Assembly: GCA_035506275.1 (NCBI GenBank) | Contig: DATJPT010000006.1 | Coordinates: 139,019-203,018, forward strand | DNA: 64,000 bases | Direction: 5' to 3' | Source of the DNA: Bacteroidota bacterium | GTDB taxonomy: Bacteria; Bacteroidota; Ignavibacteria; UBA10030; UBA8401 | Shown here: positions 1 to 64,000 of the stretch, one piece after another | Numbering within the stretch: the first letter of the stretch is position 1 | Layout: every line of letters begins with the position of its first letter | Position numbers and translations under genes: made by a program | The notes under the pieces: model-generated | Database searches by the model: none | What the model was told of the DNA's origin: nothing | What the model saw: the letters and a program-made list of their open reading frames with translations, nothing else

Positions 1-504
1 TTTGCGCGAGAGAAGCGTGTTCAACGGCTCGCCCGTTATTTCGGCGATCTCCTTGAAACTTCTTCCTTCCAGTTCGTGCATCACAAAGACCTCCCGCTGC
101 TCTTCCGGAAGTTCATCCAGCGCTTCGGACAACTCCGACCACACCAGCGAGCGCGCATAGACCTGATCCGGGTTCTGCCGGGGGTCGAAAAGGATCTCCT
201 CGAGGTTCAACGGCGCATCGGGATCGTCTCCCGCCGACGGCAGCGCATCCGGACGGCGTTTGCGGTACCAGTCGATGATCTTGTTCCGTGCTACGGTGAA
301 GAGCCACGCCGTCATTTTTTCGATCGGCTCGGTGACGCTGTAGCTTGCCGCCAGCTGGTAGAAAACATCCTGCAGAATATCTTCCGCATCCGACTGGTTC
401 CGCACCCGCTTCCGGATGAAGTCCAGCAGGCGTTTGCGTTCCGACCGGACCGTGTGGTCAAGCGTCGCAGCAGCTTCTTTTGAAATGGTAAGGGCGTCGG
501 TCAA
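1..504 (-). CDS. ECF-family RNA polymerase sigma factor (partial, C-terminus beyond window)
   Basis: This is an alternative sigma factor that would direct RNA polymerase to a stress or envelope regulon. The visible 168 codons hold sigma region 2 (acidic stretch DAEDILQDVF, then TAWLFTVARNKIIDWYRKRR, which matches the -10 recognition helix) and the start of region 4 (ALDELPEEQREVF, FKEIAEITGEPLNT), where the sequence runs off the left edge. No ATG is available. I chose TTG at 504 because AAGGA lies six bases upstream; an in-frame TTG at 540 is the alternative. No anti-sigma partner can be seen because the downstream side is cut off. The family call is secure; the regulon is unknown. Confidence 0.85.
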   Translation of the reverse strand, partial: MTDALTISKEAAATLDHTVRSERKRLLDFIRKRVRNQSDAEDILQDVFYQLAASYSVTEPIEKMTAWLFTVARNKIIDWYRKRRPDALPSAGDDPDAPLNLEEILFDPRQNPDQVYARSLVWSELSEALDELPEEQREVFVMHELEGRSFKEIAEITGEPLNTLLSRK

Positions 505-654
505 ATCAAGTCCTTGTTTATATCCTAAGACGAAGAACAAAGAAATTTATTGTAATGTTCACACGGCAAAACCGATGGAAGAATGCAGGTTTTTACGAGT
601 CGAAAAACGAAGCGGCTTTTCGGCGGGAATTTCGGGGAATGTCGGTCTTTCGGC

Positions 655-2100
655 TTATTCTATCGGCGCGTCGCCGATTCCTTTTTTCTGCATCAGCGAC
701 TCAATCTCATCGATTTCACGCGGCGCCTCGCCGGAGAGGTTTGTGTGACCTTCCGGGGTGATCAGGATGTCGTCCTCGATCCGTACCCCGATATTGTAAA
801 ACTTAGGGTCGACACCGTCGGCATTCTCAGGAATATAGATCCCCGGCTCCACGGTATAGACCATTCCCGGGACCATCATGCCTGCGTTCACGTCGTGGAC
901 GTCAAGCCCTACCGCGTGGCCTAGGCCATGAGGAAAAAACCTTCTCAGTTCGTGTTGATTTTTTTCCTTCACGATGCCGAGCGATAATAATCCATTCAGC
1001 AGAACGGAATCTGCCGTCGTGTTCACGTCCTTCCATGCCGTCCCCGGCTTCATCATCGCAATGCACGCACTTTGCGCGTCGAGAACAAGCTGGTAGATCT
1101 TTCGCTGCGCCGGACTGAATTTTCCGTTCGCTGGGTATGTGCGCGTGACGTCGCTTGCATAGTCATGGTATTCGCAGCCGCAATCAGCGAGTACGATATC
1201 GCCGTCGTTGATCGGCCGGCGGTTGGATTCATAATGGAGGATGACCGAGTTTTCCGCCGCTCCCACGATACATGAATATGCATTGTACTCGGAGCCCATC
1301 CTCCGGAACACATATTCGTACACCGCCTGAATACCGTACTCCGTCATTCCCGGTTTGCACGACATCATCGCCTGCCGATGCGCCACGGCGCTGATATGCG
1401 CGGCCTTCGTCATCAAGGAAATTTCAGCGGGGGATTTGATGACGCGGTATTTCTTTATGATCGCCGAGGGGTCACGGAGCTCTGTCGTTAAATTATACGA
1501 TTTCAGGTTATCCACGCACTCCCGCACCGGTTGAAGAAGTTCCATCAATTCGCCCCCTGTTTCGGGGAAGGCCGCAATGTATACAGTTTTCGCTCCCCAA
1601 TACGGAAAAACGGAGTTGAACATCTTCTTAAACTGTTCATTTGTGTACGCCCTTTGAACGCCCAGAAGAGCGACGGCTCCTTCCGGACCAAAGCGCCGGC
1701 CGGTCCACCGTTCCATGCTTGGATCCCGCGGTTGAACAAAAAGGATCTCACGAACCGTGTCACTCTTCGTCGAATCCCGTTCATCGCGCAGGACAACTCC
1801 TTTAGGATTCAAGACCAGAATTGCATTCTCCTCGTTGAATCCCGTGAGATAATAGAAATTATCATCCTGCCGGAAGGGGTATCCATTGTCGCCGTTTCTG
1901 CTTTTTTCCGTTGCCGAAAAGAAAACTGCGACAGCGTCGGCGCCAATATCGTGCATAAATCGCTCGCGTCTCTCCTTGTGCTCGGAGCTCGGGGTTTGAT
2001 CCTTATCATAGGTCAGGTATTTTAGCCCCTGCGAAAAGGATCGTGCGGGAACGAGAATTGAAACGCAAAGAAGAACAAGAACGAAATTTTTCCGGTTCAT
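655..2100 (-). CDS. pepP: Secreted Xaa-Pro aminopeptidase, M24B family
   Basis: This metallopeptidase should remove N-terminal residues that precede proline. It has 481 residues with an N-terminal signal peptide (about 1-24, ending SFSQ), so it acts outside the cytoplasm, unlike E. coli PepP. An aminopeptidase-P N-terminal domain covers about 40-200 and the creatinase-fold catalytic domain 210-465. The five dinuclear-metal ligands are all visible: D306, D317, H395, E418 and E442. It ends about 150 bases before the ECF sigma gene and is separated by 17 bases from the small gene upstream of it. Export is inferred from the hydrophobic N-terminus only. Confidence 0.9.
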   Translation of the reverse strand: MNRKNFVLVLLCVSILVPARSFSQGLKYLTYDKDQTPSSEHKERRERFMHDIGADAVAVFFSATEKSRNGDNGYPFRQDDNFYYLTGFNEENAILVLNPKGVVLRDERDSTKSDTVREILFVQPRDPSMERWTGRRFGPEGAVALLGVQRAYTNEQFKKMFNSVFPYWGAKTVYIAAFPETGGELMELLQPVRECVDNLKSYNLTTELRDPSAIIKKYRVIKSPAEISLMTKAAHISAVAHRQAMMSCKPGMTEYGIQAVYEYVFRRMGSEYNAYSCIVGAAENSVILHYESNRRPINDGDIVLADCGCEYHDYASDVTRTYPANGKFSPAQRKIYQLVLDAQSACIAMMKPGTAWKDVNTTADSVLLNGLLSLGIVKEKNQHELRRFFPHGLGHAVGLDVHDVNAGMMVPGMVYTVEPGIYIPENADGVDPKFYNIGVRIEDDILITPEGHTNLSGEAPREIDEIESLMQKKGIGDAPIE

Positions 2101-2117
2101 AGGGTATCAGAGGATAT

Positions 2118-2492
2118 CTATCGGGAGTTTTTCTTGACGGTCTTTTTCCTTTTTATCGGCTTCACACCTTTTGCGATCAACTCGAATGAATGGTCGATCA
2201 TTGCATACACTTCCTTCGGGGGAATGGTGCCGTCGAGCAGGACGGTGTTCCAGTGCTTCTTGTTCATATGATACCCCGGGATGACGGCGGGGTATTGTTC
2301 CCGGAGCTCGATGGCACGTTCAGGGTCGCACTTCAGGTTGATCGTGAGCGGATGTGCATCGGTCATGATAAGAATAAAAATTTTTCTGTTCACCTTAAAC
2401 ACCAGCACGACCTCGTCGAACGGAAACTCCTCTGTGATTCTCCCCTCTTTCTTCAAACAGTATGTTCGGATAGACTCGAGGTTCAATGGCAT
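2118..2492 (-). CDS. MmcQ/YjbR family protein
   Basis: A 124-residue cytoplasmic protein of the MmcQ/YjbR family, a small CyaY-like fold whose role is poorly defined; DNA binding has been proposed for some members. Family features visible are the opening LESIRTYCLKK, the block EEFPFDEVVLVFKV, LNLKCDP-type wording (NLKCDPERA) and PGYHMNKKHWNTVLLDG near the middle. The tail is strongly basic (KPIKRKKTVKK). I start at the ATG at 2492 (MPLNLES); a longer reading from 2558 adds 22 residues that do not belong to the family. It lies 17 bases upstream of the aminopeptidase gene, so the two are probably co-transcribed. Confidence 0.8.
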   Translation of the reverse strand: MPLNLESIRTYCLKKEGRITEEFPFDEVVLVFKVNRKIFILIMTDAHPLTINLKCDPERAIELREQYPAVIPGYHMNKKHWNTVLLDGTIPPKEVYAMIDHSFELIAKGVKPIKRKKTVKKNSR

Positions 2493-2555
2493 GATACTAT
2501 CGCACGGTTTATGTGCAAGGACAGCGACGGATGGGAAACGAAAGAAAAGTCGAAG

Positions 2556-2591
2556 CAAAAATGTCCTCTCTCTTTCGAAGACAGAGAGAGG
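2556..2591 (-). terminator. Rho-independent terminator of the outer-membrane protein gene
   Basis: A 9-bp perfect stem (CCTCTCTCT at 2565-2573 with AGAGAGAGG at 2583-2591) is followed on the minus strand by ACATTTTTGC. It lies 15 bases past the stop codon of the gene at 2606 and separates it from the MmcQ gene. Confidence 0.75.
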
Positions 2592-2605
2592 TCTTCATCG
2601 GCACC

Positions 2606-3286
2606 TTACAAATGAGGCGCGTATGAAACACCGAACGCCACATCTGTCACGTAGTTAAGCGACGATGAATATTGGTTCAAGAAATTCGGGAAGCCATACA
2701 TGTAGCGTGCTTCCACAAATCCCGAGAACGAGGAGCTCACGGCAACTTCTATTCCGGCCCGAAGCGACGGGGCCAGGGTCGCGGCGAACCCCTGATTCAT
2801 TTGCCACGTAACCGCTTCGACACCGGCGGCGACATACGGGCGTATCTTCCCGTTGGAAAAATAATACAGCGCATCGGTCCCGAGATAACCGACGCCAAAA
2901 TTAAGGTCGAATCGCGGGTCCGAGATTTGAGAGGCGGAATAGACGTTCGACTGATAAATGAAGGGGGAATAGAACGATGATCGGCTCGCCGCGGAGTACG
3001 GGGAACCGTAGAAGATCACTCCGGCGTTCACTTCAAGGCGCACGGAAGAAATCCTGGATACAAGCGCGTGGAGGTCGACGTTGAAGCCGCTGCGGGCGAC
3101 ATCGTCAATTTTGAATCCGGCATACCCAGTAGTGATACCGAAATCGGCCCGATTGTTTGCCTGAGACAGCCGGATCTCGCTGGACGACATCTCGGAGCGG
3201 ACCTGATCGTCTCCGACGGGATACGACGTCTGCGCGATCATCGTCGCGCTGGCCGCAAGAAGGAGAATACCTACGACGCTCTTCAT
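2606..3286 (-). CDS. Outer-membrane beta-barrel protein, function unknown
   Basis: The 226-residue product has a signal peptide (MKSVVGILLLAASATMIAQ) and then alternating hydrophobic/polar strands rich in Gly, Tyr and Phe, such as FGVGYLGTDALYYFSNGK and GFVEARYMYGFPNFLNQY, as expected for an eight-stranded outer-membrane barrel. No catalytic motif is visible. The ATG at 3286 is preceded by GGAGG with a six-base spacer, better than an in-frame TTG two codons upstream. Its own terminator follows. I do not recognise a specific family; OmpA-like or OmpW-like barrels look similar at this level. Confidence 0.7.
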   Translation of the reverse strand: MKSVVGILLLAASATMIAQTSYPVGDDQVRSEMSSSEIRLSQANNRADFGITTGYAGFKIDDVARSGFNVDLHALVSRISSVRLEVNAGVIFYGSPYSAASRSSFYSPFIYQSNVYSASQISDPRFDLNFGVGYLGTDALYYFSNGKIRPYVAAGVEAVTWQMNQGFAATLAPSLRAGIEVAVSSSFSGFVEARYMYGFPNFLNQYSSSLNYVTDVAFGVSYAPHL

Positions 3287-3348
3287 AACCAACCTCCGCT
3301 AAGAAGTACTTCCAGAAGGTACGCAGCCGGAACATTGATGTCAAGTTG

Positions 3349-5196
3349 TCACAGGACATCGCCGCGCAGTCCGCGGATCCTCTTTCTCGCCTGTTCGACC
3401 AGCAGCGAATTGGGGAACAAAGCGAGCAATTGCTCATAGGCATGGATCGCCTTCTCCTTGTCCTTTAACTGGAATTGATACAACTCGCCGATACCGAATT
3501 GCGCTTTATCCCGCATGATACTCTTTGGGTAATCGGAGAGAAGCTTCTCGTACGACGCAAGCGCGTCGTTCGGCTGACCGACAACGACAGAGAGCTCGGC
3601 TTTCTTGAGGAGCGCATTTTCCGCGAGCGGAGCGTCGGGAAAAGTCTGCACGATGGACGAGAGTGATGCTATCTCCTCCGAATATTTTTTCCGGCGGTCC
3701 AGCAGCGCCGCATGCGCATATTCTTTTAAGGCGGGCCCGCTTCCCGTCTGATTCTCCTTAATAAAATGAAGGAGACGGAGCGCGTCGTTCGATTCGTCGT
3801 CGGAAAGAGCCTGGGCGATATCCCGAAGGAGCGATGAAGCGCTGTCAAACTGTGCCTGGAAAAATTGAATTTCAGCCAGGGCAAAGCGGGCTCGTGTCTT
3901 TTCTTCCGGCAGAGCATAGGGGGACGCGGCGGCGATTGCATACCGGTGGGAGGCTTCAGCCAGCTTCCCTTGTGCGACCTTGACCGCTCCCGTCGCGGAC
4001 AGAATTGCCGGGGACATTTTTTGAGCCTGGGGAAGCATGAGCAGCGAGTCGAGGATCGCTTCGGCAGCATCCAAATCAAAATAGCGCTCGAAGTGCATCA
4101 TCGCAGCGCGGTACAGCGCCTGCACGCTCACCTCCGTGTGCGGATAATCTCTGGATAACGAAAGATACAGCTCCATCGCACCCTGATAACCAGGATGAGA
4201 TTCCGAAAGGAGCGCTCCGGGCACCGACCGAAGATCGTTCAAGGTATCTGCGGCCGGACCAAGCTCCTCCATGGCGCGTGCGTAACCGAACATGGCGTTC
4301 GGCGTCTGAGCCGTCGCGCGATAGTTTTCAACGAAGGACCGATACGCCATGGCGGCAGCGTCGTATGCTTTTTCCTTGAACGCCAAACCGGCAAAGGACA
4401 TCACTTCAACGCCGTTGGAATGCGTCAGCGCATCAATTTCTTTCGCGATTTCAAGCGCCTTGTAAAAGCGCTTCCCTTCCATATAAAGCCAGAGAAGCAA
4501 ACGCCGGACCACCACGTTCCTGGAATCCCGCGCGGCCGCTTCTTCAACGACCGTCGTCGCCGCTGCGAGACCCTCCCCTTTTGCGGTAAACCCCGACAGC
4601 CGGGATTCCACAAGCTCCAGCTCATGCTCATTGAGAGACAGCATGGTCATGTACTCACGAGTCGCCTCGCCATAGTTCATCATCAATGAGTACAACATCG
4701 CCATCTCTCCTACGAACAGGGTCGGTTCGCCGATCTCTTTTCTTCCCCGAAGGTAGGTACCGATCGACTTTTCAAAAAGCCGGTTATCGGATTGAGCCAG
4801 GCTGACGATGGTATAGCTCATGGCGCTCTTCGGTGCGGCGGCGATCGCGGCATTCCATGCCGAGTCCGCGCGCGCCTCGCTTCCCGATTTATAATAAAGA
4901 GTGCCAAGCGAGGCAAGAAGGTTGAGGTCATTGGGCTGGCGTTTCAACCATCGCAGATTCAGGGCAATCGCGGCATCATAATTTTTCAGTTGCTCATAAC
5001 AGCGGCGGAGTCCGTCAAAGTAAACATAACTTGTCGAATCGGCCCGGGCGAGTTCCTCGTAAACCAAACGCGCCTGGTCGAATTCCCCGGCCTGCTCGAA
5101 ATTTTTCGCCAGGCGGACTTTGTTCACGTCATCCTGAGTCTGAGCCAGGAGAGCAGAACACCACGCCAGAACGAACGCAAGAAAGAGCGCTTTCAT
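3349..5196 (-). CDS. Exported tetratricopeptide-repeat protein
   Basis: A 615-residue protein with a signal peptide (MKALFLAFVLAWCSALLAQ) followed almost entirely by TPR helices. Examples are the N-terminal repeats around residues 30-110 (NFEQAGEFDQARLVYEELA) and the C-terminal set around 530-605 (NALASYEKLL-like units, then AIHAYEQLLALFPNS). The C-terminal part resembles the YbgF/BamD style of repeat, so a periplasmic scaffold role is likely, but no partner is named by the sequence. It lies 56 bases from the FolD stop codon and 62 bases ahead of the outer-membrane protein gene, so all three may be read together. Confidence 0.8.
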   Translation of the reverse strand: MKALFLAFVLAWCSALLAQTQDDVNKVRLAKNFEQAGEFDQARLVYEELARADSTSYVYFDGLRRCYEQLKNYDAAIALNLRWLKRQPNDLNLLASLGTLYYKSGSEARADSAWNAAIAAAPKSAMSYTIVSLAQSDNRLFEKSIGTYLRGRKEIGEPTLFVGEMAMLYSLMMNYGEATREYMTMLSLNEHELELVESRLSGFTAKGEGLAAATTVVEEAAARDSRNVVVRRLLLWLYMEGKRFYKALEIAKEIDALTHSNGVEVMSFAGLAFKEKAYDAAAMAYRSFVENYRATAQTPNAMFGYARAMEELGPAADTLNDLRSVPGALLSESHPGYQGAMELYLSLSRDYPHTEVSVQALYRAAMMHFERYFDLDAAEAILDSLLMLPQAQKMSPAILSATGAVKVAQGKLAEASHRYAIAAASPYALPEEKTRARFALAEIQFFQAQFDSASSLLRDIAQALSDDESNDALRLLHFIKENQTGSGPALKEYAHAALLDRRKKYSEEIASLSSIVQTFPDAPLAENALLKKAELSVVVGQPNDALASYEKLLSDYPKSIMRDKAQFGIGELYQFQLKDKEKAIHAYEQLLALFPNSLLVEQARKRIRGLRGDVL

Positions 5197-5252
5197 GACA
5201 ATCGACAGTTTAAATAATTGATGCAGCCGGCGCGAAAAGATCTCAGGGAGAT

Positions 5253-6143
5253 TCAGGAAGGAGATGCCGATTTCAACGTGTTCACCATCAGCATGGCAAT
5301 CGTCATCGGCCCGACCCCGCCGGGGACCGGCGTTATTGCGCCGGCAACATCTTTCACAGCGTCAAAATCCACATCGCCGACCAACCGATACCCTGTTTTC
5401 GTCGAGGGGTCCTCGATGCGGTTGATGCCGACATCGATGACAATAGAGCCCGGCTTCACCATTGACGCGGTGACCGCCCGGGGCTTTCCGATGGCCACGA
5501 TCAGAATATCAGCCTGGCGCGCATAGAAACCGAGGTCTGCCGCGCCGGTGTGAGCGACGGTGACGATGGCGTTGCACCATTCTTTTTTCTGAAGAAGGAT
5601 ATTGGCGATCGGCTTGCCGACAATGTTGCTCCGTCCCGCAACTACGACGTGCTTGCCGGAGGGATTGATGCCGCTTCGTTTGAGCAGCTCCAGAATTCCG
5701 GCCGGCGTACAAGGGAAGAACGTATCGGCGCCGACCATCATTCGGCCAGCGCTGATCGGATGGAATCCGTCCACGTCCTTTTCGGGAGAGATCGCCTCGA
5801 TTATTTTTTGCTCGTTGATGTGCCTGGGGAGCGGAAGCTGGACGAGGATGCCGTGGATCTTCTTATCCTTGTTGAACGCGCCGATCATTGCCAAAACTTC
5901 TTCTTCGGAGATCGATGCGGGAACCTGTTCTGTGATCGAATAGAAGCCGAGTTCCGCGCACGCTTTGCCCTTGCTCTTCACGTAAGACTGCGATGCCGGG
6001 TTTTCGCCGACAAGGATGAATGCAATCCCAGGAACGATGCCCGTGCGGCTCTTCAATCGCGCCGCGGACTCTTTAACCTCCGCGCGGATCTCTTCAGCTA
6101 TTTTTTTCCCGTCGATAATAGAAGCCGGCATGGTCGTGTCCAT
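5253..6143 (-). CDS. folD: Bifunctional methylenetetrahydrofolate dehydrogenase / methenyl-THF cyclohydrolase
   Basis: FolD interconverts 5,10-methylene-, 5,10-methenyl- and 10-formyl-tetrahydrofolate with NADP in the cytoplasm. The 296-residue length fits. The substrate motif SQSYVKSKGKACAELG carries the catalytic lysine at K56, QLPLPRH is at about 123, DGFHP at about 145, and the nucleotide-binding segment VVAGRSNIVGKPIANLL-like follows at about 167. The C-terminal GGVGPMTIAMLM is typical. It starts 18 bases after the stop of the YmdB-type gene, which points to an operon. An internal ATG four codons in is an equally plausible start. Confidence 0.95.
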   Translation of the reverse strand: MDTTMPASIIDGKKIAEEIRAEVKESAARLKSRTGIVPGIAFILVGENPASQSYVKSKGKACAELGFYSITEQVPASISEEEVLAMIGAFNKDKKIHGILVQLPLPRHINEQKIIEAISPEKDVDGFHPISAGRMMVGADTFFPCTPAGILELLKRSGINPSGKHVVVAGRSNIVGKPIANILLQKKEWCNAIVTVAHTGAADLGFYARQADILIVAIGKPRAVTASMVKPGSIVIDVGINRIEDPSTKTGYRLVGDVDFDAVKDVAGAITPVPGGVGPMTIAMLMVNTLKSASPS

Positions 6144-6161
6144 AATGCAATGGAAGGACGG

Positions 6162-6956
6162 TCAAAATTTAGGAAATATCACTTGTTCTATCGTCAGGGC
6201 TTTTCCCGTTTCCACCTCGACTCCGATCATCACTGCGCAGAGATGGACGTCGTTCGAGGCGGTCTCGTACTTGTGCGGGGTCTGCTTGAGAAAGCGTTGA
6301 ATCGCCTGCTCTTTGTTCATTCCGATGACCGAATCGTATGGACCGGACATTCCGACGTCGGTGATATACGCTGTGCTTCTCGGAAGGATCTTGGCGTCGG
6401 CAGTCGGAGTGTGCGTGTGCGTTCCGAGGAGCGCGCTGACCCGTCCGTCCACGTACCACCCCATCGCCATTTTTTCCGCCGTCGCTTCAGCGTGAAAGTC
6501 GATGATCGAAATCTTCGTCTGCTCGTTGATCTTTCCGAGCGCCCAGTCGATGCTTTTGAACGGGTCGTCGATCGGCTGCATATACGTTCTTCCCTGCACG
6601 TTCAATACGCCGACTTTCGCTTTCCCTTCGAGCTCATACACGACGAAACCATTGCCCGCATTCTCGCGCGGATAATTCAGCGGGCGCAGAATATTTCGGT
6701 TCCCGCCGAGCACTTTCCGGGAATCCCAGCGATCCCACACGTGATTGCCGGATGTGATAACGTGAACGCCGAGGTCGAAGAGCTTTTTCGCATCTTCTTC
6801 GGAGAGTCCTTTGCCATCCGTGAGATTCTCACCGTTGGCGATGCAGAAGTCGATGCGGTATTTTTCGAGAAGGCTCTTGAGAATGGTCGAGGTCATCTCG
6901 AGGCCGGGCTTGCCGACAATGTCGCCAATAAAAAGGATATTCAAATGGGAAGGCAA
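6162..6956 (-). CDS. YmdB family metallophosphoesterase
   Basis: A 264-residue calcineurin-like phosphoesterase of the YmdB/TIGR00282 family, reported in Bacillus to hydrolyse 2',3'-cyclic nucleotides. Metal-site motifs are GDIVGKPG (D12), NGEN, SGNHVWD, IDFHAEAT and the late GTHTHTPTAD. The start is a TTG with AAGGA eight bases upstream. The next gene in the transcript is folD, a common neighbourhood for this family in bacteria. The cellular substrate here is unknown. Confidence 0.85.
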   Translation of the reverse strand: MPSHLNILFIGDIVGKPGLEMTSTILKSLLEKYRIDFCIANGENLTDGKGLSEEDAKKLFDLGVHVITSGNHVWDRWDSRKVLGGNRNILRPLNYPRENAGNGFVVYELEGKAKVGVLNVQGRTYMQPIDDPFKSIDWALGKINEQTKISIIDFHAEATAEKMAMGWYVDGRVSALLGTHTHTPTADAKILPRSTAYITDVGMSGPYDSVIGMNKEQAIQRFLKQTPHKYETASNDVHLCAVMIGVEVETGKALTIEQVIFPKF

Positions 6957-7031
6957 AGGTCGATTCCTTGTGTGAACGTACGAAGCACCTACACAAGAAA
7001 TATAGAAGAAATTGAGGTCAAATAAAAGAAG

Positions 7032-7085
7032 TTTCTCACGCGAAGCAGAAGCCGGTTCTTCGAACTTCCGATTCCGCGTGAGAAA
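7032..7085 (-). terminator. Probable terminator after the small membrane protein gene
   Basis: An 11-bp perfect stem pairs 7032-7042 (TTTCTCACGCG) with 7075-7085; the 32-base loop contains a smaller hairpin. On the minus strand it is followed by CTTCTTTTATTTG. It lies 23 bases beyond the stop codon at 7109. Confidence 0.55.
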
Positions 7086-7108
7086 TTATTCTGTACCTCC
7101 CGTCAGCG

Positions 7109-7459
7109 TTATGAAGGTTCCTTGAGTTTCTTGGAGGCAATAAAATAGAACACAACCAGGCCGACGCCGCCGAAAACAAGGATAACGCCCGGATAAATTG
7201 TTTCTTCCAGCCGATACGCATTATACAAATACATTGCGGTCAGAGATCCCAGCCCGACAAAGATCGCCAGCAATCCCCACTTTAAGTTCGACAAGGGGTT
7301 GATGGTAAACGCGTGATGTTTGTAGAGTTCTTTATAGTCGGCGGGGTTCAATCCCTTGTCGATGATCGCGATTCGCTCCATGTGCCTTGACTCGATGTGT
7401 TTCCACACGACCGCTCCAACAACAATAAAGAGAATAATGGGAACCAGTATTCCGATCAT
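7109..7459 (-). CDS. DUF6249-like small membrane protein
   Basis: A 116-residue inner-membrane protein with three hydrophobic segments: about 4-20, 60-80 and 88-108. The juxtamembrane motif RHMERIAIIDKGLNP after the first helix is typical of DUF6249-type proteins often found next to ECF sigma factors. The ATG at 7459 has a very strong ribosome binding site (AGGAGG). It is divergent from the sigma/anti-sigma pair at 7565, with only 105 bases between the starts, so the two may share control. No biochemical role is known. Confidence 0.75.
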   Translation of the reverse strand: MIGILVPIILFIVVGAVVWKHIESRHMERIAIIDKGLNPADYKELYKHHAFTINPLSNLKWGLLAIFVGLGSLTAMYLYNAYRLEETIYPGVILVFGGVGLVVFYFIASKKLKEPS

Positions 7460-7564
7460 AGCATCCTCCTGGTGATGTTCATTGATGTTCGTTGACCTCT
7501 TTACTATCTTTGACTTGAATCTCGCGTTTAAGGTTGCGTCTGGTTTGATCCACGGAGAGCAACC

Positions 7565-8197
7565 TTGGACCGGGTTTTCCGGTCTAACAAAGTATACACC
7601 CATGCGGCAAAATTGATGGAATCGCTGTCCGACAATGAGATCATTAACCGGGTTCTGAGCGGAAACACCCGTTCGTTTGCCGGGCTTGTTGAGCGGCACC
7701 AGGACAAGGCGATGACGCTGGCCATGCGGATGCTGCGAAACCGGGAGGAGGCGGAAGATGCCGTCCAGGATGCTTTCGTTAAGGCCTTCAGCGCGCTTGA
7801 TAAATTTGAACGGCGTTCTCGATTCTCGACATGGCTGTACCGGATCGTGTTCAACGTCTGTTCAACCGCGCTGTCGAAACGAACGAAAGCGCAACTCCCC
7901 TTTTCCGAGAACGGCGAGGAGGGGAACGAAAAGGAAATTCCCGACAGCGGCGAAATGCCCGATCTGGCGCTTGAAGGAGAAGAGTTTCGGCAGCATGTTC
8001 TTGACGCGATCAACGAACTCCCTCCTCTCTACAGCGGCATCACCACGATGTTCTATCTCGACGATTTGAGCTACGAAGAAATCGCAGCGATCACCGGGTC
8101 ACCGCTCGGAACGGTCAAAGCGCAACTGTTCCGGGCGCGGGCGATGCTGCGGGAAGAAGTCTTGCGCCGAACCGGCGCCAAGGAGCTTATGCTATGA
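7565..8197 (+). CDS. ECF sigma factor (RpoE/SigW type)
   Basis: A complete alternative sigma factor. Region 2 covers about residues 30-100 (RHQDKAMTLAMRMLRN, EEAEDAVQDAFVKAF, STWLYRIVFNV). Region 4 covers about 150-205 (LSYEEIAAITGSPLGTVKAQ, then FRARAMLREE). The start is TTG at 7565 with GGAGAG five bases upstream; an ATG at 7616 lacks a ribosome binding site. The stop overlaps the start of the anti-sigma gene by four bases (ATGA), so the pair is translationally coupled. An autoregulated envelope-stress response is the usual arrangement, but the promoter it recognises is not identified here. Confidence 0.92.
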   Translation: MDRVFRSNKVYTHAAKLMESLSDNEIINRVLSGNTRSFAGLVERHQDKAMTLAMRMLRNREEAEDAVQDAFVKAFSALDKFERRSRFSTWLYRIVFNVCSTALSKRTKAQLPFSENGEEGNEKEIPDSGEMPDLALEGEEFRQHVLDAINELPPLYSGITTMFYLDDLSYEEIAAITGSPLGTVKAQLFRARAMLREEVLRRTGAKELML

Positions 8198-8754
8198 GTC
8201 ATCCGACAAGGTCAGAACTTTTCGAATTCATCGATGGACGGCTTGAGAAGAAACGGGCGGAAGAAATAACTCTGCATCTTTCGGAATGCGCCCAATGCCG
8301 GCGGGAGGCCGAGCTGGAACGTTCGACAAAGGCCGTTGTGCAATCGGCACCGCTCGATAAGGTACGGGAGGGATTTTCGGCATCGGTGATGGTCAATCTC
8401 GCAGCGCCGGCGGGAGATCCCTTCATCCTGAAACTCCTCGGAAAGCTGGGGAGTGTCGTCGCGATGATTGTTGTGCTCGCCGTTATCGGATTAGCCGTTG
8501 TTCACGAATCCGAAACGACCGGCCAGCCGGAGAGAACGCCGTCGGCGATAACCCAGTTTGTGACTCCGATCTCCGATCTCTACGCGATGGGTCTGGATCG
8601 CTTTGCGGCTCGAACGGCCACGATCAGCCGGGCAATTGAGAACGCGGGCAGTCCGCAATTCTGGCAGGTGCTTTTCTTTATCGGATTGACGGCCGGGGTG
8701 CTGATCGTCGCAGACAGAATTTTTGGAAAGCGGTTTTTGCGGCTGCATCTGTAG
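8194..8754 (+). CDS. Zinc-finger anti-sigma factor, membrane bound
   Basis: A 186-residue anti-sigma factor. The N-terminal cytoplasmic domain carries the ZAS zinc motif H-x3-C-x2-C (HLSECAQC, about residues 28-35). A transmembrane helix follows at about 88-106 (VVAMIVVLAVIGLAVV), and a second near the C-terminus (VLFFIGLTAGVLIVADRIF), so both ends may lie in the cytoplasm. It overlaps the sigma gene by ATGA. The protein should hold the upstream sigma factor inactive until a membrane signal arrives. The second helix leaves a periplasmic loop of roughly 50 residues that could be the sensing part. Confidence 0.88.
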   Translation: MSHPTRSELFEFIDGRLEKKRAEEITLHLSECAQCRREAELERSTKAVVQSAPLDKVREGFSASVMVNLAAPAGDPFILKLLGKLGSVVAMIVVLAVIGLAVVHESETTGQPERTPSAITQFVTPISDLYAMGLDRFAARTATISRAIENAGSPQFWQVLFFIGLTAGVLIVADRIFGKRFLRLHL

Positions 8755-8940
8755 AAGCTGTCTCAAGGATAGGTCACTTCATCCCTCTCCCGGAGGGGCG
8801 GCTTTGCCGGATGCGCTCACCTCGTTCGTTTATCCTCCGGAGGGTTCCTCGCGAACAAGATGAACCGCCTGTTTGTCCACTCTGAGTGTCGGGTTAGGTT
8901 CATTTTTGAGATATCAATCGGCAAAAAACTCCGCGGTGAT

Positions 8941-8983
8941 TTTTTAAAAAAGAAAGAGGGCCGGAGAAGAATCCGGCCCTCTT
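8941..8983 (-). terminator. Strong Rho-independent terminator of ispG
   Basis: A 12-bp perfect stem pairs 8954-8965 with 8972-8983 (GGGCCGGA core, six-base loop). Reading the minus strand it is followed by TTCTTTTTT. It lies 24 bases after the ispG stop codon. Confidence 0.9.
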
Positions 8984-9006
8984 CGTTTCACTCATTTCCT
9001 CTTTCG

Positions 9007-10134
9007 TCACACCTTTGGCTGAAAATTCGCCACCTCTTCGACGACGGTGCTGACGATTTCGCTCTCTTTCACCCGCTTGATCATTTCACCTTTGCGGTAG
9101 AGAATAGCGACGCCTTTTCCTGCCGCGATGCCGATATCTGCTTCGCTCGCCTCGCCGGGGCCGTTGACCACGCAGCCGAGCACGGCGATCTTCACCGGCT
9201 TCTTGACTCCCTGAAGTTTCTCTTCCAGCTGCGCCATAATGCTGAAGAGGTCGACCTCGATCCGCCCGCATGTCGGGCAGGCGATCAACTCGACATTGCG
9301 CGACGCGAGTCCGAGCGAACGGAGGATCTCCTTCCCGACCTCGACCTCTTTCACCGGTTCGTCGGTCAGCGAAACTCGGATCGTATCGCCGATTCCTTCG
9401 GCGAGAAGCGTCCCGATGCCGACGGCAGACTTGATCGTTCCGATGCGGGTGAGCCCGGCTTCCGTCACTCCAAGGTGCAGCGGAATATCCGTGCGGGCCG
9501 CGACCAGACGGTACGCCTCGATCATCAGGCGAACGTCGGTCGATTTGACCGAGATGATCACGTCACGGAAATTGAATTCGTCGCAGATCCCGACATGGCG
9601 CATCGCGCTTTCGTACAGCGCTTCCGCCGTCGGGTATCCGTGTTTTTCGAGAATGTCCTCTTCGAGCGAGCCCGAGTTCACGCCGATGCGTATCGGAATG
9701 CCTTTGTCCTTCGCAGCGGTCAGCACTTCGCGGATGCGGTCTTTCGAGCCGATGTTGCCTGGATTGATCCGAACTTTCGCGACATTTGCCTGAATCGCTT
9801 TCAGGGCAAAGACGTGGTTGAAGTGAATATCCGCGACGACGGGAATCGGCGACTGCCGGACGATCTCCGCCATAGCTTCGGCGGCTTCCTTGTCGTTCAC
9901 CGTTACGCGGACAATATCGCATCCCTCATCGGCCGCCTCCGTGATCTGCCTGACCGTTCCGGCAACATCATCCGTCTTCGTCTTCGTCATCGTCTGGACG
10001 GAAATCGGGGCCCCGCCCCCCACTTTTATCCCGCCAATATTGACCTGCCGCGTTTTCCGTCGTACGCCGACCCTGTAATGGTCGTGCGGCTCTTCAACGC
10101 GCGGCTGCTCAAGAATAGGTAATAGCGTCTCCAT
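9007..10134 (-). CDS. ispG: 4-hydroxy-3-methylbut-2-enyl diphosphate synthase
   Basis: IspG (GcpE) carries out the sixth step of the MEP isoprenoid pathway, turning MEcPP into HMBPP with a [4Fe-4S] cluster. Cluster ligands are visible at C286, C289, C321 and probably E328 (ACPTCGR and CVVNGPGEA). The TIM-barrel part covers about 20-270 (RVTVND, VADIHFN, RINPGNIG, GVNSGSLE). At 375 residues it is the short bacterial form without the inserted domain seen in plants and chlamydiae. The ATG has GGAGAG just upstream. It follows the rhomboid gene by 16 bases and is followed by a strong terminator, so it ends the transcript. Confidence 0.96.
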   Translation of the reverse strand: METLLPILEQPRVEEPHDHYRVGVRRKTRQVNIGGIKVGGGAPISVQTMTKTKTDDVAGTVRQITEAADEGCDIVRVTVNDKEAAEAMAEIVRQSPIPVVADIHFNHVFALKAIQANVAKVRINPGNIGSKDRIREVLTAAKDKGIPIRIGVNSGSLEEDILEKHGYPTAEALYESAMRHVGICDEFNFRDVIISVKSTDVRLMIEAYRLVAARTDIPLHLGVTEAGLTRIGTIKSAVGIGTLLAEGIGDTIRVSLTDEPVKEVEVGKEILRSLGLASRNVELIACPTCGRIEVDLFSIMAQLEEKLQGVKKPVKIAVLGCVVNGPGEASEADIGIAAGKGVAILYRKGEMIKRVKESEIVSTVVEEVANFQPKV

Positions 10135-10150
10135 ACTCTCCGGTCACCTT

Positions 10151-11056
10151 TTAGTTTAATTTCTTGCTCGCTTCAAACAGCATCTTCTTCTCTTCGTCGC
10201 TCAGGCTCTGGTATCCCGCCTTGCTGATCTTGTCGAGAATATCGTCGATCCGCTGCTGGGTTACCTGCGCTTCTTCCTTCTGCTGATAATCTCTGATGTC
10301 ATACACTTGAGCTTCGGACACATTTTCGTAATCTTCCTTCGAACGGCGCGGCGCGGTCCATCCTTCAAAGACATTTCGCGTGCGCCTTGAACTCGTCGAA
10401 GTGGAAAAACGGAAACCATCCGCAAGAAGATAAATAAAGCCGACGAGCGCGCCGCCAAGGTGGGCAAAATGCGCAACACCGTCCATGCTTCCGACGGAGA
10501 CAAATTCAATCACCATATACAGCACAACAAAATACTTCGCTTTTAACGGAATGAAAAAGTAGATGAAAATCAGCCGGTCGGGAAACATCAACCCGAACGC
10601 GAGCAATACCCCGTAAATCGCTCCGGACGCGCCGATCGTCGGTCCGACCGAGGTAAACAGCGGCGCAACGAGGAGGTTTGCCAACCCGGCTCCAACGCCG
10701 CACACGAGATAGTACGTCAGGAACTTCCGGGAACCCCAGGTATTTTCCAGTTCCATCCCGAACATCCAGAGGGCGAGCATGTTGAAGAAAATATGGCTGA
10801 ACCCTCCGTGCATGAACAGATACGTGAAGAGCTGCCATACCTGAAATCCCTGGCCCAGCGGCTGCAGGGCGAACCACTCGTTCAGGAGAAGAGAGAATGA
10901 ATAATCGCCGATATGAAAGTTTCCCAAGAAAAGCATTCCAAGGAAAACTCCTACATTGGAAATAAGGAGCCCTTTGATCACCGGCGGGAAAAAGCTAAAA
11001 CCGCCGAAGAAACTGGGCCTGTAGTAATTGCCTGATTGGTATCGGTTGTACGCCAT
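10151..11056 (-). CDS. Rhomboid family intramembrane serine protease
   Basis: A polytopic protease that cleaves within or near membrane helices. Six helices fit residues 25-212. The catalytic serine is S144 in GASGAIYG and the general base H199 in AHFAHLGG. H83, H88 and N92 in the second helix (FMHGGFSHIFFN) match the oxyanion region. After the last helix there is a charged cytoplasmic tail of about 85 residues ending in LSDEEKKMLFEASKKL, a helical motif seen at the end of many Bacteroidetes/Chlorobi rhomboids. The substrate is unknown. It lies 16 bases upstream of ispG. Confidence 0.92.
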   Translation of the reverse strand: MAYNRYQSGNYYRPSFFGGFSFFPPVIKGLLISNVGVFLGMLFLGNFHIGDYSFSLLLNEWFALQPLGQGFQVWQLFTYLFMHGGFSHIFFNMLALWMFGMELENTWGSRKFLTYYLVCGVGAGLANLLVAPLFTSVGPTIGASGAIYGVLLAFGLMFPDRLIFIYFFIPLKAKYFVVLYMVIEFVSVGSMDGVAHFAHLGGALVGFIYLLADGFRFSTSTSSRRTRNVFEGWTAPRRSKEDYENVSEAQVYDIRDYQQKEEAQVTQQRIDDILDKISKAGYQSLSDEEKKMLFEASKKLN

Positions 11057-11079
11057 CTCGTGAACTTTTCTCCTTTTGC

Positions 11080-11121
11080 AATATAAACGACTGCGGCCTG
11101 AGAGGCAACTGGCCGCAGTCG
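11080..11121 (-). terminator. Probable terminator of pgk
   Basis: An 11-bp GC-rich perfect stem pairs 11088-11098 with 11111-11121 (loop of 12), followed on the minus strand by TTTATATTGC. The run of T is short, so termination may be partial. It begins 13 bases past the pgk stop codon. Confidence 0.6.
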
Positions 11122-11133
11122 TGAGTTCGTCCC

Positions 11134-12333
11134 TTATTTCTTGTCCGTCAATGCGGCGACACCCGGAAGAATTTTTCCCTCGAGATACTCGAGCGAAGCG
11201 CCTCCGCCGGTGGACACGTGGGTGACGCTCTTCGCCATGCCTGCCTGCGAGATTGCGGCGGCAGAATCGCCGCCGCCGACGATCGTCGTCGTTCCCTGTT
11301 TGGTCGCTTCTACTAACGCGCGGGCAACGGCATTCGTTCCGACGGCAAAATTCGGGAATTCAAAGACGCCCATCGGGCCGTTCCAGACGACTGTCTTGGA
11401 TTTTTTGACCTCGCTGGAAAAAAGTTCGGCCGTCGCCGGGCCGATGTCAAGCGCCTGCCAGCCGGCAGGGATCTTATCTTTAGCAACAACCTTGCGTTCG
11501 GCTTCGTTCTTGAAATCGCTCGCAACGACACAATCGACGGGGAGCAGAAATCTCATGGACTTCTTCTGGACGTCCGACAATATTTGTTTTGCCAGATCGA
11601 CCTTGTCCGCTTCGAGCAGGGATTTTCCGATCTCAAGGCCCTGGGCTTTGAAAAAAGTGTACGCCATCCCTCCGCCGATAATCAGCGTGTCGACCTTCGA
11701 CAACAGGTTTTGAATCACATCGATCTTGCCGGAGATTTTGGCTCCGCCAAGGATCGCGGTGAACGGACGGACTGGATTCTCGACCGCGGCGCCGAGGTAC
11801 TGGAGTTCCTTCTGCATCAGGAGGCCGGCGACGGAAACAGAGATGAATTTCGTGATCCCTTCGGTCGAGGCATGCGCGCGATGGGCGCTGCCGAAGGCGT
11901 CGTTAACGTACACGTCGCCGAGCTTGGCGAGAGATTTCGCAAAACCGGGGTCGTTCGCCTCCTCCTCGTTATGGTATCGCAGGTTTTCGAGGAGAAGGCA
12001 TTCGCCGTCTTTCAAGGCCGCCGCCGCCTTCTCGGCGGGTTCGCCGATGCAGTCGGAGGCGAACGCTACCTTCGTGCCGAGCAATTTTTCGAGGCGCACC
12101 GCTGCCGGCAGCAAGCTGAATTCCGGTTTCGGCTTCCCTTTCGGGCGTCCGAGATGGCTCATGAGAATGGCCCTGCCGCCTGACGAGAGAATTTTTTTGA
12201 TCGTTGGAAGTGATTCGACGATGCGGGTATCATCGGTGATATTCTGCTTTTCGTCGAGCGGCACGTTGAAGTCCACGCGCACGAGTACGCGCTTGCCGCG
12301 GACATCGATGTCGTTGATAGTGAGCTTATTCAT
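11134..12333 (-). CDS. pgk: Phosphoglycerate kinase
   Basis: This glycolytic/gluconeogenic enzyme transfers phosphate between 1,3-bisphosphoglycerate and ADP. The 399-residue length is standard. The N-terminal motif [13 protein letters not shown] (about 15-27) binds phosphoglycerate, SHLGRPKG is at about 59-66, [11 protein letters not shown] at about 194, and WNGPMGVFE plus [10 protein letters not shown] mark the nucleotide-binding domain. It lies downstream of gap in the same direction, but a terminator sits between them, so pgk probably has its own promoter or depends on readthrough. No clear ribosome binding site precedes the ATG. Confidence 0.97.
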
Positions 12334-12402
12334 TGTCGTGGTCGGTTGTCATGTTGGTGATGAAGAGGAACACCGTCGAGCGGTTCCTCACGGATTAATA
12401 CA

Positions 12403-12444
12403 AGAAACAAAAGGGCTGAACTCGCGCTACGAGCTTCAGCCCTT
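12403..12444 (-). terminator. Terminator between gap and pgk
   Basis: A 10-bp stem (12411-12420 with 12435-12444) extends through an inner CTCG/CGAG stem and one bulge. On the minus strand it is followed by TTTTGTTTCTTG. It lies 21 bases beyond the gap stop codon. Confidence 0.8.
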
Positions 12445-12465
12445 GATCAGTAGCCGCTGGAAGAG

Positions 12466-13587
<1,122 letters not shown>

Positions 13588-13602
13588 TCAAAGTGCAGCA
13601 AA

Positions 13603-13631
13603 AATTTACCAAGAAATTGGCGCAAAGTCAA
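13603..13631 (-). promoter_or_regulatory. Sigma-70 type promoter of gap
   Basis: On the minus strand TTGACT (13631-13626) and TAAATT (13608-13603) are separated by exactly 17 bases. Transcription would begin around 13595, giving a leader of about 60 bases before the gap start codon. Confidence 0.55.
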
Positions 13632-13738
13632 ATAGCGAAGGGCCGCATCATTGCGGCCCCATAAAGAGTGAAATTGAAAATTGGAACGGGGGGTAACGAA
13701 CTGCCGCCGCGTGCCTCACTGCGGCGGCCCAAAAGATC

Positions 13739-14728
13739 TTACATGTAGCTGTTCAACGCCTTCATGTAATTTGCTCGTTCGAGCGCAGAAGGGTTGGCGA
13801 CCGATTTGTGGCTCATACTTCCGCGCATCTGGTCGAGCGATTCATATTCCTTCTCGATCATCCATTTCTGGACTCCGGTCAGGATCTCGCCGATCCTCTT
13901 CGGACCGTTCCGCAGCAGCGCCGAGCAGACCATCGTGACGTTCGCTCCGGCCATCGTCATTTTGACCACATCTTCGCCGGTATGAATTCCGGTCGTCGCG
14001 GCGAGGTCGGCCTTGATCGCTTTATAGAGGATGGCGATCCAGCGAAGAGGAAGCCGGGAAGAATCCGAGCTGCTCAGCACGACGCTCGGCTCGACTTCGA
14101 GCTCGTCGAGGTTGATATCCGGCTGATAGAACCGGTTGAACAACACGAGACCGCTCGCGCCCCGCTCATCGAGCCGTTTCGCCATATTTGCCATGGAGCT
14201 GAAGAACGGCGAAAGCTTGACGGCAACAGGGATCGTCACCTTCGCCTTCACCGCCTGAAGAATTTCGAGATACATCTGTTCAACGAAGCTTCCGTTTTTC
14301 TCGGGGTCGGTCGAAATGTGATAAATATTCAGCTCCAGCGCATCCGCCCCGGCGTCCTGTATTTCCTTCGCATAGTCCGTCCATCCGCCGACCGTCGAGC
14401 CGTTAAGGCTTGCAATGATCGGGATGCCGACGGAGCGTTTCACGTTCTGGATATGCTTCAGGTATTCTTCAGGGCCGAGGAAATAATCTTCCTTCTTTGG
14501 AAAGTAGGAAATCGCTTCGGCATAGCTTTCTGTTCCGTACGAAAGGAAATGGTCGAGTTCCTTCGTCTCGTGGCGGATCTGTTCTTCGAAGAGCGAATAG
14601 AGGACGACGGCCGACGCGCCGTAGTCTTCCATCGCTTTGATGCCGTCGACCGTGCGCGACATTGGTGAGGCGGAAGGGACAACCGGGTTCTTCAGTTTGA
14701 AGCCAAGATATGTTGTGGAGAGGTCCAT
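13739..14728 (-). CDS. Dihydroorotate dehydrogenase-like FMN protein
   Basis: A 329-residue TIM-barrel flavoprotein of the dihydroorotate dehydrogenase-like group. Visible blocks are [20 protein letters not shown] at the N-terminus, [31 protein letters not shown] and a C-terminal [19 protein letters not shown] phosphate-binding region. It lies 80 bases downstream of nifJ on the same strand. The family is commonly found beside pyruvate:ferredoxin oxidoreductase, and its true substrate is not established, so I do not assign pyrimidine synthesis. The ATG follows GAGGAATC. Confidence 0.8.
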
Positions 14729-14808
14729 TGATTCCTCGTAATTGCTGTTTCATTAAGAGTGAGCCGATAGTTACACACGGGGCCTTCCGGCCCCGCGATG
14801 GAACCTGC

Positions 14809-18411
<3,603 letters not shown>

Positions 18412-18631
18412 TTTTAATTGTCCTTTGTTGCAATGTGAGATGCTTGAAATTGATCTTGTTCTGCAGCAAAAAATACAAATATCGTGCTACTTTTTGCCGC
18501 GCAAAAGCGGATGAAAAAAGTGTGCGAAAAAAAATATTTACCAATTGTAGAAATGCAGTTTGGGTGATTCTTAAAAGTGGGAAGCAAAATAACAGGAAGG
18601 ATGAAAGTGCTGGACGCGGAGAAAGGAAACG

Positions 18632-19009
18632 CTATTCAGAGTCGAGAACTTCGCGAAGGCGTTGAAGAATTGCCGCCGGGATGTATGGCTTCTGGACGAA
18701 ATCTTTTGCCCCTTTTTTTATGGCCTCTTCCCTCATCTCCGCATCGACATAGCCGCTTGCGAGAATGACCTTGACGCTGGGTTGAATGCTGCGAAGTTTT
18801 TCGAACATCTCCCATCCCCCGAGTTTGGGGAGCCCCATGTCCGAGAGGACGAGGCTGATCTCATTTTTCTTCTGCCGAAAAATTTCAACCGCAGCTTCTC
18901 CGTCCGAGGCGGTCTCAACCTGGTATCCCTCTTCTTCAAGAACCGCCTTCAGAAGTTCCTGCAGCATCGCCTCGTCTTCAACAAGCAATATCATTACCTT
19001 TGAATCCAT
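18632..19009 (-). CDS. Stand-alone response-regulator receiver domain (CheY-like)
   Basis: A 125-residue single-domain receiver without an output domain. The acidic pocket is E11-D12, the phospho-acceptor is D57 (VLSDMGLP), the switch residue is S85 in ILASGY and the conserved lysine is K107 (VQKPY). It lies 336 bases downstream of a gene for a membrane protein with a degenerate kinase-like dimerisation helix. That pairing may mean they work together, but a real kinase would have to be encoded elsewhere. Confidence 0.9.
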   Translation of the reverse strand: MDSKVMILLVEDEAMLQELLKAVLEEEGYQVETASDGEAAVEIFRQKKNEISLVLSDMGLPKLGGWEMFEKLRSIQPSVKVILASGYVDAEMREEAIKKGAKDFVQKPYIPAAILQRLREVLDSE

Positions 19010-19345
19010 ACTTTGTTTCGTGGACCGATCTATCGACCTTTATCGCTCTTTTTGAAAACGTTCTGCACGAGTACATGCGGAAAATAAACCGTGAACGTCG
19101 TGAGGAACGGGTCAAGAATGCGATGTTTGGTGCATGACGATGACGCAGCAGAACACCGCTAGATGAGCAAACAGGTTCCGCCGGCTCATCACCGTCGTGA
19201 ATACAGAATACCCTATCGCGTGAGCCGGGGCCGGCGATTTTTCCACCTGTGGTACGGCCTTCATCCTGGGGGATGACATGTGACGCCAACCGTTAAACGT
19301 GTAACACGCCGGCAGTGACTCATTTTGTTTGTCTTTCGGGTACCG
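19010..19345. other. Intergenic region without a recognisable gene
   Basis: These 336 bases separate the receiver gene from the kinase-like gene. I see no convincing reading frame. An 8-bp inverted repeat (CCGGCTCA at 19181-19188, TGAGCCGG at 19221-19228) is present but has a 32-base loop and no clear T-run. Confidence 0.4.
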
Positions 19346-19873
19346 CTAGGTGCTTACTTGCTTGTGCAACTGTTCCAAGAGCTCTGTCGATTCATGGACC
19401 TGAACGTCTTTGATGGCATTATGGATCCGCTGGAGCGATGCCTCAATCTGGTCGAAGTGCCGGCCGAGGGATGGGTCGGACGGGCTTTGTCTGCGGATCT
19501 CCTCCGTTGTGGACGCGATGATCGCGAGGGGATTATTCACGGCATCCTGCAGCATTCGGATGACGTTCCGGAGAACGGTCGACGCGATGGAGGACTTTTC
19601 GACTTCCGAGAGGATGAGCCTTTTATTCGACTCATCCTGTTCGTATTTCTGTTTCATGGCCTGCGCGCGAGAAACGACATAGACGACGAGCCACATCCAG
19701 ATGAGAGAGTCGTATTGAAAGATAAAATCGAGGAGCGAGAGATGGGTAACGGTGGACTTTTTGAAAACATTCAACGTCGTGAAGAGGTAATAGGCGTAAA
19801 TCCCCACGACGGAAAAAACGATGGGATAGGTGTTGACCCACAGCAGCAATTTTTTCCAGATGCTCTTGACCAT
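19346..19873 (-). CDS. Membrane protein with histidine-kinase-like DHp helix lacking the histidine
   Basis: A 175-residue protein with two transmembrane helices (about 12-33 and 55-70), a short coiled linker (QAMKQKYEQDESNKRL) and a helical hairpin at about 90-165. The segment LQDAVNNPLAII (108-119) matches the H-box of NtrB-like kinases, where HExNNPL is usual, but the phospho-acceptor position is D110. There is no catalytic ATPase domain; the protein stops after the second helix. I start at the ATG at 19873, which has AGGAGA upstream; the frame extends 59 codons further without a credible start. It could be a dimerisation partner or phosphatase-like module for the nearby receiver. Confidence 0.6.
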   Translation of the reverse strand: MVKSIWKKLLLWVNTYPIVFSVVGIYAYYLFTTLNVFKKSTVTHLSLLDFIFQYDSLIWMWLVVYVVSRAQAMKQKYEQDESNKRLILSEVEKSSIASTVLRNVIRMLQDAVNNPLAIIASTTEEIRRQSPSDPSLGRHFDQIEASLQRIHNAIKDVQVHESTELLEQLHKQVST

Positions 19874-20150
19874 CGACGGTCTCCTGAGAATTTCGTTGCG
19901 CCCTCGGAAACAAGGCTTCCTTACGACGAAGTTTGGGCTGGAGTTCAGGGTATGGTACAGTTTTTTCGGTACAGACACAAGAAACGGGGGACATCGAGGG
20001 AGGGACAAGAACGATGGGGAAGGACAGGCGCCGGCTTTAGCGGCCGGCACCCCATCACGACGGTCGAACCGTGTTCACAGCATGCCGCACGTCAGGATGC
20101 GATCAACCTTGAGTCCTGTCAGCGCCCGGCGCAGTGTTTCACGATGCTTT

Positions 20151-20483
20151 TCAGCGGGACAACTGCATTTCCTGCACCTGGTTGATCGTCGAAACGATCA
20201 GCGGGAAATATCTGTCAAGCGGGCAATCCAGCATGTTTCTGACGTAGCACTGTCCCTCCGAGGTCTGTTCCTGGCAATGCGCACAAACTTCGCGCCGCAG
20301 GGCAGTGGAATAGTCCAGCATGTTGTCGCTGTGGGTCGTTTGAACAACATGCACGACGTTCGAAAAATATTTTTTCAGTCCGCAGTCAAACTGAGGGGAG
20401 AGGCGGCAGTTTCCGTAGCGATCCCCGTCGATACATTTCACGCACACCTTATCCTGCACTGCTTTCCAATATTCTTTAAGCAT
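20151..20483 (-). CDS. Small protein with duplicated C-x2-C-x8-C-x7-C motif
   Basis: A 110-residue soluble protein I cannot assign to a family. It holds two copies of the same spacing: CVKC...C...C beginning at residue 14 and CAHC...C...C at about 67. Each copy is C-x2-C-x8-C-x7-C followed by a similar helix (GLKKYF and PLDRYF). Eight cysteines in two equal sets suggest two metal sites, zinc or iron-sulfur. The ATG follows GGAGGAGC, so translation looks efficient. It lies between the kinase-like membrane protein and the small helical protein at 20788. There is no signal peptide. Confidence 0.7.
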   Translation of the reverse strand: MLKEYWKAVQDKVCVKCIDGDRYGNCRLSPQFDCGLKKYFSNVVHVVQTTHSDNMLDYSTALRREVCAHCQEQTSEGQCYVRNMLDCPLDRYFPLIVSTINQVQEMQLSR

Positions 20484-20787
20484 AACGCTCCTCCATAGTA
20501 ATTATGAAAGCCAATCGTCGCACTCCCTCTCCGAGGGTCTCGATCGGGAATGAATTGAAATTGCCGTACTCACGGCCGCGCCTGTTTCCGCCGGACCAAC
20601 GCTTCCGTGCGGCTGTGAACGCGGACCGTATCCCTTTGTTCATCGTCATCATCTTCGTATGATATTTCAACGTTCCTTGCTTTCATCGTTATGCTTGAAT
20701 CGGAGTGAACCGGTCACCGTCACCCACGACCGCGCGCGGCGCGGAAACAACGGCGCATGCAGCGCTCTCCTTTTATTGCATCACCGC
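20484..20787. other. Intergenic region, possibly a short basic reading frame
   Basis: These 304 bases have no gene I can support. A 64-codon frame on the minus strand from a TTG at 20670 overlaps the next start by eight bases and encodes a basic, low-complexity product; nothing else argues for it. Confidence 0.3.
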
Positions 20788-21051
20788 TCAGAGCCAAACG
20801 TCCGTGGCGGCGTCCTCGACAACGTGGGCCGCCTTCGGCGTCAGAATCTCGTTCATCACAGTAGTGATTCCTTCAATCCGCGTGTGTGCTTCCATGACCT
20901 TGGCGCGCACCTTGTCAAAATCCAGCGGATGGTGGGGATGGTCGCGGTACCAGTCGAGCACTTTTTCCATCTCGACGGTCAGCACGAAGACATGGTTGCT
21001 TTCTCTGGCGATCCAGTCGAGTTTTTCTTTTGGAACATGCACACAGTTCAT
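20788..21051 (-). CDS. Small helical protein, function unknown
   Basis: An 87-residue protein predicted to be mostly helical (LDFDKVRAKVMEAHTRIEGI). It has one cysteine, six histidines including DHPHHP at about 37-42, and no signal peptide. I do not recognise it. It begins 33 bases after the CoA-transferase stop codon on the same strand, so it is probably the last gene of the alanine dehydrogenase / CoA-transferase transcript. The His-rich loop could bind a metal, but that is speculative. Confidence 0.55.
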   Translation of the reverse strand: MNCVHVPKEKLDWIARESNHVFVLTVEMEKVLDWYRDHPHHPLDFDKVRAKVMEAHTRIEGITTVMNEILTPKAAHVVEDAATDVWL

Positions 21052-21084
21052 TGTCTGGGGTCCTTCATGGTCAATGGGAAAACG

Positions 21085-22398
21085 CTAAGAATGCACAGCG
21101 TATGTTTTGTATCTCGAACGAACGGCATTGAGAAGCTCGTCGTGAAACCGGGGATGAGCGATGGCGATCAGCGCGTCCGCTCTCTGCCGCATATTTTTTC
21201 CGTGGAGAGAAGCGACACCGAACTCGGTGACGACGTAATGAACGTCGGCGCGCGAGGTCACGACACCGGCTCCCGGGGAGAGCTGGGCGACAATGCGCGA
21301 CACCGTTCCGTTCTTTGCCGTGGAGGGCAGGGCGATGATCGGCTTGCCCCCTTTCGATCCGGCGGCGCCGCGGATGAAATCCACCTGTCCGCCGAAGCCG
21401 CTGTAGATCGTGTGCCCGATCGAATCGGCGCAGACCTGGCCGGTCACATCCACTTCGATGGCCGAATTGATCGCAACCATCTTCTCGTTCCGCGAAATGA
21501 TGAACGGGTCGTTCGTATAATCGCACGGATGAATCTCAAAATACGGGTTGTTGTGAACGTACTCGTACAGCTCCTTCGTGCCCAGGACGAAGGTGGCAAT
21601 CACCTTCCCCGGGTGGAGTGTTTTTTTCTGGTTCGTGATGATCCCCTTTTCAATCGCCCGCACGACGCCGTCCGACACCATCTCCGTATGAACGCCGAGA
21701 TGGTTCTTCCCTTCGAGGTTGGACAACACGGCGTCGGGAATTCCGCCGATGCCGAGCTGCAGCGTTGATCCGTCTTCGATCAGCCCCGCAATGTGCGAGC
21801 CGATCTTTGATTCAACATCCGAGTATGCCGTCCCGTGCGGCAGCGTACCAAGTTCTTCGGAGCATTCAACGATCTTATCGATGTGGGAGATATGGACGAA
21901 CACATCGCCGAGCGTCCGGGGCATTCTTTCGTTCACCTGCGCCACGACAATCTTCGCGCTTTCGACGGCGGCTTTCGTTCCGGCGCATTCCACGCCGAGG
22001 CTCACGAATCCGTGCTCGTCGGGGGGTGAGCAATGGATCATCGCCACATCCAGCGGAATGATCCCCTGCCGGAATAACGCCGGGATCTGCGAGAGGTGGA
22101 CGGAAACGCCGTCGGCGCTTCCGTCAGCGATCGCAGCGCGGTCCGCAGGGCCGACGAACAGCGAATTATGCCTGAAATGCGTATCCATCCCCGGCTTCGA
22201 CAACGGGTCATCGCCGATGAGCAGCACGTGGTTCACTTCCACATGAAGAAGATCGTTCTTCCGGTCCGCCAGCGCCCGCATCAGGAGAAGCGGAGTCGCG
22301 GCATTGCCGCTCACGAAGATCCGGTCCTCGGACTTGACGGTCGAGACCGCATTTTCGACCGAAACTACTTTCGATTTGTACTGGTCGAGCCAGTTCAT
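21085..22398 (-). CDS. Acetyl-CoA hydrolase/transferase family CoA-transferase
   Basis: A 437-residue family I-like CoA-transferase related to succinyl-CoA:acetate and 4-hydroxybutyrate CoA-transferases. Visible features are GIGGIPDAVLSNL (about 216), HTEMVSDGV, NSAIEVDVTGQV with the likely catalytic glutamate at about 314, and the C-terminal YSGFGGQVDFIRGA and VTEFGVASLHGKN. It overlaps the alanine dehydrogenase stop by four bases (ATGA). Together with pyruvate:ferredoxin oxidoreductase it would let the cell exchange acyl-CoA for acetate. The exact acid substrate cannot be read from sequence. Confidence 0.88.
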   Translation of the reverse strand: MNWLDQYKSKVVSVENAVSTVKSEDRIFVSGNAATPLLLMRALADRKNDLLHVEVNHVLLIGDDPLSKPGMDTHFRHNSLFVGPADRAAIADGSADGVSVHLSQIPALFRQGIIPLDVAMIHCSPPDEHGFVSLGVECAGTKAAVESAKIVVAQVNERMPRTLGDVFVHISHIDKIVECSEELGTLPHGTAYSDVESKIGSHIAGLIEDGSTLQLGIGGIPDAVLSNLEGKNHLGVHTEMVSDGVVRAIEKGIITNQKKTLHPGKVIATFVLGTKELYEYVHNNPYFEIHPCDYTNDPFIISRNEKMVAINSAIEVDVTGQVCADSIGHTIYSGFGGQVDFIRGAAGSKGGKPIIALPSTAKNGTVSRIVAQLSPGAGVVTSRADVHYVVTEFGVASLHGKNMRQRADALIAIAHPRFHDELLNAVRSRYKTYAVHS

Positions 22399-23540
22399 AC
22401 GACGGACTCCGACTGATGACGGCCGGCCAGAAGGCGCTCTATACTGGCAAGCGGGAGGTCAAAAATTCTTGCGACGCCGCTGTTCGTACAGCGGCCCGCG
22501 AACGTGCACACACCCTTTGCTAATCCGGGATTCGCCTGGAAAGACCTTTCGAAACCGGCGTTGGCGGTCTCGAGCAAATAAGGGACCATCGCATTCGTCA
22601 ACGCTGCCGTTGCCGTGCGGCCGACGGATGCGGTCATATTCGGAACACAGTAGTGGACGACACCGTGACGGACAAAGACAGGGTCGCTCAACGATGTAGG
22701 CCGGCTCGTTTCCACGCATCCCCCGTGGTCGATCGAAACGTCCACGATCACCGCCCCTGCTTTCATCTGCTTCACCATTTCTTCCGTCACGATATGCGGA
22801 GCTTTTTCCCCCTTCATCAAGACGGCTCCGATAACCGCATCGGCATAGCGAACCGCCCGGCTGACGTTGTAATCCGTGGACGTTTCGGTGGTGATCTTCC
22901 ACTGCAGCAATTCTTCAACCTGGCGAAGGCGGGAAATATCCTTATCGAGCAGGGTGACCGAAGCCCCCATTCCGACGGCAATGCGGGCAGCCGTCCGGCC
23001 GACGGTTCCGGCGCCGAGGATAACGACCGATGCCGGGGGTACGCCGGGAATCGATCCGAGCAAAATTCCGCGTCCCCCCTCTTTTCCCTGGAGATAACGG
23101 GCAGCGACGTGCATGGACACCTGGCCCCCGATCTCGCTCATCACCTGCAGCACGCCAAGTTCTCCCTGAGCGTTCTCGATCAGCTCATAGGCAACGGCGG
23201 TCACTTCGCGCTGGAGGAGCGTCTCGATCTGTTTCCGCTGCGACATCGCGAGATGGAGAAACGAAAAGATGGCCTGACCCTTGGAGAGGAGCTGGAGTTC
23301 TTTTTCGGACAGAGGGGAAATTTTCAGCACGAGTTCGGAACGATTGACGGCTTCTTCCGTACTGTAGGCGGTCACTCCGCCGGCGGCGATGTACTCTTCG
23401 TCGGTGAAAAGGGCGGCGGCCCCGGCAAGGCGCTCGACATAGACCGTATGCCCCATGGCGGAGAGCGCCTGAACTCCGGCGGGAGAAAGAGCGACGCGTC
23501 GTTCGAGAAGGCCGGTCTCTTTAAGAATACCGATGATCAT
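22395..23540 (-). CDS. ald: Alanine dehydrogenase
   Basis: This enzyme converts L-alanine and NAD to pyruvate, ammonia and NADH, and the reverse. The 381-residue length is close to the usual 370. Substrate-side residues are R15 (RRVALSP) and the FLHLA histidine near 90. The NAD-binding core is ILGAGTVGRTAARIAVGMGA at about 173-192, and DVSIDHGGCVETSRPT and GVVHYCVPNM are diagnostic against transhydrogenase alpha subunits. It is coupled to the CoA-transferase and preceded by a ferredoxin gene, suggesting an alanine-pyruvate-acetate route. Confidence 0.9.
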   Translation of the reverse strand: MIIGILKETGLLERRVALSPAGVQALSAMGHTVYVERLAGAAALFTDEEYIAAGGVTAYSTEEAVNRSELVLKISPLSEKELQLLSKGQAIFSFLHLAMSQRKQIETLLQREVTAVAYELIENAQGELGVLQVMSEIGGQVSMHVAARYLQGKEGGRGILLGSIPGVPPASVVILGAGTVGRTAARIAVGMGASVTLLDKDISRLRQVEELLQWKITTETSTDYNVSRAVRYADAVIGAVLMKGEKAPHIVTEEMVKQMKAGAVIVDVSIDHGGCVETSRPTSLSDPVFVRHGVVHYCVPNMTASVGRTATAALTNAMVPYLLETANAGFERSFQANPGLAKGVCTFAGRCTNSGVARIFDLPLASIERLLAGRHQSESVV

Positions 23541-23611
23541 AAGAGTGCGTGGTTTGGAAGGTCTGCCGCCGCGGCACCATCCTCACCGCAGCGGCATTGC
23601 AGCATCGATCG

Positions 23612-23851
23612 TCAGTTTCCCCGATCTTTAATCGCATCCATCGGACAGACGGAAATTGCGCGCAGCACGTCCTCGACCTCAGCATCCCCTTCGGGCTGGC
23701 GGTACACATAATAGAAACATGCCGAATCATCGAAGGTAAAGCTGTGGATGGCATATGACATGCAGAGCCCGCACCCATTGCAGCTGTCCATCACGTGAAA
23801 TCTTCCCGGAACATTTTCCGTTAACGGTTTTGGCATCGTTTCTGTCATCAT
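23612..23851 (-). CDS. Single-cluster [4Fe-4S] ferredoxin
   Basis: A 79-residue soluble ferredoxin. Ligands are C-x2-C-x2-C in CNGCGLC and a final cysteine in SVCPMDAI, as in monocluster ferredoxins. There is no second cluster motif. Start: tandem ATG at 23851 with GGAG five bases upstream; a frame extending to 23902 lacks such a site. It lies between ccmF and ald. It could accept electrons from the pyruvate:ferredoxin oxidoreductase encoded at 14.8 kb, but that pairing is inferred. Confidence 0.85.
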   Translation of the reverse strand: MMTETMPKPLTENVPGRFHVMDSCNGCGLCMSYAIHSFTFDDSACFYYVYRQPEGDAEVEDVLRAISVCPMDAIKDRGN

Positions 23852-23906
23852 AGCAGCTCCATTCAAAAAAGTTTTTGATGATGATTGTGAATATTTTTTC
23901 AAACGT

Positions 23907-26141
23907 CTATGCTTCCTGCTTTCGCTGGAGCATAGAAATGATTAATCCAATGAACAACAGTATCGTGCCAGTCCAAACAAGATCAATAAAAGGCTTGATG
24001 CTCGCCTCAACCTCCAGCACTTCTCCCGCGGGAGCCGCTGCTCCAGGCTTGACAACCTCGAGCGTCACCGTAGATTGTTTCGACCCCATGTCGATATTCA
24101 TGCTGACCAATTCCAGATCTGCGCCGAGCAGCTTCGATGCGGCCGGTTTGAACGCGGGCGTTCTCTGCTGCGTGTATACTGCGACCGGCGTCACTGTTTC
24201 TTTTCCTTCGGGAGAAGAAAGCTCGATCACGGACCCGACCGACATCCCGCCGCCGGTTGTCATCGCATCCATGCCGTGGCTCCCCATGTCGAATTTCACA
24301 AACTTTGCCTTGACGTCTCCCAGCGATACCGTCTCTCCTTTTTTAATGGAGACGGTTTCTCCCCCCTGGCCGGCGAGACTCTCCGTATGAGTCAGCGAAA
24401 CGGGAGAACAATACAGATCCTGCGTCAGGAACGATTTGATGTCGGGAGTGCGCATCGTCCCCTGCTCCCCCGTTTCATACATCACCGGAGAAAGTTGAAA
24501 ATGGGAATTTCCGTTTTGAACGTCAATGTCGTATGCGAACTTGTGCCCCTCGACCGGCCTGTTTCCTTTATAGGTCACGGTGTAGCCAAAAATACTCTGC
24601 GGCGAATTCAATGAAAGGGCCAGATGTTCTTTCTCGCCGTACTTTCCCGAAGCAAGAACCCCGAAAAAGAACAGCGCGAGGCCGATGTGCGCGATCTTCC
24701 CTCCTGTCAAACGAGGATCGCCTTTCGCCGTGAAGTATGCAATTTCAATGTTCACAAAGAGGGCGAACGCCGATGCAAACCCGAACGCCAGCATCATTCC
24801 GTCGTGGACTCCGAAATACGCCATCGCTCCGGCGACCGCGCAGGAGGCAACGATCCATTTGAGGGAACGTTTGAAGAACCCCGCGCCGTCCTCGTTTTCC
24901 CAGCGAAGAAGCAGACTTCCGCCGATGAGGAGTGCGATGAGTGCAGCGAGCGGGAGGCTCATCGTGTCGTAGAACGACGGTTCAACGTTTGTCTTCGAAA
25001 CGATCGGCAGACTCGTTCCGAACAGCACGACGGCCGACAACGCAAGCAGGGCAAACGAGCCGAGGCTCACGATGAATCCCCGCGAACGATACTGCAGCGG
25101 CGGTGCATTCTGCTTCAATTCGGCGCGGCGAAGGATCATCATGCCGAAACCGAGAAACGCAAAGACCCCGAGGAATGCAATGAGCAGCGTGTACACTGCG
25201 GTTCCAGGGTCGGTGAACGAATGCACGGACGAATCGCCGAGCACACCGCTACGGGTGAGGAACGTACTGTAGACAACAAAAAGGAACGCCAGAATGGCCA
25301 GAGCGAAATTCGTCCGCACGAAATTGCCGGTCCTCTTCTGAATCAACATCGTGTGCACAAGGGCCATCAGCACAAGCCACGGGATCAGGGAGGAATTCTC
25401 GACCGGATCCCATCCCCAATAACCGCCCCAGCCAAGCACGCCGTACGCCCAGTACGCGCCAAGCATGATCCCCAGGCCGAGAATGAGCCCGGAGAAAAGC
25501 ACCCAGGGGAATGCGCTGGAGATCCACGAAGCAAAATCTTTCCGCCACAACGCCGCGACCGCAAAACTGAACGGAACGGCCGTGACTGCAAAACCGATGA
25601 AGAGCACCGGCGGATGAATGACCATCCAGAAATTCTGCAGAAGAGGGTTCAATCCTTTGCCGTCCGGCGGGATCTGGCCGGGGGCGATCCGTCCGGGGAA
25701 GGCATCCCAAATCGCTGTGAACGGAGATTTGAACAAAAGGAGGAGGACGAGAAATGTCTGCGTCGCCAGGAAGATCGTCAGCACATGAGCTTCAGAATGG
25801 CGCGTTCTCGTGTACCGCAGCACGAAGAAACTGATGACCGCCGAGCAGACCGCCCAGAAGAGGAAGCTCCCTTCCTGTCCCGCATAAAACGTCGAGATCA
25901 GGAAATGAAGAGGAAGTTTCCTGTCGCTGTAACTCCAAACGTAGGAATAGGAAAAATCATGCTGCAGAATGTTGTTCAACAGAAGCGCGGCAGCGGCGAT
26001 GATTCCCGCGCCGCTGACATAGAGAGCGCTCCTGCCAAGCTTCAAAAAATTCTGCCTCTCAGCGGCTGTCTGGTAATACGACCAGACCGCAACCAGGCCA
26101 CTGACGAACGCTACAACCAGAACAATCGTACCGACCATCAC
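23907..26141 (-). CDS. ccmF: Cytochrome c biogenesis haem lyase CcmF-type protein
   Basis: A 744-residue polytopic membrane protein of the CcmF/NrfE family, which attaches haem to CxxCH motifs in the periplasm. The tryptophan-rich haem-handling motif WGGYWGWDPVENSSLIPW is at about 240-257, and periplasmic histidines flank it (VIHPP and LVHTM). At least thirteen hydrophobic segments are present. The last roughly 180 residues before the terminal helix form an extra periplasmic domain with Met/Gly-rich stretches, making it about 90 residues longer than usual. It starts 17 bases after the 7-haem lipoprotein gene, so it is made together with its probable substrates. No other ccm genes are in the window. 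Confidence 0.9.
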   Translation of the reverse strand: MMVGTIVLVVAFVSGLVAVWSYYQTAAERQNFLKLGRSALYVSGAGIIAAAALLLNNILQHDFSYSYVWSYSDRKLPLHFLISTFYAGQEGSFLFWAVCSAVISFFVLRYTRTRHSEAHVLTIFLATQTFLVLLLLFKSPFTAIWDAFPGRIAPGQIPPDGKGLNPLLQNFWMVIHPPVLFIGFAVTAVPFSFAVAALWRKDFASWISSAFPWVLFSGLILGLGIMLGAYWAYGVLGWGGYWGWDPVENSSLIPWLVLMALVHTMLIQKRTGNFVRTNFALAILAFLFVVYSTFLTRSGVLGDSSVHSFTDPGTAVYTLLIAFLGVFAFLGFGMMILRRAELKQNAPPLQYRSRGFIVSLGSFALLALSAVVLFGTSLPIVSKTNVEPSFYDTMSLPLAALIALLIGGSLLLRWENEDGAGFFKRSLKWIVASCAVAGAMAYFGVHDGMMLAFGFASAFALFVNIEIAYFTAKGDPRLTGGKIAHIGLALFFFGVLASGKYGEKEHLALSLNSPQSIFGYTVTYKGNRPVEGHKFAYDIDVQNGNSHFQLSPVMYETGEQGTMRTPDIKSFLTQDLYCSPVSLTHTESLAGQGGETVSIKKGETVSLGDVKAKFVKFDMGSHGMDAMTTGGGMSVGSVIELSSPEGKETVTPVAVYTQQRTPAFKPAASKLLGADLELVSMNIDMGSKQSTVTLEVVKPGAAAPAGEVLEVEASIKPFIDLVWTGTILLFIGLIISMLQRKQEA

Positions 26142-26158
26142 TCGCTCCGTTCAAGAAA

Positions 26159-27076
26159 CTAGAAACTTCTTTGCGTCCCCTCTATATCAACCTTGCCGTT
26201 AATGTGCAACGCCGGGTTGAGGATCTTCCCACTCGCATCGACAACGCCTTCGTGACAGCTCGAGTTGCCGCAGCTCGAGAGGGGGAGTTGGTTAGGATAC
26301 CCGACATGCCCTTTCGGCGGCAGGTCGTGGCACGTCCCGCAGGCCGCTTCGGCCGCCCCGCCAGTCCATTTGGGGGAATGATTGAGTCCGGCCATCATCG
26401 AATCCGTGTAGATGTATTGATGGTCCGGCGATGCGTTCGACTTCAACACTTGCCAGTTTCCGTGACAGAAGGTGTTGCTGCATTGCAATTGGGTTGCGTC
26501 GTATGCAGGATGCGGTGTGAATGTCCCTCCGCCGCTCACGACATTCGCCAATGTATCGTTCAGTGCAACTTTTGCCGGGAGAGGAGAATCGAAATGTCCG
26601 GCAGCATATACATGTGAGGGAACCGTATGGCACTCCTGGCACTTGACCGTCTTCCCTAACGTCGCCTGCAAATGCGCCTGATGTGCCCCCACACCGCGGC
26701 TTGTGGACGACGTATCGCCGTTCACTCCACGCGGCGGCGCCCAGAGAGCCATATTGCTTTCGGGAGCGTTAAATGTTCCATGGCACGTGTTGCATGCTTC
26801 GGGACCGTTGGGCTGGACATGGCAGGTCGTGCAGGAAAATTGCGCACTACCCCCCGAGTAATTGGCGCCGTGGCATCCCTTACACTCGGTCATATTCCAG
26901 TTCAGCTGCTTCACGGTATTGCCGTGAAAGTTCATCGACGCAGTATCCGTAAATCCTTCCGGGTGGACGCTCAGCACGGGGGCAGTCGGCGTCTCAGAAT
27001 TTTTTAATTTGCTGCAGCCGGCGAGCAAGCCTATCGAGACAACGAGCACAATTCCACGATACACACTTGTTTTCAT
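26159..27076 (-). CDS. Seven-haem lipoprotein cytochrome with CxxxxCH sites
   Basis: A 305-residue lipoprotein (lipobox LLAGC at about 17-21). It has five CxxCH sites (CKGCH, CTTCH, CNTCH, CQECH, CGTCH) and two wider CxxxxCH sites (CSNTFCH and CGNSSCH), the pattern of the Geobacter 'CxxxxCH...CXXCH' cytochromes. The lipid anchor, and its place after a barrel gene and a 14-haem gene, fit the outer-surface cytochrome of a porin-cytochrome conduit. The gene lies seven bases after the 14-haem gene. Surface exposure is inferred; a periplasm-facing lipoprotein is possible. Confidence 0.85.
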   Translation of the reverse strand: MKTSVYRGIVLVVSIGLLAGCSKLKNSETPTAPVLSVHPEGFTDTASMNFHGNTVKQLNWNMTECKGCHGANYSGGSAQFSCTTCHVQPNGPEACNTCHGTFNAPESNMALWAPPRGVNGDTSSTSRGVGAHQAHLQATLGKTVKCQECHTVPSHVYAAGHFDSPLPAKVALNDTLANVVSGGGTFTPHPAYDATQLQCSNTFCHGNWQVLKSNASPDHQYIYTDSMMAGLNHSPKWTGGAAEAACGTCHDLPPKGHVGYPNQLPLSSCGNSSCHEGVVDASGKILNPALHINGKVDIEGTQRSF

Positions 27077-27083
27077 AGTTCAC

Positions 27084-28304
27084 TCACTTCTTTCCGTGAC
27101 AGTATCCACAAAATCCCACGCCGGCAATTCCCCCCATCGTATGCGGTTTCGCGTTCGGGTCGGTGTGACAGGCAAAACATGTTGCACCGGCATTCGTATG
27201 CCAGTCGCCGTGAACCCCGCTCATGAATCCGCTCGGATGCGTCTGGGGATTCGTCCCTTTGATGCCGTCGGGATCGACGTGACACTTCATGCAGACCGGG
27301 TCGGACCCTTCAACATCATGGCAGGACATGCAGCTTTCGATCTCGCGCCGGGCAAGCCGAGCATGTTCTCCGCCGCCTGTGCCGACCCCGATGGTGACGA
27401 ACCCTGCGGCTTCGTGCGATGTCGGAATGGTGCCGCCGAGCGCCTGGCTTCCCGTCTGATGGCAGTCGTTGCAAAATGCCTGCTCATGGTGGCACACCTG
27501 GCAATCCGCAGCATGTCCGCGGGCGTCGATGCCGTGCGTGAAACGGTAATTCATGTCATGGACAGACTGTCCCTTCAGCGCCTGGGACTTGTCGTCTCCC
27601 ATCGTGCGCGGGGAGATCATGCCGGTCTTCTCGGCGGCCGACAGCGCGGTCAGGTTCGATCCGTCGTGGCATTGTGCGCAGTAGCTTTCCGTATGGCACG
27701 TGGAGCATTGCGCATCGATCCCCCCCAGCTTGGCCAGGACGGAATGGGTCTTCAAAAAATTTCCTTCGTTATGGGAGGCCGGACGGAGCGTGGCAAGGTT
27801 GGAATGACACGTCTCGCACTGGTTATTGACCTTCAAATTATTGTGGCAGGTATTGCATGTCGTCATCGCCGGCATGTTGGCCGCAGAAGCGTAATCGACC
27901 TTATCTAATCCGGCATGGCACGTGACGCATTCCATTTTGCCGTCTGTGACGTGCTGCTTATGATTGAACCGGAGTTCGCGCGCCTCCCTCGCAAATCCTT
28001 TCGGATTCTTCTCGTCGGTATGGCAGTAACCGCACGTTTTGTTGACCTGGTCTTCGTGGCACGTCTGGCAGACCGCATGACCGGGAATCATCTTATCTGA
28101 CGACAACTTGCTGGTCGCGGCCTCGGCATGGCACGTTGCGCAATCAACACCGAACTCGTTGATATGCTTCTGGTGGGAGAATTTGATCGGCTGCACCGTG
28201 TTGCCGGCAGCGCCGGCGCCATCATTCGCCGACCATCCGCCGCCAAACGCAGCAACAACCGCTGCCGCGCAACACGCTCCAAACAAAAGAATTTTGTTTC
28301 TCAT
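27084..28304 (-). CDS. Fourteen-haem c-type cytochrome
   Basis: A 406-residue exported cytochrome with 14 CxxCH motifs, one per 29 residues, from CATCH near residue 56 to CGYCH at the C-terminus. The first half has c7-like spacing (repeated FSHQKH / FNHKQH histidines before CxxCH), as in the cytochrome c7/c3 superfamily. The N-terminus is hydrophobic (ILLFGACCAAAVVAAF) and may be a signal peptide or a lipobox. Nine bases separate it from the barrel gene, and AAGGA precedes the ATG. It is the best candidate for the haem wire inserted into the barrel, or for its periplasmic donor. Confidence 0.92.
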   Translation of the reverse strand: MRNKILLFGACCAAAVVAAFGGGWSANDGAGAAGNTVQPIKFSHQKHINEFGVDCATCHAEAATSKLSSDKMIPGHAVCQTCHEDQVNKTCGYCHTDEKNPKGFAREARELRFNHKQHVTDGKMECVTCHAGLDKVDYASAANMPAMTTCNTCHNNLKVNNQCETCHSNLATLRPASHNEGNFLKTHSVLAKLGGIDAQCSTCHTESYCAQCHDGSNLTALSAAEKTGMISPRTMGDDKSQALKGQSVHDMNYRFTHGIDARGHAADCQVCHHEQAFCNDCHQTGSQALGGTIPTSHEAAGFVTIGVGTGGGEHARLARREIESCMSCHDVEGSDPVCMKCHVDPDGIKGTNPQTHPSGFMSGVHGDWHTNAGATCFACHTDPNAKPHTMGGIAGVGFCGYCHGKK

Positions 28305-28313
28305 AGGGGGTCC

Positions 28314-29597
28314 TTAAAACCAACTGAGACGGTCACTGAACCAGTAGTTTACTTTCAAAAACACGCGGACGTCGTTCGCATAAAGCGGGTTGCGCATCCA
28401 TTGAACCTGAGCATCGGTCGACAGGGAAGGCATCGGGCGGTAGGTGGCTCCGATGCTGCTGTTCATGACATTATTTTTCGGCGCGTTATCCGACATCTGG
28501 TAATCGGCAAACCCGAAGCCGATGTTCGGGGTGAACTTCCGTTCCATCATCGGATAGACCGCCTGGACAGAGATGCCGTTCAAGTCTCCGGCGTAGCCGA
28601 AATTCTGAGTGTAGGAAACGTTGATGATATCGTATGACCCGCCGACGGTGACGCGGCGGCTGTTGTCGTCCGTATACTGAACGGTCGCAAAGCGGGCGAA
28701 CGTATGGAACAACGGCATCACTTCGTAATCAAGGCCGGCTTCCACCTCCTGCGTACTGTTGGTGTTGAAGACGGAGAAGATCGAGTTGTAGGCGATGCGC
28801 GGCTGGCGATAGAGATAATCGAGCGTCGCGCTCAGCGACGACATGATGCCGACGCTTCCTTCGATCTGTGCGCGCGAGATCCTTTCCATATTGAGGTCGT
28901 AATCGGAGCGGGCGTAGAGATTTGCTTTGGTCAAAAAACTGTACCGTGCATCGACGCTGGCATATTCCTCCTCGGTCGGCGAGTAAGCGATGAGGATCAC
29001 TTCGGGGTTGAACAGCGAATCCTCCCGGACTGCGGTGAACGGCTCCGGCTTGCGGGTCCGTTTCATGTAACTCACGCCGACCACCCCGTTGTCGATCGGC
29101 GCGAACGTGATCTGACCGCCGTACAGAGAATTGTCCGGCAAACTTTCCTTCAGGTCGATCGAGCGCGACTCGACGATATTGTAGCCGCCGTACGCTGTCA
29201 CGCCCACCCTTCGGTCAAACAACATTGCCCGTGCCACGGCACCGTCGATCAAGCCGTCACCGACCCCCGCGAACACATACTGCCGCCCTACCGAGATGTC
29301 GCCGACATCAGCGATGTTTCGCCCCCTCAATACCAGGGACGAGAGCTGCAGGTCCGGGTCGGTGCCTATCGTCGTGCCGAAATCTTTTGAGTACTGAAAA
29401 TTCGTGTTGAACGAAAAATGTTCCTGGTTGAGGTCGAACTGAACGTTCTCAAAACCACGCAAGTAATTTTGAACGTCGAGGTCTGCGTTACGTCCCTGCC
29501 AGCCGTAGAACGAAGTCGTGAAGCGTCCGGTTGCCAGCTGAGCAGAAGCCGTCGCTGTCATGAACAAAAGAATGATGAAGACTATTTTGCATTTCAT
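28314..29597 (-). CDS. Outer-membrane beta-barrel of the putative porin-cytochrome conduit
   Basis: The 427-residue product has a signal peptide (MKCKIVFIILLFMTATASAQ) followed by a long series of amphipathic strands such as GVTAYGGYNIVESR and VGGSYDIINVSYTQNFGYAG. It ends in a C-terminal aromatic (SDRLSWF), the usual barrel assembly signal. It has no cysteine-haem motif. Being first in an operon with two multiheme cytochromes and ccmF is the layout expected of MtrB/PioB or OmbB-type conduits, though I see no clear sequence similarity to those families. I start at the ATG at 29597, where the signal peptide begins. A sigma-54 type promoter lies 37 bases upstream. Confidence 0.75.
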   Translation of the reverse strand: MKCKIVFIILLFMTATASAQLATGRFTTSFYGWQGRNADLDVQNYLRGFENVQFDLNQEHFSFNTNFQYSKDFGTTIGTDPDLQLSSLVLRGRNIADVGDISVGRQYVFAGVGDGLIDGAVARAMLFDRRVGVTAYGGYNIVESRSIDLKESLPDNSLYGGQITFAPIDNGVVGVSYMKRTRKPEPFTAVREDSLFNPEVILIAYSPTEEEYASVDARYSFLTKANLYARSDYDLNMERISRAQIEGSVGIMSSLSATLDYLYRQPRIAYNSIFSVFNTNSTQEVEAGLDYEVMPLFHTFARFATVQYTDDNSRRVTVGGSYDIINVSYTQNFGYAGDLNGISVQAVYPMMERKFTPNIGFGFADYQMSDNAPKNNVMNSSIGATYRPMPSLSTDAQVQWMRNPLYANDVRVFLKVNYWFSDRLSWF

Positions 29598-29633
29598 AAC
29601 GGCAATTCCCTTTACTCGTGTGGTGGGAATAAA

Positions 29634-29650
29634 GACAAGGATTGTGCCAT
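29634..29650 (-). promoter_or_regulatory. Sigma-54 type promoter of the conduit operon
   Basis: The minus strand reads ATGGCACAATCCTTGTC: TGGCAC, five bases, TTG, with the -24 GG intact and GT instead of GC at -12. Fourteen bases (TGGCACAATCCTTG) are identical to the element upstream of the CbcL-like gene. Spacing to the start codon leaves a leader of about 25 bases. Confidence 0.6.
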
Positions 29651-29752
29651 TCGTCGCGGCAAGAATTGCTTTCATTTCCTACAGATTTCTTCAATCATAA
29701 CAAACTTCCTTCTAAGTATCAAGAATCGTTCTCCCCCCTTCTATAAAATAGG

Positions 29753-29790
29753 AATCCCGCTCCGTCAGGAGACGAAGCGGGATTGTTTTT
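29753..29790 (+). terminator. Hairpin with T-run on the plus strand
   Basis: AATCCCGCT (29753-29761) pairs with AGCGGGATT (29776-29784), with an added CGTC/GACG inner stem, and GTTTTTT follows on the plus strand. No plus-strand gene ends here; on the minus strand only CCTATTTTAT follows, so it may act weakly downstream of the cytochrome c554-like gene. Confidence 0.5.
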
Positions 29791-29799
29791 GCGGTCTGG

Positions 29800-29868
29800 A
29801 GGCTTTGCCGAGCCTCGTGGGATAAACGCCGGTATGTAGGTTACCGGCGGGGGAAGTATCGCCCCACG
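29800..29868. other. Nested hairpin-rich intergenic stretch
   Basis: Three inverted repeats follow each other: AGGCT/AGCCT around 29800-29815, an outer CGTGGG (29816-29821) pairing with CCCACG (29863-29868), and inside it GCCGGTA (29828-29834) pairing with TACCGGC (29842-29848). No known riboswitch or RNA family matches by eye. It lies directly downstream of the cytochrome c554-like gene. Confidence 0.35.
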
Positions 29869-29886
29869 AATGGAGCGAATACTATC

Positions 29887-30426
29887 TTAGCCAGCTGCGG
29901 GGATAGGATGTTTGATCTTCGCCCAGGCTTCTTTGTAATTAAATTCTTTGTACGACGGGCTCTTGCTGTTGTGGCACTGTGTGCAGAGTTTTGCATCGCC
30001 AGCTGCAAGAACCAATCCAGCCGCTTCTGCCTTCGCTTTATCTTTCATGACAGGGATCGATTTATAGTCAGATCCGGGGCCGTGGCACGATTCGCATTGA
30101 ATACCGTCTTCCACCTTTAATGCGGACGTCAGCGCTTTGTCGGCAGCGTACCCGGTGACATGACACTGGAGGCACTCGGGAGCTTCAGAAGCTTTCACCT
30201 TCAAGCCTTTTGCTTTTGCAATCTCGTCTGCTTTCGGCGACTGGAGAGTTTTGAACGCGCTTGCATGTGCAGAAGATTTCCAAATATCGAATTGCTTTCC
30301 TTGTTTCTCGGTCTTATGGCACACAGAACACATTGTGACGCCGACGTACTTATGCTGTGCCTCAGACGGAAGAGCAAGAAAGACAACCATCGCTGCCACT
30401 ACCAACATTTCAACTAACTTTTTCAT
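29887..30426 (-). CDS. Tetrahaem cytochrome, c554-like
   Basis: A 179-residue periplasmic cytochrome with a signal peptide (ending PSEAQ) and four CxxCH sites (CSVCH, CLQCH, CESCH, CTQCH). The opening YVGVTMCSVCHKTEKQGKQF followed by WKSSAHA is the signature of the cytochrome c554 / c-prime family. It is a likely soluble electron shuttle between the inner-membrane complexes encoded upstream and the conduit encoded downstream. It stands alone between two gaps of about 300 bases, so it is probably transcribed singly. Confidence 0.88.
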   Translation of the reverse strand: MKKLVEMLVVAAMVVFLALPSEAQHKYVGVTMCSVCHKTEKQGKQFDIWKSSAHASAFKTLQSPKADEIAKAKGLKVKASEAPECLQCHVTGYAADKALTSALKVEDGIQCESCHGPGSDYKSIPVMKDKAKAEAAGLVLAAGDAKLCTQCHNSKSPSYKEFNYKEAWAKIKHPIPAAG

Positions 30427-30726
30427 CTCAGGATTCTTTCTGTTCAGGTTTTATTATTTGCACCGTTCAAAACCTCAACACATTATTACTCAAATAATGT
30501 GCCGAGACGACGGCAGTGGATTTTTCTCTGTTTTTCGTCGATTTCTGCCATTTATAGTCTTAAATCCAAGAAGATCATTACTGCTGAATTTGCAAGGATG
30601 AGAATCGTCACCATAAGCCTTCTCTTCAGAAACTCCCTTGTTAAAGGAAGTTTATTCAATTCCCCACGACCTAAAAAAACGGATTTTTCAATCTCAACAA
30701 TTGAGAAAAGATCAGGAGCGCTGGAT
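30427..30726. other. Intergenic region upstream of the c554-like gene
   Basis: No gene is visible in these 300 AT-rich bases. They contain the weak sigma-54-like sequence at 30489-30506 and no clear terminator for the 11-haem gene. Confidence 0.4.
30489..30506 (-). promoter_or_regulatory. Weak sigma-54-like sequence upstream of the c554-like gene
   Basis: The minus strand reads CTCGGCACATTATTTGAG: GGCAC, five bases, TTG. The -24 element is good, but the -12 GC is GA. It lies 63 bases before the start codon. I report it because two better matches serve neighbouring cytochrome genes. Confidence 0.3.
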
Positions 30727-32214
30727 TCATGATCCCGACCGGTCCGATTCGCTCCTTGCCTGTTTTCGTTCTAATCTTTTGATATAAAGATAGAGCGAGG
30801 AAGCAAGGATCGTAATGATGATCGTTGCAAACCCAAGGCCGAACCGGCGAAAATAATATTCATCGATCGCCTGTTGGCCTTGCTGCGAAACTGCTGCAGC
30901 GACGACCAATCCTTTTTGAATTGCGTCGTGGAATTTGTCCTCATTGAATGCATGCACCATCGTTCGCGACTGCATTCGTGCCTGATGCACGTCACGAAGT
31001 CTGAACTTCGCTTCCGACACCTCCATTCCTTTTTGCTCCGCCTCATCGATCAGCGTCCGGGCATGCTGCTCAAAATTCACAAGACTGTCGGTCAAGGTTC
31101 GCATCGATCTCGCGGCGAGAAAGCCTTTTGTACTTTCTTTCTCCGTGTGGCATCTGCCGCACGTTGCACCCGCCGCTACTCCGAGAAGTGAATCGGAGGC
31201 GGCGACGATCTCATGGTTGCCGTGACACGTTTCGCATTCGGGCAGTTTCCTGTCGTCAAACGCTTTCTTATGGGGACTTGACGAAAACAGGTCCGCGTTC
31301 AGAGCGTGGCAAGTCCCGCACACTTTCGAAACCGATTCTACCCCCGGAGGCGCTGCGCCGTGATTGCCATGACAGCTATTGCACGCGGGGGCTCCGACGT
31401 CATTTTTCTGCAAGAGAGCGACTCCATGCACGCTGCGCGAAAATTTTTCGAACTGGTCGGTCGGAATCCTATAAGCCTTCATCAGCGCCGCATTGCTGTG
31501 GCAGTGCGCGCAGGTCGCCGGGATATTCGTGGCGTACACGCGTGACTTCACGTCCTTCGCCGATCGGATATCGTGACTGCCGTGGCAACTGGCGCACTCT
31601 GCAGTGTTCGGGTCCCCTTTGGCGTTGCGGATGCCGTGGACGCTTGTCCTGTATTTATCGAGCTGGTCGACCGGCATCGAGGGGTTGTATGAACGCATCA
31701 GTGCGGCGTTGGCGTGGCACTTGGTGCACGTTTCCACGACGTGCAGCGGGGAGACCGGCGAGGAGGGATCTTTCACATGTACGATGCCGTGAGCGGAGTG
31801 GCACGTCGTGCACTGGACAATATGTTCCTTTCCGGTCGTCGAAAGTTTGCCGTGTACGCTCGCCTGAAGGTTTTCCCATTGATTGGTCGGAAGCTGCGAA
31901 CCAAATTTTCGCATGGCCTCCGGGTCGGCATGACATGCGGCGCAGGTCTTTGAAATTTCGTCCCCCTTCGGGGCGCCGATGAAACCTTCCTTCTTGCTCA
32001 TCGCCGTTTCTGCGTCATCGGACCTCGGATTTCCGCCGTGGCAATCGGCGCATGAAAGTCCCTTTTTGAAATGGACATCATGCTTGAACAGTTTGGACGG
32101 GGCATCGTCGAGCGCCTCATGACACGTCACGCACTGGTCCGGCGCAGCGGCGGAACCGCGGCACACCGCAGCAGCCAACAACGCAGCGACCAGCATTCCA
32201 GGCCGAAGCTTCAT
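30727..32214 (-). CDS. Eleven-haem cytochrome c with C-terminal membrane anchor
   Basis: A 495-residue cytochrome with a signal peptide ([18 protein letters not shown]), 11 CxxCH sites between about residues 27 and 375, and a C-terminal transmembrane helix ([14 protein letters not shown]) followed by a basic tail. The haem region has repeated units of the form SVHG...C-x2-C-HGxH, as in NrfB/DmsE-like decahaem chains. Between the last haem and the anchor is a helical stretch of about 80 residues. The start codon overlaps the cytochrome b stop (ATGA), so it is a subunit of the Rieske/cytochrome b complex, taking the place of cytochrome c1 or f. Confidence 0.88.
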
Positions 32215-33290
32215 GTTGCCCATCCGATGATCGTCAGAATGATGATATAGAAAATCACAAAGAGTCCGATGTATGTGATGAAGCGATTCTTTTCCCCGCG
32301 GGCACTCTTGCGGTCCCAAAACGGCACAAGCATCCAGAGCAGCCCGGCTGCGCCAAAGAGCATGATCCCGAAGACTTCGCCGTCAAAGATCCACAGTTTG
32401 CCGGGAATGTATTTCAACGACTGGAACATGAAGAGGAAGTACCATTCAGGCTTTATTCCTGCGGGAGCCGCGGCGAACGCGTCGGCTTTTTTCCCCAATT
32501 CCCACGGAAAGAAGACCGCAAGAATCGCCAGGAGATTCAGGACGATGAGCCAGAGAAGAAGGTCGCGCAGCAGAAAATTCGGAAAGAACGGCATTCTTTT
32601 CTGTTCGGAGACGGGCTCGTGTTCCGAGGAGAGCGGTTCGCTCATCCCCTGGCGCTGGATCAGCAGGAGGTGAATCCCGAGTAGCACCGTGAAGATTCCC
32701 GGGAAGACCGCCACGTGAAATCCGAAGAAACGCGAAAGGGTCGCGCCGGTCACCTCTTCTCCTCCACGGAGGAACATCATGATCGGCTTGCCGACCAACG
32801 GGACAACGCCGGCGATATCGGTTCCGACCTTCGTCGCAAAATACGCCAGTTCATTCCACGGCAGCAGGTAACCGCTGAATCCGAACGCGAGGGCCAGGAA
32901 GAACATCAGCATGCCGGTCAGCCAAGTGATCTCGCGGGGCTTGCGGTACGACTTTTCAAAAAAGACGCTGAACATGTGGATCATCGCTGTCAAGATAAAC
33001 AGGTTCGCCGTCCAGCTGTGGATCGAGCGGATGAGCCACCCGAACTGGACCTTCGACATGATAAACTGGATCGACTCGAACGCGAATTCTTCGCTCCCTT
33101 TATAGTACATCAGCAGAAGAATTCCCGTGACGACCTGGATGATGAACAGGAAGAGCGACACGCCGCCGAAATAATACCAGATCGAATGCCGATGCACGGG
33201 GACATATTTCTTCCCCATGAATTTGATCAGGTCGTCGAGCTCGACCCGTTCATTCAGCCAATCATAGAATTTTTCCAACGATCGCTTCAT
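32211..33290 (-). CDS. Cytochrome b of a bc complex, b6 and subunit IV fused
   Basis: A 359-residue membrane quinol-oxidising subunit. The b-haem ligands are H91, H105, H192 and H207. The 14-residue gap in the first pair and 15 in the second match cytochrome b6 (86/100/187/202), not mitochondrial-type b. The second half contains the PEWYF quinol-site motif at about 280, followed by three helices corresponding to subunit IV. Its ATG overlaps the Rieske stop and its stop overlaps the 11-haem start, so three subunits are made in step. Confidence 0.92.
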
Positions 33291-33742
33291 GATCTCTTGG
33301 AGATGAAAACCTCCCCTCCCTGAATGTTGACCTTGTACTCATCGAGCGGACGCGGCGGCGGACCGGAGACGTTTCTGCCGTTGATGTCGTATTTCCCGTT
33401 GTGGCATGCGCACCAAATGAGCCCGAAGTCCTTCCGGTACTGGACGGTGCAGTCAAGGTGAGTGCAAGTCGCTGAGAAGGCGCGGAGATCGCCTGCGGCC
33501 GTGCGAAGAAGGATCACCGGCTTGCTTCCGAACTTGATGATCGTGCCGCTGTCTTTTTCGATATCGGAGAGTTTGCCGGCTTTGACGCTGCTGACCTCCG
33601 CTTCCGCCTGGCTGGGAGGTTTAAGGTATGCAAGAATGGGATAAAGAATAGTTCCCGCCCATGCGAGGAGGCTCCCGCCAAGAATGACCTTGAGGAAATC
33701 TCTTTTGGACTGGTGAGCCTGCATTTGAGGATGTTCAATCAT
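33287..33742 (-). CDS. Rieske [2Fe-2S] subunit of the bc complex
   Basis: A 151-residue membrane-tethered Rieske protein. Cluster ligands are C93, H95, C111 and H114 (CTHLDC and CACH), with C98 and C113 placed for the usual disulfide. An N-terminal helix ([12 protein letters not shown], about 19-30) preceded by SKRDFLK resembles a Tat anchor with one of the two arginines changed. I start at the ATG at 33742; TTG at 33757 is possible. It leads the Rieske / cytochrome b / 11-haem set and overlaps cytochrome b by four bases. Confidence 0.9.
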
Positions 33743-33823
33743 CTCGTTCGAGCGCAAGGGGAAAAATGTAATGGAAATCTGTCCTTGTTCCTCAGCACGT
33801 GCCAGAAGATCCGCCAGCGGCCA

Positions 33824-35311
33824 TCACGGACCGCTGCTGTGACAATCGCTGCAGTTCATCTGCTTCCACGCATCACCGATATCGACAGGATGGCGGTAGT
33901 CAACGCCGGTCAGCGACACGCGGAGGTTGTCGTGGTCGAGTTTTTGCGCGAGAATGACATGGCACGTATTGCAATCCCTCGAAAGGACCTTACCGTTGTC
34001 GCCGATGTGTTTTCCGTCGTGGCAGCGGAAACATCCTGGAGAATACAAATGGCCGATATTGTTCGGATAATGCTTCCACGAGACGTTCATTTCGGGGAAG
34101 AAATTTCTGCTGTAGATCCTCTTGAGGCATTCCACGGCGGAATCGATGTTGACCCTCATCGTCTGTGCGATCTCAGGGTAATGCTGCGCATAATGCTCGC
34201 GGATAAGGATGCCGATGCTGTCGAGGGCCCCCTCCTGCGTTCCGTACGGCCGTTCGAGGACTTCCACCGAGGCTGCTTTGATCGACGGGATCTTCGGATC
34301 GATCCATCCGAGCGTCATCGCTTCGTTCACGGATTCGTTGGAAGGGCGGTAAATGTGCGTCGGCCGATTGTGACAATCGATGCAGTCCATCCGCCGCATC
34401 TCGCCCGCCTGAATCTGCTCTTTGGTCACGCCTCCGTCGGTCGAAGTGTATGTGACGACCGTCCCATCGGGCCTCTTTGATTGAACCCACGGGATCACCT
34501 GTCTCTGGGAATCGACCGCGACATACGTAATTTTGTTGCGGATATTCATGTGCCAATGAATGCCGGAGGTCGGCCCCGATTCGCTGTTGCCGCCGCCGAT
34601 CTTCATCAGGAGGGAGATCCACCATCCGGTGTTCTTTTCATCGGAAAGAAAATAATTCTTGATGACCTGTTTCTCCGAATAGAACTGTTTCGGCCAGTGG
34701 CAACGCTCGCATGTCTCCTGGGCCGGGCGTAAATTTCTGACGGGCGTCTCGATCGGCTTGGAATATTTGTGGAAGATCACGGAGTACACCTGATACGCCC
34801 CCGAGAGCTTCGATTTCACGTACCAATCCGCTCCCGAGCCGACATGGCATTCAGCGCATGAGACGCGTGCATGCGGCGAAAAGAGGTAGGCGGTATATTC
34901 CGGCTTCATCACGGCGTGGCAAACCTCGCCGCAAAACTGTACCGATTCTGTGAACTCATACGCCTGGTAGCTTCCGAAGGCCGAGCATAAAAGGAGGATG
35001 ATCACCAAACCGGAGAAAAAAGCGAACATCGAACGATGGTGCGGATTGTTGAGATCGATACGGGGGAAACGGTCCTCGGTAACGTGCACTCGCTTCCGTT
35101 CGAGGATCATGCCGATAACGGCGATCGCGAGACCAACGAGGAGAAACCCCGGAAGGATGACAAAGGCAATAATGCCCATGTACGGCTTCTGATGTCCGGC
35201 GAACGCTTCGAGCAGGAAGAGGAACAAGATCAGCCCGAAGCATACGAGGGCGATCGCGGCCCCAACAAAACTGGTCGGATTAAAAAAAGATTTCGGAACA
35301 AGCCTTCTCAT
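33824..35311 (-). CDS. ImcH-like NapC/NirT-family seven-haem cytochrome
   Basis: A 495-residue inner-membrane cytochrome. Three hydrophobic segments (about 13-35, 42-68, 92-112) precede a periplasmic region with seven haem sites: CGEVCH (a CxxxCH site at about 127), CAECH, CERCH, CIDCH, CFRCH, CNTCH and CSDCH. The stretch AVMKPEYTAYLFSPHA next to the first site is the NapC/NirT quinol-oxidising signature. Layout and haem number resemble Geobacter ImcH, a quinol oxidase used with high-potential extracellular acceptors. The gene lies 81 bases upstream of the Rieske gene. Function is inferred from similarity in architecture. Confidence 0.85.
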   Translation of the reverse strand: MRRLVPKSFFNPTSFVGAAIALVCFGLILFLFLLEAFAGHQKPYMGIIAFVILPGFLLVGLAIAVIGMILERKRVHVTEDRFPRIDLNNPHHRSMFAFFSGLVIILLLCSAFGSYQAYEFTESVQFCGEVCHAVMKPEYTAYLFSPHARVSCAECHVGSGADWYVKSKLSGAYQVYSVIFHKYSKPIETPVRNLRPAQETCERCHWPKQFYSEKQVIKNYFLSDEKNTGWWISLLMKIGGGNSESGPTSGIHWHMNIRNKITYVAVDSQRQVIPWVQSKRPDGTVVTYTSTDGGVTKEQIQAGEMRRMDCIDCHNRPTHIYRPSNESVNEAMTLGWIDPKIPSIKAASVEVLERPYGTQEGALDSIGILIREHYAQHYPEIAQTMRVNIDSAVECLKRIYSRNFFPEMNVSWKHYPNNIGHLYSPGCFRCHDGKHIGDNGKVLSRDCNTCHVILAQKLDHDNLRVSLTGVDYRHPVDIGDAWKQMNCSDCHSSGP

Positions 35312-35401
35312 GACTGCAGGATAATAGTGTTATCGAAAAATAGAAGCAAATGAAAAGTCGAGTCCGGCGTTCGGGGCTTTGAATTCTTCATTGATGACTT
35401 T

Positions 35402-37561
35402 TCACTTTTCGTTCTCTTTTTTCTCTTCCTCTTCGATCTTCCTCATCTCCTCGGCCTTTATGCGCTTCAGTTCCAACGGATGCTCGTCGTGCATCTCCTC
35501 CTCGGTGATTGTTCCTTTAAGGAAGGCGAGGTTGATCGGATAGACATCCGGGTTGAAGATGACAAAATAAAAATGCCAGATGATGATCGCGAGCGTCGCG
35601 AGCCATGCCTCGTAATAATGGACCGTTCCCGCCACATCCCACCAGAGCTTTCCGATGAGTCCGAGGAATCTATTATCGAACCATAAAATGAAGCCGGTCA
35701 TGGCCATGACGATCGTCCCCCACACCAGCGCCCAGTATTCGCTTTTCTCCACATAACTGAACCGGTCAAACTGCGGCTTCACAGTGCTGAGGCCGAGATT
35801 GTATTTCGCAACGGCGACAGCATCGCTCGCGTCCTGCAACTTCGGGATCATATCCCGCAGCAGCTGCTTCCCTCTCGGCACAAAAAGAATATAATAAACA
35901 TGGTAAATTCCGACGAGGATCAACACAACCCCTGCGATCCGGTGCAGCAAGCTTCGAATTTCAAAGACCGCTGGACTGATCGATCTGATCGGAGAAACCC
36001 ACCAGGCATCGGGAAATTTCAGCATGAATCCTGTTATCACCAGCGTGAAAAAGCTGATGATCAACGTACCATGCTGCAACCGCTCGCCCATCGTCATGCG
36101 GACATACAACGCGTGCCCGAGATCCTCTTCGTAGATTGTCCCCCGCCTCATCCGCAGTTTTCGCTTCGACTTTTTCACAAAATCGAGCGCATTGTGAAGA
36201 AACATTCCGCCGATCGTGAGGACGATGAGAAGAATGTACCCGGACGTAACGTAGTAGAGGAGGTCTTTGTCCTTCGCTGTCACCATAATATGGACGGAGC
36301 CCTTCGTAAAATTCTCATTTGCTCCGGGATGGCATTTCCCGCACGTGACGGCAAGGTTGGCTTTGTTCACGCGCGATTTCGGGTTGCTCGAGGGGAGAAT
36401 ATCATGTACGCCGTGGCAGCTCGCGCAGTTGGCAACCTCCACGCTCCCGGCTTTCGTCGCAAGACCGTGATAGCTGTCGTCAAAACTCTTTCCGCGCTCA
36501 GCCGCAAGTCCGAACTTCTCGCTCAGGCGGACCGAGTTATGGCAGGGGGAGCAGACTTGAGCTGAAATATGGAGTTTCGAGACCGGCGAGTTGGGGTCTG
36601 TCGGTGCAAGAATTTTGTGCTCGCCGTGGCAATCGGTGCAGACCGGCGCATCTTTGTTTCCGGCGAAGAACGCGGAGCCGTGGATACTCCCCTTATACTG
36701 TTCGGCGATGGAGGCATGACATTTCGAACAGGTGTTAGGAATATTGAGCCTGTTCACCCTGGATGTCGGATCTCCCCCTTTTTTCATTTCGTGACTGCCG
36801 TGGCAATCGACGCAGTTCGCAGCGCTGCCGTTGCCGCTCTTGAGCGCCATCCCGTGCACGCTCTGTTCGTACGACATCACAAAGTTCGCCGACGGGGCCG
36901 ATTCAGGCGTCTGTTTGTTCTTGACGTGACACGTTATGCACACCTGCTCCTGTGCGATCTTCAACTGAGCGGAATCAACTCCCGCTTTTGAGCCTGTTAT
37001 GTTTTTGGAATGGCATGCAACACAGGTCGGCGCGTTCAAATTGCCGGACATTACCGCCTTGCCATGCGCCGACGCAAGATATTTTCCTTTTTCTTCGCCA
37101 TGACACTCGCCGCAGCTCTGGACGACGTTCGCCGAGTTGAATTTCGTCCCCGGAGTTTTCGGCGACTGGACGTCGTGTTTGCCGTGGCAATCTTTGCACA
37201 TCTGGCTTACATTGGCACCAGCTTTTGCGAAGACGGCGCTATGGAAGGGATGTTTCGAGATGACATTCTTATGGCAGTTTTGGCACTGAACGGGGGTGAT
37301 CTTCTCCTTGTGCGGAACATTGTTCGGGTCGAAACCGGTATGGCATGCGACACAAACAAATGTCCTATGGATGGAATGGGAGAGAATCTGATCGTTTACA
37401 TACAGTGAAATTGTTTTACCGTTTCTCTCAGTCGTCAGCGTGCTATCGGAGTGGCAAGCAAGGCACTCCTCTTTCGTCTGCGAATTGAGATGAAATGAAA
37501 ACAACGCTATCGCGGCAAAGAGAAAAGATATAGAATGAAAGAGCGTTCTTTTTATCAACAT
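35402..37561 (-). CDS. CbcL-like fusion: 13-haem cytochrome c plus membrane cytochrome b domain
   Basis: A 719-residue protein. After a signal sequence (about 1-26), 13 CxxCH sites occupy residues 33-425 in repeats of the type SVHG...C-x2-C-HGxHxI. The remainder has about six transmembrane helices with histidines suited to b-haem (ERLQHGTLIISFF, LLHRIAGVVLI, IWHFYFVIF), matching the diheme b561/FdnI-like domain. It ends in a charged tail (EEEEKKENEK). Geobacter CbcL has the same order with nine c-haem sites and works with low-potential acceptors. A strong sigma-54 promoter lies 53 bases upstream, and the ImcH-like gene follows after 90 bases. Confidence 0.87.
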   Translation of the reverse strand: MLIKRTLFHSISFLFAAIALFSFHLNSQTKEECLACHSDSTLTTERNGKTISLYVNDQILSHSIHRTFVCVACHTGFDPNNVPHKEKITPVQCQNCHKNVISKHPFHSAVFAKAGANVSQMCKDCHGKHDVQSPKTPGTKFNSANVVQSCGECHGEEKGKYLASAHGKAVMSGNLNAPTCVACHSKNITGSKAGVDSAQLKIAQEQVCITCHVKNKQTPESAPSANFVMSYEQSVHGMALKSGNGSAANCVDCHGSHEMKKGGDPTSRVNRLNIPNTCSKCHASIAEQYKGSIHGSAFFAGNKDAPVCTDCHGEHKILAPTDPNSPVSKLHISAQVCSPCHNSVRLSEKFGLAAERGKSFDDSYHGLATKAGSVEVANCASCHGVHDILPSSNPKSRVNKANLAVTCGKCHPGANENFTKGSVHIMVTAKDKDLLYYVTSGYILLIVLTIGGMFLHNALDFVKKSKRKLRMRRGTIYEEDLGHALYVRMTMGERLQHGTLIISFFTLVITGFMLKFPDAWWVSPIRSISPAVFEIRSLLHRIAGVVLILVGIYHVYYILFVPRGKQLLRDMIPKLQDASDAVAVAKYNLGLSTVKPQFDRFSYVEKSEYWALVWGTIVMAMTGFILWFDNRFLGLIGKLWWDVAGTVHYYEAWLATLAIIIWHFYFVIFNPDVYPINLAFLKGTITEEEMHDEHPLELKRIKAEEMRKIEEEEKKENEK

Positions 37562-37613
37562 AAAATTAAGAGTGCCTTTACAGTTGCAGAAGAAATCAAG
37601 CGTTGAAAAATTC

Positions 37614-37630
37614 GGCAAGGATTGTGCCAA
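37614..37630 (-). promoter_or_regulatory. Sigma-54 promoter of the CbcL-like gene
   Basis: The minus strand reads TTGGCACAATCCTTGCC, matching TTGGCAC-N5-TTGC with GG and GC exactly ten bases apart. Transcription should start about 12 bases downstream, giving a leader of about 40 bases. An enhancer-binding activator would be required; none is encoded in the window. Confidence 0.75.
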
Positions 37631-38077
37631 TAAATTCAACAGGAAAAATGCCTTTTTTCAACGGTTTATCGAGATTTTGTCCAAGATTTTCCGAGATTAG
37701 CGCGGAAAAAGCGTCACTTCCCGAAAAATGAGAAAGTGCAGCCTCATTTCCTGGTATGAGAAGAAGATTTGACCTAAAGTTGATTCACTCGGCGCAGTGA
37801 CCACTTTAAAACTACGAATGCTATTTCGGAAAATATCATAAGAATTGCAAGATGTGGAGAGAGATTGTTTCATTTCAAGCGTTGGTCGCCGGCGAATTTG
37901 ATCGACGCGCTAAAATAGTCTCCGCTTCATGGCCTTGAATGAACGGAACGGCACGATCGCGCTTCTCAGCAATGCGAAATATGCGGTGTTGTCAACTCGC
38001 AAATGAGAATCGGTTCGTAAAACATTAGAGGAGGATGTCGATTGCACGAGTTTCAGTCGGCCATTTAACCTGTAAAA

Positions 38078-38094
38078 TTGGCAAGAAAATTGCA
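38078..38094 (+). promoter_or_regulatory. Sigma-54-like promoter facing the DUF362 / polyferredoxin pair
   Basis: The plus strand reads TTGGCAAGAAAATTGCA: TGGCAA, five bases, TTGCA. Only the last base of the -24 box departs from consensus. The implied start, about 38106, coincides with the left end of the dispersed repeat, so the leader of about 210 bases would include the whole repeat. Confidence 0.5.
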
Positions 38095-38104
38095 CGTTCT
38101 ACGG

Positions 38105-38264
38105 GAGTGGTACTGTTCCACATTTGAGGTGTTTGGCCAAGCGTTCTCTCGTTTCCAATCCCCGATAGGGAACTGAGTGATATATTCCGCCGAAAGACAA
38201 GTTACCGAAGCCGCTCCCAGATTGAGTTTGGGAGCGAGAGGGGAAATTCTCAAACTGCAACGCT
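38105..38264. repeat. Dispersed repeat, copy 1
   Basis: About 160 bp. The right end (GAAATTCTCAAACTGCAACG) and the strong hairpin CGCTCCCAGA...TTGGGAGCG are shared with copies at 45897 and 58685; the left end is diverged. It lies 52 bases before the DUF362 start codon. Confidence 0.65.
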
Positions 38265-38316
38265 ACCCGTTCTTCTATGTGATTGTCTAATTCTCAAATC
38301 ATAGATCGAGGCTGAT

Positions 38317-39243
38317 ATGGATCGAAGATCGTTTATGATGCGTGCCGCCGGAGCCACGGTACTTGCCGGGACAAGCTCCGCTTTTGGAAAGTTGAAGTTT
38401 TTGAACAGTGAGATGTTTGATTCTTCCCCTTCCGCTTCCTACGACCTCGTTGCCATCAAGGGGGGAGAAGCTGATTTGATGTTTGCCAAGGGAATTGAAG
38501 CCCTGGGAGGAATGAAAACGTTCGTTAAAAAGGGGCAAAAAGTTGTCGTCAAACCGAACATCGGGTGGGATGTTTCGCCGGAACGGGGGGGAGACACGAA
38601 CCCAAAATTGATCTCCGAAATTATCAGGCATTGTTACGCAGCCGGGGCAAAAGAGGTCGTCGTCTTCGACAACACCTGCGACAACTGGCAGCGTGCGTAC
38701 AAGAACAGCGGCATTGAATCGGCGGTCACCAACGCGGGGGGAAAGGTCGCTCCCGGAAACACCGAGGGATATTATCATGATGTCACGGTCACCGGTTCAA
38801 AGAACCTGACGTCAGCAAAAGTGCACGAGTTGATCCTCGAAGCCGACGTGTTCATCAACGTTCCGGTCCTGAAGGATCACAATTCCGCACGGCTGACCAT
38901 GTCGATGAAGAATCTCATGGGAGTCGTCTGGGACCGCCGCGCCTGGCATGCCAACGACCTGCATCAATGCATCGCCGATTTTGCGGCGTACCGCAAGCCG
39001 GATCTGAACATTCTCGACGCGTACACGGTCATGAAGCGCAATGGACCGCGAGGCGTTTCGGAGGAGGATGTTGTCACGATGAAGTCGCAGTTGATCTCGA
39101 CCGACATGGTCACGATCGACGTTGCCGGGGCGAAACTGTTCGGCCTGAATCCGTCCGACATCCGGTACATTCAGATCGCCGCGCAGCAAAAAGCCGGGAG
39201 AGCGGATCTCGACCATCTGAACATCAAACGAATCTCCCTCTGA
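38317..39243 (+). CDS. DUF362 domain protein with Tat-like signal
   Basis: A 308-residue exported protein. The N-terminus MDRRSFMMRAAGATVLAG is a twin-arginine signal, so the folded protein, perhaps with a cofactor, crosses the membrane. The DUF362 core is seen in KVVVKPNIGWD (about 73), VVFDNTCDNW, VFINVPVLKDHN and SMKNLMGVVWDRRAWH. Unlike many family members it has no ferredoxin domain of its own; that role may be met by the polyferredoxin gene starting three bases after its stop. The biochemical function of DUF362 is not established. GAGG precedes the ATG by six bases. Confidence 0.85.
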   Translation: MDRRSFMMRAAGATVLAGTSSAFGKLKFLNSEMFDSSPSASYDLVAIKGGEADLMFAKGIEALGGMKTFVKKGQKVVVKPNIGWDVSPERGGDTNPKLISEIIRHCYAAGAKEVVVFDNTCDNWQRAYKNSGIESAVTNAGGKVAPGNTEGYYHDVTVTGSKNLTSAKVHELILEADVFINVPVLKDHNSARLTMSMKNLMGVVWDRRAWHANDLHQCIADFAAYRKPDLNILDAYTVMKRNGPRGVSEEDVVTMKSQLISTDMVTIDVAGAKLFGLNPSDIRYIQIAAQQKAGRADLDHLNIKRISL

Positions 39244-39246
39244 GCC

Positions 39247-40785
39247 GTGCGTTACCTCAGGACGATCCGGTGGGTTGTTGCAACAGTGTCGTTGGTCCTT
39301 GTGTCGGTATTTTTTCTGGATCTCGCCAACCTCGTACCGCCGTTCATCATTTCTTCGATCCTCAGCGTGCAGGCAGGACCGACGTTCATCCGCCTGTTGA
39401 GCGGATGGGGAGCCGCTCTCGCCGGAGTCGGTTTCGTGCTGGCGGCAACCGTCATGGTGGGGCGAGTCTATTGTTCTCATCTCTGTCCGCTCGGGACGCT
39501 TCAGGACATTTTCATCTGGAGCGCCAAAAAGAATTTCAAGCATCGAAAATTTCCTTACAGCAAACCGCGCTACCTTCTCCATTACGTCATCTCGGTCATC
39601 ATCGTCGCTTCGGCGGCCGCGGGAAGCTTTTTCCTTCTCGATCTATTCGAACCTTTCAGCGCCTTTGGCAGGATCCTCTCCGACATTGTCCGGCCGCTTT
39701 TCATTCTGTTGAATAATGCCGCCGCCCTCATTCTGACGAAACAGCAGCTGTTCTTTCTTTATGAAATTCCGCTCAAAGGGCTTGCGCTTCCGGTCGTTGC
39801 CGTAACGACCGTGTTCGTCGGAGCCCTGTTCTGGCTCTCGTATTTTTACGGGCGGTTCTTCTGCAACACCATTTGCCCCGTTGGCGGAGTACTGAGTCTC
39901 CTTTCGCGGTTCTCGATCTTTCGGATCACGATCGACAACGAGCATTGCATCGACTGCGGTTTGTGCGAGCGTGTCTGCCGCGCGCGTTGCATCGACAGCG
40001 AAAAACGGGAGATCGATTTTGCGGCGTGCGTCGGCTGTTTCGATTGTCTTAGTTCGTGCCCCACGGTGGGGATGAAATACTCTTACAAGAAGAACAACCA
40101 GCCCGCTCCGGCGCCGGTCGATGCTGAAAGAAGAAAAGTTCTCACTGCGGCATCCATATCAATGTTCTGGCTGGCGATGCCGAAAGAAACCGCATCCGCC
40201 GCCGAACCGACGTACGACGAGACCCGCAAAACGCCGGTCGTTGCCCCGGGGGGACGCAGCATTCAGCATTTTACAGACCATTGCACGGCCTGTCATCTCT
40301 GTGTAAGCACATGTCCCACGCATGTGCTGCAGCCGTCGTTCCTCGAATTCGGCATCGCGGGCATGATGCAGCCGCGGATGGATTATTCCGTGAGCTACTG
40401 CAATTTCGACTGTACATTATGCGGTCAGGTCTGTCCGACCGGGGCACTCCAGCCGGTTCTTCACGAAGAAAAGAAATTGCTGCAGATCGGAAAGGCGCAT
40501 TTCGTCAAGGCCGACTGCATCGTCGAGACCAAGAAAACGGATTGCGGCGCCTGTTCCGAACATTGCCCGACCAAAGCGGTGAAGATGGTCCCCTACGGCA
40601 AGCTCCTCATTCCCGAGGTCGACGACCAATACTGCGTCGGCTGCGGGGCATGCGAACATGCCTGCCCGGTGACCCCTCGGAAAGCGATCTTTGTCATGGC
40701 GAACGAGGTTCATGCCATTGCAAAAAAGCGCGAAGAGACCAAGATCGCGGCGCCGGTGGCCACGCCGGAAGAATTTCCGTTCTGA
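39247..40785 (+). CDS. Membrane polyferredoxin (NapH/MauN-like) with about six cluster motifs
   Basis: A 512-residue iron-sulfur membrane protein starting with GTG. Four hydrophobic segments in the first 220 residues carry the NapH-type pair CSHLCPLG and CNTICPVG. Then come ferredoxin motifs CIDCGLCERVC and CVGCFDCLSSCP, a linker with a second twin-arginine-like stretch (ERRKVLTAASISMFW), and CTACHLCVSTCP, CTLCGQVCP, CGACSEHCP and CVGCGACEHACP. The final part resembles NapG/NapF. It should pass electrons between the quinone pool and a periplasmic partner, plausibly the DUF362 protein. The CTACH stretch belongs to a ferredoxin motif and is not counted as a haem site. Confidence 0.88.
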   Translation: MRYLRTIRWVVATVSLVLVSVFFLDLANLVPPFIISSILSVQAGPTFIRLLSGWGAALAGVGFVLAATVMVGRVYCSHLCPLGTLQDIFIWSAKKNFKHRKFPYSKPRYLLHYVISVIIVASAAAGSFFLLDLFEPFSAFGRILSDIVRPLFILLNNAAALILTKQQLFFLYEIPLKGLALPVVAVTTVFVGALFWLSYFYGRFFCNTICPVGGVLSLLSRFSIFRITIDNEHCIDCGLCERVCRARCIDSEKREIDFAACVGCFDCLSSCPTVGMKYSYKKNNQPAPAPVDAERRKVLTAASISMFWLAMPKETASAAEPTYDETRKTPVVAPGGRSIQHFTDHCTACHLCVSTCPTHVLQPSFLEFGIAGMMQPRMDYSVSYCNFDCTLCGQVCPTGALQPVLHEEKKLLQIGKAHFVKADCIVETKKTDCGACSEHCPTKAVKMVPYGKLLIPEVDDQYCVGCGACEHACPVTPRKAIFVMANEVHAIAKKREETKIAAPVATPEEFPF

Positions 40786-40825
40786 TTTCCCCTTCAATTT
40801 TCTTGTTTCTTCATTCAACAAATAA

Positions 40826-40852
40826 AAAATCCCGCTGTGCCTCGCGGGATTT
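40826..40852. terminator. Bidirectional terminator between convergent genes
   Basis: AATCCCGC (40828-40835) pairs with GCGGGATT (40844-40851), with T-runs on both sides: TTTCTT on plus and ATTTTTTATTTG on minus. It can end both the polyferredoxin and the T9SS protein transcripts. Confidence 0.85.
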
Positions 40853-40883
40853 CTTATGATCGAACAATAGTTTCAGCTCGGAA

Positions 40884-43133
40884 TCACTTCATTAGAATCA
40901 TCTTCTTTGTCTGAATGAAGTCTCCTGCCTTCAACTGATAGAAATAGATCCCGCTCGAACAATTCGACGCATTCCACGGAACGGTATAATTGCCCGCCTG
41001 CATGATCACATGGACGAGGGTCGACACTTCCCTCCCAAGGATGTCATAGATTTTCAGGGTGACGAACTGTTGGCTGCCGATCGTGAACCGGACGTTCGTC
41101 GCCGGGTTGAAGGGGTTGGGGTAGTTTTGTTCCAGGGCGAAAACGGACGGAGTTACCGGTGATGTCCGAACGCCTGTTCCGACGGTATTGCGGGTGATGA
41201 CAAAAAGGCCGCGGTCGGTCGAGACATACGTGCTGTCGCCGTACGAGATCATTTCGTTCACGGTGAGGCTGTCAAGTCCGGCAAAGGTCCACGAGGTTCC
41301 CCCGTCGGTCGTCGAGTAAATTCCTCCGCCTCCGCTCAAGAAACTCGAGAAGGAAGCAAAAATTGTTCCGGCCGAATCGACCGTAAATTGATTAATGTAG
41401 TAGAAGAGCCCGGCGGCGCGTGCAGGAAGAGGGACCGTTCCCCACACTCCGTTGGTTCTTTTGTAGAGCGTACTGCCGGCAAGCCCCATCATATTGCCGT
41501 CCTTGTCGGGGGCGAGGTTGGAAAGGTAATTCACCGACGACGGGAGGCCTGTTGTATCGACTCGCCATGCTCCGCCTGCAATCGGCCTGCGCATCACACG
41601 GCCGTTCACCTGCACCGATCCTCCTGTGGTAAAATACGAACCGGTGATATACAGGTACCCATGATGGTCCGAGGCCATTGAATAGGTGAAGCTGTAATTG
41701 CTCGACATAAATCCGACCGTGTCGAACACCCAGCTTCCTCCGGGGGCCTTTGTGAAGAGAAGACTCGGATAACTGCTTCCCCACTGGCTTGTGCCGAGAT
41801 GCTGACCGCCGTTCTCATCGATAGAGAGAACGCCCGTCCGGAGGAGCGACGCTCCGGCCGTATCGAGGTTCCACGTTCCGCCATCGTCGGTGCTTTTGAA
41901 GATGATCGGTCCCCCCAGATTCGTATGGGAGGCCGAGGCATAGAAGTTTCCCAGTGCATCGCCGACAAAGGCAACGTTGCTGTTGAAACCCTGGACAGGA
42001 AAATCCTTCGTCCACGACGCGTCGGAGGGGCCTTTCGAGAAAATGCCGATCGTCGACCTGGCGAACCATTTCCCGTCGGGAGACTTCCAGAATCCGAAAG
42101 CATAATTGTTGGGGACGCCTGCAGAGGTGAATCCCCATGTTGTCCCCTGGTCGGTGCTGACAAACAATCCGTACGGTGTTCCGATGAAGAGTGTGCTGTC
42201 TCCGGTGATCGAATTGATGCCGAAATTGGTCCCGGCAACGGCGGCGATCGGACCATCGATCTCCTGCCATGAGGAGGTTCCACCGGCAGATTTATAGACC
42301 ACGGTGTTCGTGAAGGGACTGTTCGTCACCAGGTAAAGGTTTCCGTAGATGTCGTCGGCGAAGAGGTCCGGCGTCTGTGTTCCGATGCCGGCGGTGTCCG
42401 TGGACCATGTTCCGCCGTTATCGGTACTTAAATACAGACCGGCGCCGTTCCCTCCCACGAGGATCCGGTTTTTTCGGTCGACAAATACGCGGTACAGACT
42501 TGTAGACTGGGTCAGCGTCGTGACGCGATGCCAGGTGTCCGAGTCCGGGCTTTCCTTGAACAACCCGTTCGTCGTGGCAGCATAGACGTGAATTGCGGAA
42601 TCGATCGCGATGTCCCAAACGTGTGCTGAACCGAGTCCGGCCGTATCGAGGTTCCACGTAAGCGCCGTGTCGTGGCTGACGTACACGTACGACGACGAGA
42701 GCATATAAAGGTCGTCTCCGATTATCTTCTCCCAATCCTCGCTGAACGAGGCACCGGTAATTTTTGTCCTGAATCTCACATTGTGGAGGGCCGGAATAAC
42801 TTCCGCTTCACCAAAGAAGTCTTCATAGACAGAGCCGTCATCAAGAAGGATCAGAATCACATCCGATCCTCGCTTGTGCACGACGTCGGAAATGCTCCGC
42901 CCCTTTGGTGCATCCCAAACAGAGCCATATTCGGGGTCGTCTTCGTCACCTTCGTCCACAAAATAGGTGGAACTGTTGAATCCAATGTTGCCGAAGTCTC
43001 TGGTGAGGATCGAACTGCCGTTCGGGAGAGTCTCCTTGCCCGAAAAATTAAACTGGCTTCTCGAACTTCCCGGCAACAAAAGAATGAGGGTGAACAGGAG
43101 CAAAACCATCCGGGAACAATGTATTGGTTTCAT
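40884..43133 (-). CDS. T9SS-exported Asp-box beta-propeller protein (paralogue 1)
   Basis: A 749-residue secreted protein with a signal peptide (ending PGSSRS). Its body carries many Asp-box repeats of the S-x-D-x-G-x-T-W form (STDNGGTWS, STDQGTTWG, STDDGGTWN) often followed by DTAGL/DTAGI, as in sialidase/YCF48-like propellers. The last 85 residues are a type IX sorting domain (YPNPFNPATNVRF, ILGREVSTL, GIYFYQLKAGDF, ending KKMILMK). No sialidase catalytic residues are evident; binding or structural roles are likely. AAGGAG lies seven bases before the ATG. The next gene upstream is a paralogue. Confidence 0.85.
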   Translation of the reverse strand: MKPIHCSRMVLLLFTLILLLPGSSRSQFNFSGKETLPNGSSILTRDFGNIGFNSSTYFVDEGDEDDPEYGSVWDAPKGRSISDVVHKRGSDVILILLDDGSVYEDFFGEAEVIPALHNVRFRTKITGASFSEDWEKIIGDDLYMLSSSYVYVSHDTALTWNLDTAGLGSAHVWDIAIDSAIHVYAATTNGLFKESPDSDTWHRVTTLTQSTSLYRVFVDRKNRILVGGNGAGLYLSTDNGGTWSTDTAGIGTQTPDLFADDIYGNLYLVTNSPFTNTVVYKSAGGTSSWQEIDGPIAAVAGTNFGINSITGDSTLFIGTPYGLFVSTDQGTTWGFTSAGVPNNYAFGFWKSPDGKWFARSTIGIFSKGPSDASWTKDFPVQGFNSNVAFVGDALGNFYASASHTNLGGPIIFKSTDDGGTWNLDTAGASLLRTGVLSIDENGGQHLGTSQWGSSYPSLLFTKAPGGSWVFDTVGFMSSNYSFTYSMASDHHGYLYITGSYFTTGGSVQVNGRVMRRPIAGGAWRVDTTGLPSSVNYLSNLAPDKDGNMMGLAGSTLYKRTNGVWGTVPLPARAAGLFYYINQFTVDSAGTIFASFSSFLSGGGGIYSTTDGGTSWTFAGLDSLTVNEMISYGDSTYVSTDRGLFVITRNTVGTGVRTSPVTPSVFALEQNYPNPFNPATNVRFTIGSQQFVTLKIYDILGREVSTLVHVIMQAGNYTVPWNASNCSSGIYFYQLKAGDFIQTKKMILMK

Positions 43134-43211
43134 CGCAACACTCCTTGTTTGAAAGTGAGACTGTCGCAAGGTGCACGATCATGGATTTTCATCCTGATTG
43201 TTCACCCCGTG

Positions 43212-45527
43212 TTATTTCATCAACAGCATCTTTTTCGTCTCGATAAAATCCCCCGCTTTCAGCCGGTAGAAGTAGACGCCGCTCGCGAACGTCGAAGCGT
43301 CCCAATACGCGGAATGAGTCCCGCCGGTCTGCTCTCCATTCACCAGTGTCGCGACTCTTCTCCCCAGGACGTCAAATACCGTCAGCGTGACGAAACCCTT
43401 ATCTTTCAATTGATATTCGATCATCGTCGCCGGGTTGAACGGATTGGGATAATTTTGCGAGAGTGCATATGCATTAGGAACCGATCCGGCCTTTTTGACG
43501 CTGTTCACCGAGACGTTCTTCGTCAGAATATACAGTCCGCTTGCATACGTGAGCGCATAGACCGAATCGCCAGAGACCGTCAATGCTCTCACCGAAATGC
43601 TGTCGAGCCCCGCATCATTCCACGTCGAACCATCGTCGGTTGTGTAATAGATGCCGTGCCAGAGATAATTAAAACCGTTCTGGCTTGCAAATCCGGCCCA
43701 GAGCGCTCCCGAGCCGTCGACCGCGGTCACGAACGCCGAGTTGCCTCCCAGCCCGTTCGGCGTCGAGTATCCTGCCCAGGTCGACCCGGTCTTCTTATAG
43801 ATTCCGCCCCCCCACGTCCCGGCGTAGAGATTTCCATTCTTATCCGCGCTGATGCTGTAGACGATTGCTCCCTGCAATCCGGCGGTGTCCAGCACCCAAG
43901 TCCCGCCGGCGATGGGCCTCTGGTATAAAAGGCCGGCGTACGTCATAGTATTGGTAATTGCCCAATACAGGTTCCCTTTCCCGTCGCTGGCAAAAACATT
44001 CGAATAATTCTGCGGGATCCCGCTCAGCCCGGCAGTATCCGGAGTCCACGACGATCCGGGAGATTTCTTGTAGATATACGCCGGGGCGTTGGTGAATCCG
44101 TAATGCTGTACTCCGGTTTCATCGGCAAAGTATATAGGAATGCTTGCCTGCACGGCAACGCCCAGACCGGCCGTGTCGGGAAACCAGGTGGTTCCGTTGT
44201 CGGTGCTTTTCCAGTTTGCACGGGGACCCTGAGAATTATTGGCATTAATGCCTTGCCCCAGAGTGTATAAGTTCCCCGCATCGTCGATCAAGACGACGCT
44301 TCCGGCTTGGAATCCGTCCGGCGGAAACGTCTTTGTCCATGAAGAATCCCCCTTGTTCTCGTAGTAAACTCCGAGCCCGGTCGACGCGAACTGGCACGTG
44401 GCGGACCTGGCATACCCGTACAGCGTCACCGCCTGAAGTCCTTCGTTGGCTTCGGACCATGTTGTGCCCTGATCGGTGCTCACAAAGAGGCCGTAATTCG
44501 TGGCGAGATAGATCGACGTATCGCCGCCGATGGAATTGAACGGAGATGCATACGAATTGATCGGGTCCCTGATCATTTTTGAAACAGCCGTATCGATGCG
44601 AACCCACGGAGCAAAGCCAGTGTCAGATCTCACGACCGTTCCGTTTACCAGTCCGTAAATATTATTGAAGGAATCGTCTCCGAACCGTGTCACAGCTCCT
44701 CCTCCCAGTCCGCTGCTGTTCATCGTCCACGTGTTGCCGGAATCTTTGCTCGAGTAAACAGCTCCATACGTGGATGTGAACACCCTGTTCTTTCGCGAGA
44801 CGAATATTCCGACATAGTATGCCGAAGGGAGCGAAGTAACCTTGTGCCACACGTTCGAATCGGGATGTTGTTTGAACACTCCGACCGAAGTGGCCAGATA
44901 GACGAATTGCAGCGTATCGACTGCCAGAGCATTGTACTGCATCCCTTCGATTCCGGCAGTATCGGTCTGCCACGTTCCCCCTGAATCGCGCGAGACGACA
45001 ATATCGTTCAGCGCCAGCAAATAGGTCGCATCTCCGTCCACTGCATTCCACCGCTCTTCGGGGGGAGCATTGGTATTATTAGTGTACGGCGAAACGGTTT
45101 GAGCCGCGACGTCGTACTGAAGGATGCTGTTATCGGAAAGAAGAAGATAGACTTTTTTAGAATCGGACTTTATCTTGACCTTAACATTATTACAATCGAC
45201 TCCCGCAGGAAGATCAAAGATCTTGTCGTTGTATGTACCGGTGAGCTTATGGTCCCTGCGAATGTAAATTCCCCGGGATGTGACGCTGGCGGGTTCGAGA
45301 TTGCTCCCATCGTTGACATCCACCGAACCGACGACAGGCTCGCCGTTGATTTTGGCAACGTCCGGATCTTCTTCGGGAAGATGGCCTTGCGCCCGAAGAG
45401 AATTCTGGGAACAAAGAAGGAGTGTCATGCTCACACTCACCAGCAACAGTCTGCGGATGAGGGTCGAAAATTTTTGCGGCGCTCCAATAGGCAACGCGCA
45501 GCAAGTACGGCCGCAACGGACGATCAT
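43212..45527 (-). CDS. T9SS-exported Asp-box beta-propeller protein (paralogue 2)
   Basis: A 771-residue paralogue of the protein encoded at 40884, with the same order: signal peptide (ending SLRAQ), Asp-box repeats (SKDSGNTWTM, STDQGTTWSE, STDNGTTWFP, TTDDGSTWND) with DTAGL/DTAGI tags, and a C-terminal sorting domain (YPNPFNPATMIEY, VLGRRVATL, GVYFYRLKAGDF, ending KKMLLMK). The ATG at 45527 follows GAGGAGG; two earlier ATG codons upstream lack such spacing. The two genes are 78 bases apart in tandem and probably arose by duplication. The target surface or ligand is unknown. Confidence 0.85.
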   Translation of the reverse strand: MIVRCGRTCCALPIGAPQKFSTLIRRLLLVSVSMTLLLCSQNSLRAQGHLPEEDPDVAKINGEPVVGSVDVNDGSNLEPASVTSRGIYIRRDHKLTGTYNDKIFDLPAGVDCNNVKVKIKSDSKKVYLLLSDNSILQYDVAAQTVSPYTNNTNAPPEERWNAVDGDATYLLALNDIVVSRDSGGTWQTDTAGIEGMQYNALAVDTLQFVYLATSVGVFKQHPDSNVWHKVTSLPSAYYVGIFVSRKNRVFTSTYGAVYSSKDSGNTWTMNSSGLGGGAVTRFGDDSFNNIYGLVNGTVVRSDTGFAPWVRIDTAVSKMIRDPINSYASPFNSIGGDTSIYLATNYGLFVSTDQGTTWSEANEGLQAVTLYGYARSATCQFASTGLGVYYENKGDSSWTKTFPPDGFQAGSVVLIDDAGNLYTLGQGINANNSQGPRANWKSTDNGTTWFPDTAGLGVAVQASIPIYFADETGVQHYGFTNAPAYIYKKSPGSSWTPDTAGLSGIPQNYSNVFASDGKGNLYWAITNTMTYAGLLYQRPIAGGTWVLDTAGLQGAIVYSISADKNGNLYAGTWGGGIYKKTGSTWAGYSTPNGLGGNSAFVTAVDGSGALWAGFASQNGFNYLWHGIYYTTDDGSTWNDAGLDSISVRALTVSGDSVYALTYASGLYILTKNVSVNSVKKAGSVPNAYALSQNYPNPFNPATMIEYQLKDKGFVTLTVFDVLGRRVATLVNGEQTGGTHSAYWDASTFASGVYFYRLKAGDFIETKKMLLMK

Positions 45528-45606
45528 ACATCCTCCTCGATTATTGTACATGAACAATCGCCAAAAGATCCGGAGATATATCTATTGTTAGTTCAGCTCT
45601 GGTGAA

Positions 45607-45732
45607 TCACGCTGTGTTGAATGACCCGCATCTCGGAGGATCAACACAACGTTCATTATCCGTGTGAGAAAGAAAACGAGCGGCAGGAGCCCCGAAAAGA
45701 AGGAAGGAAGCATCTGCTTTACACATCATCAT
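45607..45732 (-). CDS. Possible short leader reading frame, 41 codons
   Basis: The sequence AAAAGGAGG is followed at once by three tandem ATG codons and a 41-codon frame ending with TGA at 45607. The product would be MMMCKADASFLLF-led with three cysteines, and matches nothing I know. It lies 79 bases upstream of the second propeller gene on the same strand. The very strong ribosome binding site is the only real evidence; it may be a leader peptide or a remnant. Confidence 0.3.
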   Translation of the reverse strand: MMMCKADASFLLFGAPAARFLSHTDNERCVDPPRCGSFNTA

Positions 45733-45896
45733 TACCTCCTTTTAAATAGGAAAGTTTTGACTCTATGCTTTTTTACAGTAAAGAATGCTCTTCTTCGAAC
45801 TTAAAAAATCGAATTCTTTGGTTTTGGCGTTACAGGGGGATGGCAGTGCTATATAATCAAAAACCTGTTTACATGCAACTTTGCCGTGCGAGCGGC

Positions 45897-46067
45897 AGTG
45901 TTACAGTCCCGCGTCTGAGGCTTTTGGGACAAAGACCCTCTCGTTCCCAACCTCTGCTCGGGAACGGAGTGAGTCTGATTCTCGATATTTTCAGCCGAAC
46001 GACAGGTTGCGAACCCGCTCCCAAACGGAGTTCGGGAGCGGAGGGAAAATTCTCAGACTGTAACGCT
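45897..46067. repeat. Dispersed repeat, copy 2
   Basis: About 171 bp, the longest copy. Its ends are imperfect inverted repeats: AGTGTTACAGTC at the left and GACTGTAACGCT at the right. It has two internal hairpins, CGTTCCCAA...GGAACG and CGCTCCCAAACGGAGTTCGG. It lies 20 bases downstream of the T9SS gene ending at 46088; most of the remaining 45528-45896 interval is otherwise empty. Confidence 0.7.
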
Positions 46068-46087
46068 GGCGTCTTTGACGATGATGA

Positions 46088-49000
46088 TTACTTCATCAAG
46101 ACCATTTTTCTCACCTGCACGAATCGGCTGTTCGCATCGGTGATGCTGACAGCCTCAATCCGGCAGAAATATAATCCGGAGGAGACGTTCGCATTCCAGT
46201 TCACCTCATACATCCCCGCCTGCTGTTCGCCGTCGGTCAAGTCCGCGACAACCTGTCCGAGGACGTTGTAGATCCGGAGCGTGACGCGGCTCGCCGCCGG
46301 CAGACCGTACTGGATCGTCGTCGACGGATTGAACGGATTCGGAAAGTTCTGCGCCAGTGAATAATGATCGGGAACAACCGGTCCACCCGAAGCCACTCCG
46401 GTCGCGGACGTTCCTTTCCCGGTCACCTTTATCGTGTCGGGCGAACCCGCGGAATTGCTGGCGAAAATGATGTACGTTTGAGCGGGCTCGGCATTGACCG
46501 GCTTGAAGCTGATCGTGTCATCGAACGATTGACCGGGAAGGAGAATATGAAGCGGCTGCGATGCGCCAAAGGCCGCCGTCGAGGTCACCGTTATTCCAAC
46601 GATGGTCAATGTATCGTTGCCGGCGTTGGTCACGGTAACGGTCGTATCTTTCGTTTGCCCGATCGTGATATTCCCGAACGCAACAAGGCGGCTCGACAAT
46701 TGAAGCACCGGACCGCCGACTCCCGTCCCGAACACTTGTATCGTGTCCGGGGACGTGGAAGCATTGCTCGAGATGACGACCGACCCGAAGGCCGCGCCGA
46801 GCGCCGCCGGTTTGAACTGGATCGTATCGACAAGAGACTGCCCCGGCATGAGACTCGCCGAAACCGTGTGCACGGTGAACGGGTTCCCCGACGACACGAT
46901 GGAGGTCACGTTCAAGGCCGCCGCTCCGCTGTTGGCGACCGTCAGCACCGTATCTTTGACCATGCCGAGCGCAACGCTGCCGAAGTTGATGAACCGCGGC
47001 GATGCGCCGAGTCCCGGTTTCAGCACGATCGAAGAATCGATCAGCACGGCGAGATTCTGCTGCGGGAAATTCAAGATTGAAATGATCTCTCCCCCGACGA
47101 GCAATGTGTGAGGGGCCAACGCAAGGGAATACACCGTTCCCGAGCCGATATTATTGTTGATGTTCGAACTCCACGACGAGACAGCGCCGGTATTGGCGTC
47201 GAGATACGCCAGCTGTTCGCGCGTCAATGTATCGATCTGCTCGAACTGTCCGCCGATAATGATCTGGCTGCCGATCGGCTGGATGGCATTGACGTTCAAC
47301 TGAAGGTTGAAGTTTGCGTTGAAATTGGCGAGAAGCGCTCCGGTCGCCGTATCGACCGCGGCAATGCTCTTCCGCGTCACGCCGCCAACGGTGGTGAATC
47401 CACCGCCGAGATAAACCACTCCATTTTGCGACGCGAGGGACCAGCAGAGATAGCTCGGGCTCGGGTTCCATGCGGTGAGTGAGTCAGTGGTCGTGTCGAA
47501 TGCGGCGGCGTAGTTGCGCGGCTGACCATAGACCTGCGTAAAGAATCCGCTCGTAAATACGAGCGAGCCGGAACTTGCAAACGAGTAAATGCCAGACTGA
47601 TCCATCGTCGGCCGCCACGGAAGCAGTGCGCCGGTGTTCTTATTGATCGCAGCCAGTCCGCCGCGCGGGGTTCCGTTGACATTTCCAAAACTTCCGCCCA
47701 AATAGAGCCGGTTTCCGAGGACCATCATCGCGTTGACAGCACCGCCGGCAGTTGCATTCCATGCCGAAGAAGGAACCATCGTGCCGCTCATAGTATCGAC
47801 TGCGGCGAGGTTCGCGTGCGAAATTCCGTTCAGAGAAGTGTAATTCCCCCCGACGATTATTTTATCGGCAACGACGGCGAGGGCGCTCACGCCGCCGCTG
47901 GCGTTCGGATTCCAAGACGTGATGTGTCCCGTCGTGAGATCGACCGCCGCGAGATTATTGCGGGTGACATTTCCCGTGCTCGTGAACAGTCCTCCGGCAA
48001 AGAGGGACGTCCCGTCCGTTGTCATGGTGTACGGGTCTTCGTTGACCTCTGCGTCCCATGACGTCGCCAGGCCGGTCGACGTGTCGACCGCAGCCATCCA
48101 GCTCCAATTCTTTCCGCCGATGGACGTGAAATCTCCCCCCACATAAACTCGAGAGCCGATCGCCGTCATCGCCCTGACCAGCTGGTTTGGGGCGGGGTTC
48201 CAAGACGAGGCGAGACCGGTCCCGGTATCGATGCACGCAAGGTTCGTTACCGATCGACCGGCGATGGAAGTGAACGACCCACCGACGTAGAGTTTCCCGT
48301 TGGCAAGAGTCATGGCGCCGACCGTGCCGAAGCCGCCGCTGATCGAAATGGCCGGTTTCCATGTTCGTATCACATTTCCGGACGCATCCATCTTGGCGAG
48401 ACCATACAGCGTCACGGTGTCGATCTTCACGAAAGGTCCGCAGGCGTAGAGATAGCCGTTCGCGTAGATGAACTGGGTAACGGAAAACTCGCCGTAGGGA
48501 ATCGTCGCCCCCGGGGCCCAGCTTGTCACGTTCCCGGCAGTGTCGACTGAGCCGATCGTGAACCGGGACTGGCCATTGAGGTCATAAAAATATCCTCCGA
48601 GGTAAACAAGGCTCCCCACTTGCTGGATCGCGGTCACTTCACCGTCCGCTTTCGGATCCCACGAGAGAAGCGCTCCCGTTGTGATATCGAATGCCGCCGC
48701 GTATCCGCGTGTCTGGCCAGCGATCGTCGTAAAATATCCGCCAGCGTACAGCCGGTTGCCGCTGACGTGCAGACATTGGACGAAAGCATTCGGCGAAGGA
48801 TTCCAGGAGTCGACGGTGTGGTCAGGGCGAATGTGGACCAGGTACTTTCGGGGAAGTCCGCCGACGTACGAAAAATTTCCGCCAACGTACCATCCGCCGT
48901 TCCCGTCGGGGGCCGAAGCGTACACTCTCCCCTGAACCGGATCAAGCTTGGGAAATGTGCGGTCCGGTGCGGCAGAGATCGTATCGAGAAGCGCACCGGT

Positions 49001-49189
49001 GCCGCAGGCGTAGCCGATCTTCGTGAACGTGCCGCCAAGGTAGGCCTTAGAACCGCTGACAACAATACTATTTACCTGACCGTCGAGCGGCGAGTCAAAC
49101 CAGGGCTGATTGGTTTGCGAGATGGCTGAAGAGAAAAGGGCTGCACACGCCAACATTTCGATCCATAGTGATCTCTTGGACATCCTCAT
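46088..49189 (-). CDS. Large T9SS-exported protein: beta-propeller repeats plus two choice-of-anchor D domains
   Basis: A 1033-residue secreted protein with a signal peptide (ending SSAISQ). Residues of about 30-730 are repeats of 50-60 residues with the pattern YxGGxFTxxxG...AAxDxxTGxxxxWNP, giving two or more propellers. Two Ig-like modules of about 95 residues follow (FGSVALGMVKDTVLTVAN and FGNITIGQTKDTTVTVTN), of the ASPM/HYDIN or choice-of-anchor D type. The type IX sorting domain ends the chain (FPNPFNPSTTIQYG, ending RKMVLMK). Start: ATG at 49189 after AAGGA. The propeller could bind polysaccharide or protein; no catalytic motif is seen. Confidence 0.85.
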   Translation of the reverse strand: MRMSKRSLWIEMLACAALFSSAISQTNQPWFDSPLDGQVNSIVVSGSKAYLGGTFTKIGYACGTGALLDTISAAPDRTFPKLDPVQGRVYASAPDGNGGWYVGGNFSYVGGLPRKYLVHIRPDHTVDSWNPSPNAFVQCLHVSGNRLYAGGYFTTIAGQTRGYAAAFDITTGALLSWDPKADGEVTAIQQVGSLVYLGGYFYDLNGQSRFTIGSVDTAGNVTSWAPGATIPYGEFSVTQFIYANGYLYACGPFVKIDTVTLYGLAKMDASGNVIRTWKPAISISGGFGTVGAMTLANGKLYVGGSFTSIAGRSVTNLACIDTGTGLASSWNPAPNQLVRAMTAIGSRVYVGGDFTSIGGKNWSWMAAVDTSTGLATSWDAEVNEDPYTMTTDGTSLFAGGLFTSTGNVTRNNLAAVDLTTGHITSWNPNASGGVSALAVVADKIIVGGNYTSLNGISHANLAAVDTMSGTMVPSSAWNATAGGAVNAMMVLGNRLYLGGSFGNVNGTPRGGLAAINKNTGALLPWRPTMDQSGIYSFASSGSLVFTSGFFTQVYGQPRNYAAAFDTTTDSLTAWNPSPSYLCWSLASQNGVVYLGGGFTTVGGVTRKSIAAVDTATGALLANFNANFNLQLNVNAIQPIGSQIIIGGQFEQIDTLTREQLAYLDANTGAVSSWSSNINNNIGSGTVYSLALAPHTLLVGGEIISILNFPQQNLAVLIDSSIVLKPGLGASPRFINFGSVALGMVKDTVLTVANSGAAALNVTSIVSSGNPFTVHTVSASLMPGQSLVDTIQFKPAALGAAFGSVVISSNASTSPDTIQVFGTGVGGPVLQLSSRLVAFGNITIGQTKDTTVTVTNAGNDTLTIVGITVTSTAAFGASQPLHILLPGQSFDDTISFKPVNAEPAQTYIIFASNSAGSPDTIKVTGKGTSATGVASGGPVVPDHYSLAQNFPNPFNPSTTIQYGLPAASRVTLRIYNVLGQVVADLTDGEQQAGMYEVNWNANVSSGLYFCRIEAVSITDANSRFVQVRKMVLMK

Positions 49190-49469
49190 CGATCCTTTCT
49201 TAAGGTGATTGAAAAGTACGGTTGATTTCCTGCCGAACGGCATTGAGAAACGTCTCCGGAAAAGATATTCTTGTTGCATGTCTGCTTTAAGAACAGACAG
49301 CCGCTCACTGGAAAATGGCAAATGTTCTACGGGAGGTAACGGATACTAATATAGGGTTTGCGCCCTGGGCGAAATGTGACAGCCTGCACATTCGAAAAAA
49401 GGGATCCCCGTCGCTGCAAGCCGGGCAGGCATACGAGAGGTAACAACTGAAGGAAATAACAGGTTCCGG

Positions 49470-49880
49470 TTAGACTTTTTGCCGTTCTTTTTGGAGGCTG
49501 CTTTCGGCCGACACTGCTTCCAGGATCTCCTCAATTTGCACAGGTTTATAGAGCACCTGGCTCGCAAGCTGCCGGATTTTCTTTTCCCACTCCGGCTGTC
49601 CCTGGCGGAAGGCATAGAGCACGATGATGGGGGCATCGCGATGTTCGAAACGGCGCTGCTCGAATTCTGCTAAAAGGGCAGGAATTGAGCGCTCAAGGTC
49701 AACGACGAGGACAGAAATACATGTGTTACCCCTCTGATTCACAAGCTGGTCGACGGTCTCCGTCGCTACGATCTCGTATTGATCCTGCATGAGGATGGAA
49801 AGGCTTTTGACCAGATCCTTGTCCGCAGAATGAAGGAGAATATTCTTTTTTAAAACCGTCTTTTTTCCGGCGCGTTGCAT
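49470..49880 (-). CDS. Degenerate receiver-like protein
   Basis: A 136-residue protein with the alternating helix/strand plan of a response-regulator receiver: ILLHSADKDLVKSL at the start, D61 at the phospho-acceptor position (VLVVDLER), LYAF where a Ser/Thr switch would be, and K102 in LYKPVQ. The acidic pocket is reduced (SADKD in place of a paired DD/DE), so phosphorylation is uncertain. There is no output domain. The frame extends 40 codons upstream; I start at the ATG at 49880. It stands alone between the last T9SS gene and moeA. Confidence 0.6.
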   Translation of the reverse strand: MQRAGKKTVLKKNILLHSADKDLVKSLSILMQDQYEIVATETVDQLVNQRGNTCISVLVVDLERSIPALLAEFEQRRFEHRDAPIIVLYAFRQGQPEWEKKIRQLASQVLYKPVQIEEILEAVSAESSLQKERQKV

Positions 49881-50080
49881 TGTCTTTTGATAACAATTGA
49901 GCATACATCGACGTAAAAATCCTGCTGCGCAGCGCGATGCTCTGACTTTTGCTTCAACTATTATGCCACCCGCCTTCCGCGGAAATTCCCCGTAAAGCAA
50001 TTCGTTTTAATATGTTGCGGGGTGTTGAAAGAGACAACGCCTGTCACTTTTTTGAGAAAATCATAAAAAGGCGTCTTTTT

Positions 50081-50094
50081 TCTCATTAATGAGA
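50081..50094. promoter_or_regulatory. Palindrome in the gap upstream of the receiver-like gene
   Basis: TCTCATTAATGAGA is a perfect 14-bp palindrome, overlapping a wider inverted repeat (TGAGAAAA at 50053-50060, TTTTCTCA at 50078-50085). It could be an operator for the receiver-like gene or a weak hairpin after moeA. Confidence 0.35.
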
Positions 50095-50142
50095 GGCATG
50101 GAGCAGGATCAAGGGGGAGTGTAGCGGCGGGTCCAAGCACAT

Positions 50143-51363
50143 TCAGATTTTATTCCACGAGAGGAATCGAATCGCGACAATGTCCCCTTTTGCGACTCGG
50201 TCTTGTTCTTTGGGAAGAACGATCAAACAATTTGCATCGGCAAGTCCGCCGATCATGTGGGAACCCTGCCTCGAAGCGGGCTTCACAGTTAACACGCCTT
50301 CTTTCGACCATGCCGCAAATGCACGAACGAATTCGATACGCCCGCTTGCTCCCTTAAGGTCGAAATCCATCACGGCGTCATGCAGCACGTCAGGAGTATA
50401 GCTCCCCATCATTTTCCGCAGCGCGGGCATCACCAGCGTTTCGAGAGAGACCATCGCCGATACTGGGTTTCCCGGCAGTCCGAAGATCAACTTTTTTCCT
50501 CTTGTTCCAAAAAAATTCGGTTTCCCGGGTTTCATCGCAACCCGCCAAAAAATCTTCCGTACCCGAAGATCGCTGAGAACCTCCTTCACAAAATCGAAGT
50601 CTCCGACCGACACTCCCCCCGCCGACAAAACAACGTCGGCGCTTTTCAGCGCCCGCGCGAACGCTTTCGTCAGTGTTCTCTTATTGTCTCCCGCATGCAG
50701 GACGAGAACCGGACGCACTCCCGCCGATTCCAGTGCGGCGGCGAGAGCGTAAGAATTGGAATCGCGGACCTGTCCGCGACGCAACGGCGACGAAGGGGAC
50801 CGGAGTTCATTGCCATTGACGACCAGCGCGATGCGGGGTTTGCGGTACACCTTGACCGACGTCAGACCAAGCGTCGCGCACATTCCAATGACGGGGGGAG
50901 TGATACACGCCCCTTTTTGAAACACAATTTCTCTCTTCGCGAATTCTTCTCCGCGCCGCCGGAGGCTTGCCCCTTCTTTCGCCGGCGAAGAAAAAATAAT
51001 TTCCTCTCCCCTCGCTTCGACCAATTCCTTCATGACGACGGCATCGGCTTTTTGAGGAAGGACGGCGCCGGTCATTATTTTTATCGCATGGAACGGTTTG
51101 AGTGACTGGTGCGGGGTAACCCCTGCGGAGACGACCGATTGCAATTTCAGACGCACGGGACGGAGTTCCGACGCATGCTGAACGTCCCGAACCTGGACAG
51201 CGTAACCGTCGACAGACGAAGAATCAAACAGCGGGATAGGCTCTCTTGCCTTGACCTCTTCGGCGAGAACGAAACCGAGCGCGTCCTCAAGAGGAAGTTT
51301 GACCGGCAGCGAGCGCCGCACGTGTTTCAGAATCTTTTCGAGCGCTTCATGAAATTCAAGCAT
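50143..51363 (-). CDS. moeA: Molybdopterin molybdenumtransferase
   Basis: MoeA inserts molybdate (or tungstate) into adenylated molybdopterin. The 406-residue chain has the usual plan: PLEDALGFVLAEEV and DSSSVDGYAV near the N-terminus, KIMTGAVLPQKADAVV at about 110, the MogA-like domain with LSAGGVSVGDFDFVKEVL and FGLPGNPVSAMVSLE at about 310, and a C-terminal beta-barrel domain. It is the downstream member of a region that also contains a moaC-moaB fusion at 54.9 kb. The six genes between them have no evident link to molybdenum. Confidence 0.95.
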   Translation of the reverse strand: MLEFHEALEKILKHVRRSLPVKLPLEDALGFVLAEEVKAREPIPLFDSSSVDGYAVQVRDVQHASELRPVRLKLQSVVSAGVTPHQSLKPFHAIKIMTGAVLPQKADAVVMKELVEARGEEIIFSSPAKEGASLRRRGEEFAKREIVFQKGACITPPVIGMCATLGLTSVKVYRKPRIALVVNGNELRSPSSPLRRGQVRDSNSYALAAALESAGVRPVLVLHAGDNKRTLTKAFARALKSADVVLSAGGVSVGDFDFVKEVLSDLRVRKIFWRVAMKPGKPNFFGTRGKKLIFGLPGNPVSAMVSLETLVMPALRKMMGSYTPDVLHDAVMDFDLKGASGRIEFVRAFAAWSKEGVLTVKPASRQGSHMIGGLADANCLIVLPKEQDRVAKGDIVAIRFLSWNKI

Positions 51364-51480
51364 GTTGATCCGTCCAAAGTTGATAATCTAAGAACACCAG
51401 GAGCTAAAAGTCCCTTAGGTCCAAAAAGACAATACCTGCAGGTTGAATGAAACGAATCTCATTGTTGATCTTATCGCCGC

Positions 51481-51945
51481 TCAAGAATACTCTGTCGTTT
51501 TATCGCGGCGAGTTTCCGCCCCGTCGGAAATACTGTGCCGGTCCTGAAATGAAAGCCAAAGGCAGCAGATCAAAAGGACAAGATCCCTGAGAATGAGTCC
51601 AGGTCCGATCTTATCCGAACCGATGATGCCGAAGCACCCGCAATCGCCGGTCACGCCGCGGGCCAGAGCGACCGCGATCGCGGCGATAAACACAACGATC
51701 AGCCCCGCGAGGCAGGCGGCAACAACTCTCGTTCGATATCCGATGGCCAGCGCTAATCCAAGCCACAGCTCGCTTTGAAGGACAACAATCATTGCCGGGA
51801 AAATCATCCCTGCCGGCAGAATGCCGAGCTGCCGGATGGCGGCGAAAAAAGATCCTGTATCCAGCAGTTTGGAAACGCCGGCAACAACCATCAGGCTCCC
51901 CGTGAAAACGCGGAGCAACAATGATAAAAGGTTTCTACGCGCCAT
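51481..51945 (-). CDS. MauE/DoxX-family redox-associated membrane protein
   Basis: A 154-residue inner-membrane protein with four helices (about 8-27, 46-66, 72-96, 114-132). The MauE hallmarks are a conserved SELWLGLAL glutamate (E59) in the second helix and the periplasmic C-x-C pair GDCGCFG (C102, C104). MauE is needed for disulfide formation in methylamine dehydrogenase, and relatives accompany thioredoxin-like proteins. Here it is the last gene of the cassette that contains a redoxin and a six-cysteine peptide, which fits a disulfide-handling role. That role is inferred. Confidence 0.8.
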   Translation of the reverse strand: MARRNLLSLLLRVFTGSLMVVAGVSKLLDTGSFFAAIRQLGILPAGMIFPAMIVVLQSELWLGLALAIGYRTRVVAACLAGLIVVFIAAIAVALARGVTGDCGCFGIIGSDKIGPGLILRDLVLLICCLWLSFQDRHSISDGAETRRDKTTEYS

Positions 51946-51957
51946 CGCTCTGCCAAG

Positions 51958-52611
51958 TTATCCTATGCGGATGCCGAACGTTGTTCCCCCCATCAGCGAA
52001 GCGATCATTGCTGCCGAACCGACCCCGACGCCCCACAAGCATGTAACAATAACAGCAGCATTTCGTGACCGGATCCCGGTCATCGTCTTCAACCCGATTG
52101 ACATTGCCGAAAAATACCAAATGATGATCGGATTGACGCTGTATAAAACGATCGTCAACGGAAGGTTAAGATTGCGCCCGAGAAAAAGCACATCCAATCC
52201 GATCGGAAAACGTCCCGGCAAGCTGTACAAACTGATGGAAATCAAGTGAGAGCGCACCAGGATGAAATTTAGCATTTCGCCGATTAAAAAGATAATCCCG
52301 CAGAGAGAGACAAGGGAGAACATGTTTCCGTACGACACCTTTTTCACCGGATTAAACAACGGCGTTGAAAAAAATAATAACGCCGCCATGACTGACCAGA
52401 GGATGATCAAGGAGATAAAAACCGTAACAAAAGCGCCCCCGAAAACGATGAGATCGGCAGCGACCGAAGTCCCCCGCCAGCAGCTTTTCAGCCATGTCAA
52501 GAACGCGATTCCCGAGACGACAATAATAAGTGAGCGCTTCCATGTCGGCTGTAATGAGATCCGTTCAAAATTGTTCTGTCTTAGAGCTCCTGAAAATATT
52601 TTCGGCATCAT
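51958..52611 (-). CDS. Polytopic membrane protein, Yip1-like
   Basis: A 217-residue inner-membrane protein with five hydrophobic segments and a short cytoplasmic N-terminus (MMPKIFSGALRQNNF). The layout resembles the Yip1/YIP1-domain proteins of bacteria, but I see no diagnostic motif. There are two isolated cysteines in the mature chain. The ATG at 52611 follows GGAGGGG closely. It is 12 bases upstream of the MauE gene and 36 bases downstream of the WGMS-motif protein gene, so it is part of the same transcript. A transport or assembly role for the peptide cassette is only a guess. Confidence 0.6.
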   Translation of the reverse strand: MMPKIFSGALRQNNFERISLQPTWKRSLIIVVSGIAFLTWLKSCWRGTSVAADLIVFGGAFVTVFISLIILWSVMAALLFFSTPLFNPVKKVSYGNMFSLVSLCGIIFLIGEMLNFILVRSHLISISLYSLPGRFPIGLDVLFLGRNLNLPLTIVLYSVNPIIIWYFSAMSIGLKTMTGIRSRNAAVIVTCLWGVGVGSAAMIASLMGGTTFGIRIG

Positions 52612-52647
52612 TTCCCCTCCTAGAGTGTCTTTATCGACCGGCTGCAA

Positions 52648-53157
52648 TTATTGTTTAATTCTTCCGTACAAAAGACTCAGGCCGAGCACGTCTTCCCCCT
52701 GAGAAAAAACGACCATCACCACGCTCTCGCCTTTCAAAAACCATTTCGCCGCCTCAAAATGAATAGTGAAGAACCATTTGGACCTCTCTTTTTTTTCCGT
52801 TTCGTATGTATCCCCGTAACGGGACTTGAGGTACGACCGGAGCTTTTCGGCATTTTTGTCGTCGAACTGAATTTCAATGAATCGGAGTCCCTTAGCGCTG
52901 TCGGACTCCCCGAACGTCATCACGACCCGAACGGTCGAATCCATGAAGGTGTCCTGGAACGTCAGCGCAGTGTCGCCGCTCGGCTGGATGTCCTGATGAA
53001 TTTGCCGCTTGACTTCATCCTTGCTCATTCCCCAATGAACCGCCGACAACGACGGCACATCCGAGCCCGATAATGGGATCTGGCACTTCACAACCGTATA
53101 GGCGAGGAAACAACCGAGGGAAGCGAATGTTATTCCCCTTTTCATGCAGTGGCACAT
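52648..53157 (-). CDS. Exported protein of unknown function in the peptide cassette
   Basis: A 169-residue protein with an N-terminal hydrophobic segment (ITFASLGCFLAYTVV, residues 9-23) that may be a signal peptide or anchor. The body is an alpha/beta domain with SAVHWGMSKDEVKRQI at about 39, a phrase seen in several small periplasmic proteins, and FIEIQFDDKNAEKL later. GGGAGGGAG precedes the ATG at 53157. It lies just past the terminator that follows the peptide gene, so it is expressed by readthrough or its own promoter. No function can be named. Confidence 0.65.
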   Translation of the reverse strand: MCHCMKRGITFASLGCFLAYTVVKCQIPLSGSDVPSLSAVHWGMSKDEVKRQIHQDIQPSGDTALTFQDTFMDSTVRVVMTFGESDSAKGLRFIEIQFDDKNAEKLRSYLKSRYGDTYETEKKERSKWFFTIHFEAAKWFLKGESVVMVVFSQGEDVLGLSLLYGRIKQ

Positions 53158-53202
53158 ACTCCCTCCCTTACTCTAATTCTCTGTGAACTTGCAGAGCAGA
53201 AG

Positions 53203-53241
53203 CAAAAAAAGCAGCTGCCCTTCCGTACCTGAAAGGGCAGC
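53203..53241 (-). terminator. Strong terminator directly after the peptide gene
   Basis: GCTGCCCTT (53214-53222) pairs with AAGGGCAGC (53233-53241), and the minus strand continues GCTTTTTTTGC. It starts seven bases after the peptide stop codon. It should make the redoxin-C39-peptide transcript more abundant than the genes behind it. Confidence 0.85.
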
Positions 53242-53247
53242 AGGCAA

Positions 53248-53472
53248 CTACGCTAAGAAAGGAATGTAGGCGCAAATGCAGATCTGAGCGATCCAGAGGT
53301 CCAGGCAGCAGCAGGCGAAGCCCATGGAAGAATTGCACCCCGATTTCCCTCCGGAGATCTGAGCCATCTCATCCGAATTCAGCTGGACCGAGCCGTTCGA
53401 TTGAACGCCGACCGGCCCCAACAGCGTCAATGCGATCAGAAACACCATGAATAACGAAATTGCTTTTTTCAT
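53248..53472 (-). CDS. Six-cysteine secreted peptide precursor with double-glycine leader end
   Basis: A 74-residue precursor. Residues 1-24 look like a Sec signal (KKAISLFMVFLIALTLLG). Residues 31-42 (LNSDEMAQISGG) match the end of a bacteriocin-type leader, with G41-G42 at the expected cut. The remaining 32 residues contain cysteines 46, 54, 55, 56, 65 and 67 in an otherwise hydrophobic chain. GGGGGAG precedes the ATG, and a terminator follows, which supports a well-expressed gene. The adjacent upstream gene encodes a C39 peptidase, the class that cuts after double glycine. I infer a matured, disulfide-rich peptide; activity is unknown. Confidence 0.8.
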   Translation of the reverse strand: MKKAISLFMVFLIALTLLGPVGVQSNGSVQLNSDEMAQISGGKSGCNSSMGFACCCLDLWIAQICICAYIPFLA

Positions 53473-53622
53473 AACTCCCCCTTTTTGGTTGAATTTTCCT
53501 TTTGTGAATTATTTCCTGCTCACCGCGGGCTGTTCATTCCGCACAAAACTCACCGCACGCTGCAGCGCCCGAGCCGCAGAGCGCTGTGACTGTTCGTCCG
53601 GTCAAAACCGGCGAGCAAGATC

Positions 53623-54150
53623 TTATTCCTTTCTGAACACCAAAGCTTCCCCGTTCCATACTCCGGGCAACTCCGATACCGGCAGTTTTATTCTCCCGAC
53701 GGCGGGGTCGCGTAAAAAGACATTGCCGGAGCCAACGCTGTCCGCAACAACAAAATGATTCTTGGGGATGAAGAGAATTGCCGGAAACTGCGCGGTCAAA
53801 AAATCTTGCAGCCTCAACCGCCATCCCTCGGCGTGCAGTCCCTTCGCTTCGGCCAGGTCTCGGAGCGCGAGCATCGTGGAACCGTTCACTCCCGGTTTGA
53901 GCCGCCGCGTCAACTCGCCGACCGTGCTGGGAATCTCATATCGATCGAGAACCATCTGCAGCGATGCAGGGGCGCAGTCATTGTAGCTCGTTTGCATGAC
54001 GACCCCGACATTCCCCAGATATTCGCCGCCGGCATACGAGTCCGGCATTTTTTGTCCCGCAAAACGAGGGAGAAGGATCCAGGATGAATTGACGACAAAG
54101 ACTGCGGAGAGCACGCAGAAGATTCCAAGACAACGATTCCAGCTCACCAT
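53623..54150 (-). CDS. Stand-alone membrane-anchored C39-type peptidase
   Basis: A 175-residue protein with one N-terminal membrane segment (LGIFCVLSAVFVVNSSW, about 8-24) and a C39 peptidase domain facing the periplasm. The catalytic set is complete: Q53, C59 (TSYNDCAPASLQ), H132 (KNHFVVAD) and D148 (FLRDPAVG). C39 domains usually form the N-terminus of bacteriocin ABC exporters on the cytoplasmic side; here there is no transporter or ATPase. I start at the ATG at 54150; the frame is open further up but overlaps the redoxin gene. It is 16 bases after redoxin and 150 before the peptide gene. Confidence 0.85.
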   Translation of the reverse strand: MVSWNRCLGIFCVLSAVFVVNSSWILLPRFAGQKMPDSYAGGEYLGNVGVVMQTSYNDCAPASLQMVLDRYEIPSTVGELTRRLKPGVNGSTMLALRDLAEAKGLHAEGWRLRLQDFLTAQFPAILFIPKNHFVVADSVGSGNVFLRDPAVGRIKLPVSELPGVWNGEALVFRKE

Positions 54151-54166
54151 CCCCCCGCCCCTTCTT

Positions 54167-54703
54167 TTATTCGCGTGAAGAAAAGACAAAATCGTCGAGA
54201 AGCCGGGCATCTTCTGCCAGCGAATGCTCCCCGGAATAGAATCTTTGCAGCAGCCAACATTCGTCGGCACAGAAAAGAGCCGGAAGAATATGTATTCTGT
54301 AATGTTCTCTGAGGCTGTCTGCGTCGGCTATAACGACAGGAAAATTCAGGCCCAATTCGGCGACCGCCGCCTTCGTCGAGCTGCCGTTGTCGAGCGAGAC
54401 CCCGAAAATATCAAGCCTTCCGGCATAGCGAGGGAGAAGTGCGGCAAGGTTGGCCAGTTCCCGGCGGCAATGGCTGCATGCCGGCGCGAAGAATACCACC
54501 AGCCTTTTTTTCGACGATGCGCTGTCGAACGCGAACGGGCGGTTCTCCAAAGAGACCGCAGCGATTCTTGGCATTGGGCTTCCGAGCGGTAAAGGGGGGA
54601 GGGCAAAAATGCGAAAAAGAAAAATCGTCGATCCGGCAAGAGCAACACACAATGCAGCGAACAAAACTGCGGCGCGCGCTTTACGGCGAAAAGATATTTG
54701 CAT
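54167..54703 (-). CDS. Membrane-anchored TlpA/redoxin-like thiol oxidoreductase
   Basis: A 178-residue thioredoxin-fold protein with an N-terminal helix (VLFAALCVALAGSTIFLF, about 13-30) and the domain in the periplasm. The redox centre is C76-S-H-C79 (FFAPACSHCRREL). The later FGVSLDNGSSTKAAV and a cis-proline loop (IHILPALF) complete the TlpA/MauD-like fold. Two more cysteines (FCADECW) occur near 144-148. It is the first gene of the peptide cassette. It may form, reduce or shuffle disulfides in the six-cysteine peptide, with MauE as membrane partner; this is inference from context. Confidence 0.85.
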   Translation of the reverse strand: MQISFRRKARAAVLFAALCVALAGSTIFLFRIFALPPLPLGSPMPRIAAVSLENRPFAFDSASSKKRLVVFFAPACSHCRRELANLAALLPRYAGRLDIFGVSLDNGSSTKAAVAELGLNFPVVIADADSLREHYRIHILPALFCADECWLLQRFYSGEHSLAEDARLLDDFVFSSRE

Positions 54704-54719
54704 GGAATTCAGTCATGAT

Positions 54720-54742
54720 AATTAAACTTGAAAAGTTTAATT
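54720..54742. promoter_or_regulatory. Perfect palindrome in the leader of the peptide cassette
   Basis: Ten-base arms (54720-54729 and 54733-54742, core ATTAAACTT / AAGTTTAAT) flank a three-base centre. It sits 17 bases before the redoxin start and downstream of the promoter, so it is a likely repressor operator or a leader hairpin. Confidence 0.6.
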
Positions 54743-54787
54743 CCCCTTATCACACTGACGGTGTACGATCAGAAATTTCTTGTGTAA

Positions 54788-54816
54788 AAGATAACTGTAA
54801 TGCTCAGGTTTGTCAA
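54788..54816 (-). promoter_or_regulatory. Sigma-70 type promoter of the peptide cassette
   Basis: The minus strand has TTGACA (54816-54811), exactly 17 bases, then TATCTT (54793-54788). The -35 box is perfect and the -10 box matches four of six. The start would lie near 54780, leaving a leader of about 75 bases that includes the palindrome at 54720. Confidence 0.6.
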
Positions 54817-54864
54817 GGATAAACTTAAAAAAAGTGAATTTTGAAAACCGGCGCACTGACGATC

Positions 54865-55773
54865 TCAATGACCGCCGCCGCGGACGATGGAAGCGATATG
54901 CATCAGCGTCGGAAGAAGCGCATCGAGCCCGTCGGTGACGCCCCCTTTCGATCCGGGAAAACTAACGATGATGGTTTTGCCGCGGACGCCGGCCACGCTG
55001 CGCGACAGCATCGCGAGCGGAGTGCGTGCCTGTCCGAACACCCGCGCCGCCTCCGACACTCCGGGGATTTCTTTTTCAATGATTTTTTTGATCACTTCCG
55101 GGGTGGTGTCGCGCGGGCCGAGTCCGGTGCCGCCTGTCGTGAACACGGCATCGAGCTTCATTGTGTCGGAATACTGCAGCAGCTTCGCTTCAATTTTTTT
55201 TGCGTCGTCGGGAATGACGGCATACTCGGCGACGTTAACGTTCAACGCCTTCAGCCGCTCCACGATGACCTTTCCGGACACATCTTCTTTCTTCCCCGAC
55301 GAGACCGAATCCGACATTACGAGGACGGCCGCGCGAAACCCCGCACCGGTTACCTTGACAAAATCCGATTTCCCCCCTTTCTTGCTGACGAGCTTCACGC
55401 CGAGGATCTCCATTCCATCATCCAGCATCTTCATCATATCGTAGAGCGTCAAAGCGGCAACGGAAGCCCCGGTCAGCGCTTCCATCTCGACGCCGGTTTT
55501 GTAAATCGCCTTCACCCGAACTGTGGCGGTGATCGCTGTCTCGCCGACCTCAAATTCGACGCCGACAAAGTCGATCGGAAGCGGATGACAGTACGGGATG
55601 ATCTGGCTCGTGTTCTTGGCAGCCTGGATCGCGGCTACTTTCGCTACCTCAAGCGGGTTTCCCTTGGGGATCTTATTCTCCCGGATGAGGGTGACCGTCG
55701 CCGCGGAAACGCGCAAGGTTGCCGTAGCGACCGCAGTGCGGAGCGTCGTTATTTTTTGTGAAATGTCGCGCAT
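54865..55773 (-). CDS. moaCB: Bifunctional molybdenum cofactor protein: MoaC fused to MoaB/MogA
   Basis: A 302-residue fusion. Residues 1-145 are MoaC, which with MoaA makes cyclic pyranopterin monophosphate: IPYCHPLPID (about 59-68) and MEALTGASVAALTLYDM-type wording with VEMEALTG are diagnostic. Residues 150-302 are MoaB/Mog, which adenylates molybdopterin: FTTGGTGLGPRDTTPE at about 215 and the late IIVSFPGSKGGVTDGL. I start at the ATG at 55773 (MRDISQK); a GTG four codons earlier lies inside an inverted repeat. It is followed after 160 bases by the peptide cassette and then, at 51.4 kb, by moeA. Confidence 0.93.
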   Translation of the reverse strand: MRDISQKITTLRTAVATATLRVSAATVTLIRENKIPKGNPLEVAKVAAIQAAKNTSQIIPYCHPLPIDFVGVEFEVGETAITATVRVKAIYKTGVEMEALTGASVAALTLYDMMKMLDDGMEILGVKLVSKKGGKSDFVKVTGAGFRAAVLVMSDSVSSGKKEDVSGKVIVERLKALNVNVAEYAVIPDDAKKIEAKLLQYSDTMKLDAVFTTGGTGLGPRDTTPEVIKKIIEKEIPGVSEAARVFGQARTPLAMLSRSVAGVRGKTIIVSFPGSKGGVTDGLDALLPTLMHIASIVRGGGH

Positions 55774-55780
55774 ATGTTTT

Positions 55781-55852
55781 GCCACGAAGGCACGAAGCGG
55801 CAGACGTGATGCAGATTCAACAACCCTCGTTGTGCCTTAGTGTCCTTGCGGC
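55781..55852. repeat. Imperfect inverted repeat of the 'CACGAAGGCACGAAG' type
   Basis: GCCACGAAGGCACGAAG (55781-55797) is roughly complementary to a stretch at 55828-55852 (CGTTGTGCCTTAGTGTCCTT). Repeats of this wording are scattered in many bacterial genomes. It occupies the gap between moaCB and the M16 gene behind it. Confidence 0.55.
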
Positions 55853-55858
55853 CCCAAT

Positions 55859-57151
55859 TCAAAAAACAAGATCCTTTATTTCCAGCGACTCCGAATTTCC
55901 GATAATGACAAACTGCAAATTCTTGATGTACTTCTTGCAGGCATTCTGGATATCGTCGGGGGTCACTTTCTTTATATCGTCGATCAGCTTATCAGCCGCC
56001 TGGTACCCGGCTCCCGATAGTTCGTAGCGGGCGAGAATATTCGCCTGCGACCGGTTCGTTTCGTTCCGGAGATAATAGGTCGTAATGAACGTGTTCACCG
56101 TGTTCCTCAATTCCTCCGTGGAAATTTTTTGACGTGCCATTTTCTTCAGCTCCGCCATCATCACCTTCAACGTCGTATCCGGTTTCAACGCGGTAACATA
56201 AATGAAGCCGTAGTTGGAAAAATTCCGCCCGATGCCTCCCGCCGGCGCGTACGACAAGCTCCTTTTCGTCCGCACTTCCTCGAACAAGCGGTATTGCAGG
56301 ACTGCTCCCGCCGCGGCCATCGCGTAGTAATCATCCGCATTGAGCGAAGGGGCGCTGAAATATCCCTCGATATAGTTGGTCGGAAGATTCCGATAGACAA
56401 ATTTCACCGAAGTTTCGTCATGGTTCACGGCGGGAAGGACCGGCGCAGCGAACACTCCGGCGGGAAGCGAACCGAACGAGGCCTTGACAAGCTTCTCGAC
56501 ACGGTCACGGGTCACGTTGCCGACAACGATCAAGAGAAGCTGGGTGGAACTGGTCCGTTTCGCCAGGTATGCTTTCAGCTGTTCCGGCGTGAACGATGCC
56601 ACGGTCGCTTCTTCCCCGTTAGCGTCGGTCTGGTATGGATGGTCGGTATAAAAAGCTCTCCGTCCGAGCTCGTCAAGATACGAATCAGGGTTGTCGTGGG
56701 TCTGTTTCAACTGCGAGAGAAGCTGCTGGCGTTCAAGCTCGACATCTTCCTTCGTGACCGCAGGATGCAAAATGACGTCGGCGAAGACATTCCACGAAGT
56801 ATCGAAATATTGCTTCACACACTGAAGGTCGATCGTGGAGTAGTCGGCGGACACAGAGCTTCCGATCGTTGTGTTCATCCGCTCGAGCGTCGCATTCAAT
56901 TTCTCTTTCGGATACTGTTCGCTCGCCTTCACGGCGACGGCAAGGGCGAACTTTTCGATGCCTGCTTCGCGGCTCGTCAACACCGCCGCCCCGCCGCGGT
57001 AACACATCACGGCCGAGATGATGTCGGTGGTCGTGTTCTGCTTGACGATGACTTTAAGGCCGTTGAGGACGAACGATTCGGGTGCGGCCGCAAATACCGG
57101 GACCGTCGCACAGGTGAGGAACGCGATGAATAGACTCCATCGGAATTTCAT
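55859..57151 (-). CDS. M16 peptidase family subunit lacking the zinc motif
   Basis: A 430-residue exported protein with a signal peptide (ending VPVFAA) and the M16 fold. At the place where the zinc motif HxxEH should stand the sequence reads GIEKFALAV, so this chain cannot bind catalytic zinc. In M16B heterodimers such as PqqL-like or mitochondrial processing peptidases, one chain is catalytic and the other helps bind substrate. The gene starts 31 bases after the stop of the catalytic partner encoded at 57183, and AAAGGAGATG precedes its ATG. A joint periplasmic protease is likely. Confidence 0.88.
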   Translation of the reverse strand: MKFRWSLFIAFLTCATVPVFAAAPESFVLNGLKVIVKQNTTTDIISAVMCYRGGAAVLTSREAGIEKFALAVAVKASEQYPKEKLNATLERMNTTIGSSVSADYSTIDLQCVKQYFDTSWNVFADVILHPAVTKEDVELERQQLLSQLKQTHDNPDSYLDELGRRAFYTDHPYQTDANGEEATVASFTPEQLKAYLAKRTSSTQLLLIVVGNVTRDRVEKLVKASFGSLPAGVFAAPVLPAVNHDETSVKFVYRNLPTNYIEGYFSAPSLNADDYYAMAAAGAVLQYRLFEEVRTKRSLSYAPAGGIGRNFSNYGFIYVTALKPDTTLKVMMAELKKMARQKISTEELRNTVNTFITTYYLRNETNRSQANILARYELSGAGYQAADKLIDDIKKVTPDDIQNACKKYIKNLQFVIIGNSESLEIKDLVF

Positions 57152-57182
57152 GGCACATCTCCTTTAGGATAGGATGCTCTGA

Positions 57183-58517
57183 TTACAAACCAAGCTGTTT
57201 GCGCATCTCGGAAGAGACGAGAACGCCCATCACGTACGGTTTATCGATCACGTACGTCGCCAGATACCGTTTGATGTCGTCCCGCGTCACCTTGTTGACA
57301 TTGTCGACGTAATCGAGGTAATAGTCCAGCCCGGCGACAGCCCACCAATAGCCGACGGTGTGAGCATACTGCGACGCCTGTTCACGGCCGTACTGTTCGT
57401 CAATCGCGAGAATTGTCTTCGCATTCTCAAGCTGCTCATCGGTAAAATAATCGTCGGACATCATCTTGCTCAATTCCGCGAAGATCGCTTTCTTGCACGC
57501 TTCATATTTGTCCGGCGACATCCGCGAGGACAACGTGATCGGGCCGACATGGTTCAGCGTATTGTAGCTGAAGTTGACACCGTAGGCCAGACCGCTTTCA
57601 ACCAGGTCTTTATAGAATGTGGATGTTTGCTGGCTGAGGATGTATGAAAAGACGTCCGCCGCGTACGTGGCTTTAGGATCCTTGGAGACGCTCGGCCCCT
57701 GCCATTCGATCGACACGCTCGCAGCGCTCACCGGATGCTCGACAACAATGGTTTCGGTTCGTTGTATCGGCGGATGTTCCGGGATCTTGATCGTTGTGAA
57801 CGGGTCCGTCCCCTTCTTCCATTTGCCGAAATATTTTTCGGCGAGATCGAATCCCTCGTTCGCCGTAATATCCCCGGCGAGGATCAGCGCGGAGTTGTTA
57901 GGGATGTAGAAAAGATGCTGGATCGTGTGCATCTTCTCAGGCGTTGCCGTGATGATGACGTTCCTGTCCCCGAGAACGTCCTTGTAGCTGTAATACTTCC
58001 ACCACACTTTTTGTTGAATGGCGCGAAACAGCAGAAACGACGGATTGGCCTCGTTGCGGTCGTATTCGCCGAGCACCACCGGCCGTTCCTTCACCAGTTC
58101 CTCCTCCTTAAAGAGAGGAGCGGTGATCGCGTCATACATGAACTGCATCCCCGGCTCGAGGCTGTCCCTGCCGAGGGTGATAAAATAATTCACCCGCTCG
58201 TCGCTCGTGGTGCCGTTCCACGAGGCGCCCAGCTCGCGGATGCGCTCCATATAGCGTTCCTGGTTGGGAATGGCCTCGTTGGCTTTGAAGAACATGTGCT
58301 CGTAGAGATGCGCCAATCCTTCGTACTCCGGCGGCTGGGTGTATCCTCCGTTCTTCACGTCGAGTTCGACCGTCACGAGCGGAACCGCCGGGTTCTGGAC
58401 GACGATCACGTTCAGCCCGTTCGACAGGGTCCTTTCGTAGATCTCATACTTCTGCGAAAAAGCATGAACGAAAAATATCATGAGTCCTATCAACACAGCA
58501 AAAGCACGTTTAAGCAT
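57183..58517 (-). CDS. M16 family zinc peptidase, catalytic subunit
   Basis: A 444-residue exported metallopeptidase. The signal peptide covers about 1-22 (LIGLMIFFVHAFSQ). The inverted zinc motif is H70-L-Y-E73-H74 in EGLAHLYEHMFFKA, with the second glutamate expected near residue 150 in VVLGEYDRNE. The C-terminal M16 domain contains the substrate-binding AYGVNFSYNT region. GGAGGT precedes the ATG at 58517; the frame extends further without a signal sequence. It forms a pair with the zinc-less M16 protein just downstream. The substrate is unknown. Confidence 0.92.
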   Translation of the reverse strand: MLKRAFAVLIGLMIFFVHAFSQKYEIYERTLSNGLNVIVVQNPAVPLVTVELDVKNGGYTQPPEYEGLAHLYEHMFFKANEAIPNQERYMERIRELGASWNGTTSDERVNYFITLGRDSLEPGMQFMYDAITAPLFKEEELVKERPVVLGEYDRNEANPSFLLFRAIQQKVWWKYYSYKDVLGDRNVIITATPEKMHTIQHLFYIPNNSALILAGDITANEGFDLAEKYFGKWKKGTDPFTTIKIPEHPPIQRTETIVVEHPVSAASVSIEWQGPSVSKDPKATYAADVFSYILSQQTSTFYKDLVESGLAYGVNFSYNTLNHVGPITLSSRMSPDKYEACKKAIFAELSKMMSDDYFTDEQLENAKTILAIDEQYGREQASQYAHTVGYWWAVAGLDYYLDYVDNVNKVTRDDIKRYLATYVIDKPYVMGVLVSSEMRKQLGL

Positions 58518-58684
58518 GCCGACCTCCGGTGATTGAAAAGATATTCTCTTGCGGACTGTCAACAGGGTCCGCAGCGAACTCCATTCGACGGAAAAAGATA
58601 ATTGGCAACACGAAATACTGTTTGAAATCAATGAAGGAAGATAATGAACGAGGAGTAGACATTCAACCGGAGAAAAGACAGGGC

Positions 58685-58822
58685 GGTGTTACGGTCTTAC
58701 ATCCGTGGCTTTTAGGTCAAGGGTTCGCTCGTTCCCAATGGATTCGGCCAAAAGGCATGTCATCAAAACCGCTCCCAAATTGAGTTTGGGAGCGAGGGGG
58801 GAAATTCTCAAACTGTAACACT
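58685..58822. repeat. Dispersed repeat, copy 3
   Basis: About 138 bp, with ends GGTGTTACGGTC and ACTGTAACACT as imperfect inverted repeats. The hairpin CGCTCCCAAA (58770-58779) with TTTGGGAGCG (58785-58794) is followed on the minus strand by GTTTTG and may terminate the barrel gene that ends 22 bases away at 58845. Apart from this repeat the 58518-58844 interval shows nothing. Confidence 0.7.
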
Positions 58823-58844
58823 TCCGAAAGGCTACTGCTGCAAT

Positions 58845-59996
58845 TCAAAACAGCTGACCAAAATTAAAATAAACCCCGGTAGCTTCCCGGCCGTAGCCGA
58901 TATCAAGCCGAACGACGAAAGTGTCCATATACAGACGGAGGCCCGTCACTGGGTTCGCCGCCCAGCGGGCAAGGTCGAGATCCGAGAATGCATTCCATAC
59001 TTTTCCGGCATCGAAACCGACAACCCCGCCAAGACGGCGGTAGAGCGGAAAGCGCACTTCGGCGTTGACGACGGAACCGAGATTGTCGAGGTACCTGTCC
59101 TGCGGCGACCCGCGCACAGTCAAATTTCCGCCGATCGAAGAAAGCATCTGGACCGGGAGCGCATTCCCAAATACCCCTTCCCCCAGAAAGCGGGCAGCAA
59201 AGACTGTCGCAGGAAGAAAAAGAGGGGAGTAGTATTGCAGGGCAAGCGTGAGCTTTGTGAATTCAGAGTTATTGAACGAAGTGTGCACCCCCTTCTCGAT
59301 GTCGCATTCTGTTACAATTCCCTCGGACGGATTGATGAAGCTGTTCCTCGTGTCGAAGCGAAAATTGACGAAAAGGGATTGATGGGATGCCGTGCCCGAA
59401 TTGTCCGGAGGGAGATAACGAAATGCGCTGGAATCCTGAAAATGGTAGTTCCGTACGGAGTTGATTCGTACTCCTTCCTGCAATACAATCAACGGCGAGA
59501 ACCCATGGCTTACGGTGATGCTGACGTCAAGCGGTTCGCGGGTATAATACTCTCTGCTGCTGAACTCCGAGCGATTTCCGACCCCGAAAAAGCTGTTCTT
59601 GATCATCTTGTCATAGTCTACGGCAAGGTCTACCGCGGCAGGATAGGTTTTTCCCTGACGAAGCTCGAAATCGGGGATTGAAAAGACAAACCGGTACCAC
59701 CGCTCCCCTTTCGTGCTGTTGAAGGCGGTGCAATCGAACGATTCATTCGAACTCAATTGATCGAGGAAAAAACATTTCGCTCCATAGCCGACGCCGACGT
59801 CGGTGTCGTACGACGCGATCGGCAAAGGCTCTATCTTCGAATGGCGAGCTTCGACACTATCCGGAGGGTCAGGGACTTGGAGAGACGAATCCACATCTAT
59901 CCGTTCTGGAGTGTTTGAAGCACGTAACGCAGGCGGCAGAATAAAAATAAGAGCGGCGGCGACGGCGGCAAACAGTTTTTGATTCCCCGGAATCAC
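58845..59996 (-). CDS. POTRA-less surface-antigen (D15) outer-membrane barrel
   Basis: A 383-residue outer-membrane protein of the bacterial surface antigen/Omp85 barrel class. It has a signal peptide (LFAAVAAALIFILPPALRA) and then only the barrel, including the loop-6 motif VRGSPQDRYLDNLG and the end strand ATGVYFNFGQLF with a terminal phenylalanine. No POTRA domain precedes the barrel, unlike BamA and TamA. I start at the GTG at 59996 because it begins the signal peptide; a GTG at 60065, one base after the 5'-nucleotidase stop, is the alternative and adds 23 hydrophilic residues. A patatin-like or transporter role cannot be read from it. Confidence 0.75.
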   Translation of the reverse strand: MIPGNQKLFAAVAAALIFILPPALRASNTPERIDVDSSLQVPDPPDSVEARHSKIEPLPIASYDTDVGVGYGAKCFFLDQLSSNESFDCTAFNSTKGERWYRFVFSIPDFELRQGKTYPAAVDLAVDYDKMIKNSFFGVGNRSEFSSREYYTREPLDVSITVSHGFSPLIVLQEGVRINSVRNYHFQDSSAFRYLPPDNSGTASHQSLFVNFRFDTRNSFINPSEGIVTECDIEKGVHTSFNNSEFTKLTLALQYYSPLFLPATVFAARFLGEGVFGNALPVQMLSSIGGNLTVRGSPQDRYLDNLGSVVNAEVRFPLYRRLGGVVGFDAGKVWNAFSDLDLARWAANPVTGLRLYMDTFVVRLDIGYGREATGVYFNFGQLF

Positions 59997-60025
59997 GGTG
60001 CGGCTTTCAGAAGATTTCTGTGAGG

Positions 60026-60056
60026 AGGCGAAGGGATGCTGTGCATCCCCTCGCCT
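60026..60056. other. Hairpin between the 5'-nucleotidase and barrel genes
   Basis: Fourteen-base arms with one mismatch (60026-60039, 60043-60056) surround a three-base loop. No T-run follows on the minus strand, so it is more likely an RNA-stability or attenuation element than a terminator. Confidence 0.45.
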
Positions 60057-60066
60057 GGTCTTCACG

Positions 60067-61965
60067 CTACTTCAATAATAGTAATTTTTTCGTTGAAATA
60101 AACGTGCCGGCTTCCATGCGGCAGAAATAGACGCCGCTTGCAAAATTGCCGGCATTCCATGTTACCGTATATTCTCCTGCTTTGAGTTGACCGTCGACCA
60201 ACTCGGCCACTTCCTTGCCAAGCACGTCATAGATCTTGATCGTCACATGCCCCGCTTGAGGAACTGAAAATCTGAAGGTCGTGGCCGGGTTAAAAGGGTT
60301 TGGATAGTTTTGCGAAAGGAAGAATTTTGCCGGCAATAGTGAACTCTTGAGAGAGACCTTCGTTACCGGGGCAGAGAGAATCCTTCCTGCAAAAATCGGA
60401 GATGCAGTACCCCTCTTTGCTATGTAGGAAGATAGTATCTGAAACTCCGATGAGTCCGTACAAATGTGAGGGTCGGTGTATGTGATCGGAAGACCCATAG
60501 CGCTATCTAAGAAGTTTAATGTCAAAAGCGTGTATTCGTTTGATGCGACGGTGTATGTCTTCGCCAGATCGAGCGGTTGACCTCCTATGCCGACGTAGAG
60601 GATTCTTAAAGAGTCCGGCAGCCCGGGGTCATAAATATACCTCATTCCAGAAACTTGTAAAAAATATTCATCATCTTGTTCAATGGCTGAAACGCCAAAC
60701 TCCAGCCCGGCATAGATGCTTGCGCCCGTCATTTTAAATGTTGCAAGGCGGAAGCCCAGGCCATTGTCCTGATTAAAACCGTACCCGACAACGCGGAAGA
60801 CATCGGCTCCTACGAGCGGCCCCTTGTACAGTGGCTGCGCCGTCGAACCCCCCGCCTCGATCGCAATGTCCGCTCCGGTCGCGTCGCGGAATGCATCGGT
60901 GACGAGATTACCGATGGGCGTATCCTTCGACCCCTTACAGACAAGAGAATCTGCGACCTCTGCGAAGAAATCGGTCGCAGTGCCGATCTTCTGCGAAAAG
61001 ACCGGCCCGTACGTCGCTTCGATGCCGGCGATCAGCTGCGTCACTGTCGCAGCGACCGTTGGATCTTCGGCGATCGTCGAGTCGAGAGGAATGGCCTTGT
61101 ACGAAAGCAATTTTACCTTGTTCGCACTCACAGTGAACTGAAGTTTTCCCATGTACTGATAGAAAGCGCCGACCTGCACGATGAATGTCGTATCTCCAGA
61201 GTGATTCACAACGCATTGTGGTGCTTTCAAGAGAATATGGTCGTGTCCCCCGACAATAACGTTGATGCCGGAAGTATACTGAGCGATCACATTGTCAACC
61301 GCATTTCCAAGGTGAGAAAGCAATATGATCATCGTGCAACCGTGCGCTCGCAATGTATCGACCATCGCTGAAGCTATCGGTACAAGACTCGTGTCAAAAA
61401 CCGCCGGAGAAGGACTAGACAGGTAGTTCGTCGTCGGCGTTGTCATCCCGAAAATTCCAACTTTTACAGAACCTTCTTGTTTGATCGTGTATGGATGAAT
61501 GTAATTTGCGAGAGGGGCAACGGTTGAATCGGGAAGAATAAGATTGGCTGAAAGGAACGGGAAGCCGCCGCTCGGAAACGCCGCCTGAAGGGATTGCAAT
61601 AACGTTCCCGGCCCCAGATCGAACTCGTGGTTCCCCGCCGTCATCGCATCGAAGCCCAAAGAAGCCATCAGTTGAAATTCGGGAACCCCGAAGTACTGAT
61701 TGAAGAACAGATCACCGATGAATGCATCGCCGGCATGAAGCAACAGCACGTTTGAGTCGGTCTGCCTGGTCATGCCGATGACCGTCGCCGCCCGGGCGAT
61801 GCCGCCGTGCGAGGCCCTCAGGTTATTATCGCGCGGACCGATCGGCGCGAGGTTCGAATGAGTATCGTTCACATGAAGGATCGTGATCGTGTCGGTTTGA
61901 CCATACACGATCTGTGCCGTCACAAGCACAGCACATAGAGAAAACAGATTCAATATTCGTTGCAT
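60067..61965 (-). CDS. T9SS-tagged 5'-nucleotidase / UshA-like metallophosphatase
   Basis: A 632-residue secreted phosphohydrolase. The signal peptide covers about 1-22 (ending VYGQ). The metallophosphoesterase domain shows D34 and H36 (HVNDTHSN), D80 (LLHAGD), N112-H113 (GNHEFD) and GGHDH near 250. The 5'-nucleotidase C-terminal domain follows at about 330-530 (GNLVTDAFRDATGADIAIE). The chain ends in a type IX sorting domain (YPNPFNPATTFRF, VLGKEVAEL, GVYFCRMEAGTF, ending KKLLLLK). It would release phosphate and nucleosides outside the cell. GGAGG precedes the ATG. Confidence 0.92.
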   Translation of the reverse strand: MQRILNLFSLCAVLVTAQIVYGQTDTITILHVNDTHSNLAPIGPRDNNLRASHGGIARAATVIGMTRQTDSNVLLLHAGDAFIGDLFFNQYFGVPEFQLMASLGFDAMTAGNHEFDLGPGTLLQSLQAAFPSGGFPFLSANLILPDSTVAPLANYIHPYTIKQEGSVKVGIFGMTTPTTNYLSSPSPAVFDTSLVPIASAMVDTLRAHGCTMIILLSHLGNAVDNVIAQYTSGINVIVGGHDHILLKAPQCVVNHSGDTTFIVQVGAFYQYMGKLQFTVSANKVKLLSYKAIPLDSTIAEDPTVAATVTQLIAGIEATYGPVFSQKIGTATDFFAEVADSLVCKGSKDTPIGNLVTDAFRDATGADIAIEAGGSTAQPLYKGPLVGADVFRVVGYGFNQDNGLGFRLATFKMTGASIYAGLEFGVSAIEQDDEYFLQVSGMRYIYDPGLPDSLRILYVGIGGQPLDLAKTYTVASNEYTLLTLNFLDSAMGLPITYTDPHICTDSSEFQILSSYIAKRGTASPIFAGRILSAPVTKVSLKSSLLPAKFFLSQNYPNPFNPATTFRFSVPQAGHVTIKIYDVLGKEVAELVDGQLKAGEYTVTWNAGNFASGVYFCRMEAGTFISTKKLLLLK

Positions 61966-61987
61966 AGTATCCTCCGAGAGAAAGATG

Positions 61988-62581
61988 TTAGTTGTTTTCG
62001 AGGATTATCATTTGAAGCGCCGCAATTTTCTCTCTCATTTTTTTCCCGGTCAGCGTATAGGTTCCGTTGCCGGAAGAGGGGGAGCTCCCGATGATCCCCC
62101 CTACCACAAAACCCCCCATACCGCCGATCACGAATCCGCTGACCAACGCGGGCGCGTGTCCCGCATCTGACGATGCGGGGGGAGAAATTCCAGGATCCTG
62201 GCCATGAGCAGCCTCCGCAAAGAGCCCGCCAAGCGCACTGCCGCCGATTAGACCGAATATTGCCCCGGTCCAAAAATGTCCCTCAACATGTCTCTCGATC
62301 ACGGCAATAGAGTCGACCGGAAGGATGAGCGCCCTTCCGGCCTTTGTCGCATAGAGGACCCCCTCGTGCAATGAGTCAAGCGTACCTGCAGCGATGACCT
62401 CGTCGGAAAGAAGAGTCAACCGCCACGGATCCTGCTCTACCGTTCGGAACGAATCACGCACGGTCGAAAGATCTCGATAGGCCCCCCCCTCAAAAAAGCG
62501 GTCGTGCTGCGCGATGACAGGCTGCGAACGGAAGAGACTCCATAGTCCAAAAAGGACGGCTACCACTGATTCTTTTTTCAT
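61988..62581 (-). CDS. Exported protein with glycine-zipper segments, function unknown
   Basis: A 197-residue protein with a signal peptide (ending SQPVIAQ), a soluble part (about 25-100) and two glycine-zipper stretches, GAIFGLIGGSALGGLF (about 106-121) and GFVIGGMGGFVVGGIIG (about 149-165). Glycine zippers of this kind occur in outer-membrane-associated or membrane-inserting proteins. GGAGG lies just upstream of the ATG. It follows the 62630 gene by 48 bases and precedes the 5'-nucleotidase gene by 22, so the three may be co-transcribed. I do not recognise a named family. Confidence 0.7.
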   Translation of the reverse strand: MKKESVVAVLFGLWSLFRSQPVIAQHDRFFEGGAYRDLSTVRDSFRTVEQDPWRLTLLSDEVIAAGTLDSLHEGVLYATKAGRALILPVDSIAVIERHVEGHFWTGAIFGLIGGSALGGLFAEAAHGQDPGISPPASSDAGHAPALVSGFVIGGMGGFVVGGIIGSSPSSGNGTYTLTGKKMREKIAALQMIILENN

Positions 62582-62629
62582 AACGCCTCCGTGAGGGATC
62601 GTCGTGGATATAACCGATCATTTGCTTGC

Positions 62630-63175
62630 TTATTTTCTGATCGCATATCCGAAAATAATCGAGATCCTGTTGCCATCCGGGCTCGTCGCATAGACGAAGT
62701 CGAGGGGTATGCTCACTCCGCCGTAGTTGAAACTTTTCCCGACCGCGACGACCAGCGAGGTATTTAATCCTTTGTTCCCGCCGATGAGCAGGTTGGGACC
62801 CAGACCAAATTCGACGCCGCTCGGCATGCGGACACCCAGGGCCAGCGATGCGCTCGGAATGAGGGTTCCGTATTCGACGCCGGCAACAAGAGGCACGAAC
62901 TGGACAACGAACGAGGGCCCCCCGCCGTCCGGAATGACCTGATACTCGAACTGCCAGCCGAACTGGCTGAGCGTTGAACCGATCTGTTTCTGTCGAAGCT
63001 CGCGCTCAAGCTCTCCGGTTCCCGGAACATACGTGATGCCGAGCCTCGGCCCGCCGAGATTCCGCTGGGCGAGTGTGACCTCGTCCCCCGATGTCGACTG
63101 TGCAAGGACCGTTGACGATTGCAGCGCGGCAACGATGAACGGGAGGGCGAATGTTAAGACATGATGCGTTTTCAT
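62630..63175 (-). CDS. Exported beta-strand protein, function unknown
   Basis: A 181-residue protein with a signal peptide (HVLTFALPFIVAALQSSTVLAQ). The remainder is rich in short alternating strands with glycine (LGVRMPSGVEFGLGPNLLIG, VAVGKSFNYGGVSIPLDFVY) and ends in YAIRK, fitting a small outer-membrane barrel. The ATG at 63175 has a perfect GGAGGT nearby; an upstream extension of the frame lacks a signal peptide. No functional motif is present. Confidence 0.7.
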   Translation of the reverse strand: MKTHHVLTFALPFIVAALQSSTVLAQSTSGDEVTLAQRNLGGPRLGITYVPGTGELERELRQKQIGSTLSQFGWQFEYQVIPDGGGPSFVVQFVPLVAGVEYGTLIPSASLALGVRMPSGVEFGLGPNLLIGGNKGLNTSLVVAVGKSFNYGGVSIPLDFVYATSPDGNRISIIFGYAIRK

Positions 63176-63373
63176 ATGACCTCCATTGGCTTTGTGGATG
63201 ATCCGCAGAATCTTCTGCGATCTGGGTGTCAATGTAGTCAACGAATATCTCGCCGTTGTCTTGCAAGGGTCAAGAAATTGTAAAAGAATTGTCATGGCGA
63301 AGGGGCGCGCTTTTGGGTAGATCGCGCCCCGGCAAATGATGCTTCGTATCTCCCGGTAAACGAATGGAAACGC

Positions 63374-63907
63374 TTAGAACACTTCACCGACCGATATCCC
63401 GAACCAGGGAAGCACGTGGATTTTCAGAGACCGCCCTCCCCCGGCACCGAAAAATAATAGCGGACCTACCTTCACGCACATTCCGTCCTCCCGAGGGCGG
63501 TAACTATATCCAAACGCGAGAACTCCAAGCGTTCCAAATGTCATTACCCTATTTTTCAGTAATGAGAGCAGGTCAACCCCCGCGTCGATGAAGAACCGGT
63601 CTCGCACTCCGACAGGATACCAGCTTATGAAAACCGGTACGGTGACTGTGGCGGTATCGCCCGTCTCGCTGACGAGAGGCCTTTCATCACTCGGGGCGGA
63701 CAGTACGCGCGGAACAAACGACAAGCCGACCGTGAAACCGAGATTATCGGTCTCGAGGTGCTCGTAAGAGAAAGAGTATAAAAATCCTTTACCGCCAAGT
63801 TCAATCGAGAGCGCGTCCCTCGCGACAAATCTCGTCTGCCCGAAAATACTGCCATTCAGGCTCAAAAGAAGGAATGAACAACCCAATATGACTCGTGCTT
63901 CCTGCAT
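63374..63907 (-). CDS. Exported beta-strand protein, function unknown
   Basis: A 177-residue protein with a signal peptide (ARVILGCSFLLLSLNGSIFGQ) and a barrel-like body (SIELGGKGFLYSFSYEHL, FGTLGVLAFGYSYRPRE) ending in VGEVF with a terminal aromatic, as in outer-membrane barrels. Its style resembles the product of the 62630 gene, though the sequences do not align clearly by eye. I start at the ATG at 63907. The gap to 63175 contains a GGGGCGCG/CGCGCCCC hairpin at 63302-63330 without a T-run. Confidence 0.65.
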   Translation of the reverse strand: MQEARVILGCSFLLLSLNGSIFGQTRFVARDALSIELGGKGFLYSFSYEHLETDNLGFTVGLSFVPRVLSAPSDERPLVSETGDTATVTVPVFISWYPVGVRDRFFIDAGVDLLSLLKNRVMTFGTLGVLAFGYSYRPREDGMCVKVGPLLFFGAGGGRSLKIHVLPWFGISVGEVF

Positions 63908-64000
63908 TGATGAAAAACAAAATCCAGAAGGTATCTCAAAAATAGTCACTTCATCCTTCCCAACGGGATCCCTTTGGGAAGCTAGTCCCCTGAAGGTCGC

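Follow-up and report, generated by a model that had tools for sequence, protein, structure and literature searches.

The 64-kb window, which is the whole stretch of DNA that was analysed, carries a gene for a small precursor peptide together with genes for a redoxin and a stand-alone C39 peptidase. These genes probably represent a new system of Ignavibacteria and Acidobacteriota, in which a double-glycine peptide would be exported by Sec, cut by a C39 peptidase in the periplasm and provided with disulfides with the assistance of the redoxin. In Ignavibacteria, the system would be coupled to a new family of pseudoknotted 5´-leader RNA that marks and controls the peptide genes. This reading is built on how the genes are linked, on the grammar of the leaders, on a topology judged from charge, on the catalytic residues, and on the structure and position of the RNA. 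Among the papers searched, none was found that describes this set of genes or connects an RNA of this type with bacteriocins.

The locus and its precursor peptide

The cluster is located on the minus strand and begins with the redoxin gene (54703..54167), which encodes a membrane-anchored thioredoxin fold with a CSHC motif. A promoter-like TTGACA-17-TATCTT sequence, which is a consensus match only, lies 5´ of this gene (54816..54788, minus strand). The gene for the C39 (double-glycine) peptidase with one N-terminal transmembrane segment (54150..53623; 175 aa) is followed by a structured RNA element (53619..53512), a long interrupted hairpin located 39 nt 5´ of the start codon of the 74-aa precursor peptide (53472..53248). 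An intrinsic terminator with an 11-bp stem and T7 (53241..53214, minus strand) is positioned immediately 3´ of the peptide gene. Three further minus-strand genes encode 'DUF', a predicted secreted protein of a family without a name (53157..52648), a YknW-like Yip1-domain membrane protein and candidate immunity component (52647..51958), and a MauE/DoxX-family membrane protein with a GDCGCFG motif (51945..51481). The flanking genes encode MoaC-like (55785..54865) and MoeA-like (51363..50143) proteins, named from reading the sequence. No ABC exporter was found among the ORFs around the locus, and the locus revealed no dedicated exit through the outer membrane. Elsewhere in the window (49321-46088, minus strand), a 1077-aa secreted repeat protein bears a C-terminal sorting domain of the FPNPFNPSTTIQYGLP type, as in type IX secretion cargo. 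A match to the HDV-F-prausnitzii ribozyme (53214-53283, plus strand; 27.6 bits against a gathering cut-off of 44) overlaps the terminator and the 3´ end of the peptide gene and was dismissed as chance.

The precursor (MKKAISLFMVFLIALTLLGPVGVQSNGSVQLNSDEMAQISGG/KSGCNSSMGFACCCLDLWIAQICICAYIPFLA) consists of a predicted Sec signal at approximately residues 1–25, a leader that ends with Gly41-Gly42, and a 32-aa core (residues 43–74) with six Cys residues. The Sec signal was judged from its n-, h- and c-regions and charge. It is followed by QLNSDEMAQISGG, which places hydrophobic residues at -12, -7 and -4 before the double glycine. At the predicted cleavage junction, the leader stretch NGSVQLNSDEMAQISGG precedes a core that starts from Lys43 (KSG...). 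The leader residues Leu-12, Glu-8, Met-7, Ile-4, Gly-2 and Gly-1 form a canonical C39 leader end; C39 peptidases read hydrophobic leader positions and the double glycine, and positions -12, -7, -4, -2 and -1 fit that grammar (PMC10885120). The precursor thus carries the C39-type leader of class II bacteriocins, and it falls below the curated bacteriocin models (TIGR01847, 13.2 vs 15.7 bits; PF10439, 12.8 vs 27.1 bits). The NVEALA leader motif is absent from the precursor sequence, which sets it apart from the NVEALA-type clusters of Bacteroides.

The peptidase matches the C39 domain model (PF03412, 87.3 bits against a cut-off of 22; E 1e-24). The ATG at 54150 is its likely start, because a start at 54270 would make the ORF longer and overlap the redoxin gene. 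Gln53, Cys59, His132 and Asp148 provide all the catalytic residues. In an alignment of 13 C39 sequences, the Gln, Cys and His are invariant and the Asp is present in at least 90%. Among solved structures, the peptidase of the window is closest to the peptidase domains of exporters (6mpz, E 4e-26). In PCATs, the C39 domain is fused to an ABC transporter; the window ORF comprises only 175 aa. Neither an exporter-borne (PCAT-type) nor a second C39 was matched by the C39 model anywhere in the genome of the window, and the same model detects PCATs in the genomes of many relatives. The redoxin has an AhpC/TSA fold (PF00578, 42.9 bits) with an ACSHC motif and a hydrophobic N-terminal anchor. Across the related loci described below, 46 of 49 C39 peptidases and 39 of 45 redoxins have a higher net charge before the transmembrane segment than after it. 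Because of this charge pattern, an N-in orientation with the catalytic domain outside the inner membrane is predicted for both proteins. MauE matches PF07291 with 82.7 bits (cut-off 27).

These ORFs match the set described in the initial annotation, and its observation as a whole is confirmed: the 74-aa precursor with a Sec-type signal, a bacteriocin-like leader end and a six-Cys 32-aa core, the adjacent CSHC redoxin, the stand-alone C39 with all catalytic residues, and the lack of an ABC exporter. Its placement of the C39 and the redoxin outside the inner membrane agrees with the predicted topology and with a genome that shows no exporter-borne C39. The span that it gave (53248-54703) starts correctly at the redoxin gene but stops short of DUF, Yip1 and MauE, which extend the locus to 51481. 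Its gene content was correct for redoxin, C39 and peptide, and overlooked the YknW-like gene, DUF, the structured RNA, and a variant with an ABC transporter described below.

Recurrence and partners in other genomes

The family comprises 49 loci from Ignavibacteria, Acidobacteriota and one Poribacteria, of which the Acidobacteriota loci and the single Poribacteria locus were supplied by a scan of GTDB contigs. The stand-alone C39 was found in 12 of the 60 nearest genomes. Three more loci (L141-L143) with other types of C39 are outside this set. The redoxin gene is directly upstream of the C39 gene in 45 of 49 loci; among the other four, one is truncated at the end of its contig. All of these upstream redoxins except that of L015 contain CxxC. 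The gene order redoxin-C39-peptide is common to the Ignavibacteria families and the Acidobacteriota. The initial annotation would have been undermined by loss of the peptide in relatives that keep the C39 and redoxin genes; since the arrangement recurs in other genomes, the peptide is conserved there instead.

A class-wide search separates the family C39s (E <1e-40; open frames mostly 170–250 aa) from the peptidase domains of PCATs (E 1e-28 to 1e-14; mostly 720–760 aa) by a gap in score. In a maximum-likelihood tree, the redoxin-associated C39s and the PCAT domains are placed on opposite sides of a branch with 96/93 support. The FapD-like C39 of L143 and two C39s of Bacteroidota share the redoxin-associated side, and a single clade of redoxin-associated C39s is not rejected (p-AU 0.57). 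A Bacteroidota genome (L149:7951-8097) contains a small ORF (MQLSDEQLDGVSG...) with four Cys residues and no signal peptide in the vicinity of a stand-alone C39; no redoxin is present there.

A strict rule was used to search for precursors: a positive n-region, a 12-residue hydrophobic stretch, the C39 leader positions, at least two Cys residues and a core of 20–75 aa. The precursor is the sole ORF of the whole window that qualifies. Over 52 C39 loci, 28 ORFs (27 loci) qualify in the 72.8 kb downstream of C39, compared with one ORF in 1.16 Mb elsewhere in the same loci, which is a density ratio of ~447. Visual inspection often reveals a precursor in loci that fail the rule, such as L017, L018, L019 and L022, and Sec-like N-termini are present on the precursors throughout the loci examined.

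The leaders persist between loci and the cores diverge strongly. The six-Cys core of this type occurs in three loci (the window, L016 and L140), all of which belong to a group with the motif CC-x-[DNS]-[LFI]-W whose other six members have four. The remaining loci mostly have 2–6 Cys residues in unrelated, often Gly-rich cores. The six-Cys core emphasized at first thus holds for the window and represents a sub-type rather than a rule of the family. Core lengths range from ~26 to 71 aa with no evident amyloid repeats. In Acidobacteriota, the cores are hydrophobic and rich in Gly and Ala, and most of them have two Cys residues located towards the ends. In six Acidobacteriota loci (L047, L049, L052, L054, L059 and L065), a single C39 is followed downstream by a tandem set of two or three distinct Sec/GG-like precursors with Gly/Ala-rich cores, which makes multi-peptide systems possible. 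Terminator-like sites follow the peptide gene in 7 of the 22 loci examined, and a terminator as a general feature was dropped for this reason.

The other partners vary between loci. MauE with the CGCF motif is confined to some of the Ignavibacteria loci, so the redoxin/MauE pair of the initial annotation is present in the window without being general. Yip1 is present in most loci, and in Acidobacteriota it is located several kilobases downstream. The window Yip1 (PF04893, 30.9 bits) reaches 20.4 bits with the YknW model NF052650 (cut-off 110), compared with 82.4 bits (E 3e-23) for its homologue in L019; the window protein is a distant relative of YknW and not a member of that family. A role of the YknW-like protein in immunity is plausible. 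Two versions of the locus were observed. The first contains DUF and Yip1 (the window, L016, L023, L131, L136-L140 and others), and DUF is the regular partner in Ignavibacteria loci without an ABC transporter. The second contains a DrrA-like ABC ATPase, two further proteins and Yip1 (L018 and L019). No Pfam or NCBIfam model matches DUF. An HMM built for it identifies nine loci, and these are precisely the loci whose peptide belongs to the CC-x-[DNS]-[LFI]-W group; a further match, in L025, is marginal. Profile comparison with hhalign links DUF to proteins at the corresponding place in other loci (E 9e-6). The AlphaFold model of DUF has a pLDDT of 77.6, and its best PDB matches, EagT6 and DcrB, are insignificant (E 0.03–0.04, TM ~0.3).

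A structured RNA element upstream of the peptide gene

In many loci, the C39-peptide spacer is ~150 nt in length and folds as one long hairpin. The element within it measures ~108 nt and was found in 24 distinct Ignavibacteria loci. In an alignment of 17 sequences that was built without reference to structure (A3), 88.6% of the cells pair and two-sided changes occur in 30 of 38 pairs. None of 500 shuffles reaches any of these measures, and the paired cells are halved when the partner is slid by one column. A structured RNA almost certainly exists here. The covariance model R1 scores 74.4 bits at the window element and recovers 23 elements among the loci examined; the window is itself one of these loci (L014), which leaves 22 distinct elements. 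Five of the recovered elements (L017, L020, L022, L025 and L133) are outside the training set. In L133 (8100-8466), the element is followed by a precursor with ACG as the start codon and a shifted frame, which is either a defective copy or the result of misassembly.

The terminal loop of the hairpin is complementary to a six-base 3´ bulge over at least 5 bases in all 24 loci. In the window, CGGGC in the loop (53567-53571, minus strand) pairs with GCCCG in the bulge (53526-53530, minus strand), and these halves covary across the 24 loci, with the loop/bulge variants CGGCCC/GGGCCG, CUGUCC/GGACAG, GGCUCC/GGAGCC, CGGGC/GCCCG, UGGGC/GCCCA and CGGUCC/GGACCG. When bulges are permuted among loci, none of 20,000 permutations does as well as the observed complementarity, which points to a possible loop-bulge pseudoknot. 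The loop and the bulge are approximately equidistant from a central 3x3 internal loop, and a hairpin folded back at this hinge would join them.

The element is located 22–66 nt from the start codon, mostly 31–47 nt, in a constant orientation across the 24 distinct loci. It stays with the peptide gene and not with the C39 gene in L017, L018 and L132. A class-wide genome scan with the RNA model adds two peptide loci, in G056 and G044, that have no adjacent C39; in both, a redoxin precedes the element and a Sec peptide follows it after 42–45 nt. The minus strand of L171 shows a redoxin, the element and a Sec/GG peptide. G044 and G056 share a genus (g27). In G044, a C39 persists at a distance of 49 kb, and ..LTQAEMDCIVGG is preserved in the peptide. 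In G056 (L169:1501-1953), the leader ends with CLAGA instead of a double glycine and may be of a GA type, and no C39 match at E<=1 was found anywhere in the genome. Judged from this one genus pair, the apparent co-loss of C39 and double glycine would run in the direction predicted by cleavage at the double glycine.

No family of Rfam release 15 matches the element above its gathering cut-off, and Rfam families likewise include structured RNAs in the 5´ leader position. A phylum-wide scan detected the element in 2 of 247 genomes, both inside the class. The Acidobacteriota loci contain no R1 match, and an analogous RNA was rejected there, with a median upstream folding z of -0.8 vs -3.9 in Ignavibacteria. 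The RNA appears inessential to the pathway, because it is undetected in these loci. A dispersed repeat is ruled out by the single copy per locus, and a coding sequence by lengths that vary by non-multiples of three and by abundant pair changes on both sides. The contig end of a relative of the same genus (L016:24-97) matches the group II intron family of Rfam (RF00029, 53.6 bits).

Proposed route, alternatives and relation to known systems

We hold with moderate confidence that these genes form a maturation system for a secreted peptide, probably one resembling a bacteriocin toxin. The route itself, with Sec export, redoxin action on cysteines and periplasmic C39 cleavage, is likely. The precursor would cross the inner membrane by Sec and lose its signal peptide. 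In the periplasm, the redoxin, together with MauE where present, would act on the core cysteines; the precedent of MauD/MauE makes disulfide formation or shuffling the most probable action, and the redoxin could serve as a reductant or isomerase rather than as an oxidant. The anchored C39 would then cut after the double glycine and free the core. The short, Cys-bearing core is envisaged to attack the envelope of competing cells, from which the YknW-like Yip1 and the secreted DUF, or an ABC-2-like transporter, would shield the producer. An antibacterial function is somewhat favoured, because the cores are short, hydrophobic and fast-diverging and Yip1 falls in the broad family of YknW. The RNA, in the 5´ leader of the peptide gene, would set peptide output apart from redoxin-C39, most simply through mRNA protection or processing. 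We tentatively prefer an intercistronic cis element that lets the peptide mRNA outlast the redoxin-C39 mRNA; in the window, the strong terminator would close the same short transcript.

An ordinary double-glycine bacteriocin exported by a PCAT, with an incidental hydrophobic N-terminus and the stand-alone C39 as a helper, would also account for the leader grammar and for the homology of this C39 to PCAT peptidase domains. It is highly improbable in view of a genome without a PCAT-type match to a model that finds PCATs in many relatives, the Sec-like N-termini throughout, the N-in charge pattern of a C39 with its own transmembrane segment, and a tree that parts stand-alone C39s from PCAT domains. 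Only slightly less improbable is that the peptide serves as a subunit or activator of surface fibres in a Fap/Fil-like system, with the C39 in the role of FapD. The FapD-like C39 of L143 is on the same side of the tree and its neighbours bear Sec signals and double-glycine leaders, but reading the ORFs beside the window locus revealed no fibre subunits or porin, and thus no fap operon with amyloid subunits and FapF, the neighbours being MoaC/MoeA-like genes, DUF, Yip1 and MauE. The window protein also scores 29.1 bits against the NCBIfam FapD equivalog cut-off of 330, and the short cores lack evident amyloid repeats.

The same Sec-C39-redoxin route may instead deliver a non-toxin peptide that acts in signalling, metal binding or envelope stress, with Yip1 or the ABC transporter as a receptor or recycler. 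The immunity role of Yip1 is putative, and the window MauE shows a weak likeness to HvfX (27.3 bits, cut-off 80), a maturation protein of Cu-binding RiPPs. This alternative is unlikely given the strong divergence of cores behind kept leaders, the Acidobacteriota cores, whose Gly/Ala-rich sequences with two Cys residues near the ends are unlike a metal site, and the link of Yip1 to YknW. For the RNA, a separate trans-acting molecule, or a DNA-level recombination hairpin that swaps peptide cassettes, would fit the exchanged appearance of peptide cores among relatives and a loop complementary to a bulge, as in kissing or folded-strand systems. The tight spacing to the start codon, the constant orientation, the single undispersed copy per locus and the loci in which the element follows the peptide and not the C39 make this rather unlikely, and favour the cis-acting leader.

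A C39 that works in the periplasm has a precedent in FapD of the Pseudomonas Fap amyloid system, which has a Sec signal; the Fap proteins lack canonical C39 sequences and the target of FapD is unclear (PMC5557850). The interpretation of the initial annotation is therefore supported in part: the Sec-like signal, the double-glycine leader, the predicted outside location of C39 and redoxin and the absence of an exporter-borne C39 stand, and a periplasmic C39 is not in itself new. The Fap system and the one predicted here share a stand-alone C39 outside the inner membrane, Sec export and the lack of an ABC transporter; a redoxin, a small Cys peptide, Yip1 and an RNA are not known to us from the Fap system. 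In L143 (910-2503), genes for two larger proteins flank that of the FapD-like C39, and both proteins carry a Sec signal and a double-glycine leader, LTGEQLNGLTGG and VSDQELDGMRGG. Their sequences suggest candidate substrates of FapD-type enzymes, and periplasmic C39s may more widely be associated with the combination of Sec and double glycine.

In comparison with class II double-glycine bacteriocins that use a PCAT, the leader grammar, core size, Gly-rich hydrophobic cores and Cys residues are shared, whereas the route predicted here is Sec rather than ABC, with a separate protease outside the membrane. YknW, a Yip1 protein, assists an efflux pump that protects Bacillus from SDP, a disulfide-bonded peptide of 42 aa (PMC4887032). 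The likeness to SDP (SdpC) and YknWXYZ covers a small peptide of similar size, with disulfides that are predicted here, and a Yip1-family partner in the protective machinery, and not a relationship of peptide sequence. For the maturation of SDP, neither a C39 step nor a double-glycine step is known to us. MauE and MauD belong to methylamine dehydrogenase maturation. In the parts of the work consulted, MauE, and MauD in one RiPP family, also stand beside Cys-rich precursors in predicted Streptomyces RiPP clusters, and those parts mention no C39 step, Sec/double-glycine precursor or RNA (PMC7794033).

Since 30 of 38 pairs show compensatory changes and the loop and bulge can form a pseudoknot, the RNA is a strong candidate for a new family; used by itself, its model also found peptide loci missed by the C39 search. 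If the proposed route is correct, double-glycine peptides can dispense with a dedicated ABC exporter, their leader grammar is usable after Sec export, and oxidation and cleavage both take place outside the membrane. FapD-like periplasmic C39 enzymes would gain a clear candidate type of substrate, and the disulfide-rich peptides of largely uncultured environmental bacteria would be findable by a simple rule, a Sec signal plus a C39 leader beside redoxin-C39.
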